A stretch of DNA of 64,000 nucleotides from Pestalotiopsis fici W106-1 (taxonomy: Eukaryota > Ascomycota > Sordariomycetes > Amphisphaeriales > Sporocadaceae): the NCBI RefSeq assembly GCF_000516985.1, contig NW_006917103.1:744001-808000 (forward strand). Direction: 5' to 3'. Shown piece by piece: positions 1 to 64,000 of this stretch. How positions within the stretch are numbered: the first letter of the stretch is position 1; each line of letters begins with the position of its first letter. Position numbers and translations under genes: made by a program. The notes beneath the pieces were generated by a model. The model had not been told where the DNA came from and did not search any database. It worked only from the letters and a program-made list of their open reading frames with translations.

Positions 1-1992
1 GACGCTCGAGAGTTGGTGAGACGACGTTTGGAGTCAGAAGACAGCGGCAAGTGGTTTCTCGTCGTCGATAATGTTGACGACGTAGACATTTTGTACGGAC
101 AAGCCGGCTCCAACTCCAACCCCAACTCCGATGCGGCATCCGAAGATGGTATACATCAGTACCTGCCAGAAAGCCAGAATTGCGTCCTTCTGTTCACCAC
201 GCGCTCGCCGGACGTGGCTGTCGAGATTGCTGGCCCCGATGTGATTGACCTAGAAGAAATGAGCTCCGAGGAAGCTGTCGGCCTTTTGACGACATTGTTA
301 CGTCGGCAGGAGCTCCTTCGGGATAAGACAATCGTTGCAAAGCTCCTGCAGGAACTTGCGTATTTGCCGCTGGCCATTGCGCAGGCTGCTGCCTATCTTA
401 ACCGGAACCGGCAATCGTCCATCAGCTCTTACCTCAAGCTATTGCATGGCACCGAGGAGGACATAATAGGCCTACTGAGCCGGGAATTCCGAGATGGCTC
501 TCTATTCCAGGCATCGCAGCGGGCGGTGGCGACGACCTGGATGGTCTCGTTTGATCTTATCTCTGTTTCGGATGATGCAGCTATAAAACTGCTTTCATTT
601 ATATCCTGCATCGAGCCAAAGAGCATTCCCCTCTCGCTCCTACCGCAGAATAAGTCGGCGGAAGAGAGACAACACGCGATCGGAACGCTGTGTGGGTATG
701 CGTTTCTGGTCGCTAGAGAAGATGAAGAAATGTTTGATATGCATAGGCTGGTGCATATGGCGACAAGGATATGGAACCAACGACATGATCGAATAAAGGA
801 AGTGACGCTGGGTGCTCTCCATCAACTGAACGCAGTGTTTCCACCGATCGATACGGCCAATTGGGAACGCTGGAGAGTCTATCTGCCGCACGCCGTACGA
901 GCGCTTGGCGAGAGCAAGGGGCACTGTGTTCAGGAGAGATATGACTTATTGAATCGAGTGAGTCCATACTTCTTTGAAGAAAGACGGTTCAAGGAAGTGT
1001 TACCGGCTTTGGATGAGGCAGCCAGTTGGAGGAGGAATGCAATGCCTGATACGAATCCGGATCGACTCACGACAGAACACTGGCTCGCAAATGCATACCT
1101 GGAAAATAGGCGAATCAACGAAGCGATTGTGTTATTAGAGCATGTCGTCGCGCTTCGGGAACATATGCTAGACGAGAGGGATCGCTCTCGGCTACTTTCA
1201 CAATACCAGCTCGCAAGAGCATATCTGGCTTCAAGACGCATCAAGGAGGCGATTGTAATATTTGAGCATGTGGTGGCGGTTCGGGAGAAGACACTGGATG
1301 AGAGGGACCACAAACGACTAGACTCACAACATGAGCTTGCGCGAGCATACCTGGAAGACAGACGAATCAAGGAGGCAATTGTAATATTCGAGCACGTGGT
1401 GGCGGTTCGAGATCAAATGCTGGATGAGAGGAGTCAACATCGACAAGGCTCACAACACATGCTTGCACGGGCATACCTGGATGACAAGCGGGCCGCAGAG
1501 GCAGTCGTGATATTGGAGCATGTGGTAGCGGTTCAAAGGCAGACGCTGGACGAAACGGATCTTTTTCGACTGGCATCAGAACATGTGCTTGCGCGGGCAT
1601 ATTTGAACAACAGGCGGATCAAAGAAGCGATCGTAATGTTTGAGTACGTGGTAGAAGGCTTCAAGCAAGCGCTGGAAGAAAAGGATATCTATCGACTAAA
1701 ATCACAACGCGAGCTCGCACGGGCGTATTTGGATGATGGGCGGATCAAAGAAGCGGTTGTGATGTTAGAGTACGTGGTGGCGGCTTTTGAGCAAACACTG
1801 GATAGGAGGGATTTTGATCGGCTGGTGACAGAACACGTGCTCGCACGAGCATACCTGGCGGATGGAGAGGTTCAGAAAGCGGTCGCCCTCCTTGAGCATG
1901 TTGTGGCCATGAAAGCAGAAACTCTTGCGCCCAACGATGACAGTCGACTTCTTTCAGTAGCATTGCTAGCAGATGCTAGAAAAGCGCTATAA
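1..1992 (+). CDS. NB-ARC/TPR NLR-like receptor (5' partial)
   Basis: The reading frame is open from base 1 to a TAA at 1990-1992, so the start, any effector domain and the P-loop lie upstream of the window. The visible 663 residues begin just before Walker B (KWFLVVDNVDD, about residues 18-27). Next come an RNBS-B-like LLFTTRS, a GLPL-like LPLAIAQAAAYL at about residue 125, and an MHD-type FDMHRLVHMA near residue 247. From about base 960 there are eight 42-residue TPR units of the kinesin-light-chain type, the later ones each starting ARAYL and carrying EAIV..EHVVAVRE. This is the STAND ATPase layout used by fungal heterokaryon-incompatibility and immune-type receptors: ligand binding on the repeats, nucleotide-driven oligomerisation. 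The ligand and effector cannot be read here. The gene converges on the DUF3883 gene 870 bp away. Confidence 0.9.
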   Translation, partial: DARELVRRRLESEDSGKWFLVVDNVDDVDILYGQAGSNSNPNSDAASEDGIHQYLPESQNCVLLFTTRSPDVAVEIAGPDVIDLEEMSSEEAVGLLTTLLRRQELLRDKTIVAKLLQELAYLPLAIAQAAAYLNRNRQSSISSYLKLLHGTEEDIIGLLSREFRDGSLFQASQRAVATTWMVSFDLISVSDDAAIKLLSFISCIEPKSIPLSLLPQNKSAEERQHAIGTLCGYAFLVAREDEEMFDMHRLVHMATRIWNQRHDRIKEVTLGALHQLNAVFPPIDTANWERWRVYLPHAVRALGESKGHCVQERYDLLNRVSPYFFEERRFKEVLPALDEAASWRRNAMPDTNPDRLTTEHWLANAYLENRRINEAIVLLEHVVALREHMLDERDRSRLLSQYQLARAYLASRRIKEAIVIFEHVVAVREKTLDERDHKRLDSQHELARAYLEDRRIKEAIVIFEHVVAVRDQMLDERSQHRQGSQHMLARAYLDDKRAAEAVVILEHVVAVQRQTLDETDLFRLASEHVLARAYLNNRRIKEAIVMFEYVVEGFKQALEEKDIYRLKSQRELARAYLDDGRIKEAVVMLEYVVAAFEQTLDRRDFDRLVTEHVLARAYLADGEVQKAVALLEHVVAMKAETLAPNDDSRLLSVALLADARKAL

Positions 1993-2866
1993 GCGCAATT
2001 CTTTTCCTTTTCTTACTAAGGGGGTCTAGCATGTACAATATGATACGTGGCCAGAAGATTTGATTCATTATCCCCTTTTCTGGAGAAACATGAGTCCAAG
2101 CGAGTGATACAAATCTTGACCTCTACTTCTGTTGATGACAGTATATATAGAGTCAGCTGTCATCAGGCCCGTGTACAGGGACAAAACATAAGTTAGTCAT
2201 AAAACTCTTGCACTTTGTCTGGTCGTTGGAGCTCGTCATCCACACCTAGGGATACCGTGTTTACGGTACTTGAGGATGACATTCAGTGCTCTGGTCGACT
2301 TTGGCTCCATCTCGCCGATATCGTCATCTTAACTCTTAAGAAGCGACTGGCGCATTTTCTCGTGCCTCATGTCTTTCAAAGTGCTTTCCGATTGCATATC
2401 CAGAAAATTGGTCATGTGATCAGGTTTTACTTTAGCAAGAAAGTAAACAGCGTGTTGCTTCGCAGGCCCTCTTGTTTGTGAACTACCATGTCCCCGCACT
2501 GTCATTAAAGCTGTATAGCTGGCGGAGCAAAGACCTTGGGCAGGCGGAGCGACACGACCAGTCTCTCATAACAAAGAAAAAAAAAATCAAAATGGTTTTC
2601 AAATACAAAGTGAATGTTTGTAAAACTGACTCTAAAACCTTTCCTGTTGCTTCCTGTTGTATATCTGCAGGATGGCTGGGCCATCCAAATAAGCCAGCAC
2701 CTCTCCAAATCTAAGAGGCGGTTAATATAGATCAATGCGTTACACAATTGACACCCATGTCAGTCAAGTTTGAACCGCGATAGGAACAAACCTCCTTGAT
2801 CAACACATAACAATAATTTAGGGTTGTGGGTGATCACAAAATTCAAAATTAACAACTAGATACTCG
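1993..2866. other. Intergenic, convergent gene ends
   Basis: This lies between the stop codons of two convergent genes. It has only short unsupported frames, an A-rich run near 2575-2590, and a fragment of the dispersed repeat at 2694-2780. No gene is supported. Confidence 0.6.
2694..2780 (+). repeat. Dispersed repeat, right-end fragment (copy 3)
   Basis: It shares an interrupted series of blocks with 10698-10775: AGCACCT, CTAA, GGCGG, AATATA, ATCAA and ACACAATT in the same order with small indels. It matches only the right part of the copy at 10380-10780. This is read by eye; no family is recognised. Confidence 0.5.
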
Positions 2867-5800
2867 CTAGTGCCGCCCAGATGGTGTAGTCGCGCGTGCA
2901 GAGACAATGTTTCCACGGGTAGTGCTAGCTTCTTGATAACTCTGAAGCCGCAGTTCCTCAACAGAGAATTTCTGGTATGGTATTTGGAACCCGATATGTT
3001 GGTAGGACACCACACCAAGGGAGCCAGATTCTTTTTGAATCGTTGGAGAGAACAGTGTGTTCAAAGTCCCAGGCGCGGAGTTGAATTTGAATGACGGCAC
3101 AGTTCCACTGTTGGATGCCTGCGACCAACCCTGTGATGCGCCGGAGCTTCCGCCGAAACCGGGTGAGACAGAATAGGTCTCAACAGTAAAATTCAGCTTG
3201 GCTGTCTGTCTCATGTATTCAGGGTCCACGTATATCACCAAGCCCATTTGCTCGCTTCCGAGATTCGACACCCTGAAGATGACGTATATTTCTGCGTCCA
3301 TGTTGGATTTTGACTGCATCTATATGTCCGCAGCTTGTTAGTACAAAGGTTTAGACCAGTCAGAGGATACGCGTTTGTAAAGAACTTGACTTACCCTGCT
3401 GAATTGGCTTTTACTCATGTAGAAAGGCGTCTCATGCGGGCCAGTAGTGGTCTTCACCTCGATATAATACGACGGGCGACGACTTGTCCAGATCTTTTTG
3501 TCGAGATATCCCAATGTTATGAGTTCACTTGTCAGAGTACCAGACACATCCCAATACACGATATCCGCCGTTTCCCTCCCATTCCAGGGTATCAAATCCG
3601 AGTAGGATGGATGCTGTCTCACATACTTCCTGATGGTACTCAACCAGTTCAACCTTCCGAAGCCTGGAAGCACTGATTTCATCTTGGAGAGGAGCTCAAA
3701 GACCTATGTTGCGTTAGATGATTCCAGAATTGACCAAAAAAGACAACCGCAAAGTCAACATACATAAAGCTCGCCAGCAGCACCAATCATTCTGTCTCTT
3801 TCGAGTTTGCTGCTGCTCAAGAATTCGATCTTAGTATTTGCATCTCGCCTTGGGTAAACCCCATTTGCATCAGGAGGGGGAGATATCGTGGATGAGCTTC
3901 TCGCATTTGGGAAGTATGAACGTCCTGCTATCTCAATCACTTTTGATAGCAGTGCAATGTAGTTACTCATTTCACGTTCTTCACTCGAACTGGGCCCTTG
4001 TACACTGACAAGCTGACCAGTATGTACCAAAGTTGATGATGATGTCCCGACTCCAGACGACCTAAATACTCCAGAGAATCTGGGTAGCAAGGACATGAAG
4101 GTGCCATTGGATGGACTAGGTGATATTTGCCCGGACACATCTGCTACATGCTGGGTTCCGCTGGGTTGTAAGCAAGGTACTGCAAGCGAGGATGGAGTTG
4201 ATTTTGGTGAGGATTGAACAGACACATCGCTACCTGAACCCGACCCCTCAAGATTATCGAAGACCAATGGCGCATTTCTACCACCACTGGGAGTGGGAGG
4301 TCTGTGGGAAGGTTGTGATGATGGTTCCGTGGCTTGTGCTGCAGCTTTCTGCACAGGCTCATAGTCGTCGGGAAAGGAGAGCTCCGCTATGCCGGAACCC
4401 TCCAAGATAGCTTCTGTATTGTCACAGGAAACATTGAGAGTCTGCATGATTATGCTGACGCATGTTGTGCTCTCCATTGTTGGCAGGGAACGGCCGTCCT
4501 GTTCCATGAACCAGTCATAAAGACGCTGCGGAAGTGTTTGTGAGTAGCACAGTTGTTGCTGTTTGCGATCTCGCGGAATATAAACCCGAAGGACATCTTC
4601 GCTTGCATCGATATGAAGGTGACTTTGGGAGGTCTTGACGATCACGGTAGATGTGCCTTGCTGGAGATGAAGTTCCGTGGCGATTCCATCCGTCTCAACG
4701 ACTTGTGCACTTTTTAAAACCTCGTAAAAAGATTTTGGGTTGGTTCGAGCCTTTGGACTTTTGAAGTGCGTTGCAATTCTGTACATTTTTCTTCTTTAGC
4801 TCATGGCGAGAAAAGTATAGGGAAACGAGGTACTTGCCGGCAAATACCATGAGCTCTGGGCCCTATGTCGCGATGCGGATCCGACAGTGTTGTTTCACTA
4901 CCACCTATGATGGCCGATACTTCCTTGGCGGCTACTGACGTGTATCGTGTATCGAGGCCTGCCCACTTGAGTGTTGACCGAAGCTGGTAGACCTCTTCGA
5001 AACTGTGATCAAGCAAAGATGCTTTCCCTGCGAATAAGAGACCGTGCGGCCGTCGATCAATTATCGCAAAGGGGGATGTGCCGCAGCAAAGCTCAACGTG
5101 TCCACTGGCGTGTTTGACAGGGAAAAGGCGCCTCTTTAGCAGTGGTGTAGGGTCCGGCTTCTTGTCGGTTTGCGACAGGAGGGAATGGAAAGCAGCCCAT
5201 GTTGACTTGACTTCGGAAATTGGTGGCTTATCTGAGGCTCCCAATTTTTTGAGTTTGTCATAAGCCATTTGCAAGGTAAGGGTTGTCACCCCAAGCTCCT
5301 TCACAAATAGACCCGCCAAATCTGGATATATATCATTCAAGATAACTTTGCCTTCTATATCTGTCGCACTTGACCATAGACAGTCTTCAATCTTGTGCCA
5401 TGAGTCTGCAGCAAATATAAAGGCCTCATTTCCAAAGATGCCCCTAGATCAAACTGTTAGCTAATTCTGGAGCAGGCGACCACGTATAGGACATACAAAA
5501 GATCTTGTTTGCAGGATGTATCAGAAGAAGATATCAGTTTCTCCAAATGATTGTAAACATCTGTTGCTGCTCTGGTGGTATAACAACCGTCGTCTTCGTA
5601 GAGAATGTCTTTGTGCTCTTGACTCATTTCAGCGTGGTATAGCAGTTCATCGAGTATATCGGTCAAGGTAAAGTCCTTGATACCTAGAATATTTTGAAGG
5701 AACTTCTTCAAAGCTGCGCTGTCAATCTCAGTCTCGGTTAGAACCTCACCGAACAAGTGGGCTAGCGGTTCCAGTGTCCATGCTGTCAACGGAGCATCCC

Positions 5801-8800
5801 AACGACATTCGTTTGGCTGCAACCATCTGCCTCCTTGGAATGTACGGCCAGGAACTAGCAACAAGCCTTTGTATGAGTTTCCGTCGGCAGGATCAACATC
5901 AAAGTATGCTCTGTATGACGTCAATGAGAAGGGATTGGAGGAAAGGTACTAGATTCGGCTTACCGAATTACTTGCTTCTGAGCTTTCCTGATGTCTGAGT
6001 CAGGCGAGTCCCGGCTTTTCCGGTAGATGGTTTCATATAGCATGTAGACTTTCTTCGATATCTCCATGTCGGGTTTCGGATACCGTGTGGCAAGGACTGA
6101 CAGAATCGCCAAGTAAAACTCGACATCATCCCGTGTGCGCACACCAAAGGTTCCATTGAGAAAGGTCCATTTCGACAGATCATCTGGTTCCAGAGTATCA
6201 CTCAAATCGAGAAAGGGAAATTCATCCGTGCCTGCCTCACCCAAATACTCTATCGCCCGCGCTTTGAGTTCCGGCATTGGAAGAAAACTGTTTTTTAGTT
6301 GGGCAGTACAACCTTTCATAGTTAACACAACTCGGCTGAGTTCATCCCTGATTTCCTGACATTGCTGCACTTCATTCTTGATGTCATTCCAATAGTGTCC
6401 AAGTATTCCCAGGAGCTTGCCGCTATTATGCTCAATGATATGTCGGAACATGTCAGTAAGGGAACCGTTCGCGATTAGTTTTGGTTTGTCAAGAACGCCA
6501 AGTGATGTTCGCAACCAGAACGTCCAAGGTACACTAGCTTCACGACCCGATGCTGGTTGTGGGGCATTCTCCAGATAATACGGATCCAGAAAAGCTACCG
6601 AAAACTTGGGTAAGTTTTCAAGCAGTTTTGCTAAGCCGAATTTGTGGTTGTCCTTGATGTACACATCCTGGGCTTGAGGTGCAATCAGCAGGCCCTCCTG
6701 TGTAAGGACTCTGATGAAACGCAACTCGCTCGGCTTGTCAACAGCTCCACCCTGTGTGAGATATAAGAAAGAAAGATGGGGCAGAGATATTCCAACTTGT
6801 TCAGTTGTGTTGGTTCCAAATAACCTTGACCTGTTGATGACGCTTGGGTACTGGTCAAGAATCAATTGTCGCACCGCTTGAACAGAAAGTTTCTTTGCTC
6901 CCAGATTCAAAAAGAGTTTTCTTCTCTCCGCATTAAGAGTGGCGTTCCCATCGATAATATTAAGATCTAGGGAACTCGGAATGTTTTCACCGTTGGCAGT
7001 TGGAAAGACGAGTGGCGATCCGGTCTGCCCTGCGGGAATCCATTTTCCACCCTGAACCGGAATCAGCCTGAAATCGAAGATTCTTTTCCGATGTTTCTCT
7101 GCAAAACTCTTGAATGGGCGGTTCAGAACCTGTGCTGTTCTGGTATGCCATGATGGTGATGACTGCGGTGATTTGAATCGCGACGTATCCCGTGCCAAAT
7201 CAGCCTCGACCCGATCCAAAAACTGGGTCATATGAAAGTTTCGGAGGCCCCAACCTCTCAGATATGAAGAAATGGTGGAGAGATCGTAGCCACTGGAGAG
7301 ATAAACCTCCGGATCAATGTCTTCCAGAAGCGGCTCACCGAGTTCGTCAAGAGCATCATCTGTGAGGTTGCACAGCTGGTCTATCCTTTTCAGAGGACCT
7401 CCGCTCTGCGGGCGCATTAATCTTTTGACTGAAACCTTTTTCTTCATATCAGCAACGACCGACTTCCAATACTTGTCCCAGGGGAAATCGTTTTCTTGAG
7501 GCAGGTACTTGATCCATTCAAACTCGAGACTCGTATCGTGGCAGAGCTCTTCCATGGCGTTAGCAAAGGTATCAGCGATATAACTGACGAGGCCGAGGTT
7601 TCTCGCAGATGTAGTTACGATATCTTGACGATTTGCTTGTGTCACGAAGTCTGAATGAATCAAAAACTAGATCTAGTCAGTTACATGACACTTTTCACGG
7701 ATCTTTTCAACACTTTCACACACCTTGAAGCCCATATTGCGAATAGGAAGGAAAGCGAACACATTTTGTGTTTGTATGATGGGAATGGAGTTACGATCCA
7801 AGGGGAAGGCAAGAATGATCTCCGCAGAGCTAGTTGCAGGGGTCGTGGTGAGTTCCGATTGTACCCTGTTCTCGCTTTCGGGGATCCCATCCGCTGTATT
7901 CTTGGTGACATGATAATATGTCTCTTCTGCCGGGTTATCTGCAACAGATTTTCGCAGTGTTATACGATGTCCATGAGACAAGTTTGCCACTTCGAATGTG
8001 GTTGTGGTAGGGTTTCCATGGTGAGAGAAAATGATTTTTATGCGCCGGATCTTCCTGAGGAATAAAAGATGGGTATCCTGTATATCCTGAAACTGTTGCA
8101 CAATTTGCTGATGTCGTTCCTGGATCTCCAAGGCTGAGCCTGTGTCGTGTAGGAAGAGGGTGATGCGGGTGACACGGCTGGATAGATTTGTGTCGGGATC
8201 TTCCCAGATAGGAGATATCATACCCATCCCGGAGTCTTGAGTGATGAGGGCCGATTTAATCAGTGCTAGATCGGAACAACAGTGAGTGATAATCTTGTTG
8301 CACTTACCGCCGCGACGATGGACAAATGAGAACGAAAAATTCCCAGATTGAATGTGAACCTTGTGGGCTGCCATGAACACAGATTTGAAACCAATGCCCT
8401 TTTCTCCAATGTATCCTTGTGCCCCTACCTTCGAGCTCTGACCTACCTCGCATATGGCGATCAGATCTTCTCTAGTGAATCCATCCTCATTGCACTCCAA
8501 AACGATCTTGTCAGGGAAGATTTGGAAGGATGCGTACGGCTCTATCCCATTACCTGTAGCCATTGAGTAGCTATTGTCATCAGTATTTTGTAATAATTCG
8601 AAGACGAATCGTGTGGTGCTGCTATATAAGTTCTTCGCCAGGCTGTTCGACATTTAGTATCTCTATCTCGACTAGTTATCAGCCTCGGGCTTGCACTCAC
8701 GTGATGACTGATTTCCCCGACATCCGGTCTTTCTTGAGCATGACTTCAATGATTCGTTTCCGAGTCTTCTCATCCAGAGCCTGGAGCTCATCCTCGGCAA

Positions 8801-8885
8801 GGTATCCATGATCTTCGGAAATATCTTCAACCATTTTTTTCGCCTCTGCTATGGAGACTGGCCGACTGGACATTGCTGAAGGCAT
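2867..8885 (-). CDS. GHKL ATPase / DUF3883 (NO VEIN-like) protein
   Basis: There are eight exons: 8885-8701, 8642-7724, 7666-5964, 5910-5497, 5443-4838, 4778-3764, 3703-3395 and 3319-2867. They sum to 5604 bp, 1867 residues, with phases consistent at every junction. The N-terminal part has a GHKL fold: N-box ELLQNTDDNS at residues 77-86, NEDGF at 113-117 and GEKGIGFKS at 141-149, as in Sacsin/NO VEIN-type ATPases. Exon 7 carries the DUF3883 (NOV C-terminal) signature: ADIVYWD, then YYIEVKTTTG and PFYMSKSQF near residues 1690-1712. The D...ExK pattern resembles PD-(D/E)xK nucleases. A low-complexity Ser/Pro-rich stretch lies in exon 6. Intron 5 has a GC donor. Family members are large, mostly uncharacterised fungal proteins; a role in nucleic-acid surveillance is only inference. 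The ATG at 8885 opens an uninterrupted exon 1. Confidence 0.88.
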
Positions 8886-11134
8886 GGTGATAGATTTTGA
8901 GGCTTGAAATGAAGGAAGTGACTATATCTGACTTGAAGGGACGGTAGATGCGCGCTGATCGGCTTCTTCGACTTACAGCGACAATCGAAATCGCCACTTT
9001 GTCGTATTTTTGACTATCGCGCTACTACTTGGTTTTGATCGAATGAATTATATAGGATGGAGACAATGATATATGATTCAACAGTCCCTCATCAAGTGCG
9101 GCACAGATGAGCCCGCACAGATAGGTTCTGTTGTAAATTTCAACTTATCGAAGCCCAGCAGAGGCGCAGTGCTTCAAACAGGGGCTTTAAGATGCATCGA
9201 CACGGTGAGAGCCAATAACATCAGTGCAAATTATCGTCAAGCGCTACCTTGATAGTCTGGCCAGCAGCAGCAGCCAACCTTCTTGGTATCTCGAAACAGT
9301 ACCTCTAAGCGCTGGACAACTCCAACAACCGGCAGTCGGTATTGCGAATGCTTGGACCCACACTCCCCTCCCCTGGCATTCTCGGATTCTTCTGATCCTG
9401 TAAAGTTGCCTTGAAATGCCGGTACCTCCTATCAACTGGTGCAGTGTCCAGCTTTGCGTACGCTTGCTACTAACTTCGTGGCGTTAATGTGCATTAGCAG
9501 AGATATTCTGGCTAGATACACAACCCCATTATGGGTGTAAGGGATGAATAGCCCGCCACCAGAAATGAAACAAGTGGGAAGCCATGCGCAACGGCGGCCC
9601 GAGTATATGGCCTCCTCAATGTGATGTCTACCTGGGTCAGGCTGTGCCAGCACTTCACGCCTCACCACATGGTTGATTGACCGTATGACCAGGCTCCGGC
9701 CCAACTATCGACCACCAGGAAACCATAGCTTATCAGCATACCTAGGCACATAATTCGACCTTTTATCGACTGCATTCCACTTCTGCTTCCAGTAGGAATA
9801 GAGACCGACTCTTGCTCTCTCCAACTTGGCAGCGTACACCTTTTTATTCGCGCTTCTATTCACAGAATACCTAGCACATTACTGCGACCCGAAGCAGTAC
9901 CATGGGTCTGCTTTGGCTTATACCACCACCATCCCTGGCCGAAAATCTATCGGCTGCAATGTGACAGTAGATACTCTGGATAGTCATTGTCATGGTCTTT
10001 TTGTCTCCCCCTTGCATAGTGATGCAGCTGTTACACTACAATATCACACCTGCGCCAAGGCCGGGCGGGTAGGATTGCAGATCCTGCGACATCCCATGCA
10101 TAACAGCGGCTAGAATACCCCTGCACAGCCGTAATTCATCCAATAACCAACGGCCCGACAGTTCGGAACAGCAAAATTGACATTGCGCGGAAATCGCTTT
10201 ATCCCCAACGATTCGATAGAAGTAGATTAGCAGAGCACACGTAGTGCCAGACGGTGGCTAGTGGACCCCATATACCAGGGTTTGCTGGAAGCACACACTG
10301 ATGAATGCCACGGCGTCCAGAAAACTGTACGGGGGTCCTGGGGCCACCCGAGATAAGCCCGCACTGTAAGGCCAGTGCCTGGATGGTAAGTAGCAGTGAC
10401 TTTACGGAAATAACGGGGAAACGAAAGTTTGAATGGAAACGATCAAGTAAGCTAGCTATAGGCCACGAGACTAATGATCATCAGGCGTTGATGATCTTCT
10501 TAATCTAGATGTTGCAAAGCATAGCAAACGTGAAATCAGAAGAGGGCGGTGAAAGATTGAATTTGTACTGGTTCGACCAACTGGTAATGATGCTTAAGAA
10601 CATGCCCCACAATTAACCACCATTGTACAACCTTACAGCGGAGAGCTGTAGCAGCTGCGGGGAAAATTACCTGGGTAGTAGTACCTAGGGTGGTGCTTAG
10701 CACCTAACACGCACCTTTGAGAACTAAAGGCGGGCAATATAAATCAACACATCACACAATTACCACTGATTTCAGACCAATTCAAAGTCCAGATCCAGTA
10801 AGAAGCACCGCCCTGATTCACAATTAGTTAACATCACATACTGCACGGCCAGGCCCGAGCTTGGACCATTCCGGGACACTTAGAAGCTCATGATCAAACA
10901 TGAAAGGACTCTCTTCTTTACTCTTTTTCGCTTTGTTAAGAATACTCGTAGATAGTAGGAACGAGATTGTTGAGTAAATACTTGAGCCCTTATAGCAGGC
11001 GTATCAGCAAGAGCCGATACTGCTGGTCTTTGGACTATTGGCTCAGTGGTCTTGCGCGTGATTACTAGTTACGATAAAACTAGATACAAGGAAAAAAGGT
11101 GTAGGTATAATAAAACCGAGTAACTAATTGTTAT
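8886..11134. other. Gene-poor intergenic region
   Basis: About 2.2 kb lies between the DUF3883 promoter side and the 3' end of the MFS gene. The longest frame (9826-10113, +) starts with a hydrophobic stretch but has no family resemblance. The one supported feature is the dispersed repeat at 10380-10780. Confidence 0.55.
10380..10780 (+). repeat. Dispersed repeat, longest copy (copy 1)
   Basis: Its left part aligns with 34700-34930: GGCCACGAGA, AAGTAGC-type blocks, AGAGGGCGG, GCTGCGGGGAAA, GTACCTAG.GTGGTGC.TAGCACCTAAC. Its right part aligns with 2694-2780. Differences are scattered, with many transitions. No terminal repeats or coding capacity are visible, so it could be a MITE or solo-LTR relic. 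Confidence 0.6.
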
Positions 11135-13012
11135 TTACAAAAGAAAATGAAATTCTTTATTTCTTATATTGGTTGAATTATGCCAAATTCGAGAGCTGAA
11201 CATGTAAGAAGTTTCATCGTTCTTATCAAATTCTGTCTCGTGTACCTTTTGCTGCTGCAAATCAAAGTCTATTGTCATGTATAAGCGAGGATCATAGTTG
11301 CCGATGATTTGCTCGGCCTTGACAGATCCGCCATGTCGTCGATTCATTTTGTTGAAATGATTCATCAAAATAAAAACGAGGATAATGAACAAGACATGGA
11401 GCGAGAGCATTGCCCAGATCATGGCAGAACTTGATTGTGGGTTGGAGCTTGGCATGAGCATGAATGGACCACAGACGTGACCCAAAGCATAGCCCATTGA
11501 CATGAAAGCGAGGGTAGCTTTCTTCTGAGTAGCTCCTGCGGTATTGACGCCAGACCAGGAGTATACTATAGGGACTGAGTCAATTAGCAGAATAACGTCT
11601 CCAACCCTGACAAAATCCAAACCTTACCTGATGCATGTACACTTGCTGCGAGATAGTGACCGGCGAGGACGAAGTTTGTCGACGATACTGGCTGCTGCAG
11701 TGCTCGGTGAAGAATCAAGAGACCAGTACTTGATATGCAAGAAAGTGCGATTAATACAGTTCCGAAACGAAGTTTCGTGGTCGCCAGGCCGCCACAGAAG
11801 GCCGCGATGAACTGAATCGCTCCAAATGGCAGGTTTGAAAGAGCGCGGGATGAATCGGTGGCCAAGGAAATGAGAAATCGTTGGCTGATACTTGCTGAGC
11901 CAGCGATTAGTAAACTAACCGAGTTGTTTTCAGTACATTAGCACCAGCGTATTTGTTCATTAGATCAGCACATGACAGCTTACGATGAAATAAATGTGAG
12001 GCCAAACCATAGCCAGGTCCTGACATCTTTTTTAGCTTCTTCAAAAGCTGCGTCGCTCCAGGAGATATTTCTTGGAGCTGTCAGGCGTTGCACTGCCCAT
12101 GCAACCTTTTCCTCGCGGTCGCTCAGAAATTTCAGAGTCAAAGGAGATTCGCCACAAAAAATACAGGTGATAAACATGTATACACAAAAGACGAAGCATG
12201 AACAACATAGGATAACCTGGAAGCGTTAGGCCCAGATTGTAACCACGTTGCAGCGTCTTTCAGGACTAATTCACTAACCACATCAGGTCGAATCGTAGCG
12301 TCGCGCTCGACGAGGAAATACGTGATTACGCTCATTGTCTTCGAATATCAGTTGATGTTCACAACTGCTAGTATACTTGTGGAGTGTGAATTCTTACCAG
12401 ATTCCCAAAGCCAATCATCGAGTACCACCAAGATAACCGTGTAGGCATCTCTTCCCTCGTCCAGTAGACCCACGTCATCCACACCAAGGCAGGAACGAAG
12501 ACGACCTCGAATACGCCTTGCAAAAGTCCAGTAAGTACTGCTCCAGTGAAACTCAGATCTGGTAAGATTATTTGGCGACATCCAATAAGAACCAGACAAG
12601 CACCTAGAAACTTGTCGAGAGGGAATATGGAGTCCAACAAGATCCACGCGACAGGCAGCTGCAGCAGGATCTGGGGCAGGTGAGGCGCGGTATGGAGGCA
12701 GGAGGATTGTGTTGTGCTAAAACCCATGCTCTCCGTCAGACCGAACAAGTCAGCTTGTACAATGGCGACGGACTTTATGCCCAGCATTAGAGCTGTCATA
12801 GTCATGTATGGCAACACCTTTGTATCAAACAATTGTCTTAGTCGGAGATCATCTTGCTGGAGATGGATAAGCACGCGCTCCAAGGCACTGTCTTTTTCGG
12901 CGTCGACATCTTGTTTCCAATCGTTGGGGCTATTGGTTGGGCTGATGAGAGAGAAGCTGAACTGCTTCGGCATAGCGTTCATTGTGATATAACTGGAGTA
13001 TCTCACAACCAA
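11135..13012 (-). CDS. MFS transporter, Dal5/allantoate-permease-like
   Basis: There are five exons: 13012-12398, 12338-12279, 12216-11984, 11914-11628 and 11574-11135. They sum to 1635 bp, 544 residues, with all phases closing. The chain reads as about 12 hydrophobic helices. Landmarks are LPQILLQLPVAWILLD (helix 2-3), WYSMIGFGNL before a small exon, CGESPLTLKFLSDREE in the central loop, KKDVRTWLWFGLTF (helix 7), LSNLPFGAIQ and VYSWSGVNTAGATQKK (helix 10-11). These match the anion:cation symporter (ACS/Dal5) branch of the major facilitator superfamily, plasma-membrane carriers of allantoate, nicotinate and related organic anions; the substrate is not predictable. The N-terminal ATG could also be at internal Met12 or Met15. 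It lies 298 bp downstream of the thioesterase-like frame, same strand. The second intron is the least certain. Confidence 0.8.
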
Positions 13013-13310
13013 CCATTTGTTGAGACAGCGACTGTGGGTTGTGAGAACGAATTCAGCACAGTAATTGAGAGAGGCACATTGCAGATAAACACTGCAGCCT
13101 GAGAGGTGGCTGTGCCATGTTAGGTAGAATGAGCGATGTCACGTGATAAGTTTTCAAGTGGAGTATAGATCTGTCTTGGCTTTGTCTTTACCGATGGAGT
13201 CAACTAACCTATCTAATACTGTGTTGGAGGCCGCCGGGTTTACTCAGCTGAAGCCAGGTGATGGCGTCCGTGGTGCAAAAGGCGGCCAGCCGTGACTATA
13301 GCACTCAAAA

Positions 13311-13931
13311 TTATATCCCGCGAGCTTCTAAAGCCGCGCGCAGCCTTTGTGCAAAAGAAGTCACATATTCAGGTCCAATCATGGTATAGTGACCGCTACC
13401 AACCTCATGAAAGCGAGGTTCCGATCTGCACAAATCCTCCCAGCGGCTGAGCTGTTTATGTACCCATTCATCGCGCGAAAGTGCCGCCACTCTCAGTGGC
13501 TCTGCATGAAATATATCGATCACACTGACCGAACCTGTCGGTTCATAGTCAATGGCCATGCTCTGTAGCCCGTAAGCCACGTCAGCCCACCGAAGCAACG
13601 AAGTCTCATCTAGCACCAGCTCGCGAAATCGACCCACGTCCGCAAGCTTCATGACAGCGTGCGAAGCATCATTGCGTGCGATATCCACATTGAACGTGCC
13701 TTTCTCGAATAGATCGCGCATCTTTGCAGCTGAAATCTTGCCCAACGAACTGATAGGTATGAGGTAGAGTGAGGCCTCATGCACCGCGAAGATGCATTGT
13801 TGTGCTGCCGTGTTGACCATCATACACGAACCGATTATTCGACTATCGATATCAGCCATGTGCTTCGCCTCGAGTGGCCATTGGATCGGAATATATGCCA
13901 CTGTGACTGCTATTGGCGCTATCAGGTTCAT
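13311..13931 (-). CDS. Orphan thioesterase-like domain, possibly a relic
   Basis: The open frame encodes 206 residues. The C-terminal third resembles thioesterase ends of fungal NRPS-like enzymes: FHAEPLRVAA (where the fold places the Asp region), an Arg/Trp-rich segment, then a GSGHYTMIGPEYV block holding the putative catalytic His and an ending L..AL.ARGI. No nucleophile-elbow GxSxG is visible upstream, so this is not a complete alpha/beta-hydrolase as read. An upstream ATG (about 14005) opens another frame (MGPLLKYLRNIL) that runs into this region out of register. That hints at a lost exon or frameshift, so a truncated biosynthetic-gene remnant is as likely as a small gene. It sits just upstream of the MFS transporter on the same strand. 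Family assignment is from motif memory only. Confidence 0.5.
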   Translation of the reverse strand: MNLIAPIAVTVAYIPIQWPLEAKHMADIDSRIIGSCMMVNTAAQQCIFAVHEASLYLIPISSLGKISAAKMRDLFEKGTFNVDIARNDASHAVMKLADVGRFRELVLDETSLLRWADVAYGLQSMAIDYEPTGSVSVIDIFHAEPLRVAALSRDEWVHKQLSRWEDLCRSEPRFHEVGSGHYTMIGPEYVTSFAQRLRAALEARGI

Positions 13932-14009
13932 TCCCTTGTCCCTCGAAGGTCAGAAGTGAGAGAATATTTCGCAAGTACTTCAGCAAGGGGCCCATGATGT
14001 CTAGAATCA

Positions 14010-16007
14010 ATAATATAAATAGTTTCTGCGAGACTGTTGACAAGCTGTGAGTACAAGATTTGGAAAATCTGGTTGAACAAAGCATTGAATCAATGACCAA
14101 ATGTGCGTAACATCTCTTTATATCGTTAAATTGAAACGATGGGGAGCTAACTACCGTGTAAATAGTATGAAGGATGCTGCAGCTTAGGTCAGATTTACCT
14201 TGAATGGCTCTTGCCCACTTATTGCGCAGTGCGTGACTGGCTTTTGATTGCATGATCCGCTTCGTATACCGTTCCTACCAAACGATTAACCCATAGTTTT
14301 CAAAGGCTTCGCGACAACACCATTGGTGCCCTCCGTGATGACAAGGCTTGGGCATTGCGACTTGTTTTTCTCGAATAAACCCCCACATGAGATATTGTCA
14401 TCTTCGGACAGTTTGAAGTCTTTTTACGGACTGCACAGTGTTATTGTCATGAACAAGAGCTGGACGTGTGTACATGCCAATTGAGCCGCATACTAGTGAT
14501 GGACGCCCGCTTAGATATAGACGCTATACAATCTGTCACGGAACATTGTCGTGGAGGCAATGCTGTGCGAATGTTATGCAGGTAGTGGGCCGGCGATATG
14601 GCTTCCCAAGGTAACAATACTTAGAAAATAGGATAGCCCTAAGGCCACACCCTCCATTGATTTCTACTTCAGGTATATACAGCATGAACGTGTCACCAGA
14701 GATCTACAGGAAAATGTAGATCTTGCCATGGAGCTCGAATCGGAGTTTCCTCCCCGAGACTAGGCCCTTGGAATTGTGATGCAGACTGCCCGTTGGTGCA
14801 AGCCGCCCGTTGGTACAAACCGCCCGTTTGATGCAGGGTGGGGACGAGAGAACGAAAGGTGCGTAAACCCAGTTTGTAGCATAAAACACCAGAATACTGT
14901 GCATTGCATTCTAAGCAGATATCGCCCATCTCAAATACAAGCACACAAACATTGCTTCGCAGTCCAAATCCCTGCTGACTATCCGCTGACTCACTAAGAG
15001 CTCGATCGAGTTGAGCACGGCATCTCTTACGCCTTTATTGAATTCAATTTTATCTCGCTTGACACCACGTACGGATTTATGTAAAGAAAACTATTATGAA
15101 TCCGGTATACGAGTGCAATAGACATAAGAGACCTGATGAAGAGTTTGTATCGATATATTAAACCAGGCCACTGCGCCAGCTGAACAAAATAAAAGTCTCA
15201 ACTCTAAGAGATAGTCTAATACTGGATATTGACACCGATATAATAATCCTGACATGTTCTGACGTTACCCAGAGACCCCATGATCATTGTTCAGTTTGAC
15301 AACACTGAGGATTTCAGATAGTGTCTTTTCCACGAGGCAAGCGCAGTTCCATAACAGCCTCATTTTCAAGAGCGTTGTAGGTGTAGGTCCGGGTCAATTC
15401 AAGACCTCCATCTTGAGCAAGCGCCTCCCAATCGCCCTTCGTTCGGTCCATACTAGCGAATGCACCTAGCATGGACACGTACGTATCTGAGGATAAGACA
15501 GTTGAAGTAAAGGAATAAATAGAATTGCAGCCGTATCCATTCTTGCAACCATCTGTAATGAACTTGAGTACGCGTATAAGAAAAAACGAAAAAAAAAAAC
15601 GTAAGAACTAGGACTTAATGGCTATGGATAGTTTGTAACAGGTTTAGCATGGTGTACAGCTACCACGAAGTTCCTTCCTTTATTACGATATCTCTTTACT
15701 TGACATCTTATTCCTTCTGGTAATTCCATATACGATTTTGTGCACATATCACTCATCGCCGTCTTGGTCAAAGCTGGTTACGCAAGTCTGCAAGGCTCGA
15801 TGGTTCTGGCAGGCCATCGATGTATAAAGCCAACAGTTCCTTTGCGTTTTTAAAGCTGATATCTACCACTCTTTTACCCCTCGGAGACTTCGCATTATAT
15901 GATATCCACAGCTGCACAAATTGTGCAGGAGAGCTGGCCCATTAGCATCGACCTGTCTTGTTACCCCTAGTCTGAGCCCCGTCGTTTCTCCCCTGCAGTC
16001 CTTCAAC
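14010..16007. other. Intergenic region
   Basis: About 2 kb holds only short unsupported frames. It contains a 3 x 17 bp tandem repeat at 14788-14838. No further gene is recognised. An A-rich tract lies at 15580-15600. Confidence 0.5.
14788..14838 (+). repeat. 17-bp tandem repeat, three units
   Basis: GCCCGTT recurs at 14788, 14805 and 14822, an exact 17-bp period. The first two units are nearly identical (GCCCGTTGGTGCAAGCC and GCCCGTTGGTACAAACC) and the third has diverged. Confidence 0.8.
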
Positions 16008-17000
16008 ATGGCTGAGATCCCTCCGGAAAAGGCTCCACAGCCGGGTCTGAACATTTTTGGCTGTGCATCTGTCAACCCTTTCAAGCTGACCATAGCAGCT
16101 GAAGAGCTTGGGTAGCACACCTAATAATCTTTCGACGCCTAACTAATATTTAAACAGCATTCCGTATAATTACGTCAACTTGGACATGGGTGCTGGCGAG
16201 CCCAAGGCCGAGTGGTACGCTTCCATCAATCCCAACGGCCGCATGCCCGCTGTGGTTCACGTCAAGGACGACGGTACAACTGTGACGGTCTTTGAAAGCG
16301 CGGCCTGTCTGCTGTATATGGCAAGCGAGTTCGATAAGGAGCATAAGTTGTCATACCCCATCGGCACGCCTGATTATTGGACTCAGCTATCCTGGGTAAG
16401 TTAATCTGCATTCACTCACAAACACGTACAAATATTTAAAATTTGGAACAGCTTTCGTGGCAGGTTGCCGGCTACGGCCCAATGATGGGACAGGCGGCCT
16501 ATTTCAATCGCTATGCCACTGAACCAGTGAAGTTCGCCAGCTGGCGGTACACGGCTGAATGTCGTCGGCTCAACGACGTGCTGGATAAACGTCTGGTAAG
16601 TAAGAATCTTCTTTTGATTAGCATTTCATCATCTGTTTCCCTCGTTCTCGGCATCTAACTTGTATAGTCTGTGTCCCCATTTGTCGCTGGAAATCAGTTG
16701 ACTATTGCGGATCTTGCCGTGTTCATTTTCGCCCACTCCAACAAGTGGTGCGGTATTGATATTAATCATTACCCTCATGTGAAGGCTTGGCATGATAGGA
16801 TCGCGCAACGCCCTGCTATTCAAAAGGGGCTTCTAGTTCCTGTTCCTTACCCGTTTAGCGATGAGGCTGTCTCCAACCCCGATAACCAGGAGCCCTATCA
16901 TATGATGAGAAAATATGGCGGCCAAATGATCAAGGGGGCAACGGCACAGTGGCAGGCAGACGTGGTAGGCGTGCCATCTGACCACTCCAACTATGAATGA
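16008..17000 (+). CDS. Glutathione S-transferase-like (URE2/theta type)
   Basis: There are four exons: 16008-16111, 16158-16395, 16452-16595 and 16668-17000. They sum to 819 bp, 272 residues, with phases closing. The N-terminal thioredoxin-like half has INPNGRMPAVVH and FESAACLLYMA, the cis-Pro and Glu-Ser glutathione-binding region. The helical C-terminal half has LSWQVAGYGPMMGQAAYF and NQLTIADLAVF (N-capping/Asp motif). The layout WL.WQ....GPM.GQ is typical of the fungal URE2-like/theta GSTs that conjugate electrophiles or reduce peroxides; the substrate is unknown. The start is the ATG in TTCAACATGGCTG. The first intron donor (GTAGCA) is slightly unusual. A 46 bp first intron contains CTAAC. 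The C-terminal tail after residue 235 is longer than in short GSTs. Confidence 0.88.
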
Positions 17001-19420
17001 AGGGCTATTATCTTACGGCTTAAAAGTGAAGATCTCTCACTTTTTTATTTTCATAGTTTGTTGCTCGTAGGTGATTACTTAACATGACATGCATAGTTTC
17101 GACATGTAAATTCAGTCTACGTCCCCTTTAGTTATAATCACTAAATTCAAGGTTCCCATGTATACGTGGAGTAGTATGCTTGTATGTCAACCTTGAATTG
17201 CCTCGTTCTCTTTACGTAAGTGATGGGCAGGCCGGAATGCCTAGACATAGCTGCGCCCAGGCTCATCCCGGGTAGCTTGAGAAATGGTGATTCGGCGAGA
17301 GGAAAATACATACCATATCACCAGCACAACAAAAGCAGGGGAAAAAAACTAAAAAACTGCCGTGGTTCCATTATTCATGGCAGTGAGCATGTGAGCCCTT
17401 TCACGGTATATTCAAACTAGTATTACATGGCTAAGATAAGCATTTCGCGCATAAACAGGCTCGTTCGAACCAGGCGGGCTTTGTGGATGTTTTGCTGCCG
17501 GGACAGTTTATCCCTCCCCCCCCCCCCCCCCTCTTGCCTTGACTTTCTCTTTCCCTCCCTCGGTCTATCTGTGTTCTTTCTTGCCCTCTTGTTAGAAAAT
17601 GGTGGGGCAAAGGACGCAGGGAAGGCGTTGGTAGGAGCGCTCATTAATTTAGATTAGATCATCTCAATTGGGCCACGGCTTTACATAGTAGGGCCAACGG
17701 CTCATGCACATGTGCGCCCCCACCGTAGTTACCTACATAGGTATGTAGATACCGAGCCATGGAAGAGCCCCTAACCTCATTTACACAATAGGCTGCAATA
17801 ATAAGATACCATACACCCACCTCCTTTACAATTTGCTGCATATTGACTCCAAGGTTCTCCTTTATTACTAGGATTAATGAAACACTCATACTACTTCCTG
17901 GCGCTTACCAGGAGTTTAAGTCGATGCATCCCAGCCGTTGATTTGTTTTAGTTTAGGTGGGTGTGCAGGGAAGAGAGCTAAGGCAGGTGACGCACTGCAA
18001 CTAAAAGGCTCGGGACGATCCTAGCTCGATGTAGATTGTAAGGCTGAGTGAGCACCACGGTACAAAGATGTCTCAATGCTTTGCCGCATCTCAACGGATA
18101 GGGCAATTCTATCTGTAGGTCAAAGAAACTGGCCAGATGACAGTCCTGGGTGGGGGGACAAGCTGCGGCATTCACACTCTGAAATCAGCTTAATATGAAA
18201 TTCTTGGGCCTATTACTGGTGGGATAAGTATCCTGGCCCTGCACCAAACATGTTGTTCTGAGGCGTGTTTGGTTGCAGTCATGTTTGTCATACCCGTCAA
18301 AAACAAACGATCAACCTTGGATCTTTGGGTTCGGGTCGTCTCTGTCTGCTTCGGTCCGAAGCAAGCGGAACGGGGTGTGCATATAACTTAGCAAAACGAG
18401 AGGGTTATTATTAGTAGGTTACATTGAATGTTTGTAGGATTGCAGCCCCGCCTGTAGCTCACCAGGAATGTACACTACTCGCGTCCCGCTACGGAAGGAT
18501 AATATCGCCTTGCCACTGCGTGATAGTACTCGATGCACTGTGCTACGAACATGCACCCCAACCTTGTAAGGTCACGGAAACAATATAACCGTCTTGGAAG
18601 AAATGGGAAAGACGACAGGAGGCGCAGTGGCAACCAATGACAGACAGAGGCCAGGTGCCTCGCGTGAAGCGTTGCGTCAGCTGATGATAGCTGGAGACAG
18701 CTGCCGAAGAAATCATGTTCTTGGCGGAGTGAAGATCACTCCTTGGCATAGGAGAAAAGATACTAGGAAGAAGGGATGCTAGTACTATAGTTTATTAATG
18801 TTAACGAATGGTATAACTGCTGTCTATAATTAAAGGATGCGGAGTGCTTTATGGTCGGCATGAATGGGTGAAGCTATCATGGCTCTCTCCTGGATGTACA
18901 CCTGGGTCGGCAACTTGGGTGCTCCATCGAAGGTGAGATGCGCTGACCCGGATGATCACGAACAGGCGCGGCTACTCGTGATAGTAAGTCTAATGAATTA
19001 CTTATGCCACAATCAAGAGACTGTAAAGTCATTTATTTCATGTATAAAAGTCTATCGCTCAATCCAATTCCTGACATGTCCCTCCTGACACGGCCTCTAG
19101 TGCTGCTAATGATGGCGATGCAATCTAGTAATAGCCACTGTAACCATCCACTAAACTACTACCTAAACACGGCGGTATTTATTGGCAAAAACAAAAACCC
19201 GAAGTCCTTTTCTTTTCCTTTTTCATTTTCATTACTGCACACAGATTCGTTTCAAGACATCGGATACTTGGCATGATAGGCTCACAGATTCGCAGTCACG
19301 AAGGGAGGATCAGTCGTTTAAATTAATATTTCCTTAGTTATATTTTCAGTATTATCCCTGTGGAAAGTTCACTCGAGAATTTTCTTATCTTGATTTTCCA
19401 TGGAGAAGTAGCTTTTAGTT
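17001..19420. other. Intergenic region
   Basis: About 2.4 kb has no supported gene. It contains an 11-bp perfect inverted repeat at 17144-17199 just past the GST gene, and a run of about 16 C within 17515-17530. Small frames here show no family resemblance. Confidence 0.55.
17144..17199 (+). repeat. 11-bp inverted repeat downstream of GST gene
   Basis: AATTCAAGGTT at 17144-17154 is perfectly complementary to AACCTTGAATT at 17189-17199, with a 34-base spacer. It could form a hairpin in the 3' flank or be the end of a small element. Confidence 0.75.
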
Positions 19421-22400
19421 TTAGCATTCATCCGAGAGACACACTTTACAGCGAGGCAAATCGTCCCACAAAGCCCATCCCCTGATGCTTCCCGTGCCGT
19501 CACGCTCATTGCACGGATTGTTATCATTGTCGTTGGGGTCCAACCGGTCGGGCGTGAATCTCTCGCCAAAAAGCTCAATCTGAAAACCACACGAGTCTTC
19601 ATCAGAGAACTGCGGGCCGCTGTCGCGGAACGTGCCCTGCTGGTCGCACCAACTAAAGCTGGTGTTGTCCCTTGAGATATCGCAAAGGGGCGTTTTCTCG
19701 CCAGGGCCTCCAGCTAAAGCCTGACGATTATTGCCAGCGTCGCCTTTGAAGTTTTCAAGATACGTGTTAGTTTTTGCTTCATACATGATCTTGTGGATAT
19801 AAGAGAAGAGAGGGAGGAAGGGGAGACAAACCGGGTGCATAAAAAAGCCAAATGTTGACAAGGCGTCCGGTGTTGGTGTTGGTGAAAAGCCCCAGGCACA
19901 TGGAGACCGACGTCGTCGGCGCCGGAGCCGCCGATGTCGTGCTAGATGAGGTCGTCGAGGAGGAGGAGGTGGTGGGTTTAATGGTGGTCGTCGGTGCCGT
20001 GTACTCGGACGAGCTCGGATCTTTGGGGTCCTGATATCCTGGGGGGTAGCCCGTTGGGGCCGGCGCGCACCAAAAGCCCGAGCAGATGTGGCCACCGCAC
20101 CCGTCCGGGTTTGCGCAGGTCGGGCCCACCGCTGGTCCCGTCGTGAGGGTGATTTGCCCGCCGCCGCCGTCTGCAGGCAAGGTGCAAGAGCCACCAGATT
20201 GGCGTTTCGCAAACATGGTCTCGTTGCCTTTGACTATTCTGGGTAGCAGTTCTGCAAACACGGCAGCCTGGCCACAGTCCGCAGGGGGCGTGTAATCATT
20301 GATGTCGGTTGGCAACTCGGGGCAACTGGTTGAATCGCCTCCCAGCAGGCAGTTTATATCTCCATCCATACCATTCCAGATCAATGCTCGCTTTTCGCCA
20401 GATCCCACGCTGACAAGGCGTGGTGGTATTATTTCTCGTTCAAAGGCCCGAATCATGTTCTTCACGGCCTTGGGCCCACTGCTATCCGCTGCATTTACTA
20501 TACAGAGAAACGAAGATTCAGCTTAGTAATCCATGAGATGCGTTGCCAACACGAGCGCAAAGGCAGGACGAGTAGACTAGAGTGTGGGCAGTATACTTAC
20601 ATTGTCCCTGCCAATCAGAGGGTAATCCTTTGTAGTATCCAGCAACAGCAGCCACCTGCGGAGCTGCAAAGGAGGTGCCATGCCACGTCGTGTAGCCGGA
20701 AATGTCGGGCAACTTGAGGTTCTGACCTCCTGCATATGTCGTCAAGAAGTCTGCATACTGCGAAAAGGCTGCTTCTATACCGTATGGATTAGTGGCACCC
20801 ACGACGATGAAGTTGGGAAGATATCCAACATCATCCGAGTCATTCCGATCTTTCCACAGTGGGTCCACAGCGTTAGTTGGGTTGGCAAATAGTTGAGGGT
20901 AGGTATCAACGGCTTTGCGACCTTCTCTGCCAAAGTTTCCAGACGCGGCAACGAGTGTGACACCTGCTCTATCCATCCACTTGAGGATGTCGTAGAGTCT
21001 ATTGATGAATGGCTGGTACCAGAAGCGGGAGTCTGAGCCCCAGGACATATTGATGACTGACGTGGCGGGCGACCTCCCGTTGCTGTTCATATCTTCCCAT
21101 GCGAGCAGGAGGTCCTCTAGATACCAATCCCGAGGATCAGGATCAAAGGTCCTCTGGGCATCATCCGTCATTTCACTCGCGGGAGCATAGCCGGTGAAGG
21201 CGACCTTGCATTTCCTGCAGACACCCAATGTCTTACCATTTATAAAGGCCGCCACTTGGGTTCCATGAAGCCGAGTAGGCTCTCCAATGGGGTTGCCATA
21301 AGCAAATGCATTTAAGGGACGAGGAGGAGTCGCCTGGTCGGACCACTCTTCGTGTCTGGTGTCGACACCTCCAGGTTCCCCCACGACATAGACAGTCATT
21401 TCAGGACTGGCCGAATCGTCGTAAAAGAATACATATTGTCCCTGTAGAACTCCTCCTCTTCCTGGGGGCTGAGCATCCGCGGCTTTCCATCTTTGGCCTT
21501 TTGGAAGAGATACCAAGGCACCATTCCATCTTTCTACCACAGTTGCTGATGTAGCTGCTCTTTTCCACGGTTGCGGGTTGATTTTCGATCGATCTTCACT
21601 GGTTATCGGCGAGTATTTATCATTTGATTGGTTTCGAGCCCTTGCTTCGAGATCCAATGTATCTAATCCCCTGGGGGTTATCTGATCGTTGCTCTCCACT
21701 ATCATCATTCTCGGATTTCCTGGCGGCTTGTTGTTCTTGTTCCACTCCTGGTAATCTACGACATTGTCTCTCCCGACAATGGACTCGACTGCAGTTTTGA
21801 CCTCTGGGGATAGGCCTTTTACCCAGAAGAAGGCCGTGTAGCCGCCCGCGAAGCTGTCAGACTTAACTTCACGGCCGTTGTCCCCTTCAATTTGTGTACC
21901 GAGCGCCGCTCTGATTTCACTAATTTTAGTCTTGTCTCTGGGATTCTCAGGATAAATCACATAGGGCACAGGTTCGCAAGCACGTTTGTGCAAAGTATGA
22001 TCTCCATTTGCGACTTTCCTTCGACGTGACGTCCCGCCGGCCGCTTCAACGGTGCAGGTTTCGATTGCGGTGGTGGTTCCCTGGGTAGTTGATTGGCTTA
22101 CAGAGCAGCCTGAGATGGTCTCGCACGTTTTTGTTGTCACAGTGGCCGTTGTTGAAGTTACTGTATCACCTGAAGTTACCGAGAAGGTGGTACCGATTGA
22201 ACAGATGGACGCGGTCTGCGTCGTCGTGCACTCGGACGGCTCTTCCGAGTACGTGAGCTCACCACCCGGACCGATGGTGATTGGCGGCCAGGGCGGCAGT
22301 GGCCCTTCTAGTGTAAACCCAGAGGGCCATCGAATTCCTGGAGGTGGGCCCGGGGGATAAATGCCAGGTGGGAAGGACCAGAACCAGCCGCCGATTTCGA

Positions 22401-25400
22401 GATCGTCCCGTTTGATGCATACAAAGAAGAACCAGAGCTTGCAGGGCTGTTTGGTGCCACCGTTGGTTGGCTCAGGCTTCTCGACCGTTGTGCTGATGGG
22501 GGCTATGATCCCCGGGGGCCACGTAGTCCATACCGGCAAAGGTGTAGTTGTCGTGTCGCTATCAGAGGGCGGTGGCTCCGTAGTTGAGGTGGGAGGGAAG
22601 CCCGTCACGACACTACAATCGACAGATACAAGACCAGTCGTCGGACCCAGGAAACTGACTACCTTTGTAGTTGGGCAGTTGAATGAAATTCCAAAGGTGG
22701 TGGCCGTGAAGCACTCAACATAGATGGAGGTGGACGGTGTGGCGAAGACAATCACGTCGTCGGGCGGACATGCTACCGTTGTGGGGGTTAAAGCACCAGG
22801 GAAAGTAATAGTGGTCACAGTAGCGCCACTAACAGTCACAGTCGAGGTAACGCCAGTGTAAAAAGTGCCGCTCCCACTGGGGAGGTCGCCAGAGGGCACA
22901 GGTATAGTACTCGGGCCAGTTGGGCCATCATCGATCAGCGGCCAAGGCGGGAGGGGGACAACGCGAGTCGTAGTGCTTCCACTGCCATCAGGTAGCGAGA
23001 TGGTGAATGGGGGAACGTCAACACTGGGTGTTATATCGAGAGTTGACTGGCCTGATGAGAAATTGTAGTTGGAATAAGGTATTCCCTCAACCGTCAGAGG
23101 TGCAATGTTGAGCACTGTAGTTGTCGTAGTTGTGATAAAGGTCACAGTTACAGCACCATTCCGTGTCACTGTGCTCGTGTCTCCATACTGAAACGACGTG
23201 GTAAATGGACTCGGAGAGATGGTAGCTGGATTGGCCAGGGAACTTGTGGGGAAGATCAGTAAACAGGACTCAACCGAGCACGTCACTGTCGATGCAGTCC
23301 ATATTTCAGTACCGACAAACACGGTATTGATATTGTCGGCGCCGTCTAGCGGGAGCCAGACGCTGATTTCAGTCGTGAAGCCGCGTTGGTTAGAATCCTT
23401 CGACACGACAGTCTTGTCGATGCCAACGGCCATTTCAGATATTGCTACTGTGAACAAGTTCAGAAACACCACGTCGGTCGACCCCGTCACTCTCAGGACG
23501 CGTTGCTGACAGTCATTGGTTTCGAGGCAGTCTTGGTAATAGTCTTGAAAGAAACTATAAAGCCCGGCTCCGTGAACCGTGATGGAATTCGATTCAGAGA
23601 CAACCATACCCCATGCAGAGGCACAAGCTGCATCTCCTTTGCAGCTAGTAAAGTCTGGGTCGCCGGGAAAGCTGGCCGCAACATTGAATGGTTTCGGAGC
23701 AATGGGTTCGGGCTGATAATACGGCGTCTCTGTCTGTATGTGACCAAGGTAGACGTCCTTTGCGCCATAAACCAGGTAGTTATACATGACTGAGTGCTCA
23801 GAACCGCCGCCGTAGAACCAGGACGGGTTTTGCGACTCAATGAGCAGACCACGAGCGCAATAGACACTGATCTGGTTGGACAGCTTATCCGGACTGTCGT
23901 ATACACTCATATCATTGTCATGGTCGGCTGCCCAAACCCATACATTCTCAAAGTAACCGGAAGCCTGCTTCGTAACGTGCATCATAAGCGAGGCGGCTAT
24001 ACACAAATTGTTGAAATCGCGCTTTGGGCATTGCTCAATGTCAAGGTCTGTGCCCTTAGCACCGCCAACGCGGATATGTGAGTCCCACATCGCCGCGGCA
24101 CCCTGAGAAACTGCATCCACGTTCCATTCCAGAACAATGGCTCCGGCTGTGTTGCCTGCGACGGTGAAGAGCATATCCGTAATTTCCATCGTGCCAATAT
24201 CACCACGCTTGCCCACCTGGACTACTACCTTCGGATCAGTCATGTCGGAGAAATAATAGCCGGCGCCCTGGATTTGAGACCAGCTGGAACCCACGACTCG
24301 TGATCCCGTAGGTATCAGCACAGTACCGGCAACCTGGTAGATTCCGGCCGGGAAATAGGCAATCTTGGTCGATGCTACGGCTTCCCGGAGGAAGGAATTA
24401 AGACATTCTGTTTGGTCCCCAGTTCCATCATTATCGCAGCCTCCGTCATTCGTTGCTACAGAGAAGTCGGATGCGCCGAGTGATTCGTATTGGGGGCGCG
24501 TCCGGACAAACAACTTGCCGTCGGACAACAGGCCGGAAGGCTTGGCTGGCACTTCCACCGTCCCGGTGAAGTCGGAGCCTTGATCACCCCTATAGACCTT
24601 TCCCGTGGTCCACATTTCAATGGTACCCGAGGCAGTCAATAGGGTATCTCCGTCATCAATCTGGACAACCCGGTCCACTCCGTCGATCTCGACATTGTCA
24701 AGCACGATATGCGGAGATGTGGCGCGGTTGTTTGTCAGTATACCGACCGGTACATTACTGATGCTGGTGTCAACAACGGAAATGGAGCCAATACCCTGTC
24801 CTGTGATGCCACCGGCACCGCTAATGTTGAATCCAATGGCGCCGCCGTTAATTTCGACACGTTGCCACACCCATCCCCAGTCCCACACCATTTGTATGGC
24901 AGTCAGGCAATTGTTGAACTTCAAGTTCTGGGCTGTGTATTGCTGAGACCCGGCTCGCCACCCAATGTTTCCACCATTGAAAGTCAGGTCCGAGACGAAG
25001 CCACCACTTCCATTCTCAGTAAAGATACCAACGGCTGTGCTGTTCTGGTCATCCTTGGCCTCGGGCATGTTGAAAACTAGATGTTGGAGTGAGGTTGCCT
25101 GAGACACCTGCCAGTGAATGCCGGTTGGGACCAAGGGCTGGTCGTCATCATCGGTAGATTCGGGCATTTCCGTCAAGTCGAAAATAAAGTTTCGTATTTG
25201 ACGGAAGAACTGATTTTGATTAATGTACCAGTTGGCCCCATTGCCGCCCGGAATATAGGGGTCAGTATCGATAAGCGCGATGCCTTTGAAATCATCACAG
25301 CCGAGAATAGTCGGTGGGTCATTGGCATCTCCAATGAATTGCGTATAGTACAGTTGGATAATTGGAGAGCAAATCTTATAGGTGCCGGCAGGGAAGTACA

Positions 25401-26159
25401 CGATAGCACCCTGACTAAAGGTGTTGCCGCACTCCTCGCCGCAGCGATTGCCATCCTCCACGGCAGCATTGATGGCTTCAACCGTGTCGGAATCTCCAGT
25501 GTTGTCGGCTCCAAAGTCCAAGACGTTTCGATAGAACGCATAGCCGGACCCAGCACGAGGTTGCTGGGTACGATTAGTTCATTGTGCCTTGAGGACTGCA
25601 TGGTGCCATATTCAACTTACACTACCCAATGGTCCAAGTTCCTCAAGCCAGTATGAGCCACTTTGCCGCTTCCTGATCGCTACAGGATCAAAGTTTGTAG
25701 ATTGCGGGGATGTCTTGTTCTCGAAGCCACCACGCATAATGCTGCCGGAGTCCAGATTGGAAACGAACTCATCATGACTACCAGAGTAGGCCCACACGGG
25801 TCCATTCTGACTACCTATCCGACGTGTAAGTGTGACAGAATGCCATGAAGTAAAGAATATGTACATGATATGATGTCCGTATGAAGATATCATATCGTGA
25901 TACAGTCGATAACATACCTTTGTCTGGGGCTACATTGTAGTAGTTTTTGGTATTGTCCACCATGTAGGATGGACCAGGCTTGAAGAAGATTAAGCACGAG
26001 TGCCATCGGCTGGGTATTAGGCATCCTCACCTTTGGGCCCGATTGTGGAACATTAGGATACCTTTCCGGATTGGAATACTTCCAGACAGCTGAGACACAA
26101 AGGAATTGAATCTGGAAAACAAGCAGGATGAGCGAACAAACGCCCATAATTCGCCCCAT
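19421..26159 (-). CDS. Secreted GH55 beta-1,3-glucanase fused to subtilase-like domain
   Basis: There are six exons: 26159-26031, 25978-25918, 25814-25621, 25563-20601, 20497-19832 and 19776-19421. They sum to 6369 bp, 2122 residues, with phases closing. A signal peptide (CSLILLVFQIQFLCVSA) is followed by a GH55 module: SYWLEELG, DFGADNTGDSDT..INAAV and YFPAGTYKI near residues 118-200, and a second pectate-lyase-3-like half from about residue 490 (YFPAGIYQV). GH55 enzymes are exo/endo-beta-1,3-glucanases made of two beta-helices. Thr/Ser/Pro-rich linkers span about 970-1270. A propeptide-like segment follows, then a subtilase fold at about 1540-1780 with RLHGTQVAAF (His), INMSWGS (Asn) and HGTSFAAPQVAA (Ser). 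The strand expected to bear the Asp reads TVYVVGEPGGVD, so the DTG motif is missing. Exons 5-6 add a Cys-rich C-terminal domain. Exon 4 is one continuous frame, so the fusion is real; only the last intron is uncertain. Confidence 0.85.
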
Positions 26160-26973
26160 GGTTACAATGTGGAACAGCAATACAGTTCAGGGTAACTAGG
26201 TAAAACAAATGAGGGTAGCTTTGACCTCAAGGTATACGTGCACTGATTGATTGATGCAGGTATTCTTTTATATATGATTACAATTCAACGATATCGAAGG
26301 CGATTTGGCATCGAGACATTGAGAAGTCGCCGAGGTACAAGCAACTGGAATAGCTTTGAACGAATGCTTCCTCCAAGGGGCCCTGGAGCCGTCGTTCCCA
26401 TCTCATGTTCTTAATTTCTTATGTCAGATGAAGCTAATATTGGCAGTTATACGAAACAATTGTGGTCCACCGGACCATGCGTCTTATCATTAATTAAACC
26501 CACTTATCAATAAGTGCAGCTTATTCTTCACGAAGTCTACATAATATTTGATGCGGCGAATCCTTCACCGAATCCAGTGATCAATCAATGCGACGCAATT
26601 CTCACCGGATACAGTTATATTTTAATGCGGTGTATTCTTTCCCGAGTCCAGTCGCGAAATTGAATGTCAGATGACTGAGTTGCCTTGGACGAATGTAGGC
26701 TTTGGTCCGGCCCTCTGTAAGAATGCCAAGGTGATATGTTGGTAGGGTTTCCTTGGCAGAAGTATAAACAAACAAACAGCTTGATATGAGTCAATTCCTA
26801 ATACATGCTCACAGTGTCTAGCAGGAAAGTATATGATACCTCGATTCGGAGTCCACAGCAGGATCTCTTCATCCCAGACTACTTCAGCACCACTGGCTCA
26901 TCCGGCTCATCCATCACTCACTACTTTCAATTCAGAATCATTTTGCACCATAACCACCTCATCAATCCTGATC
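26160..26973. promoter_or_regulatory. Shared divergent promoter with 3 x 37-bp repeat
   Basis: This 814 bp stretch separates two genes transcribed away from each other, both encoding secreted proteins. Three 29-bp cores, at 26550-26578, 26587-26615 and 26624-26652, share ATGCG..G.AT.CT..C.CCG..T.CAGT and are spaced exactly 37 bp apart. No TATA assignment is made. Confidence 0.6.
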
Positions 26974-27486
26974 ATGCTTTCACCACGTCTCATTACAATC
27001 ATGGCTGCTAGCTACCTTATTGCCGGTGCAGCAGCCTCCTGCGACGAGACAGAGGGACTTGAGCTTTTCTGTTATACAGACGCCGACAGTGTACCTCAGA
27101 ACGTGAACGTGGCAGACATTCAGTTCGTCGCGTCCTACCTACGATCCTACGGGCAACAGACTCGAGACGGCCGTCAATTTATCATGCTGGCCGCCGACAC
27201 GCCCAACTGCGAAGAGTACACTCTCTACCAGCGCGGCAGCGTCCTCGCCCTAGGCAAGCATCTCGACCCCACCGTGAACTCCAGCGTCTTGTTCACCGAC
27301 ATTGCCAACACCATTGATGGTGGTACCGGCACTACCAAGACCAAGGCCATCATTGACTGCGCTGAGGCTGGCGGGTCCTTTGGCGTTGTCTACAATGCCA
27401 CCAATGCTCAGTACAACACCACGACTTATCTCTCCAAGGGGTACACCCCTGCGGGCATCCTCGTTAAGATCGTGAGTTCTGCATAA
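26974..27486 (+). CDS. Small secreted protein, function unknown
   Basis: This is an intronless frame. The ATG at 26974 gives 170 residues beginning MLSPRLITIMAASYLIAGAAA, a convincing signal peptide cleaved near ASC. An in-frame ATG at 26833 would add a Ser-rich leader without a signal, so it is not preferred. The mature part has four Cys (two possible disulfides), three N-glycosylation sequons (NSS, NAT, NTT) and a compact alpha/beta composition. I believe similar secreted proteins occur in other ascomycetes, but I know no function. It is divergent from the GH55-subtilase gene across a repeat-bearing promoter, so co-expression is plausible. It could be an effector or a wall-associated protein; nothing in the sequence decides. 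Confidence 0.75.
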   Translation: MLSPRLITIMAASYLIAGAAASCDETEGLELFCYTDADSVPQNVNVADIQFVASYLRSYGQQTRDGRQFIMLAADTPNCEEYTLYQRGSVLALGKHLDPTVNSSVLFTDIANTIDGGTGTTKTKAIIDCAEAGGSFGVVYNATNAQYNTTTYLSKGYTPAGILVKIVSSA

Positions 27487-28161
27487 ACTGGTTCAATATT
27501 GCTAGGGATAGGGGGCAAGGAGATTTTGGACTTGTACTTGGAATGATTCACTTAGATCATTAAGAATAATAGGTGCTGGGGTTGTTGATACAAAACTGTT
27601 GCAGATCATTTTGTTCCTGTGTCCCGTGTCCCGTGTTCTGTTTTCTCTGATTATTGCTTGAAAATGCACGTGTTCTCATTTTTAAAATGAGACGTTTGCC
27701 CAACTAAGCTCAATGCAAAGTTACTTGGCGATGTAAGTATGAAATGAGTTTAGCCTTGATCGGCAGGTCTCACATAAGCCGATGTGCGAAGGGGAAACTG
27801 AAGACGAGATGATCGAGGAAGCATTGAAAGATGTCTGAGTTGATCTTTAGTCTACAAAAGAGAGGTGCTAAAGAGCGACTATATACCTACGCACTGACTA
27901 CGTCAGTACGACAGCAGGAGTAACCAACCATACATCTAGATACCTAGGCAAGGCATGTAAAAAATCAGAACAGGAACCAAAAACAATGAGGCAAACAATG
28001 TGATTTCAGTAAATAGATGCTCACATCCTCCTAGCACACAATTACCTATCACATTCATACATACTGCCTAATGCCAACTTTGGGAGGGATTTCTTAATGA
28101 ATTGCCAAAATATCTATTCAAATCGTCCCCCTCCACAAGACCTCCTGTGTTGTAGGCTAAA
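27487..28161. other. Intergenic with a dispersed repeat copy
   Basis: There is no gene. It contains one copy of a repeat (about 27765-27912) whose partner lies inside the PNP-like pseudogene at 56979-57140. Confidence 0.6.
27765..27912 (-). repeat. Promoter-like dispersed repeat, copy A
   Basis: Read on the minus strand it matches 56979-57140 almost base for base. Shared blocks are GTCGTACTGACGTAGTCAGT, GGTATATAGTCGCTCTT, AGCACCTCTCTTTTGTAGAC and CAATGCTTCCTCGATCATCT. Copy B has an extra 18 bp after the first block. The unit contains a TATATA and an ATG with a short frame, so it may derive from a promoter plus gene start. Confidence 0.8.
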
Positions 28162-28592
28162 TTAACAGCAGTATCCAGGGAACTGCGCGTTGTTCGCGGA
28201 GATGTATCCCCATGGGGGGTCACAGCCGTGACGACCGGCGTTGACGTTATCCTGGTTAACTTGATAGATGGCACCTAGATATAGGATCATGATTTAGTCT
28301 CTCATATATTTACACATTTCAAACTTGATTCTTCGTAGATAGCAGTCTGCAAATGCTTACCGTTTACACATTGGCATACTGTCGGAACACAGCATCGTGG
28401 GGCAGCACTATTATATGGAGTCAGTTTCTCACGTGAAACACTCATTTCTCATGTCTGCCAAGAAACCTACAAGTAGTAGCAGCCGCTCGCAGTCTGGCGT
28501 TCTTCCAAGGCAGCAGATTCCTCGGGCACAGGAGTGGCCATGGTGAGGGAAGCCAAGAAAATGGCGGAGGACAGGAAACTGGTAACCTTCAT
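28162..28592 (-). CDS. Small cysteine-rich secreted protein
   Basis: Three short exons (28592-28471, 28407-28361, 28274-28162) sum to 282 bp, 93 residues, with phases 2 and 1 matching. No single exon is long enough to stand out as an open frame. The protein starts MKVTSFLSSAIFLASLTMA (signal peptide), then an acidic spacer ending LEERQ that may be a propeptide. The mature part has eight Cys in the order C, CC, C, C, C, CC, with a GCDPPWGY segment, and ends in YCC. Small size, signal and paired Cys are the profile of fungal effectors, antimicrobial peptides or surface proteins. No specific family is recognised. Introns of 63 and 86 bp have GTAGGT/TAG and GTAAGC/TAG ends. The consistency of three in-frame junctions and the Cys spacing support the model. 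Confidence 0.75.
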
Positions 28593-29815
28593 GTTTTCGG
28601 TTGACTCTTGATGAACAAAGCAATTTCGAAGGACTTAGTATCACTTGTCTTGGGCGAAAGACATGATATCGCACTGGCACTACTCTGAGCTTATATACAC
28701 TCTATATCAGGCATAATAATTCCATTCAGTGAGTGGAACAAGAAAGGAAGTAGACTAAAAGTCCCGGCGGTCCCGACTGTCGATCGACCTGACGCGGACT
28801 TCTGCTCATTTCCAGTCTTCAGCATCAATTGGATTTCTCCAGTTGCACAAGACCCAGGGTCTGCAGTCGAAAATAAGCAATATATTGAATATTGGCTTGG
28901 CTGTAGGATTGACCGAGGTAATAGATTTCTTACAAGGAATAGTGTAACAAAAGTCAACGTCTTAGTGAACAGGCAAAGTCGTATAGCGTGAGAAGTGGCG
29001 TTGCACCTGTGACCAACATCATCACGGCGGGGATCCCATAACGGCTTCCCTAGGAAGACTGCAGTGAAGAATAGCGTTTATGAACAGCTTGCTAAGGAAA
29101 CCAGGTCGAAGTATTGTGAGAAATTAATGTCATTTTCGTTTGATCTGAACTGTCAGCTGATGCCACACTGTGAACGGTATCGATGAGTGCTTACACCTGG
29201 ACATAACGGGATGAACTTGAAGCGAAAGTTGAAAAAGGATATATGCGCTGCGGGACCAAGGCTCACAGGGACTATTTCGGAAGTCTTCTCCTTTGCTGGG
29301 AAGTCATGTCTTCAATTGATTGCTGGGCGTGGCCAGAGGGACTTAATTGCATCATGGAAACATTGATCTTGGAGAGACTCGCATACGAAGGCCCTGCCAT
29401 CCACATTCCTGGCATCTTGTAGTGAGGGCTGCATATAAACGGATCACACAGGTACACAAGTACATATCCCGATGCGGGGGATAAAAGCATAAGAGCATTA
29501 TGTATCGTCAGCTGCAAGGCTCCAGGCCGCTTGCCGAGCCTTGCAGGACCATGCAAGGGATTTTAAGCATAAATAGACTTAAAGGAGACAAAAAACCCTG
29601 GATTTCCCTCAACCCCATTCTTACTGATCTACCTGACTGTGCCGCAATATTGGCTGATTGCGCCGTATGAACCGCGCGACAAAATATTGGCTGATTACGT
29701 CGTATGAACCGAGCGACAGAGAGTGTTTTTCGCAGACTTTCCATCCCGCCTGTGCCGTCTCACCACACAGAAAATATACCACCTGCTCTCGGCAAATTGA
29801 TTTTTTTCACCTCAC
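28593..29815. other. Intergenic region
   Basis: There is no supported gene. The last 170 bp before the next ATG hold a 2 x 37 bp tandem repeat (29646-29719), probably in the promoter of the 763-residue gene. Confidence 0.55.
29646..29719 (+). repeat. 37-bp tandem duplication upstream of ATG
   Basis: Unit AATATTGGCTGATTGCGCCG... at 29646-29682 is repeated at 29683-29719 with about five substitutions (for example GCGCCG to ACGTCG). It ends 96 bp before the start codon at 29816. Confidence 0.85.
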
Positions 29816-32107
29816 ATGGCAGACGTAACATTCAAGCCTTACTGGCGGCCCCTCGGTGAAGGGTCTGGCCCAAACTCTTGGGTGTTTTTCGTTTTGGCTA
29901 AACTTGCCGGTCACCATTGCCCGGTCGCGGTGGTTTCCAGCATTGGTGGCTGTGAGGAGGAGTCACTGCATGGGGTCCCTCTTGTCACCTGCTGCCGACG
30001 CATCGTCACGATCTTGTCCGACCCTGCCAACCACACGGCTATTCGCGGGGAGCTAGCTCTTGCCAGCGATTACTATGCCCGGAATGATCTGGGTGAGCAT
30101 CGCCGAGAGCCGGTCGAATTGCCGCAGCTCAACCGGAGACAACCTGAGGGTCCCGATCGTGTTCGACCATGGGACCGCACAATGGTGGCGCAGTTTCCCT
30201 TCATTTACGCATCGCTCCTCCAGGGCGTAGCTCTGGATCCTCTCAGTGGGCGCAACGCACCACATCGCCCAGAGCCGCTAGCTACTGTGTACCGCGACAC
30301 CGATATTGAATGGGGGATGGTGGTATTTGACATAACCGACCTAAGCGCAGTGCGGTACGGCATCGTGGGCTTTGCGGTCGCCATGGCAAGGTTCATACCT
30401 TCAATAGAAGAAGAACGAAAACAACTGTTCAGCGGTCTTGGCTTTCATTTCTTGGAAGGCCCCCTAAAAGTCATCGACGAGGTGCGGCCACGAGCAGCCA
30501 TGTCGGCATCTGAGTACATGAAAAAGTTCAAATATCCGATTCCAGACTACAGCAATTCACATCATACCGAGGATATCAGGCGCTTAGCTACGATACAATT
30601 GGTAGAGAGTTCGGCCTTGGAACTAGTCTGGCCACCAGATCAAGACAATGAGATACCTCTGACACTAACCAACCCGCCTGTAAACACCCATATATCTCGA
30701 GACTTACAGGATCAGACTATCAGGAGACTGATCCAGGAAACATATCGCACAAGTGATCTTGAAATTTCCCACTTGGACGAGGTCCGGAAGCTTCCTGACT
30801 TTCATGAGCGCCTTCGACATAATATGCTAGAGTACTCTGGCAGCATTGGAAGCACTCGCTCTTCAGGCCGGCTCATTCGACTTGCCTTTGCTCAGAATGG
30901 CCATCTCGGTTTGGAACGGCTGAAGAACCTTTCTGCCGACTCCATTTCCGCAGCCCTAGATGAAAGGCCGGATGTAAACGATAGCATCAGGTCGCTGAGC
31001 TTTTGCATCAACAATATCCGGGACAGTACGCCTGCTCAGATTGCCGATGCACTTTCGCGGACGAAAGGTCTGCGAGAGATCTGTCTGCTACAGAGTCCCA
31101 CCCATGACAGCAAACTGCTCAGTGTTCAGCTTTTTGCCGAGCTGGCTTCCCGTACTGAACTCCTCTCGCGCACAAACGTCATATTTGCCGGCGCCTACTC
31201 GGCTGCTCTGCGTAAACAGTTCTGGCTCCCAACACGCTCGAGTCTGGTACCAATGGGAATTTTCCCCGTCCAACAGATATTCGTCCGGCATGAACGGAGC
31301 AATGGACGTGGTTTCGTATTCAATTACAATCATGTCCATATGGAAGATGGGCTCCTCAAACCCGAACGGTTTGCTGCCGGCTTTCTCCTCTGGCTTTCGA
31401 CGCTCCAATCCAAAGGAGAGTGGATGTTCACAGAAGCGGCTCCATGCTTTACCTTTTCCAGTGCCCCGTCGTCTTTGGCCAGTGACCCAGAATCCTCAGC
31501 TCAAGTGAGCTCGATACTTTGCGAGGATCTATCTTTGCCTTTTTCTACGCCAAATCACTCCATTTCTTCCCCAAAAGCTCGAAACTTGGTTCCAGGTGGC
31601 GGCTGGACAGTCCTCGTGTCGCAGGAGGAAAACCGTGTCAAAGGAGTCTGGAATCAATACCGCATCCGTTTCGCTTTCATTCGTGCACTAAGGCGATCGA
31701 TTTTAGTCGACGATCCACCGTCGTCCCCCCTAGGGCCAGACGAACTAGAGGTTTGTGGGCTCAAGGAGTTTTTATCTGCCACAGGAGTTGAGATTGATCC
31801 TAAAGTGGTGGATCTTCGTCTGCAGAACACGGCGCACAAGATACTTGCAATGGCTACTGCTGATGGGTATCCCTGGCCTGCTGATGTCGATCCATTATCC
31901 GTGTTGAGCCACACGGAGGCTGCGACTGTGCTTTCGGAATTTTTGGACAATGCAAGAATGCAGAAACAAGAACTACGGAGGGCGATGGAAGAAGATCCAA
32001 AAAGTGAGCCTCAAGTCTCGCCCATAAGACACGTCAACAGAATCCCTACTAACGTTGAAGTTTACAATGTCGTAGATTGGAGTTGGTACCTAGAACTAAT
32101 GGAATAA
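29816..32107 (+). CDS. Hypothetical protein, 763 residues, intronless
   Basis: One uninterrupted frame runs from the ATG in CTCACATGGCAGAC to TAA. I do not recognise a family. There is no signal peptide or transmembrane run, so it is probably cytosolic or nuclear. The N-terminal 60 residues contain VFFVLAKLAGHHCPVAVVSSIGG, which reads like a buried beta/alpha core. Residues 340-440 have leucine-rich, LRR-like phrasing (LIRLAFAQNGHLGLERLKNLSADSISAAL, here only described by its ends and spacing of Leu). The C-terminus is charged and contains a helix-prone AATVLSEFLDNARMQKQELR stretch. Codon usage is even along its length and the length is well beyond chance. Its intron-free structure contrasts with most neighbours. 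Confidence 0.7.
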   Translation: MADVTFKPYWRPLGEGSGPNSWVFFVLAKLAGHHCPVAVVSSIGGCEEESLHGVPLVTCCRRIVTILSDPANHTAIRGELALASDYYARNDLGEHRREPVELPQLNRRQPEGPDRVRPWDRTMVAQFPFIYASLLQGVALDPLSGRNAPHRPEPLATVYRDTDIEWGMVVFDITDLSAVRYGIVGFAVAMARFIPSIEEERKQLFSGLGFHFLEGPLKVIDEVRPRAAMSASEYMKKFKYPIPDYSNSHHTEDIRRLATIQLVESSALELVWPPDQDNEIPLTLTNPPVNTHISRDLQDQTIRRLIQETYRTSDLEISHLDEVRKLPDFHERLRHNMLEYSGSIGSTRSSGRLIRLAFAQNGHLGLERLKNLSADSISAALDERPDVNDSIRSLSFCINNIRDSTPAQIADALSRTKGLREICLLQSPTHDSKLLSVQLFAELASRTELLSRTNVIFAGAYSAALRKQFWLPTRSSLVPMGIFPVQQIFVRHERSNGRGFVFNYNHVHMEDGLLKPERFAAGFLLWLSTLQSKGEWMFTEAAPCFTFSSAPSSLASDPESSAQVSSILCEDLSLPFSTPNHSISSPKARNLVPGGGWTVLVSQEENRVKGVWNQYRIRFAFIRALRRSILVDDPPSSPLGPDELEVCGLKEFLSATGVEIDPKVVDLRLQNTAHKILAMATADGYPWPADVDPLSVLSHTEAATVLSEFLDNARMQKQELRRAMEEDPKSEPQVSPIRHVNRIPTNVEVYNVVDWSWYLELME

Positions 32108-33144
32108 GAATCCTCGGAATTCAAGTTCTGCGGCTGAGAGTAAAGTGCCTCTGAATTGATTTTCACGATTCTGGTTTTGTACATTCAATCGACCTTGGCT
32201 CTGCTCAGCCATTGCCATTGACATTGCGGTAAAACACAAAGATACACGTCATCCAGTCATGAAGGAATTCAAGCCAATGAAAGACTCCATTCTGGTACCC
32301 GTTGGCGCCGGCGGTGGTGTCGGGCAGTTGTTTGGCTGTAGGATCCCGAGCTTCTTGGTGAAACTGGCCAAATCCAGGACGCTCCTGATCGACCTCTTTG
32401 ATCCAATGGTTACAGGCAGCAAATAGAAGGCGTGATTGCTGTGAGCCATTGGCCAGAGTCTACTAGATAATTTGAACAAAGGTAATGTTACTAGATGGCT
32501 CATCAATACAATTCTATTCAAATCAATTCCAGTTTTCCCAATCTTGAGAAGTCTGATTGCTCATACCACATTTTGACATGCACTTGAGCTGAAGCAAAGT
32601 GATCCAAAGGCAATTTTCAACCTCTCTGGCACAGTGTCGCGTTAGAGCATATGCTGATCTACTTCCTCGTCTACGAATACACGAATATGCGAATCGTGTA
32701 ACGACACAGCATATCCAGCTCCGCGTATATGCTTCTAAATGACGAATTGACAACATCGAGGTCGCAATATGGGGACAACATTGTGTTTGCATACAGCTCT
32801 TGGAGGATTCCGGTGGCGTCCGGCAGCCTTACGCCACTTTGTCTTCTAGATGCTGCGAAATTGTGGTGCCGACATCTACGGTTATACGTAGGTGTCATCT
32901 TGCATGTCCAACCAAGACCTGGTGGTGTGAAGACAATAACAGATGGAATGGTCCAGAGGGGCCAAAGGGGGTGGGTCGTCCAAAAATAGTGCCGCCAGCG
33001 TCTCTGCTAGATGTTCAGCCGATTCATATATTCCCATCTATTAGTAAGGTTTGGTGCCCTTAAAGACAGTTTTTCCGAGATCTATATATCGTTAGGCTGA
33101 CTTCAAACCCCCGAACCATATGCAGCGCATGCGCACCCTAATTT
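32108..33144. other. Intergenic region
   Basis: About 1 kb holds overlapping short frames on both strands, none with a recognisable domain. Confidence 0.5.
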
Positions 33145-33234
33145 AAGGATTATAGATTCCCTAAATATATAATTATATGCTGGATTAATACTCAGGTGGG
33201 TGACCACTGGGGGAATCCCTGGTACTATATATTT
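33145..33234 (+). pseudogene. 5S rRNA relic
   Basis: The 3' half keeps the 5S signature GGATTA.TACT followed by GGTGGGTGACCACTGG and GGAATCCCTGGTACTATA. The 5' half, which should hold the A box, is AT-rich and only loosely alignable. A TTTT follows. Fungal 5S genes are often dispersed, and relics like this are common where repeats are mutated. Confidence 0.65.
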
Positions 33235-33294
33235 TGGACTCATGATTCTTTTTTGAATTATGATAAGGGGGCCAAAAATGTAGCCATATCAAGA

Positions 33295-33388
33295 TGTCGC
33301 TTCTGTGGATCGAACACAGTGCCTCCAGATATCAAGGTCCTGAAGTTTGAGCTTCAGTCTGGCGCTCTCCCAAGTGAGCTAAAGCGAC
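33295..33388 (-). tRNA. tRNA-Phe (GAA) with a 21-base intron
   Basis: The minus strand folds as a complete tRNA: acceptor stem GTCGCTT/AAGCGAC (7 perfect pairs), D arm GCTC-ACTTGGGA-GAGC, anticodon stem CCAGA/TCTGG with loop CTGAAG, and T arm CTGTG-TTCGATC-CACAG, discriminator A. The anticodon is GAA. A 21-base intron follows position 37 and contains CTTCAG, complementary to the anticodon region CTGAAG, as expected of spliced nuclear tRNA-Phe. The mature length is 73 without CCA. Confidence 0.95.
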
Positions 33389-35034
33389 GATTTTAGTGGG
33401 ATGTTGGGGATATCATACCGTAGAAACCGATTATATCGTAGCCATGAGATCTCATCTTGGCCTGCCATTCTAGGATACAATCTGTTAGGACTGTTGGGGT
33501 TACATATGAGAGATGAGTGGTAGAAGCATGCATTGCGGGGCTTAGTCATATGCTTAGTTATAGTGTTGGGCTACGCCGAACAAAATCTTATTATTTAAAC
33601 AGTGAGCAAGTTGTCAAGAAAGCTTAGGTTTTAAAAGACAGCCATGATATTCAGCCAACCTACATTCCTAAAACGCGCCCATTGATCAGTCTAAACACGG
33701 CGATACGTTCAGGTCGTGAAAGAGATAAGAATTACCGAGTATTTAACACGCGGGTCAGCGGTGACTTGTATTCTTTCGACCTAACCTATGCTATGTAAAT
33801 GTTTTGCTGATCGACAGGACCTAGACAACCGCAAGGTGCCAAAATATTAGTCGTTAGAGATGAGTGACGAGTAATCGTATAATTTTCAGTGGCGTATTTC
33901 GAGCTTCTGTGTGCGATTCTAATGCATTTGATCTTATAGTTGACTCCAACAGCTCGGATAATAATAACGATAGATGTGTTTACACGGAAAGGATGCTGGA
34001 AATATATGTGCAAATGTGCCGTTAAACTCGACTGCATATTATACTGTACTTCTACTTTTAGGCCAAATGGGTTCAACAAAATATTAAATAGCAGATAAGT
34101 TTACTATCAACTTTGTGTGGCATTAAACCTTACTAAGATTATGCTGTCATATCAAGAACCACTTTCCTATCTTTGTTTAGCACATCTACGATGATGGCTT
34201 CCATCTCAATCACAAGCGCCAATGCAAATAACATTACGAATGACAGCGGTAACGCCTCTCTTCTTAAGGACGTTGTTTAAAATTCCGTAGTGGTTTCGCT
34301 ACATCTGCCATGTTAACAATTTGAAAAGTTTGTATCCTAACCTAGCGTGATAGGGCATTGAGCGAGTGTAGTCTCTTTGCAGCTTGCACGACAGAAATTT
34401 CGACATCGTGAGCGGGCATGTAATCCGCGATGACAATATTAATAAGAATCTGAGAGGGATTCATCACCGGTCCCTGAAATCTTTTCGTAGCAGCCGAGGT
34501 AATAGCTCAGGATAATTATTCGACTTTCTTCGTCACTTCCGACTCAAGTAGCGTCAGGCGCCAAGATATAGCAGGGGAACTTCGCGCGTTTCCGAGATTG
34601 ACGTTTTGTCGGCGTTTGAGAAGGATACAGGGATGAAAGCATAGTAATGATAATACTGAAAGATATAAGGCACGATAGTTCATGTAAGGCCAGAGCCTTG
34701 CAGGTTGGTACTGGTACCTCACGGAAAACGACGAAGAAGAAGGTTTCTGATGGAAAACGAATAACTAACCAGCTACGGGCCACGAGATTAATAAGTATCA
34801 GGCTTGATGATCTCGTAGTCTAGTTGTGGCAAAGTGTAGCTAAAGTTGATGAAAAAAGAGGGCGGAAAGCTACAGTGGCTGCGGGGGAAATTAGGTACCA
34901 GTACCTAGTGTGGTGCCTAGCACCTAACAGTTCATACCGGCTGTCGTGATTGCCTCCCAAGTATCAAGGACAGGGGGAGAGCTGAGGCGAGAATCACTTC
35001 CGCGCGTAACGGCAACTATGAGCGACTGCCTAAA
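33389..35034. other. Intergenic region with repeat copy
   Basis: There is no convincing gene. A 41-codon minus-strand frame at 34342-34464 (MNPSQILINIVIADYMPAH...) looks protein-like and might be a relic. The dispersed repeat copy 2 occupies 34700-34930. Confidence 0.5.
34700..34930 (+). repeat. Dispersed repeat, copy 2
   Basis: It aligns with the left part of 10380-10780: GGCCACGAGA, GATGATCTC, GAGGGCGG.AAGC, GCTGCGGGG, GTACCTAG.GTGGTGCCTAGCACCTAAC. Similarity stops at 34929, about 105 bp before the stop of the truncated HMG-CoA synthase. Confidence 0.65.
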
Positions 35035-35896
35035 TTACATCTGGATTCTTTGAGGAAAGCAGAAATCTCTGCTAATCATCAGACCTAAAAGCGGTCGTAA
35101 GGAGTACAACTCGACCTTGAGATTCGGTTTGTAGAAGTCGTAAGTGTTGGTCATGTAAACACCTCGCAGGTTCGGGTCTAGGGAAAGTGGTGCATTTGGG
35201 CCGACAAGCATGGCGACACAACCAGCGCCACCAGTGGGACGAGAGGCGGGCTGGTCGTAGAGAGCAATGTCCGATGCAACAACAATAGCGTCGCGGCCAT
35301 CCCAACAACGGGATTCAACCCAGTTGACGGCGTTGAAAAGTGCGCTAGTGCCTCCGTAGCAAGCGTGGATTGTATCAATCCCTTCCAGGCTTGTGTTGCC
35401 ATGAGGCTCGAATAGAGTAGTGAGGACCGATTTGACTGACTTGGCCTTGTCTATCAGGGACTCCGTGCCGACTTCGAGGCGCCCGATGGACTTTGGATCG
35501 ATATCATACTTTCGGAGGAGAGACGAAACAGCCGTCAGAGCGAGTGAACAGACATCTGTACTGAGATGTATGTTTAGTTAATGCAATATATCCCTTGGAT
35601 GGATATGTAGAGAAAATGTCATATTGTGTGAGAACTAATGATTGGCTGATTGTTGCTGTATGAGTACGCGTGACTGACCTTCTCGATCGGTACAATAGTT
35701 CATGTATTTCAGACCAAGTCCAATGGTGTATTTACCAGCAGAGACGCCTTGGTGTTTTTCAAAAAGGGTCTGGTCTAGGCACTATTTGGTTTGCAGTCAG
35801 TGATACTGATTTTAACGACGGATAGACGGGTCGAAGTACCTGTGCGGGAACGTAAATTTCCATGGCCTTGATTCCAACATTCTCGGGGTACGCCAT
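35035..35896 (-). pseudogene. C-terminally truncated HMG-CoA synthase
   Basis: There are three exons: 35896-35840, 35781-35679 and 35555-35035. They sum to 681 bp, 226 residues, with phases closing. The N-terminal half of 3-hydroxy-3-methylglutaryl-CoA synthase (mevalonate pathway, acetyl-CoA plus acetoacetyl-CoA) is well kept: [39 protein letters not shown], the catalytic-Cys segment [16 protein letters not shown], and [12 protein letters not shown]. After [10 protein letters not shown] the family sequence stops and about 29 unrelated residues lead to a TAA. The second half, with the catalytic His and CoA-binding segments (full enzyme roughly 450-470 residues), is absent. No continuation was found downstream. 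It is probably a non-functional duplicate; a housekeeping copy would be elsewhere. A short functional paralogue is not excluded, since the remaining frame is intact. Confidence 0.82.
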
Positions 35897-37015
35897 CAGG
35901 GGCAATAGTACGTGAGACAGGACGTGCTGTGGAGTATAATTATAGGACAAATATGGTAATTCCTAGCGGGTATGGTAGATCGGTGTGAATTCTAGGTCCT
36001 CTGGCACATGGAGGTGGTGAGCCGAGAGGGACTGGAGAATGACTGGCAAACGACTGAGGAGGCCTTTTTAAGAAGGGGAAGACTTGTTTGAAGGACCGAA
36101 CCAGGTGTAGGGAGCAGATTAAATTTGAAAACTCAATTTCGGTCGTTGATAATGAATCGGCCGAGAGCATGTGCAGATTAATTTGGTTGCCTGAAGGCAG
36201 CAACATGTGCAATGCATGTCGCCAAGTGCTGCTACATATTGCATCAATATAGACCGCTACCTTGTAATTCTTGTCCTCGTATTTTTGACACCCAATTTCT
36301 TTGATCCCCTGAGATGAGAAAAAGCTTAAAATCATTATGAATCTGACGGGGATGCGTGAACAAGAATCGACTGAACCCTGCTCTTCTCAGCATCTGCCTG
36401 TCCATAACGCACAGAGCTACCAGGCTGCTAGAATAGTCTCATAGGGGGGAGCAGTGGGGATCCACTTGTCGTCCTCTTCAATATTCCTACGGCCCATCTG
36501 ACGCAGTGGGTTGTGCAGGCTTCTTGTCGAGCCTAAAATGCCATGTCGAGGTTGGTGTGCGAAGGAATGCGTGTAAAGCGAGTCCATAACGGCTGTTTGT
36601 AGCCGTTAAGGATGGCCTGGCATCTATACATGGGAGGCAGTCGGAGTACATATCTGTCTTAGGCTTCCATGACCAACTGCATGTCAATATGCCAGTGGCT
36701 TACCAAACTATGATACAAGAGATCTTGCCTCATTCCAGATCGGCATTTCCTATAGAACGATAATTTTCGTTCACAGAATATACGATTTAACCTGTATCCA
36801 AGGTTGAAAATACAATTACAAATGGTCTGAATCTAGGAATTTCTTTTTTCTCCTTTCGGTATTATCGATTATATTGGAAATTAGAATGGACTTTCCTGCT
36901 ATACAACATGCTTGCCTTATTAGATAGACAGACCTTTGGTCGTCACCCGAGATCCTGAATGTTCTCGATCTTGAACTCGTCTGAGTGCGCCATCCTCCAA
37001 TGAGAACGATTTCCA
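35897..37015. other. Intergenic region
   Basis: There is no supported gene. A 131-codon minus frame (35940-36335) overlaps the HMG-CoA synthase promoter region and has no recognisable features. Confidence 0.5.
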
Positions 37016-38042
37016 TCAGGATAATTCAGCAGGAGATCGGGACTGATGCATGCCGCTATCCAATTCTACAGGAACATACTGGCGCGAGGGTGTAGTCGTA
37101 CCATCCAACTCCCCCGGCTTTGGGTAGCCATGATTGTCCTGATATCTCATCTCCTGGTATGAAACTGGAGCCGGTGGCGATTCCGGAGCTCGCATTGTGC
37201 TCCGGTGTCTTCTGAGACAATAGAAGGCGAGTGCGATGACAACAAGAGCTGCAATCGGTCCTACTACAGCCCCAGCGATCCAGGCCTTGCTCGAAGAGCT
37301 ACCGCTGATGCTTACAGAAGTAGGGGTTGCCGAGGCAGTCGTCGACGTACCAATAGTGGACGTAGGTGTTGTACCCGTGAATACGGTTGATGGTGTCGTC
37401 GGTGAAGCTGTCATTTATGATCGATTAACAAAGAAACCACGCATCCAACTTACGGAAGCTTACCGGTCGAAGTCGATGTGGCTGTCGCCAATTCTCTATA
37501 TACGGTGTTTGCTGACCATGCTGCGCGGCAGCCATAATTTGTCGCAGAGGGCGAACCATTGGGTGAAGATTGGAAAATAGTGAAGCTCACACAAGCCAGG
37601 CCGCCGGTACTGCGCAGGAAGTTCCAGAATGTTATCAATCAACTCTACCTTTGCGAAGCATTCGCAAGTCAAACTTACCATGACAGGGTCTCGTCGTTAT
37701 TATAGTAGAGCGTATCGGCTTGGCACGCCGTTGCTAAGCTGCATGTTGAGCTCTCATCATTGCAATCACCCGCAAATGTCCCGGATGTTGTCCACGCGTT
37801 ACCCGCAAGGAGAGTCTCGGCTGCACATGTACGGGGAAAGGAATCAGCCTTCAACAACCACCAAGATACACCTCAATCAATGTAACATACTCACCTTGCC
37901 CGTCAGGTGATATATAGTAGCCTATAAAATTCGAGCTTGTAGACGCAGCAGCAGTTGTTGTTGTGGTAAGTGACTGCGCAGTACATCTTGTGGCAGACAG
38001 GAAGAGCGATAGGACGACGCTCCATCCAGTGATCAGCGCCAT
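37016..38042 (-). CDS. Type I membrane protein with Ser/Thr-rich stalk
   Basis: There are four exons: 38042-37895, 37820-37679, 37609-37464 and 37407-37016. They sum to 828 bp, 275 residues, phases consistent. The order is signal peptide (GWSVVLSLFLSATRCTA), a short Thr/Ala/Ser stretch, an extracellular domain with six or so Cys (GDCNDESSTC, TAC, SCTGGLAC, YGC), a Ser/Thr/Pro-rich stalk about 45 residues long, one transmembrane helix (AWIAGAVVGPIAALVVIALAFYCL) with a basic stop-transfer RRHR, and a cytosolic tail with Pro and Tyr. This layout is common among fungal plasma-membrane proteins with a glycosylated stalk, including wall sensors (WSC/Mid2-like), but the ectodomain is not a clear WSC domain. 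A sensor or adhesion role is inference. Confidence 0.8.
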
Positions 38043-39569
38043 TGTCAAATTGGCTTAATCAGTCGAACGACGGTTCCTAGTAGGTAAGCAAAACACCAGG
38101 CAGAATGTGAGAAAAGTCTTACAGATGCTCGTGATCAGCGACAGAAAAATATTCGCGTCAGCGTCGAGCTGTGCCTCTCTTGCACAGTGAAAAGTGGATT
38201 CTACGATCAGGACAGATGGAGATGGCTATTTTCCGCGTCTCATGGCGCGAATCTTCCCCAGAGGAGTGCCTTCGCTTTCCCGCCTCGAGATATCTAAGCG
38301 CCCATCAGCCTGAGCAAGAGCCAATGGGAGTGCACAAGCTTGGTCTTGACTGGCGAGAAGTAGTTGGAGCTGGGCAACCAGGGCAATGGAGGCTGAGTGA
38401 AGTCTGAAAATGGAATATTTGAACGCAGCGCAGCGCACCTAGGTATTGGGAATCAATGATCCTGCAATGGGAACAATTCCTCAAACGCTCAAAAAATATG
38501 TACCTATTTAACGTGATACTACGGCCAGTCAACATTCACTCGGATTGAGAACAAGTCAAGAGCCTGGAGAAACCGCGTGGACGCACGTCGTCGCGCGACT
38601 CTCTTCCCCTTTCCATAATCCCTCGTGAAAGCCGATGCGGAAGAGGTGCCCAGCTTCACGCCAACACGCTAAAAGGCTGGGCCTAACCTCCCTGTACCAG
38701 GATCATCTGGAGCAGGCCCTGAATGTCATTTACAGGAATTGAAAAACACGCCATGCTTTCAGCACATTCATGAAAAATACCATAAGGCATGCCGCAAGCT
38801 TTTTCATATATAGTCTGGCGCCTGTATTTCATCGCTTGAATATCATTTAATCGCCATGCTATCATATCTCTTGATCACAAACGTGTATGGACATGCATGC
38901 TATTAGATGCGTACCTAGTCACCACCCCAAAGTCTGTTGGCGAGTCCTCACGCTAACGTACACTATCAAAGTTGGCTAGCAAGGACCCATGTATGAGAGT
39001 ATGAGAACCGGTCACTACAACGGTATTTCAATTCTACATAACACCCATTGGGAGACAAATATGGGAATATAAGAAATGAAAGGTGATTATAACGGAAGTG
39101 TTAATAGAATCGAATTGAAATACATATCTGCCATTTTGCTGCGGCAGTACATATTCTGGTTGTGTGCAGTTTGGTTGTCTGATGGCGAGTGCTGATTATA
39201 CATGGTACTCCTGCTAGCGTCCTGCACGCTAACTGTTGGCTGCAGCAGCATGGCTTTACGCCAGTCCATACTTCATAAGCGGGTATTATTTGATACAATG
39301 CTTGTTCCCAGCACAGCCAACATGGCGAGGAATGCCTTTATTGGTATATGTGGGAGCGTAGCGCCTGGAGGGAGAACGCGCGATATTGTGCTGGGCGCCA
39401 AGTTCACGCATCATGTTTTCATTCGAGATCCGCAGGCCCAAGTTCGAGTAAACCACAGCTTTGATTTGACAATGTATGAAATCCATTGAAACGGCTAAAA
39501 GGAAATAGTTATTACAGCCATTTTCTATCACTCTCCTCCCCGTGCTGACCATGGATCTGCAGGCTGATT
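38043..39569. other. Intergenic region
   Basis: About 1.5 kb has no supported gene. The frames at 39202-39489 (+) and 39286-39552 (-) overlap each other; the minus one has fair codon composition but no recognisable domain. Confidence 0.5.
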
Positions 39570-41929
39570 CTAGCTACTCAACCACCCGAATCCCCACCGT
39601 TTGGACACCGCTGGAACATTTGCATCTGGAATCTTGCCATGATCAAACCAGCCCTCAAGGTCTGGATTGGTAACATCTTGGACAGACCAATAACTCTTAT
39701 ACCCATTGATTTCGTCCAGCTTCGTTAGATAGGCATCGGCTTCGGCATCCCCGTGCAGGGCCCTTCGCTCATATGAAGCCGCGTTCACAGCGTACCAGAG
39801 TGCGTCGTCTTCTGGAATCGACGTCATGCCCTCATAAGATAGAACTTGAGACATCTCGTTGGGGCGCATGTTCCACTCAGGTAGCGGCTTCTCGCAGCCG
39901 TGGAATTTGTACTCCCATTGCTGTGTCGCCTCGTTTTTGCATCGACGGGCCATTGGTTCATCCCCCGATTTCATACCGATGGGGTTGTAGATCAGGCTCT
40001 TGAGCTTCTTGCATTCCTCCTCAAGCTCCTTCTTCTCGTCGTCATCCTTTGCGTTGGCCGCGGCGATCACCGCGTCCCTGTACTTCTTGCGTGAGCTGTA
40101 CATGCGGTAGCCGACCACTGGATGTACGGACTCGTGAGTGCGCCCCCGTGTCGTGAGCTTCTTGTTCTGATGGTACCCGTTGGGGGTTCGAGCCAAGTAT
40201 CCATTGGCAACGTACGTCCAGGTGTAGCTGTCGATGACAGAACCCGTCCCCCAGCCAAAGTTGAAAAATGTTTGGTTCTTGGGCTTTTCCTTTTCAACAC
40301 GGCGAAAGACAGAGTTGTAATTGTCGGCGGCAGTATCCACGACACTTTGAGCAGAAGTTGAAACCCAGCGATAGCCAGTCTGCATGTAGCTCTCTTTCTT
40401 TTGCTCATCCCTCTCTTTCTTTAGCCTCTCCTTCTCCTCCCGGGCTTGCTTGTTGAGCTCATCAAGATTCTGGCTCCTTTCAATGCGATATTGCTCGTAT
40501 ACTGCCGAATTAATGTTGAGATGCGGTCTAATCTGATCCAGCATCCAACAGAAGACAACATCGGCGAGCTCTGTAGTCACTAGAGTCAGCAACCAATGAA
40601 ATAAAGTCATGGACCAATAACGGTACTGGGAGGCTCAAGCATACCTTCCATATCTCCTTTGTTTTCAAGAGTGTCACTGGAACCTCCGCCGACGTTGATA
40701 TGAACACCTGGAAACCAGACCTGTGAAAGCTCTGGCGGCGGTTTGTGATGCTCTTCCATTTGGACTAATGTTGTCCTGGCCTTGTTGTATTCATCATGGG
40801 CAACATCCCTGACCCTTGAAGAAACCTTTGGGTCCAATCGTGCGCTTTCAAATGTACACTCACACGTCTGGACAACTTCTTTCTGGGCCTTGATCGCATC
40901 GGCCTCGAGTGCCACGATGGTCTGCCGTGCTCTGTCGTATTCCTGTTTGATCTGACGCTTCTTTTCGACGGACATCTTGCGATCTGTCGAGGCCGCGTGC
41001 CACTTGTCGAACGCTGCCTCGAACGCTGCGTGCTGCTTCTCAATCTCGATCCCTTTAAAGGGGTAGTCATCAGAGAGATAAAACAAGGTTGGGGTGAAAG
41101 CTTCTCGGCGTTCATCCAAAGCGAGGGCATGGTATGCTCGCTTGATGTCTGCAAAAGCGACTCAGTCATTTGGTTCGATACAAGTAGTGATTATTGGGGA
41201 CCTACTCCGATTTAGGCGAACGTTGAAGAACTTGTGTTCCTCAGGGTCAAATCCAATCAAAGACCCGACCTCTATGCCACGGAGCGAGGGCATACCCAGC
41301 GCTCCGACAGTGTCGTACACACCGACGATTTCAATCTCCCGCGAATCGATGCTTGCCCAGTTGCCCTTGGGTTTGTCCTTCCACCTGTAGTTGGAGTTCT
41401 TATACCCAGGAGTTTCAGGCAGCGGTTCTTCAAGCTTGCCGTCCATGAATTCCCAGTATGCTTTGCTGCCCCAGAACCTCTCCTCCTTGTTGGCCTTGTA
41501 CAGCCCCCACAGTTCGGAAAAGTGCTGCAGCATCCGCGGTTCGCAGATGCCAATGTCGGAAATCAGGCCAGCAATCGCACGGGCCGTGAAGGCGCCCCGG
41601 GAGAAACCAAAACAGTAGACCTTGTCTCCCGGCACCCAGTTGAGCACGATGAAGTTGTACGCCTCAATGACATTGATCTCAAGTCCGGAGCCGGTGGCAC
41701 CCTCGCTCTTCCTGCCCAAAAGGGACGTTGTGCCCACGCCCGAGTCGTACCAAACCAACTGCTGCCACTCGTTGCCTTCAGCATCCACGCCCACCCTGTC
41801 GAGCTCCCGGGCTAGGCGGGTCACATTGGAAGGGACATTCTTCTTGCCTGACGTGGCCGATTGCCAGGTGCCATCGCAGCATATGATGATGCGCTTTGGT
41901 CGGCTGGCTGGGGTCACGGGATACGACAT
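39570..41929 (-). CDS. DUF2235 alpha/beta-hydrolase-like protein
   Basis: There are three exons: 41929-41206, 41148-40645 and 40570-39570. They sum to 2229 bp, 742 residues, phases closing. Exon 1 holds the DUF2235 domain: KRIIICCDGTW near residue 12, WYDSGVGT, and the nucleophile elbow CFGFSRGAFTAR (GxSxG) near residue 108, plus VGVYDTVGALG. Exon 2 continues with RAYHALALDERR and FTPTLFY, then a long charged helical insert (SVEKKRQIKQEYDRARQ). DUF2235 is related to bacterial T6SS Tle1 phospholipases; fungal members are mostly uncharacterised. Exon 3 starts with the DUF2235 end (ELADVVFCWML, HLN) and adds a coiled, Lys/Glu-rich region and a large C-terminal region of unknown function. No signal peptide is seen. 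Lipase activity is plausible from the fold but unproven. Confidence 0.85.
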
Positions 41930-42894
41930 GACGACGATATAGGAGGACCGGTGATATCTTCCTTGCGGATACAGTAGCCCAAAGGACGATCCATGATGGG
42001 AATCATGTCTGGCCCTTATATAACTACCTGGGTAATCATTGAGTTACTTCGCGACATGTGTCAGTCTCAGCCTCTCAAACTATGGAAACCAGCGCAGCTG
42101 AATTGAAAGCAGAAGACGTTTCAGCTGGAGACAAGACTTTGGTTCTGGCCATGCTGAATCGCAACTAATAAGTGAAATTGGCTACCTCGTCGATAGTATC
42201 AATAGTATCAGTCATTGGGTTTGGTTTTTTCAGCCAGCCACGCGACTGGTAAGCTCGGTAAGCTGTGGTGGTGGTTCAGCTTGTGGGGGCCTCCGCCCAG
42301 ACATCCCTGGCCTTAGGCGGGCCAGGCGGGACTATCAGCTAGGTTAAAAGGTTCAGTCTAGACAACACTAATTGCGACACCTAGCAAGAGACTGCACTGG
42401 CTGGATTGGATATGATATCGGTCTACATTAGTCCTAAAGCTTTTTCTTCACCCTTAATGGGTGTAGAGGTTCTAGGTTAGGTGATCTGCCACGAGGGAGC
42501 AAAGAACCGCCTGAACCTCTACGCCTTTTCAGTGTGATTCCTGCACAGCCCAGGATCACTCATAGGCTGTAGGTATTTTCTGTTCGTCGCAGGGGAGAAG
42601 ACGGACCAGAGCAACCCTTCGATTTGCTTGAGGCAAGATTCTAGATCTATTTGACAATACGCTTGGTCAATTGGCCACACGCACAGCGTACAGGGCCGTA
42701 AGAGCTCGTAGCGATTGCCATATTTCAAGATAGGTAAGCGAGATGGGCATAAGTCCATACATCACCCAAAGCGCTATTCGACCTATAGGTAAATTTCTCA
42801 CATTTGGTAAATATGCCCGACAGCTTTCCGTCTAAATGATCATACAACAGAAAAGCTTCTATAGAGATATGCGCTCTCCACTAATGCCGAGAAG
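41930..42894. other. Intergenic region before the retroelement
   Basis: Normal base composition and no supported gene. The AT-rich block begins abruptly near 42890. Confidence 0.55.
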
Positions 42895-42899
42895 ATAAT

Positions 42900-43123
42900 T
42901 ATTAATCAAGGTGGTGCTTTCCTATTGGAGTTTAAACTGGTCTAATATTAGTGTTAATTATATAATATATTAATTTATATTCTGCGCCTTTTAATTTTAA
43001 TAAAGTGTACGCTTATTTAGGTGGCCCCGGCTAATCCCCGGGAAATCCCGTATATTTATCTATTTAGACACCATAATATTAATCCGTATACTTAAGCATA
43101 CGCTAATATATAGGAACTATAAT
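42900..43123 (-). repeat. Extra LTR copy, 224 bp
   Basis: It matches 43124-43347 in order and spacing but lacks the last 13 bp of the LTR. It keeps most C residues and shows mainly G to A changes (TGTTGATC to TATTAATC). Confidence 0.85.
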
Positions 43124-43356
43124 TGTTGATCAAGGTGGTGCTTTCCTATTGGAGTTTAAACTAGTCTGATATTGGTGTTAATTATATAATATATTGATTT
43201 ATATTCTGCGCCTTTTAGTTTTAATAAGGTATACGTTTATTTAGGTGGCCCCGGCTAATCCTTAGGAGGTCTTATATATTTATTTAGATATTATAGTATT
43301 AATCTGTATGCTTAAATATACGTTAATATATAGGAATTATAATTTATTATTTAATA
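43124..43356 (-). repeat. Left (3') LTR, 233 bp
   Basis: It starts TGTTGATCAAGG unchanged. The right part is heavily C to T and G to A mutated (GGAACCATAGTCCACC reads GGAATTATAATTTATT). Confidence 0.85.
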
Positions 43357-44379
43357 TACCTTTTTAGATTTACGATTTATCGTAAATTTAGCTATATTTA
43401 AATTAAAATTGTTAATTAATAAAATATAGCTTTTTTTAGGGTTATTCGTTTTAATTACGATAAATAATTTTAAATTTTATTTATTATTAAAAATTCTGCT
43501 ATTTTCCTATTAATAAATTTTTCGTTAATTTATTTATTATTATTTTATTTAAAGGTTTATAAATAATTTTAATTTTTCCGTTTTAGGCTTTTTGCCGCAG
43601 TTAATAATTATAAATATTTATATAACGGAGTTTTATTTTTAATAATACGATTTCGGCGTTAATTAAATTAATAATTTATTTATTATTATATTTAATAGTA
43701 ATAATACTATTATTTAGTTATATCGATAATTTTTTTAATAATTAATTAACGAATAATATTTTTTTAATAATTTATATTAGCGTAAATAATTTAGCTTTTA
43801 TAATAAAAATAATAATTATATTTTATTTATTTAATTACTAATTAATTAATTTTCCGAATAGCTTTATAGCGAATATTTAGGTATTTTTGCGATTAATGCT
43901 ATTATTAGTAAATAATGCGTTATTAGTAATTACTAAATTAGCGGATTTTTTAATTTTAAACGAAAGTTTTTTAGTATTAATTAGGTAAATTAAAGCTCGA
44001 TTAGCAATTTTTTAATATATTTAGCTTAGATTATTAAGGAATCGAGCTAATTTAGCTATTACGAATACGATATTTAATTTCGTAAATATAGCCGCGAATA
44101 GTAATAATCCGATTTTTTTTTAATATTTTTATATTTTATATAAAAACGCTATAATTAATTAAAATATAAATTTTTTATAGCCTATTAGCGTTATATAAAT
44201 TTTTTATTTATTTATAAATTTAGCGATTTTTTTAAAATAAGCCTTTTAAAATAGCTAAATTATTTTAAATATACGATTTTTAATTATTTTTATCCCGAAA
44301 AATTATTATATTAGCTTATTATTATTAATTTTATATTTTTTTATAAAATATTATATTAAATAATTAATAGCTTTTTTAT

Positions 44380-44700
44380 TTTTATTTTTATATATAATAA
44401 TTATATCGTTAACGTAAAAAAAAATTAGTATTTTTTTATTAATAAATGCGTAAAGCTTATATAATATTAGGTATAGCCGATTTTAGCTAAAGTTTTTATA
44501 AATTTTTTTTGCTATAATAGCGGTAATATCCGTAATTTATAAAATACTTTATTTAATATTAATATAATATTTTTTTTTCGATATTTATCCGGTATTTTTA
44601 TAAATATATTTTAATTAATAAAAGCGTATATAAACGTATTTATTATATTATATTATATTAATTTAAAATCGAATTTTGCTATAATCGCGATTAAAATGCG
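44380..44700 (-). pseudogene. copia reverse-transcriptase relic
   Basis: On the minus strand the frame around 44405-44416 reads YVND, the YVDD active site with one Asp codon changed GAC to AAC. Upstream of it lie ILIFF, a GLR-like ILNKVFYKLR and INTFIY-like remnants. Many TAA codons stand where CAA, CAG or TGG would be expected. Confidence 0.7.
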
Positions 44701-47700
44701 AAATAATTTTTTAGCTAATATAGCCGCGTAAATTTCCTAATTTTAAAGTTTTGCTTATTAATTACCGTAAACGATAAATTTTGCCTTATATTTTTAAAAT
44801 TTCTTATGTTTATCGAATTTATATACGTATATTTATATATAATTAAAAATTTATTTATTTTTTATTTATAAATTTTTTTATTAATTTTAATTTAAAATTA
44901 TATATTTTTATAATTTTATAAATAATTAGCTTTTATTTAAAAAAATAATTTATTAAACGGATAATAATATAATTTATAATATTATTTAAAAAAAGCTAAA
45001 ATTTCCGTTTTATAAATTTTTATTTTTTAATAAAAAAAGCGTTTTAGCTTTGCTTTATTATTTTAATTATTATTTTATTTTATTTTAAAAACGGTTTTAT
45101 AATTAGCTAAAAAAATTATTTATTATAAAATTATTTTAAATCTTTTTTTTAATAATACCGTATTTTTAATTATAATCGCTTTTATATTATATATTAATAA
45201 AGCTAATAAAAATATTTATAATAAAATTTAAAAAGCAAATTTTATAATAATAAAAAGGTATTATTTATTTTTTTTATTTAGCGCTGTTTTTTTATTTTTT
45301 TAATTATAATTTTTTTTTAATCGTTTTAATTATTACTTAGCAAAATATTTTTTATAACGGTATTTTTATTTTTTAATTTTTATAAATTTTTTTTTAAATA
45401 TTACGTAATTAATTATAAAATCGGCGATAAATTAGGTATTAATATTTAAAAATTTATTTTTAAATATATTTTATTTTTTGTTATATAATTTTTTTTCGTT
45501 TATAATTATATTTTTTATATTAATTAATTTATTTTAATTAAAAATTTAAATTTTATAAATATTAAATAATTTATATCCGATTAAGTATTTTATTTATATT
45601 TTAAGTGCTAATCGCTATAAACGGCTAAATTTTTATTATACCGTTAATATTATTATATACGCTTTTTATCCGAATGCTTTAAAATAAGTTTAATTAGGCT
45701 TATAGCTTAAATTTAGGATTTTTTTTGCTTTTGCAACTGCTTTATAAAATTTTATATATAATATATGCTATCGGGAATTATAATTCGGCGTGTAATTATA
45801 TAAATATACCGCGGTTTTACCGATTTTAGGCTAAAATTAATAAAAAAACTTTGCGCTAATACGTATTATACGTTTTTTTTTTATTATACCTTTTAAACGT
45901 TTAATAGCTTTATTTTAGGCTTATATATATAATGCTAAAAGCTTAAATTTAATATATTTATTTTTAAAATATTTTCCGATTATTTATTTAATATTTATAA
46001 TTTTATTATTATATTTAATAATTTTAATTTTAATATTATATTAGGTTTTTATTATATTTAAAAATAATCGGAAAGCGTTAATTAATATAATAATAATTTT
46101 TTTTATAAAATAATAATTTTATATATATCCCGTTTATTAATAAATAATTAGTATTTAAAACGTATAATTTTTAATTTTTTTAATATAATTATAAAAATTA
46201 ATAGCTAATCGCTCGTTATAATTTTTATTAATTAATCGCAGCGCTCGCCGTAATTAACGCGTAATTTTTATAAATATATAGGTTTTATATTTTATTATAA
46301 TTAATCTTTTAATTTTTATTTTTTAAAATAAATAAATAAAATATTTAAAAATTACCGGGCCTAAATATTTTATTTTATAATATTATCGTATAGCTTTTTT
46401 AATTAATAATAGCCTTTTTATTTATATTATATATTTTTTCCGATAAATAATAAATAACGCTAAAAATAATTTATAAAATTTATATTTAAAAACGTATTAT
46501 TTATATCGGTTTTAAAATATATTAATTAAAAATCTATTTTTTCGATATAGCGTTATAGGGTCGTTTTTATTATTTTAATAATATCCTCGTTTTCGTAATT
46601 AACGGAATAATATTAATATAATTAATAATTTAAAATAATAAGCTATATTATTTAATAATAATATTTTAAATTTAAACTATATAATTATTATATTATATTT
46701 ATAAATAAATAATTTCCGGTCGCCTAATTAAATAAAATCGTAATTAAAGGTTTATTTATAATTAATAAATTTTATTTTTATATTTATAATTAAAATCGTT
46801 ATTGCTAAACTTAAAATAATTAAATAGCGTAAAAAATAATTTTCCGCAGATGCTATAAAATTATTTTATACGTTTATTATTAATCGTTTATTCCGTTAAT
46901 TTATATTAATTAAAAGCGATTTTTCCTTAATTATACGTAATATACTAATTCGGCTGGTTTTAATCCTTTTTATATTACGAACCTGCTTTTATAAATTAAA
47001 GCTTTTTTTAAAGGCTTTATTTATTTATATTTATATTTTATTTTTAAAAACGAAACCTAAATAGGCTTTTTTTAAAAATACGTAAAAATATAAATTAAAA
47101 ATATAAAAAAAATAATAAATAAAATATTTAATATTTTTTTGCTTTTTATTATAAATAATTCGTTTATTTTTTTTTATATAAATTAGCCGTATTTAATTAG
47201 GGAAGCATTTAATTTTTAATAAAATAAATATTTTTATTTTATCCGTTTTAAAGCTATTTATTAGCTTTATTAATATAAATTACGAAAGCGCCTTTCCTAA
47301 TTTTTAGCCTAATCGGCTATTAGATACTTAAGCTTTTACGGAAATTATTATTTATTACCCGATATTTTAAATTTTTATTTAAAATATTTTATTTTTTATA
47401 AATTTAATAAAAAGCGGCTTATTATAATATAATTAAAATAACGGCATTTAAAAAATTTATAGCCTAAACCAAATTATTTTATATTTTAATTATTTGCTTT
47501 ATTTAGGTTTTCGTTATAATTATTTTTTATTTATTAATTTAATTTATAGCTTTTTTTAATATTTTCGAAAGCTTAAAAGCTTCGAAATATTATTTTTTTG
47601 CTTTTTTTTATTATTTAAAATTAATTTGCTATAATAAGCCCTAAAATTCTTATATTATTTATATAAAAGCTCGTTAATTAAATAATACGTAAAAAAAAAA

Positions 47701-48143
47701 TTTAAAAAAATCGCAATAATTATTTATTTTATAATTTCTTTAATCGCCGTATATTATTTAGCATATATAGCCTCCCTTATTTTATAATAATTATAATTAA
47801 AGTTAAACGACTTTTAATTTTTTTTAATAAAATCCGTTATTATTTATTCCCCGTTTTTTTTATTTTAAATACTCGGATCGTCGCTTTTATTTATAGCTTT
47901 AAAAATCGTTACCGCGGTTTTTATATATTTAATTTTTTTAATATCCGGTTCGATTAAGGTTTTAATTAAAATCGTTTTATTTTTAAAATAATTAGTTAAT
48001 CCGGTAATTTATACCTAAATTTAAAACGTATATTTTTAATTAATTTAATCGGAAATTATTTTTAACGATACCGTTAAGCCGATTCCGGCTTTTTTTATAA
48101 TTATTATTTTCGTAGCTTCGGCGGAGGCACTAAAATTTTTAAT

Positions 48144-48380
48144 TATTAATTAAAATAATGCTTTCCTATTAAAATTTAAATTAATCTAATATTAATATTA
48201 ATTATATAATATATTAATTTATATTTTGCGCCTTTTAGTTTTAATAAAGTGTACGTTTATTTAGGTGGCCCCGGCTAATCCCCGGAAGGTCCCGTATATC
48301 TATCTATCTGGACACTATAGTGTTGATCCGTGTGCTCAAGCACACGCCAGTGTATGGGAACCATAGTCCACCATTTGACA
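48144..48380 (-). repeat. Right (5') LTR, 237 bp
   Basis: It aligns with the left LTRs. Its left 100 bp are AT-converted, while from about 48246 to 48380 the sequence looks unmutated (GGTGGCCCCGGCTAATCCCCGG, ..., GGGAACCATAGTCCACC). Confidence 0.85.
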
Positions 48381-48385
48381 ATAAT

Positions 48386-49345
48386 CATATGGAACAGATC
48401 GATGCATGCGCCAGCACCAGCTTGGACCAGAGCTCCAGGGTGCTCCTGCACGAATTGTGCGGGAAAAGACGAGACACATAGTTTGATGTAAGTCTGTATT
48501 AGAGGACGTCTCTTTTGCAAATCGGAAACGGACGCACTTGGCTTATAATCTGTGGGAGCAAGAGAGATGCACAGCTATGGCAAACGAACAAGTACCGGGC
48601 CAAGTTGCACTATGATATGAGCCGCCGCCATCGCACACTAAACACACAGCGACATAGACCTGGTTCTCGAATGGAAGTTGATACTAATGTGGCGGACAAC
48701 GACTGCGCTGTCGAAAAGACGATCAGTATCTTACTTGAAGAATGCGAACCAGGTCAGAAGAACACTCATGGCTCAAACTCCAACCCTTGGCTGGGCCCGG
48801 TTGGCGACATTGATTGTTGTGTTGAGGCATACAAGCCACCGAGTCTTCCCCATACTAATAAATTCTTTTGATGGTTGTCATGAATTTCATTGGCTGATGA
48901 AAAAAATTTTTACATTACCTAGAGTGCAATTGCATTGGAAATAAGACAAAATCAAGTCAGCCAGAGAAGGAAGAGTAATGCGAAGCCATCGGAGTTGAAA
49001 TCCGCGGGATCCCCGCGGGAGTTTTGCAGGGCTGTTTCAGTGGCTGACCCCAGATTCTTGTACAGTGGTACCCACTTTGTGTAAGATACTAAGCTGCATT
49101 ATAATTGCAATCCCGCGTGTATTCCGGAATTCAGTTCAAGGAACCATGAAATGCAATTGTATATTAAGGCTCGTACAAAATCTTGAAAGAGTGCTTCAGA
49201 ATTACTGGACATCTTCACATACAAGTATTTACACTTCTCGGCAACTCAAGCACTCTTCTCCCCACACTCTGATTCAACGATTCATCTGCATTTGTACTTG
49301 CATCGCATCAATAATTACCATATCGCGAGGGCCTTGATCGACAAC
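48386..49345. other. Intergenic region with GC-rich palindrome
   Basis: There is no supported gene; a 118-codon plus frame (48515-48871) shows no family features. A 7-3-7 bp perfect inverted repeat lies at 49002-49018, 328 bp upstream of the SDR start. Confidence 0.5.
49002..49018. promoter_or_regulatory. CCGCGGG-ATC-CCCGCGG inverted repeat
   Basis: Two perfectly complementary 7-bp arms are separated by 3 bp. CGG/CCG inverted half-sites are what Zn2Cys6 dimers bind, and a Zn2Cys6 gene begins 2.1 kb downstream. Binding is inference. Confidence 0.55.
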
Positions 49346-50391
49346 ATGCCTGGCACAATCAGTTTCTTGAGGCAATCCTTTCCCGGAAAGGCACAATTTA
49401 CCGACGAGAACGTCCCAGATCTTACTGACAAAGTCGTGATTGTCACGGGCTCCAACACGGGTCTTGGCAAGGAGATTGCCAGGATCGTATACGCCAAGAA
49501 TGCCAGAGTTTACATAATGGCCCGGTCCGAGAAAAAGTCACTCGAGGCAATTGCAGACATCAAGGAGGCCGTCCCCAATTCTGCTGGAGAGCTCATTTAT
49601 CTGCCTCTGGATCTGTCAGATCTGAACAAGGTCAATGAATCAGCTAGGGAATTCATACGCAGGGAGAGGCAGCTGCACATTCTCTTCAACAACGCCGGTG
49701 TGGGATACCCGGAGCAGGGCTCCAAGTCCCAGCAAGGTTACGAGCTGCAAATGGGAGTCAATTGCATTGGCACATTTGCATTCACCAAGTTACTCACCCC
49801 CTTGCTCGTTGCGACGGCCAAGACGGCGCCCACCAACTCGGTTCGCGTGGTCTGGGTATCCTCGTCGGCCGCCGAAGCCATCAGCTCCAAGGACTTTGTC
49901 GAAAAAGTGCCCAAGGTGGATGAAATGAGCGGCTTTGAGCAGTACTGCATGAGCAAGCTCGGCAACTATTATCATGCCACCGAATTTGCCGCTCGGCACC
50001 GTGCCGACGGCGTTGTTTCGCTCCCGCTGAACCCGGGCAACCTCGACTCGGAGTTTTGGCGTACCCAGGGTGCAATTATGACATACATCTTAAGAAAGAC
50101 GCTGCTCTACCCGCCGGTATTTGGCGCCTACACCAACCTCTTTGCTGCCTTTTCTCCCGATATCACTCTTGAAAAGTCAGGAACATTTGGTAAGTACAAG
50201 AACATACATTATATCAAATACGGAGAGGAGTGAAATGGCTAACTAGAAATGAATCAGTTGCCCCCTGGGGTCAATTTTGGGATGTCTCGCCCGAGATGCT
50301 TGCAGGCGCAAAATCCACGTCCGAGGGTGGTACCAACATTGCGAGTGACTTTTGGAACTGGACTGAGGCACAAGTCAGGCCTTATTTTTAA
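49346..50391 (+). CDS. Short-chain dehydrogenase/reductase
   Basis: Two exons (49346-50189, 50258-50391) sum to 978 bp, 325 residues; the 68 bp intron has GTAAGT and CTAACT. This is a classical SDR: VVIVTGSNTGLGKEIAR (TGxxxGxG cofactor motif, residues about 30-46), NNAGVGYPEQ, the catalytic Ser in VWVSSSAAE, YCMSK (YxxxK), and a PGNLDSEF loop. It is of the retinol dehydrogenase/WW-domain-oxidoreductase-like fungal group that reduces carbonyls with NAD(P)H; the Arg in MARSEKK after beta-2 favours NADPH. Exon 2 carries the conserved VAPWGQFWD end. The start at MPGTISFLRQSFP is preferred over an in-frame ATG 54 bp upstream because homologues begin near this phrase. No transmembrane segment is obvious. 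Confidence 0.9.
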
Positions 50392-51119
50392 GACATACTC
50401 GAGTAATAGGACAAATGGCGGGTATCATAACAGTAATTGCATGGAGATTTTAACCTTTCTTTCCTCTTTTTGAGTTTGCGATAGGCATGTGCTTGGGCTC
50501 ATTTCTCGCCTTTATTTTCTCACTCCACTTCCTGCAGCTCTTCTGTTTAAACACAGGAGTTGACGGAAATGATGATACTTCATCATGTTTGCATCATTAG
50601 GTGTCATAGTGTTATCGATTTGTAAATAGAATGTATACATAATGTACCTGCTAGTGGTAAGGTAATGGCGAAATGATTGGATGCTCTTGTATGTATAGAA
50701 ACAGCCTGCAATATGCTGATCAGCCCATATAGTTCTCAGACCCGACTAACACCCAGCCGCCCATGAGGCAACATTGTACAGTGGCAGCAGGACCCTGAAT
50801 TGACAGCAAGCTAGCTGCCTGTAGGTACCTTACTGAAATCTAAACCCCGCAATCTCCGGTTGGGACAGACAGGCTAACAGGGGAACGGGGACGGTACTCT
50901 ACGGCGGGGGTGCGCGTTCCCCGTGCACTCTGTTCAGGTCGCGCCGCAATGTTCAGATATAACGGCCACCTAACCCCTGGCGGTTTCCGGTAAGTCACGG
51001 AAGGCAGACCACATCCATATCCCATTTAATAGTACATATTGCGCAGTCTGATTGTGTTGTTTCTTGCGACTCACGACTTGGCTAGCTTTTTCTTCCTCTC
51101 CATTTGCTGCTTTGCCAAC
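50392..51119. other. Intergenic region / TF promoter
   Basis: There is no gene. The last 250 bp before the Zn2Cys6 start are GC-rich with several CGG triplets (50885-50990), possibly autoregulatory sites. Confidence 0.45.
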
Positions 51120-53407
51120 ATGGACGACCTCCTTAGCCCCGCGCCCTATGGACAGGCGTGTGGGGGATGTGCACGAGCTAAATCCAAATGCTTCTTCAGG
51201 GTCGGTGGATCTGAATGCCAAAGGTAAGAGATCTGTTGCTGCTGCACAGTCTCCATCTCCATCTATCTGGGCCTCTTGTTGTGACGTAACGGGACACTAA
51301 TCAATTGCATGGCCATTGTGTAAGATGCCATCGCCTTGGGAAAGAATGTGAACCAGCACGCAAACGAAAGGCCGCGACGCCTCCGCCGCATCACCAGCAG
51401 CCACAACAAAAACAGAGACTACAGGAGCCAGCGCTGTCGAGTCGACTGGAGGAGAAACTTGATAGCCTCGTGTCGCTACTGCGCTCCCAGGCCACCGATA
51501 AACATGGCCAGGCTCATGCACATACTCCCAAGTCGCTTACTGAAAGCACTTCTTCCCACCATTTTGCTGCGCACCCTACGCCGCCCAACAATTCTTGCGC
51601 AGAGACGACTACAGGAGATAGAGAATTTTCAGGCAGCTTTACGTCCGAAGCCGGCCCCGATATAGTGTTTGATGCAGGTAATTCCGTCATGCGTCCTGTT
51701 CGTCCGTCTGAAAGTGGTACCCCGATACAATCGCCCATCCACCGTGATGTGTCGAAACACAACGTCTCTGATCAGAGAGCAGAGGAGCTGTTGAGTGTCT
51801 TTCGGCAGTCCTTCATCCCAACCTTCCCTTTTGTATATATACCAGCGCACAAGAGCGCGCGTGAACTTTGCCAAGAAAAACCCTTCCTCTGGTTTGTCAT
51901 CATGTGTCTCACCAATCCTAATGTGTCAGAGCAATTTGCCATGGCGGACACGGTGTGGGATATTATATCGCAGAGGGTAATTACGCAGCAGCTCGCAAAT
52001 TTGGACCTGCTCCTTGGCATTATATGTTTCGGCGCTTGGTGAGCTCATCATTCATACCATATTTTTACAACGAGTCTGTCCACCCTTTTACTAACACTGC
52101 CATCTTTTCAGGGCACACTACTTCAAGAAGGACAAGCCTTTCATGACTATGCTTGCACAAATTGCCATCTCTCTCGCCACCGAACTAAGTATACATCAAG
52201 ATTCCTTCTCTCACTCGCGACAAACCAGGTCGGCCAAGATGCTCGTTCGGGATGCAATACAGCGGAAGCCAAGAACGTTAGAAGAACGTCGCACTATACT
52301 AGCTGTATTTCACCTGACATCCGCGTGAGAAAACGTTTTCTTTAATTTGCGAAGGTTCCCTTCAACTGACACATGTGTAGGGCGTGGTGCACGTACAGGA
52401 AGGTTGAAGCCCTTCGGTGGACCCCATATATGGCCAGCTGCCTGCGTATGCTGTGCGAAGCGGCAGAAACCAATTGGGATCTGGTGCTTGCTACCCAGGT
52501 CAAATGCCAAGCCATTACAAACCAGCTCATGTGCGCCGCTGGCGATCAGCCAGCTGCGAACGGCGGAGACCCAAAATCGTCTTCAGCCATGTTTGTAACG
52601 TACTTACTTCGTCAGCTCGATGAGATACGACAAAGCCTTCCACCTGAAATATCCTTGTATAGTAAGAACCCACCTTATAATACTCATCTGTCTAGGAAGT
52701 CCCAAGCTAAGGAAGCTCATACAGGCTCTGCACAATTTTACCTCTACAGTACCGAGCTAAAGATCCGCGAATCAATACTGACGCGGCTGGCAAGCCATCA
52801 AGCCACTGAGCCTTCCGGATTCCGCAGATTGCAGGACCTCGACTCGCTTCTGACATGTGCTGAGCGCTGGCTGGCGGTCTGGTTCGAGATGCCACTTGTT
52901 GACTGGCTCGGCGTCACGGTTGATACATTTGCACAATTTACGCACTGCCTCATTATCCTGTTCAAGCTCACGACACTCAGTGAGCCTGGCTGGGACATAG
53001 AAGAGGTACGGCGGCGCGCCGATGTCCTGGAAGCGCTCGATCGCTCCTGTGCGACAGTTGAGCGTGTGCCCACGGCCGTCGGCATGGTGGATGCAGAACC
53101 AGAGTCGCCGCACAGGGGCCTTTTCTTCAAGACGACATATCTTTTGCGGAGCATCAAGGCCTTGATCCTGGCCGAGATGACGCCAGATGGGGTGCCTAGT
53201 GCGGCGCTGCAGTCGCCTGAAAGCGGCGTCGTTATAGATGACTACAATGAGGGAGGAGGTAGCTTGATGCACTATGGCACAGAGTATATGTTTATGCGCG
53301 ACGAGCTCGTGCTGAGCTTGTCCGACGAGCCTTGGCTGTCGGACATGTGGAGCTCTTCGTGGGATCGCATATCTGAGGGAGCCTTCAACCAGCCCTTGTT
53401 CGCGTAA
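51120..53407 (+). CDS. Zn2Cys6 fungal transcription factor
   Basis: There are four exons: 51120-51223, 51325-52038, 52112-52324 and 52381-53407. They sum to 2058 bp, 685 residues, phases closing. The zinc cluster straddles intron 1: ACGGCARAKSKC, then the second half C-x8-C-x2-C-x6-C ending HRLGKEC, at residues about 14-45, followed by basic ARKRKA. A linker with a short coiled stretch (LSSRLEEKLDSLVSLLRSQ) probably mediates dimerisation. The central part from exon 2 on shows the fungal-specific TF (middle homology) phrasing: FPFVYIP, CFGAWAHYF and TYRKVEALRWTPYM. It probably acts in the nucleus on CGG half-sites. Target genes are unknown; the adjacent SDR gene, which lies upstream on the same strand, is a candidate. 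Confidence 0.9.
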
Positions 53408-53537
53408 GCAGTTGCTAGTCTACCTGTCTATTCGCACACATGAGAAACATGAACATCAGTAATTGCTCTGCAGTTTCACCAGCGCAAGGAGCTCCTCTAG
53501 TCTCTGTTTTATCATTCTTTCTCGTGATGACGCATGA

Positions 53538-56062
53538 TCACCCTCGCAAGCGAGCGTAGTGGGGTGAGCTGGTCCTAATACCCTGCTGAATCCGATTTAA
53601 GCGGTAAGACAAAAACTCATCTGCTTCTTGAAATCGATGTTGTTCATTGTAGAGGTAAGCAAGACAGTAAATACTCAAAAGTGTGTCTGGAAGCTCCTTG
53701 CCTAGCGCCTTTCCGCCGCTATCAAGGGCCATAAGTCCATCTGCTCTGCTTCTTCGTATTTTCCTTGTTTTCTAAGCACCCAAGAAAGCTCCTTAACACT
53801 CGAAAGTGTATCTGGATGGTCCTTGCCAAGCACCTTTTCGCGGCCATCAAGTGCCCGTCGGCCCACCTGCTCTGCTTCTTCGTATTTTCCTTGTTTTTTA
53901 AGCACCCAAGCAAGCTCCTGGACACTCGAAAGTGTATCTGGGTGGTCCTTGCCCAGCAGCTTTTCGCGGCTATCAACTGTCCGTCGATTTAGCTGCTCTG
54001 CTTCTTCGTGTTTCCCCTGGTCTCCAAGCATCCAAGCAATACTCTGAACGCTATCAAGTGTATCTGGGTGATGCCTGCCTAAAACCTTTTCACGACTATC
54101 GAATACTCGTCGGTGCAACTGGTCTGCCTCTTCGTGCTTTCCCTGGTCTATAAGCACCCAAGCAAGATTACTAGCGCTTATAAGTGTGTCTGGGTGTTCC
54201 TTGCCTATAGCCTTCTCACGGCTATCAAGTACCGCTCGGTTCATCTGCTCTGCTTCTTCGTGTTTTCCCTGTTCTTCAAATACAAGAGCCAGATTGCTGG
54301 CGCTACGAAGTGTGTCTGGATGGTCCTTGCCCAAAGCCTTCTCACGGCCATTAAGCGCCTGTTGGTGCAACTGTTCTGCCTCTTCGTATTTTCCTTGTTT
54401 TTCAAGCACAATAGCAAGAAGGTCAACGCTTATAAGCATGTCTAAATGGTGTTTGCTAGGTGCCTCGAGTGCATCGCTGCGGTCTCCTCCCAGAATCTTT
54501 TCTCGTATCTCCACAGCCTTCCTCAGCATCGCCTCTGCCGCGCCATACCGTCCCATCTGCCATCTATACCATGCCGCGTTGTTTAATAACTGCGCCCAAT
54601 TTTCCTTTCCCTCTGTGGTCAAAGGCTCCGTTTCGATGATCTGGGCAATGTGGGGCTCCAGTTGTTGACATGTCATCCAATTCTCAGGTTCCCCATCCGG
54701 ATGTTCCTTTGACATAACCCGTAAAAAGACGTGCCTCCACCTCTCCATACTGTTGACGGAGGAGAGCCAAACACGCGTACAGAGCTGCACAAGCGCATGC
54801 ATCTCATATGCATTTTGCTGGGCAGTAAACCCCACCAATGAGTAAGCTCGTAGCGTCTCTAGATCATCGTCTAGTAGTTCATCTGAGTCTGTACTGTCGT
54901 TACCGTCCCCGCCGTCCTCGAGAGCACTGCCCTCATACTCGTGTCTCCTCATAGAATAGTTGTGGAGTATCCATTCCGGGATGCCTTGCGCATGGAAAAA
55001 GCTCATGAACGAGAGCAAATTTGCTGCCGACCGTCGCTCCTTTTGGATCTGTTCGAATGTGATCTGCCATGTCAACACTACCGAATTTGTCGCTTCTGCA
55101 TCACGCCGGAGATCACCATAATCTTTGTGGAGCAGACTTTCTCTCTTCTTCTCGCTACTTCGAAACTGTTCGAGATATGTCGAAAACGAAGTTCGTGGCC
55201 ATCGTCGGAGTATATACGCGGCTGCTTGGGTAATCGCCAGAGGTATATAGTCAAGCGTACGGACTAAAGATGCAGCTGGCTCGTCTTCGTATTTATCCCG
55301 GAGCTTCTTCCGAAGTAGCTGCAATGCCTGACCCTTATCCATCGGCTGCATTAATCGGATACTCCAGCTACTGCCCACTAACCGTTGCGCGACATCTCTA
55401 CTCCGCGAGGTAACTAGGATCCTGCCGTTGCTGCTTTGCGGTAAAAGCGACGCCAGCGGTCGTTGCGTCGATGCAGCCGTTGCGGTTTGATTGTGGTTTT
55501 CTGGGTAAAAAACATCGATATCGTCCGCATTATCGACTATTATCAACCACTGCCCATTGTCCACGTCGAACAGCCAGTCGTATACTAGACGAAGCACATC
55601 GACACCGGGGTCGTGGCGCCGCGGCAGCTCCAGCGAGTCTGCGATGCTGCGATAGGCTTCCTCGAACCGCGCTCGCGTGCCGGCGTGTACCCAAAACACA
55701 TACGTGCCCGGTGTCTGCTGTTGAATCCGATGCGCATACTGGATGGCCAGTTGAGATTTCCTTGATGTTCACATTAGAGAGGAGTATGGATGGCGCAATC
55801 GAAAAACTCACCCGACACCTCCTAGGCCGACAAGCGCAGCACGGCTGCCTGCCGGGATAAGGGTATCGTGCAGCCACGTCGCAACGTCTGTCCGCTCGAT
55901 AAAGTCGGGATCGGGTAGAAAAGGTACCGTTGAGAAAGGTTCGCGCCGTCGCGGCAAGTGACTCGGTTCGTGGATGGTGACGTTCAGGCTGCCACCGGAG
56001 ACATGGTTCCCCGCAAAAACGTTCCGCCCAGCGACCTCCCCAAACGTCGTCGGTGGGACCAT
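53538..56062 (-). pseudogene. NB-ARC/TPR NLR-like receptor with frameshift near the end
   Basis: The N-terminal exon is 56062-55812 and the second exon starts at 55760. The 51 bp phase-2 intron splits the P-loop: GLGGVG is on exon 1 and KSQLAIQYAHRI on exon 2. Then come WLIIVDNADD (Walker B), ILVTSRSRDVA, IPLAITQAAAYI (GLPL) and an MHD-like YEMHALVQL. The C-terminal part has six or seven 42-residue TPR units of the pattern REK.LGKDHPDTL..........QGKYEEAEQ. The frame ends at a TAG (53702-53704), but the next TPR unit continues in another frame (53732-53538) beginning at codons for ALDSGGKALGKELPDTL. One base is missing near 53728 relative to the preceding units. It is either a genuine truncation, which may still be functional, or a sequencing error. 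No N-terminal effector domain is seen before residue 30. Confidence 0.85.
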
Positions 56063-56374
56063 CGGTTGAGATGTGGAAAATCGACAACACCAAAACTGTT
56101 TGTCTCGAGGCGCAATCTATAGCATTAGATCATGATAGCTGTTTTCATGGGGTGTGAGTTGATTGACATGAAGAATGAGGCTGCGATGGGCATCCCATGA
56201 TCCCCAATCCAAGGTGCAGCCGAATCGGGCAGCAACCCCGGGCAGTCATCATGGCCCCCGCACCGGAGCCTCGTCTACCCATCGCTTACCTTCGGTCTCG
56301 TACATCCCCCTTCCTGCTCAACCTCCCAGTGCTTCCAGTTGTTCTTCAGGTCTAACATTATTGAAACCTTCACC
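56063..56374. promoter_or_regulatory. Divergent promoter between NLR and PNP-like pseudogene
   Basis: This 312 bp gap separates the two start codons. No clear motif is assigned. An upstream exon of the receptor could hide here but none was found. Confidence 0.4.
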
Positions 56375-57498
56375 ATGGCAGAACTCAACCCCGCTTATCA
56401 TATAATAGCCTGGATTGCCCCTCTAGAAAACGAAACGCAAGCGGCTTTGCATATGCTAGATATGTAACAAGCACCGTGGCCGATTCCCCGAGGCCCGCAG
56501 CGGCGACGATGTATTTTGCGCAAGTGGTATAAATGAATATAATATCATCATTGCGACCCTACCTGCTGGTCAAGAATATGGCACGCGTTCTACAGCTGCT
56601 CTTCCTAACCAAGTCAAGAAGTTCTTTCCAAATCTGCGGTCCGGCCTACTCCTAGGTGTCGCCGCTGGTCTGCCAAAGGCTTCCGGGACTGGGACGCGAG
56701 ACATCCGTCTAGGCGACGTCTTGGTTGCTCTTCCCGAAGGAAGGCGATAGCGCTGGTCTGATCGCATATGATCTTGGCAAAGAGACGGGAAAGGATGCAT
56801 TCCGGCTCTTACAACTCGGGTACGTCCTGGCTACTACCGAGACAATCGTGAGATCAGCAATCGAAACCATTAAAGACAATGCGCCCAATTATGCATCTGT
56901 TTTCTTCTATTGTATAACGAGATAAAGGATGGGGTGCATGCCAGTGGGACATTTGCTGACGCGGTCAGAACAATTATATTGTCGTACTGACGTAGTCAGT
57001 ACCCACCGCAGATCACCTGCGTGGGTATATAGTCGCTCTTCAGCACCTCTCTTTTGTAGACTAGAGATCAACTCAGACAACTTTCAATGCTTCCTCGATC
57101 ATCTCGTCTTCAGTTCCCCCTTCATATATCGGCTCAGGTGAGATATATCCTTTACGAGACAAACGAGGACGTTATCGAACAAGTAGTAATTCGAGAACAA
57201 AGACCGGATGCGGGACGTACTCGTGTGTGATACGGTTCTATAGGCTCCGGAAAAAAGCTTATAGAAGATGTACAGAAGAGAAATGAGCTTAGAGATAAAT
57301 ACAATATCATTGGACTGGAGATGGAAGCGGCCGGGACAATGAATCGGATCCCTGTCGGAGTGATTCGAGGCGTTTGTGATTATGAAGATGAACACAGGAA
57401 TAAGGAGTGGCAACCATATGCCGCTGCTATGCAGCAGCATATCCCAAGGCTATTCTGCTCGAGATTCTGCCCAGGAAGATCGAGGCGTCGGATACTTA
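56375..57498 (+). pseudogene. Nucleoside phosphorylase-like (PNP_UDP) pseudogene
   Basis: Pieces in different frames follow the family in order. First YHIIAWIAPLENETQAALHMLD at the start ATG (56375), then a stop and frame change. Next NIIIATLPAGQEYGT, NQVKKFFPNL.SGLLLGVAAGLP and TRDIRLGDVLVALPEG, then a small insertion (GAAGGAAGG). DSAGLIAYDLGKETGKD..., GLEMEAAGTMNRIPVGVIRGVCDY and KEWQPYAAAM follow, with a final frameshift before KIEASDT-stop. A TGG to TGA stop lies near 57230, and a 160 bp dispersed-repeat copy interrupts it at about 56979-57140. PNP_UDP domains are frequent N-terminal domains of fungal NLR-like proteins and also occur alone. This copy cannot make a full protein. Confidence 0.88.
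56979..57140 (+). repeat. Promoter-like dispersed repeat, copy B
   Basis: This is the partner of 27765-27912 (inverted relative to it). It contains the palindrome ACTGACGTAGTCAGT, a TATATA 40 bp later, and an ATG at 57088. Copy B carries an extra 18 bp block after the palindrome. Confidence 0.8.
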
Positions 57499-58122
57499 AC
57501 AGCCTCACGAAAATTACTTTACTGGGCCGATCTCGGGGCGTAATGTATTTGCATGAATGACCACGTCGGGAGGGACGGTAAATTTGCACTTTTCTTAGAA
57601 AGAGACGTCAACAATGTTCAAACTTTGAAATAGACCCCACCATCCTGATTAATAAGATAATAGAAATGTTGCATCCTCTGACGGTACAGTGGGTTTAAGT
57701 GCCGAGCCACATGTATCCACTACTCTTGGTACTCCATTCTCATTTGTAAGAATCGGTTCCGCGGAACCTGGAAAAGCAGAATATCAATAAGATGGATCAG
57801 CCGAGATCATTATAGTCAGCAATCAGCTGCCATATCTGACTCACCCGCACGAGTCGGATACGGTAATTATTGTAGCACCAGGTAGCGTTCCACGGAACCA
57901 CGAAGACTGATCTGAACCTACATGGGTAATCAAATGGCTCTGTGCATTATAATTCACCAACTACTAAAGACTGACTATTTCTAAGCATTGCGAAAGACGC
58001 AACTGTATTAAAAAACTGAAATACGCATGCATTCGCTTATATGAAAGTCGAGAAACCAGTATACAACAAGACAATTGCTCCCATCTGGACAACGTCTCTC
58101 CATAGCCAATCTCACTGTCGAA
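57499..58122. promoter_or_regulatory. GST promoter with palindromes and AP-1/Gcn4-like site
   Basis: GGTTCCGCGGAACC (57755-57768) is a perfect 14-bp palindrome, and a near copy GTTCCACGGAAC lies at 57887-57898. TGACTCA, a bZIP (AP-1/Gcn4) consensus, lies between them at 57838-57844. A regulatory role for the GST gene 220-370 bp downstream is inferred. Confidence 0.5.
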
Positions 58123-59194
58123 ATGGGTATCAAGACCAACATTACTCTTTACACTGAGGGAACCCCCAACGGTCTAAAGCCTACCATCTTGCTAGCAGAG
58201 CTAGGTTTGGAGTACAAGGTAAGAGATAACCGTTACTTAGTGAGATGATTACATGAGGAATGGTGATGGCTAAATCCGATGAATTGGTTTGCCTGCAGCT
58301 CGTACCGATCAATATTATCGCCCAGGAAAACAAAGAGCCCTGGTTTGTCAAGATTAATCCAAACGGCCGCATCCCGGCATTGACCGACGTCGACGAGAAT
58401 GGCAAGGAGATTCGCATCTTTGAGAGTGGTGCCATTCTGGAGTACCTCGTCATCAATTACGACAAGGACCACAAGGTCTCGTATCCCCACAACTCTCCCG
58501 AGTACTGGGAAACTGTGTCTTGGGTATACATCTTTCTACTTCCATTGTGCGTCTATTCTAGTGGGCTTTCCGTGCTGATGCAGAATCAAACTTCTAGTTG
58601 ACGTGGCAAATGGCCGGCGTAGGCCCTATGCAAGGACAGGCAAATCACTTTGCTAGTAAGCATTTCAAGACTTTCCAAGTCACCATCTCTGAGCTCTCTT
58701 ACTCAAGACACTGCCTGACTTTCCTACTACCAACTAGGGTCCGCTGGCGAGAAAGTCCCTTACGCTCTTAATCGGTACGTTCATGAGACTCGGCGTCTCT
58801 ACCGCGTCTTGGATACTCACCTAGCCGCGAATTCGTCGGGCTACATTATTGGCGACCGTGTCACCATTGCCGACATTGCCATTTGGCCGTGGGTCGGCGC
58901 TTACAGTATGCAAAACCTATATAAATAATCGACTTCCCATCTTGTCCGGCGTTACTAATGCTTTTGTTCCTTTCCTTAGAGTACAGTGGCCTCTCGTCCA
59001 TTGACGAGTTCCCCCACGTCAAGAAGTGGTTGTACACACTCCTCGTGCGCCCGGGGTTCGAGGAGGGCCGCAACGCTCCCGGCCCCCACAAGTACTTGGA
59101 TATGAACTCAATGTCCGAGGAAGAGCTCAACGCCATTGCAGCATCGCTCGGGACTTGGATTCTCGATGCGATGAAGCGTGATGCCGAGGCATGA
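58123..59194 (+). CDS. Glutathione S-transferase (URE2/EF1B-gamma-like)
   Basis: There are five exons: 58123-58218, 58299-58523, 58598-58655, 58738-58905 and 58980-59194. They sum to 762 bp, 253 residues, phases closing. The N-terminal thioredoxin fold has [22 protein letters not shown], with Thr/Asn at the usual catalytic position, [12 protein letters not shown] (cis-Pro) and [10 protein letters not shown]. The C-terminal helical domain has [18 protein letters not shown] and [19 protein letters not shown]. These are typical of the fungal URE2-like GST group; expected cytosolic glutathione conjugation or peroxide reduction. It shares the WQMAG.GPM.GQ block with the GST at 16008-17000 but differs in exon count. 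It is convergent with the NmrA-like gene. A bZIP-type TGACTCA and palindromes lie upstream. Confidence 0.92.
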
Positions 59195-59376
59195 AAGACT
59201 TGGAATTACATGAACAAGACAAAGTTGAGAAGAACAATCTTCATTTGTCCATGCGTGTATCAATTAGTATGGGCATATAAAGCCCGAGGGAGGAGAGCTT
59301 GATACTTGGATATTGTAGAGCTAGTATAACCACAAGCACTCGGTTGGCGTCAGACAGTATTGGTGACTATAGTATA

Positions 59377-60583
59377 CTACTTTTCCGCGATGCAATTGTC
59401 GATTGTAACCCCTCTTTTCCCTTCAAGCGCACAAGAAAGCTCGTGCTCCAGATCCTCATTCCAAGACTCGAGACCATGGACTGGATTCCATCCTAGTGCT
59501 TTTGCGACCGTTCCAGTGGTTCTGCGGTGGCCTCCCCATCCAGCCTCGGCAACTTGTAGGTTTCCAGCAGTGGTTGTTGCCGCCTCGGCGAGATCCACGG
59601 TTCTCACCTCTGGTTCCTTGGGGCCATGGACTGCATCATTTGGCAGTACGCCCCGGTCAAAGGCCGCTTTGGCACAGTCCATGGCAATGCTATACATGGT
59701 CTTGCGACCATTCGTCGGGAATACAATGCCTTTCTTGCCAGAGGGCAGGTTGCTGCCGCCATTGCGGAGGACTTGAAGGATGCAGAAAATGTACCAATCG
59801 GCAAGGTCGGCCACGTGCACAATGTCGATGACGGCGGTGCCTTGGTGCAGGGCGAAGCCGTAACCGCGGGATAAGACGTAGGCCATCAGGATGGGAATGA
59901 CCAAGCCAGCCTGCTGGAATAGTCCCTCGCCAGGGCCAAAGATGCATGGGGCCTGAACACTCAAGACATTGACTCCCGTCTCTATTCCCGTGTCCAAGAC
60001 CAATAGCTCCGAAGTTCGCTGTGGGTATGGTCCCTCGTTTGCTTCCAGCAACTTCTCAAACTCATACACTGCTTCGGCATCGGCGTCGTGGTACTCGGCG
60101 TCGGGTCGCGCCGTACCGGTCATGGGCATGTCTGCAATGTTTGAACAGCCACTCGTGTGAAGCATCCAGGCAGGACCTCTTCTTTCTTTACGTTTGGCCA
60201 GCCCGCGAACCAAGGCTTCGGCACTTGGAGGATGGAAGCCTGAGCCGGCGTTGATTACAATGTCATGTTGGCTTGCGATTTCAGAACTATCAAGGATGCC
60301 ACGATCGGCACAAGTCAGTGCAACGATTCATGTGAGGATATCACGCCACGAGGAGGGAGCTGGGAACTTGCAGGAACTCGCCTTGGTTCCAATCGTCGAA
60401 TTCGACGCATTTGATGTGGGATCCATATTTCTCTTCCAGTCTCTTGGCCCGGTCTTCACCGCGCACAAGGACTGTGATGGACACTTCACCGAGCGTAGGT
60501 AGAGCATTTGTTATCAATCGATGGAGTATCGTGCCACCAATGTAGCCGGTGGCACCGGTAATGAGAATTCTTGGTACAGCCAT
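59377..60583 (-). CDS. NAD(P)-binding SDR / NmrA-like epimerase-fold protein
   Basis: Two exons (60583-60345, 60286-59377) sum to 1149 bp, 382 residues; the 58 bp intron (GTGATA...CACTGAC...TAG) joins LLVA to SEIASQHDIVINAGSGFHP in frame. The Rossmann motif is ILITGATGYIGG at residues 5-16 with VLVRGEDRAKRLEEK after beta-2, favouring NADP. Later landmarks are MLHTSGCSNIAD, YEFEKLL in place of the classical YxxxK, and VIDIVHVADLADWY. Atypical/extended SDRs of this kind include NmrA-like redox sensors and epimerase-like enzymes; function cannot be assigned. The gene converges on the GST gene, 182 bp between stop codons. Confidence 0.85.
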
Positions 60584-61157
60584 AATATACAATGATCTTG
60601 TCGTCGACTTGAATCTTGCGGACGCCACAGTTGTTGTCAGATTAATAGTGGGTAGTTGAGCATTCCCCGCTCCAACATAGTGGAGATCAGAAGCAACCAA
60701 ATCAGGGTTACACCATATCGGGGATGCATGGGGTAACAAGTAGATATGATCGCATTATGATACCTTGTGCGTGGACCGTACCTGCTCCAAGTCTCGGCGG
60801 GGCGTTGACCACTCATGAGTGGCCGAGACTCGACGTTCTGGCTGGAGATACTTCGGTACGAGACTAGAGGTTAATAAAGCCTTGCGAATGACATTTATTG
60901 CTAGATATCTGCGGTGTTTCATTTCCTCTGTGTGTTTGTCTTGTCTTGAAGGAAAGCCCTTTCCTGGTGCTTAATGACCTGACGAGTGAATGGTCTCCTT
61001 TTATGAACATTAGCCACACCATCCTTGATAATTTTACATGTCCACTTGTATGCCAGTGGTAATTTCTTTTTTCCTTAAGAAAAAAGGCCTCCTATAAGCC
61101 GTGATTAGAAATTTTGCCCAGGTTGACATTTTCTACTTTGCCTAGACTCCCAATTCT
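60584..61157. other. Intergenic region
   Basis: There is no gene or notable element, apart from a short A-run and T-run pair near 61070-61090. Confidence 0.5.
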
Positions 61158-63547
61158 TTAATGGCGCTGGTGCTTCTGGGCCGCGTCCTCACTTTCATGG
61201 TCTCCTTCGTAACAGGTGTACCTTCTCCTGGCATGAAGAGGAGTCTTGGCCCCAATACCCAGCTCGCCCACTGTACCCTCCCCGCCCGTTGCATCACCAA
61301 TACACCCTGGCATCTCATCAAGAATGCTGATGCGGTCGGACTTGCTGGCCACTTGCAATGGTAATTCGTCTGCCATGACAGCTCCAAGCCTCATCATGGC
61401 CAGAGAGTCGAGCTGTTCTGTCCAGCGTGGGACTCGTGCGCTATAGAGAGCTAGAGCCGCCAAAGAGAGCAGATCGAGGCAGAGCAGAATCGATATTACG
61501 ACGATGCCCCCGAGACTAATGGAGGGTTTTTGCGTGTCCTCGCCCATGTCATAGTTGACAACCAGCTTGCCATAAGGGAGGTGAAAGTTGTCCACCATCC
61601 AGACCTCATTGGTGATAAATGCGGCGGCTTCAAAGGCATTGACAATCCTCCTCTCATTAACGTCACCGGCAGGGACGTAGTAGCTAGAATAGTCACTTCC
61701 ATTGCCTCTGTTGAACACGAACATCCAGAGGTATTCAGCAGCCAACTCAACAGCATCAAGTTCCTTATTGGTGGTGTCTGTGCTAAATTGTAAGCACGGG
61801 TCCAGGTGCTTAAAAAAAAGGCTGGATATGTCTTTTTCATCATCCTCCAGTGTTTTGGTTAGTTGGAGAAAGGGTACAGTCGCTATGCATTCATTCTCAT
61901 TTTCCAACTCGTCTTGTCTGTGTGCTTCTAGAAAGGCTTCCTGGTCATGAACCACATCGAGAAACGAGCCAAGGCCAAATAAGGCCATGGCCATGATTAG
62001 CAGCGGGCCTTTCTTGTAATTCGAAATCAGGCCTGCGGTGGCATTGACGGCTGTCCCCGAGTCCGTTGATTCGTCACCCGGCTTGAGGTTGGTGGTATCC
62101 TTTTGTATGGTATTTTGCCTTACCCAGGATGGTCCGATGTACTCGCTGACCGTCTTTTCAAGCAGTGGACCGGCAACCCCACCATTTGCGTAATTGGGCA
62201 GCTCGAAATAGCCAACCGTGGTATTCAACGTAATCTTGCTCGAGTACACGCCCGATTGAAAGTTTGTGACATTCCAAAGACTTATCTTCAGATACAACTC
62301 CTCGCTACAGTTTTGCCTGTGCTGCGCGCCCGACCAGGCCGGCTCACTCATATTGCCGGGCATGCAAACCTCGACGTTGTAGGAGGCGGTGCGATTGTGC
62401 TGAGACCGATCCTCAGAACTATTGGAGTAGGTGACGTAGAAGACATCGGGGTTGTCGCTACTACACTCCGGGGGAAAGTCGTCAATATCGATTAATTCTC
62501 GACTCGCTGTCGAGTTGACCCTTGGTAGAAACTGTGACAGCAAGCCAGTGGAGTACCCTGATGGAAGCTCTGCGAAAAAGGGATCTTGCATGAGATGTAA
62601 ACTAGAAAGTAGATTCTGACTTCCGCCAGCTTGGCATGTCCCCAAAGTTGAGTACTCATACCCACTGCAGTCCATACTCCCAGACCACAATCGCGCCTGG
62701 ACGTCACTAAGTGTCGTTGATGATAGCCTGCTTCGGGTCAGAGCTACTGTGTAGTCATCGAGGGAATTGCCCCGCATGTCCTCGCCATGGTCTGACATGT
62801 CCATCAAACCGAGAATAGATGTCCATTGGGTTGGTATTTTGATCGTCTCTGTGGTGAGAAGGATTTGTTGGAGGGGAGAGATTATGGCGCCTTCCTCGAT
62901 CTTAGCAGCTAGTATTTCAATGATGGAATGGTGGAGTTACCAAGAATGTTCAGAAGGATGGCAACAGCCAGAAACGAGGATCCATAGCGCTTCCATTGAC
63001 CGCGCAAAACCTTCGAAATGAGTCCCACGTCGGCCCAACCCTTGTCGGCCAGTACCATGGTCTGTCGCATAGTCATATCTCCACTGTGACTGGGCTGCTG
63101 GATGAAGGCAACTGCTGCGCGGCCACATACAGCCGACGTGAGCGGGATGGTCAAGACGGCCACAATGCTCTGAATTACCCGGGCCGCCCTGTACCATTCC
63201 TCGTTATCCAAGTAGAATGCATGAAAGTGATTTTCGCTGTCCGTTGTCTCGCTGTAATGGCTATCGCCAGCGTTCATGCTGTAAGAGTTGCCGTGGATGG
63301 GCCTATATGCAAGTACGCAGGTGACGACCCATGCAAAGACTGCCAGCGTAGCATAAATTAGGACGAGGAGAAATATCTTGTTTGAGCGATGTATGGTGGT
63401 TGAGTACTGTATTTTGGTTGCGTCAGAGACCCTTGCAGAATCGGATCGACTCGAGTGATCTTGCTCGTCTTCGGCCACGACATCGTCTACTGCCGCGACT
63501 TCATTCCTGGGCTTGGCCTGATCGAGCAGTTCGTATGATGAATTCAT
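61158..63547 (-). CDS. Multi-pass membrane protein, fungal hypothetical
   Basis: The first frame runs 63547-62941 and continues, in a shifted frame, at 62908-61158, together about 785 residues. The gap is only 32 bp, with GTAACT and CTAG ends, too short for a normal intron, so either the junction differs (a GTTGCC donor with a TAAG acceptor, 65 bp, also keeps frame) or there is a frameshift. The N-terminal cytosolic tail is acidic. Hydrophobic segments follow: IFLLVLIYATLAVFAWVVTCVLA, VIQSIVAVLTIPLTSAVCG and SFLAVAILLNIL. Then comes a large extracytosolic loop with GAIISPLQQILLTTETI, many N-glycosylation sequons and Cys, a further helix near GPLLIMAMALFGLGSF, and a last one (GGIVVISILLCLDLLSLAALALY) before a cytosolic tail. 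The layout recalls fungal DUF3176-type proteins. No activity is known. Confidence 0.75.
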
Positions 63548-64000
63548 CGCTATGCTGTACAGCTCAAGAGTCTAAGCAGTACCAGATTGCCCGAAATGGT
63601 GATACGTTTTGACCTGATGAGCGCGCAAATATCTTCACAAAGAACCCACCAATGTGGAAAAGAAAAACTTTATTTCATCCTCTTTCAACACTTGATTGAG
63701 CGTAGAAGTAGGACCATTGATCACTTTAAGTTAAGGCAAAAATTGAGAAAGGGTTCCAGGGATGATTGGCTTAGCAGGGATGGTGGATGAGTAACTGCGG
63801 TCAATATTGGACATCTAGGACTACGGAGTGTATCCCATTTCGGCCTCAAAGATTTGCATTTGCTCCCCCTAGGGGCGTTAGTCAGGTCATCAGCAGGATT
63901 CTCATTGTGGCTCTCACACCATTCCCCCACGTGTCACGTCCGTGATAAATGCCGCTCATGATACAGAGTATCGCTCAATGGATATAGGGAATGCGCCTAT
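63548..64000. other. Intergenic end of window
   Basis: There is no supported gene in the last 450 bp. Confidence 0.5.

What the first reader, a model, noticed from the sequence alone, without database searches (positions are those of the whole stretch)
19421..26159. GH55 glucanase fused to a subtilase-like domain that seems to lack its Asp
Exon 4 is a single open frame of about 4.96 kb linking two GH55 beta-helix halves, Thr/Pro-rich linkers, a propeptide-like part and a subtilase fold. His (LHGT), Asn (NMSWG) and Ser (GTSFAAP) motifs are clear, but the first catalytic strand reads VYVVGEPGGVD instead of a V.DTG-type motif. A secreted enzyme coupling a beta-glucan hydrolase to a dead or altered protease is not an architecture I know as characterised. 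It could target wall glycoproteins, or use the protease fold for binding.
Basis: partly seen in the sequence, partly recalled or inferred. Interest (0 to 1): 0.8.

Follow-up and report, generated by a model that had tools for sequence, protein, structure and literature searches.

The report
Glucanase–protease precursor with glutamate triad
A fungal gene encodes one very long secreted-type protein that joins a sugar-cutting enzyme, a protein-cutting enzyme whose catalytic acid is glutamate where aspartate is usual, and an exchangeable tail, so the supposed dead protease is more likely an unrecognised working variant.

Summary
The fusion is real: the window's protein is PFICI_14647 of Pestalotiopsis fici W106-1 but for two splice junctions. 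It holds two GH55 halves, conserved linkers, a subtilase with prodomain, a Cys-rich tail and a C-terminal domain. It is not unique: of 71 long proteins found with the subtilase part, 49 carry GH55 and S8, 10 GH18 and S8, 3 a GDSL-type lipase and S8 (length-limited searches). "Lacks its Asp" is right, "dead" probably not: Glu1524 stands in its place. Over 73 family members that column is Glu 57, Asp 12, Ala 1, gap 3; His, oxyanion Asn and Ser hold in 70/70, 72/72 and 70/71 rows with a residue. Collapsed at 60% identity to 41 sequences: Glu 34, Asp 6, gap 1. Glu and Asp interchange at least 11 times on the tree. Dibasic sites concentrate at the module borders, so the chain is probably cut. C-terminal domains are swapped between backbones. 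A small secreted-looking gene lies head-to-head with this gene and with its paralogue. Activity, transcripts and processing were not measured.

The parts
   Evidence: spliced frame without inner stop; deposited protein P0001 PFICI_14647
23338..25545 (-). GH55 exo-beta-1,3-glucanase-like module (two halves), protein about 135-870
   Evidence: PF12708 E 1.9e-80, two stretches; PDB 5m5z E 4e-180 and 3eqn E 7.5e-173; catalytic and subsite residues kept
22048..23310 (-). conserved linkers A and B, protein about 880-1300, shared with GH18 and GDSL backbones
   Evidence: phmmer hits in 64 (A) and 67 (B) of 85 proteins, the window's own included; no Pfam match for a 321-aa piece
21982..21987 (-). dibasic site LHKR|ACEP before the prodomain
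   Evidence: a dibasic site in this interval in 37 of 67 members, about 11.3 expected
21727..21981 (-). subtilase prodomain, protein about 1323-1407
21559..21564 (-). dibasic site PWKR|AATS in the disordered stretch between prodomain and catalytic domain
   Evidence: 53 of 73 members have a dibasic site in the 40 residues before the catalytic core, about 10.7 expected; model segments 89-148 and 154-185 below pLDDT 50
20370..21507 (-). S8 subtilase catalytic domain (contains intron 20600-20498)
   Evidence: PF00082 E 1.4e-13; Foldseek and VIA-align matches to subtilases (the model ends before the intron)
21376..21378 (-). Glu1524, in the place of the catalytic Asp
   Evidence: E 57, D 12, A 1, gap 3 in 73 members; spacing to downstream His
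21265..21267 (-). His1561, catalytic His
   Evidence: 70 of 70 with a residue
20935..20937 (-). Asn1671, oxyanion Asn
   Evidence: 72 of 72 with a residue
20671..20673 (-). Ser1759, catalytic Ser
   Evidence: 70 of 71 with a residue
20202..20207 (-). dibasic site FAKR|QSGG after the protease
   Evidence: a dibasic site in this interval in 32 of 57 members, about 13.0 expected
19965..20201 (-). Cys-rich tail GPTC..CGG.ICSGFWC..PTG.PPGYQDPKDP
   Evidence: found in 57 of 85 proteins and at two other loci of this genome
19421..19904 (-). exchangeable C-terminal domain (contains the last intron)
   Evidence: no Pfam family; same group as 5 GH18-S8 proteins of Penicillium and Aspergillus, not as the nearest typed S8 relatives
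26974..27486 (+). divergent small secreted-looking ORF (170 aa); its only other match in the genome is head-to-head with the GH55 paralogue on C14

Best explanation
The gene makes a secreted multi-enzyme precursor aimed at beta-1,3-glucan-rich (fungal-type) walls. The GH55 part works as an exo-beta-1,3-glucanase. The S8 part is a working subtilase of a fungal family whose triad is Ser-His-Glu (in some members Ser-His-Asp); the acid sits after one extra residue at the end of the first catalytic strand. During secretion a kexin-type protease cuts at the dibasic sites before the prodomain, between prodomain and catalytic domain, and after the catalytic domain, freeing glucanase, protease, and the Cys-rich tail with its C-terminal domain. 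Together they strip glucan and wall proteins, or the protease frees or activates the C-terminal domain. Shown: architecture, conservation of the catalytic positions, recurrence of dibasic sites, domain exchange. Inferred: secretion, catalytic activity, kexin cleavage, target.
Against: No activity, transcript or secretome data. The model block that holds His1561 has a mean pLDDT of only 68 and no coordinates were given, so the Glu-His distance is untested. Dibasic sites are missing from the tested interval in 30 of 67, 20 of 73 and 25 of 57 members, and the expectation is a simple density estimate without a control for linker composition. P0063 has Ala at the acid column and P0069 Phe at the Ser column. 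The GH18 relative in this genome seems to have lost its Ser (GTRIIAAP beside an unproven intron border).
Confidence: 0.6

Rival explanations
1. The protease is dead or nearly so; the fold is kept as a binding or scaffold module, as in PCSK9 or the Csp pseudoproteases (their roles recalled).
Against: Acid, His, oxyanion Asn and Ser are all four present in 63 of 73 members; of the 10 exceptions 8 show a gap at one of the four, which can be a gene-model error.
Confidence: 0.17
2. One uncut bifunctional enzyme: GH55 and an active S8 stay joined so that glucan and glycoprotein are attacked together; the KR sites are not used.
For: Long Thr/Pro-rich conserved linkers; GH55 and S8 together in 49 of 71 proteins; some members lack the KR sites.
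Against: Dibasic sites at the module borders are about 2.5 to 5 times as frequent as expected, with recurring contexts (WKR|AATS, KR|QSGG).
Confidence: 0.18
3. Chance fusion or gene-model artefact peculiar to this genome.
For: No RNA data here.
Against: One open exon carries both domains, and both Pfam domains stand together in 49 of 71 proteins from many genera.
Confidence: 0.02

Closest known systems
GH55 exo-beta-1,3-glucanases (PcLam55A 3eqn, C. thermophilum 5m5z)
   Same: match over about 730 residues; catalytic acid, Tyr, Glu-His pair and aromatic block kept
   Different: here about 1250 further residues follow, with a protease; the solved chains are 757-758 aa long
Proteinase K-like S8 subtilases (8gko, 2prk, 3f7o)
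   Different: Glu for Asp with one residue inserted before it, CxxC after the His, 22-27% identity over the aligned part, a disordered stretch with a KR site between prodomain and catalytic domain, carried by large hydrolases
Killer toxin-like (group C) fungal chitinases, GH18 with LysM and/or CBM18
   Same: some (P0022, P0049, P0057, P0065, P0075) share linker, S8, Cys-rich tail and the window's type of C-terminal domain, except that P0075 gave no linker B hit
   Different: the N-terminal enzyme is GH18; PMC8715425 (passages) likens group C to the zymocin alpha/beta subunits and has no occurrence of peptidase; that the S8-bearing ones belong to group C is my inference from the domains
Pestalotiopsis kenyana GH55 proteins pkg1-pkg7 (PMC12590764, passages seen)
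   Same: same genus; long GH55 proteins, one (pkg2, 1426 aa) with an added DNase_NucA_NucB domain
   Different: no occurrence of peptidase or subtilis- in the text; of the seven, the passages report expression of the protein for pkg1

Membership tests
GH55 | the family's tandem beta-helix halves | tested here: met
   PF12708 two stretches; 725 query residues aligned to 5m5z
GH55 | general acid Glu plus Tyr, Glu-His pair, aromatic block | tested here: met
   E740, Y743, E717, H718, W670, W672 (positions counted by me)
GH55 | hydrolysis of beta-1,3-glucan | not testable with these tools
   needs an assay
Peptidase S8 (subtilase) | S8 profile and fold | tested here: met
Peptidase S8 (subtilase) | Ser-His-Asp triad with the Asp at the end of strand 1 | tested here: not met
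   Glu1524 there; Asp in 12 of 73 family members. So it works like an S8 by the evidence but departs from the textbook triad
Peptidase S8 (subtilase) | catalytic His, Ser and oxyanion Asn | tested here: met
   H1561, S1759, N1671
Peptidase S8 (subtilase) | proteolytic activity | not testable with these tools
   needs an assay
Polymorphic / killer-toxin-like secreted systems | constant backbone with exchangeable C-terminal domains | tested here: met
   55 C-termini in 16 groups at phmmer E 1e-4; the window's type is shared with 5 GH18 proteins 24-33% identical in S8, not with the nearest typed relatives at 52-57%
Polymorphic / killer-toxin-like secreted systems | C-terminal domain is a toxin | tested here: inconclusive
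   no Pfam match; model of the last exon at pLDDT 47, not usable
Polymorphic / killer-toxin-like secreted systems | neighbouring immunity or partner gene | tested here: inconclusive
   small gene head-to-head at both GH55 paralogues, but no match of it at the third backbone locus on C11; function unknown; signal peptide judged by eye

The most novel reading that the evidence does not exclude
A fungal polymorphic weapon: a wall hydrolase (GH55, GH18 or GDSL type) opens the target's wall, a built-in Ser-His-Glu subtilase and kexin release an exchangeable C-terminal effector domain, and the small secreted protein encoded head-to-head is its partner or self-protection factor. This would extend the zymocin principle (wall-acting carrier plus separate effector) to filamentous ascomycetes.
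Probability: 0.15. Interest if true: 0.85.

Novelty: new variant of a known kind. Interest (0 to 1): 0.55.

Why it matters
A survey of fungal subtilases, PMC5371821 (section 7 read), kept 904 of 993 genes after setting aside as pseudogenes those ambiguously aligned around the triad. A large family in which Glu and Asp interchange at the triad suggests that such a filter can discard real enzymes, and it offers a natural test of how a subtilase works with a longer acid. The linkers, protease and tail shared by GH55, GH18 and GDSL carriers, with exchanged C-termini, point to one modular secreted architecture that naming by single domains hides.

Tried and rejected
Rejected: D1529 (the D of GGVD) as triad Asp; its column is Trp 23, Asn 6, Tyr 5, Ser 3 of 42 rows. 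Rejected: duplication of a larger block as the reason for the two-gene pair; between the 64-kb window and about 59 kb around the C14 locus only the GH55 gene and the small gene match (frames of 60 aa or more, E limit 1e-6).

Ser-His-Glu subtilases in print: three papers hold the terms; by title and start of abstract none is on a subtilase with such a triad.

Limits of the searches: one search scored 7991 and 7999 capped candidates; candidates have 0.55-1.75 times the query's length, so favour long (fused) proteins and short ones. Paper listings were capped: 20 of 24, 20 of 54, 20 of 44, 10 of 12, 10 of 283, 10 of 196.

Rows dropped: of 85 proteins, P0027 (fragment), P0028-P0037 (distant or generic subtilases) and P0085 (borderline) are outside the 73. 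The tree of 71 rows leaves out P0027, P0029, P0031-P0037, P0058, P0064, P0069, P0075, P0078 and keeps P0028 and P0030 (outgroup) and P0085. A2 holds 41 of the 85 proteins. The C-terminus grouping used 53 of the 57 proteins with a tail hit (90 or more residues after it) plus two own-genome sequences.

Changed on checking: an identity range given too narrowly, the pro-Tk-subtilisin row, and the count of C-terminal types scanned by Pfam were mended; one search was run for this and adds the redundancy-reduced counts.

Full report
Identity and gene model. The window lies in a 51.7-Mb, 20-contig genome (G000:C13). The searched part of its protein (residues 1310-1830) is 100% identical to PFICI_14647 of Pestalotiopsis fici W106-1. 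The minus-strand frame 20518-25578 is open for 1686 codons and holds GH55 and S8. Splicing six exons gives an unbroken 2122-aa protein. The deposited 2111-aa protein differs from it at residue 65 and by a later start of the last exon.

GH55 part. It matches solved exo-beta-1,3-glucanases over about 730 residues. By the residue list in PMC10637969 (passages) the general acid (E740), its Tyr (Y743), the Glu-His pair (E717, H718) and the aromatic-block Trp residues (W670, W672) are present, as are two marks of exo-type enzymes (N245, Q692). I counted these positions along the printed alignments; the PcLam55A offset rests on recall. I expect an exo-acting enzyme on beta-1,3-glucan.

Protease part: the acid is changed, not lost. 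In the first 23 sequences His and the AGN-type Asn are in all rows, Ser in 22 (P0005 is cut short), and the acid is Glu or Asp in all. Over the 73 family members: acid Glu 57, Asp 12, Ala 1, gap 3; His 70, gap 3; Asn 72, gap 1; Ser 70, Phe 1, gap 2; all four in 63. With near relatives collapsed at 60% identity, 41 sequences remain: acid Glu 34, Asp 6, gap 1; His 39, gap 2; Asn 41; Ser 41. As a control, among well-filled columns of the catalytic domain three are at least 90% Asp or Glu; the other two are nearly all one letter (Asp 67 of 72, Glu 66 of 69), and only the acid column mixes both. The acid lies 7 residues before a conserved His (42 of 42 rows in A2) in 59 of 68 countable members, as in the proteinase K, Alp1 and ver112 stretches; the extra residue lies before the acid (Tyr-to-acid 4 in 62, 3 in 6; 3 in those enzymes). 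The window and five relatives have 8. On a tree with the motif's columns set to be dropped, Glu/Asp interchange needs at least 11 changes, outgroup rows included (quick method, several long branches). A site held to carboxylates with free Glu/Asp exchange is what a catalytic acid predicts. Against it: Ala in P0063, Phe for Ser in P0069, and the GH18 relative in this genome, which reads GTRIIAAP beside an unproven intron border.

Processing sites. Dibasic [KR]R occurs between linker and prodomain in 37 of 67 members (11.3 expected from each protein's own density), in the 40 residues before the catalytic core in 53 of 73 (10.7 expected) and between the end of the protease and the tail in 32 of 57 (13.0 expected). 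The window has all three (LHKR|ACEP, PWKR|AATS, FAKR|QSGG) and one before GH55 (RKR|QSGS). Linker composition was not controlled for. Kexin cleavage is inferred from general knowledge of such sites.

Architecture. Of the 71 proteins carry PF12708 and PF00082, 10 carry PF00704 (GH18) and S8, 9 of these with LysM or CBM18 models, and 3 a GDSL-type lipase model with S8 (the name of that accession is recalled). These searches consider only proteins of 0.55-1.75 times the query's length, so long proteins were favoured. The linkers are found in 64 and 67, the tail in 57 of 85 proteins. The carrier type changes at least 5 times on the tree. A search for proteins of about 280-890 aa gave four close hits (P0024-P0027, the last a fragment, P0025 with linker before it) and ten more distant subtilases (capped at 7999 candidates). 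55 C-termini fall into 16 groups at phmmer E 1e-4. The window's group otherwise holds five GH18 proteins, 24-33% identical in S8, while the nearest relatives with a typed C-terminus (57% and 52%) carry others. Of eight C-terminal sequences scanned (two of one group), seven had no Pfam match over the cut-off and one is MU117. Distant kinship between groups may have been missed.

Own genome. Two relatives share the backbone: a GH55 gene on C14 with linker and tail but no protease, and a GH18 gene on C11 with linker, prodomain, S8-like part and tail; the latter's S8-like part was not found by a protein search with the window's S8 and was recognised by eye. A 170-aa secreted-looking ORF (26974-27486, +) lies head-to-head with the window gene. 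Its only other match in the genome (54% identity) lies head-to-head with the C14 GH55 gene; apart from this pair nothing matches between the window and about 59 kb there. This two-gene unit is a hint of a partner or protection gene, no more.

What is known. PMC5371821 (section 7 and passages) defines S8 clades by their DHS motifs and removed sequences ambiguous around them as pseudogenes. PMC5567314 (passages): no occurrence of glycos-, pectate or LysM. PMC12590764 (passages): seven GH55 genes in P. kenyana, one with DNase_NucA_NucB, no occurrence of peptidase. PMC8715425 (passages) likens group C chitinases to zymocin alpha/beta. PMC3689799 (passages) lists a chitin-binding GH18 protein with Hce2 as up-regulated during non-self recognition in Podospora; GH55 does not occur there. 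Ten paper searches, seen as listings and partly capped, showed no description of the GH55-S8 or GH18-S8 family or of a Ser-His-Glu subtilase; most subscription papers are not held.

Verdict. A real and widespread architecture; the missing Asp is a Glu in an active site that looks alive. A new variant of the subtilase family inside a modular, probably kexin-processed, wall-directed secreted precursor.

Noticed in passing
26974-27486 (+) and G000:C14:510275-510739 (-): Small secreted-looking ORF without a credible Pfam or NCBIfam match; two matches in the genome, each head-to-head with a GH55 backbone gene.
   Followed up: partly
L029 (G000:C14:510800-520500): GH55 paralogue with the same linker and Cys-rich tail but without the protease; its C-terminal domain groups with those of P0004 (Apiospora) and the Xylariales P0006, P0077 and P0078.
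   Followed up: partly
L039 (G000:C11:553500-563400): GH18 gene with the same linker, prodomain, S8-like part and tail; its Ser motif seems to read GTRIIAAP, so it may be a pseudoprotease. Beside it on the other strand lies a frame with seven chitin-binding (PF00187) stretches.
   Followed up: partly
protein 1577-1580 of the window gene (21208-21219): Cys-x-x-Cys (CRKC) after the catalytic His; each Cys kept in 39 of 42 rows; not in the proteinase K sequence aligned.
   Followed up: no
P0061, P0063, P0069 (Histoplasma, Blastomyces) and P0084 (Colletotrichum): Members with altered motifs: GNS and GSS around a kept Ser (P0061, P0084), Ala at the acid column (P0063), no Ser motif (P0069); the protease may decay in some lineages.
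   Followed up: no
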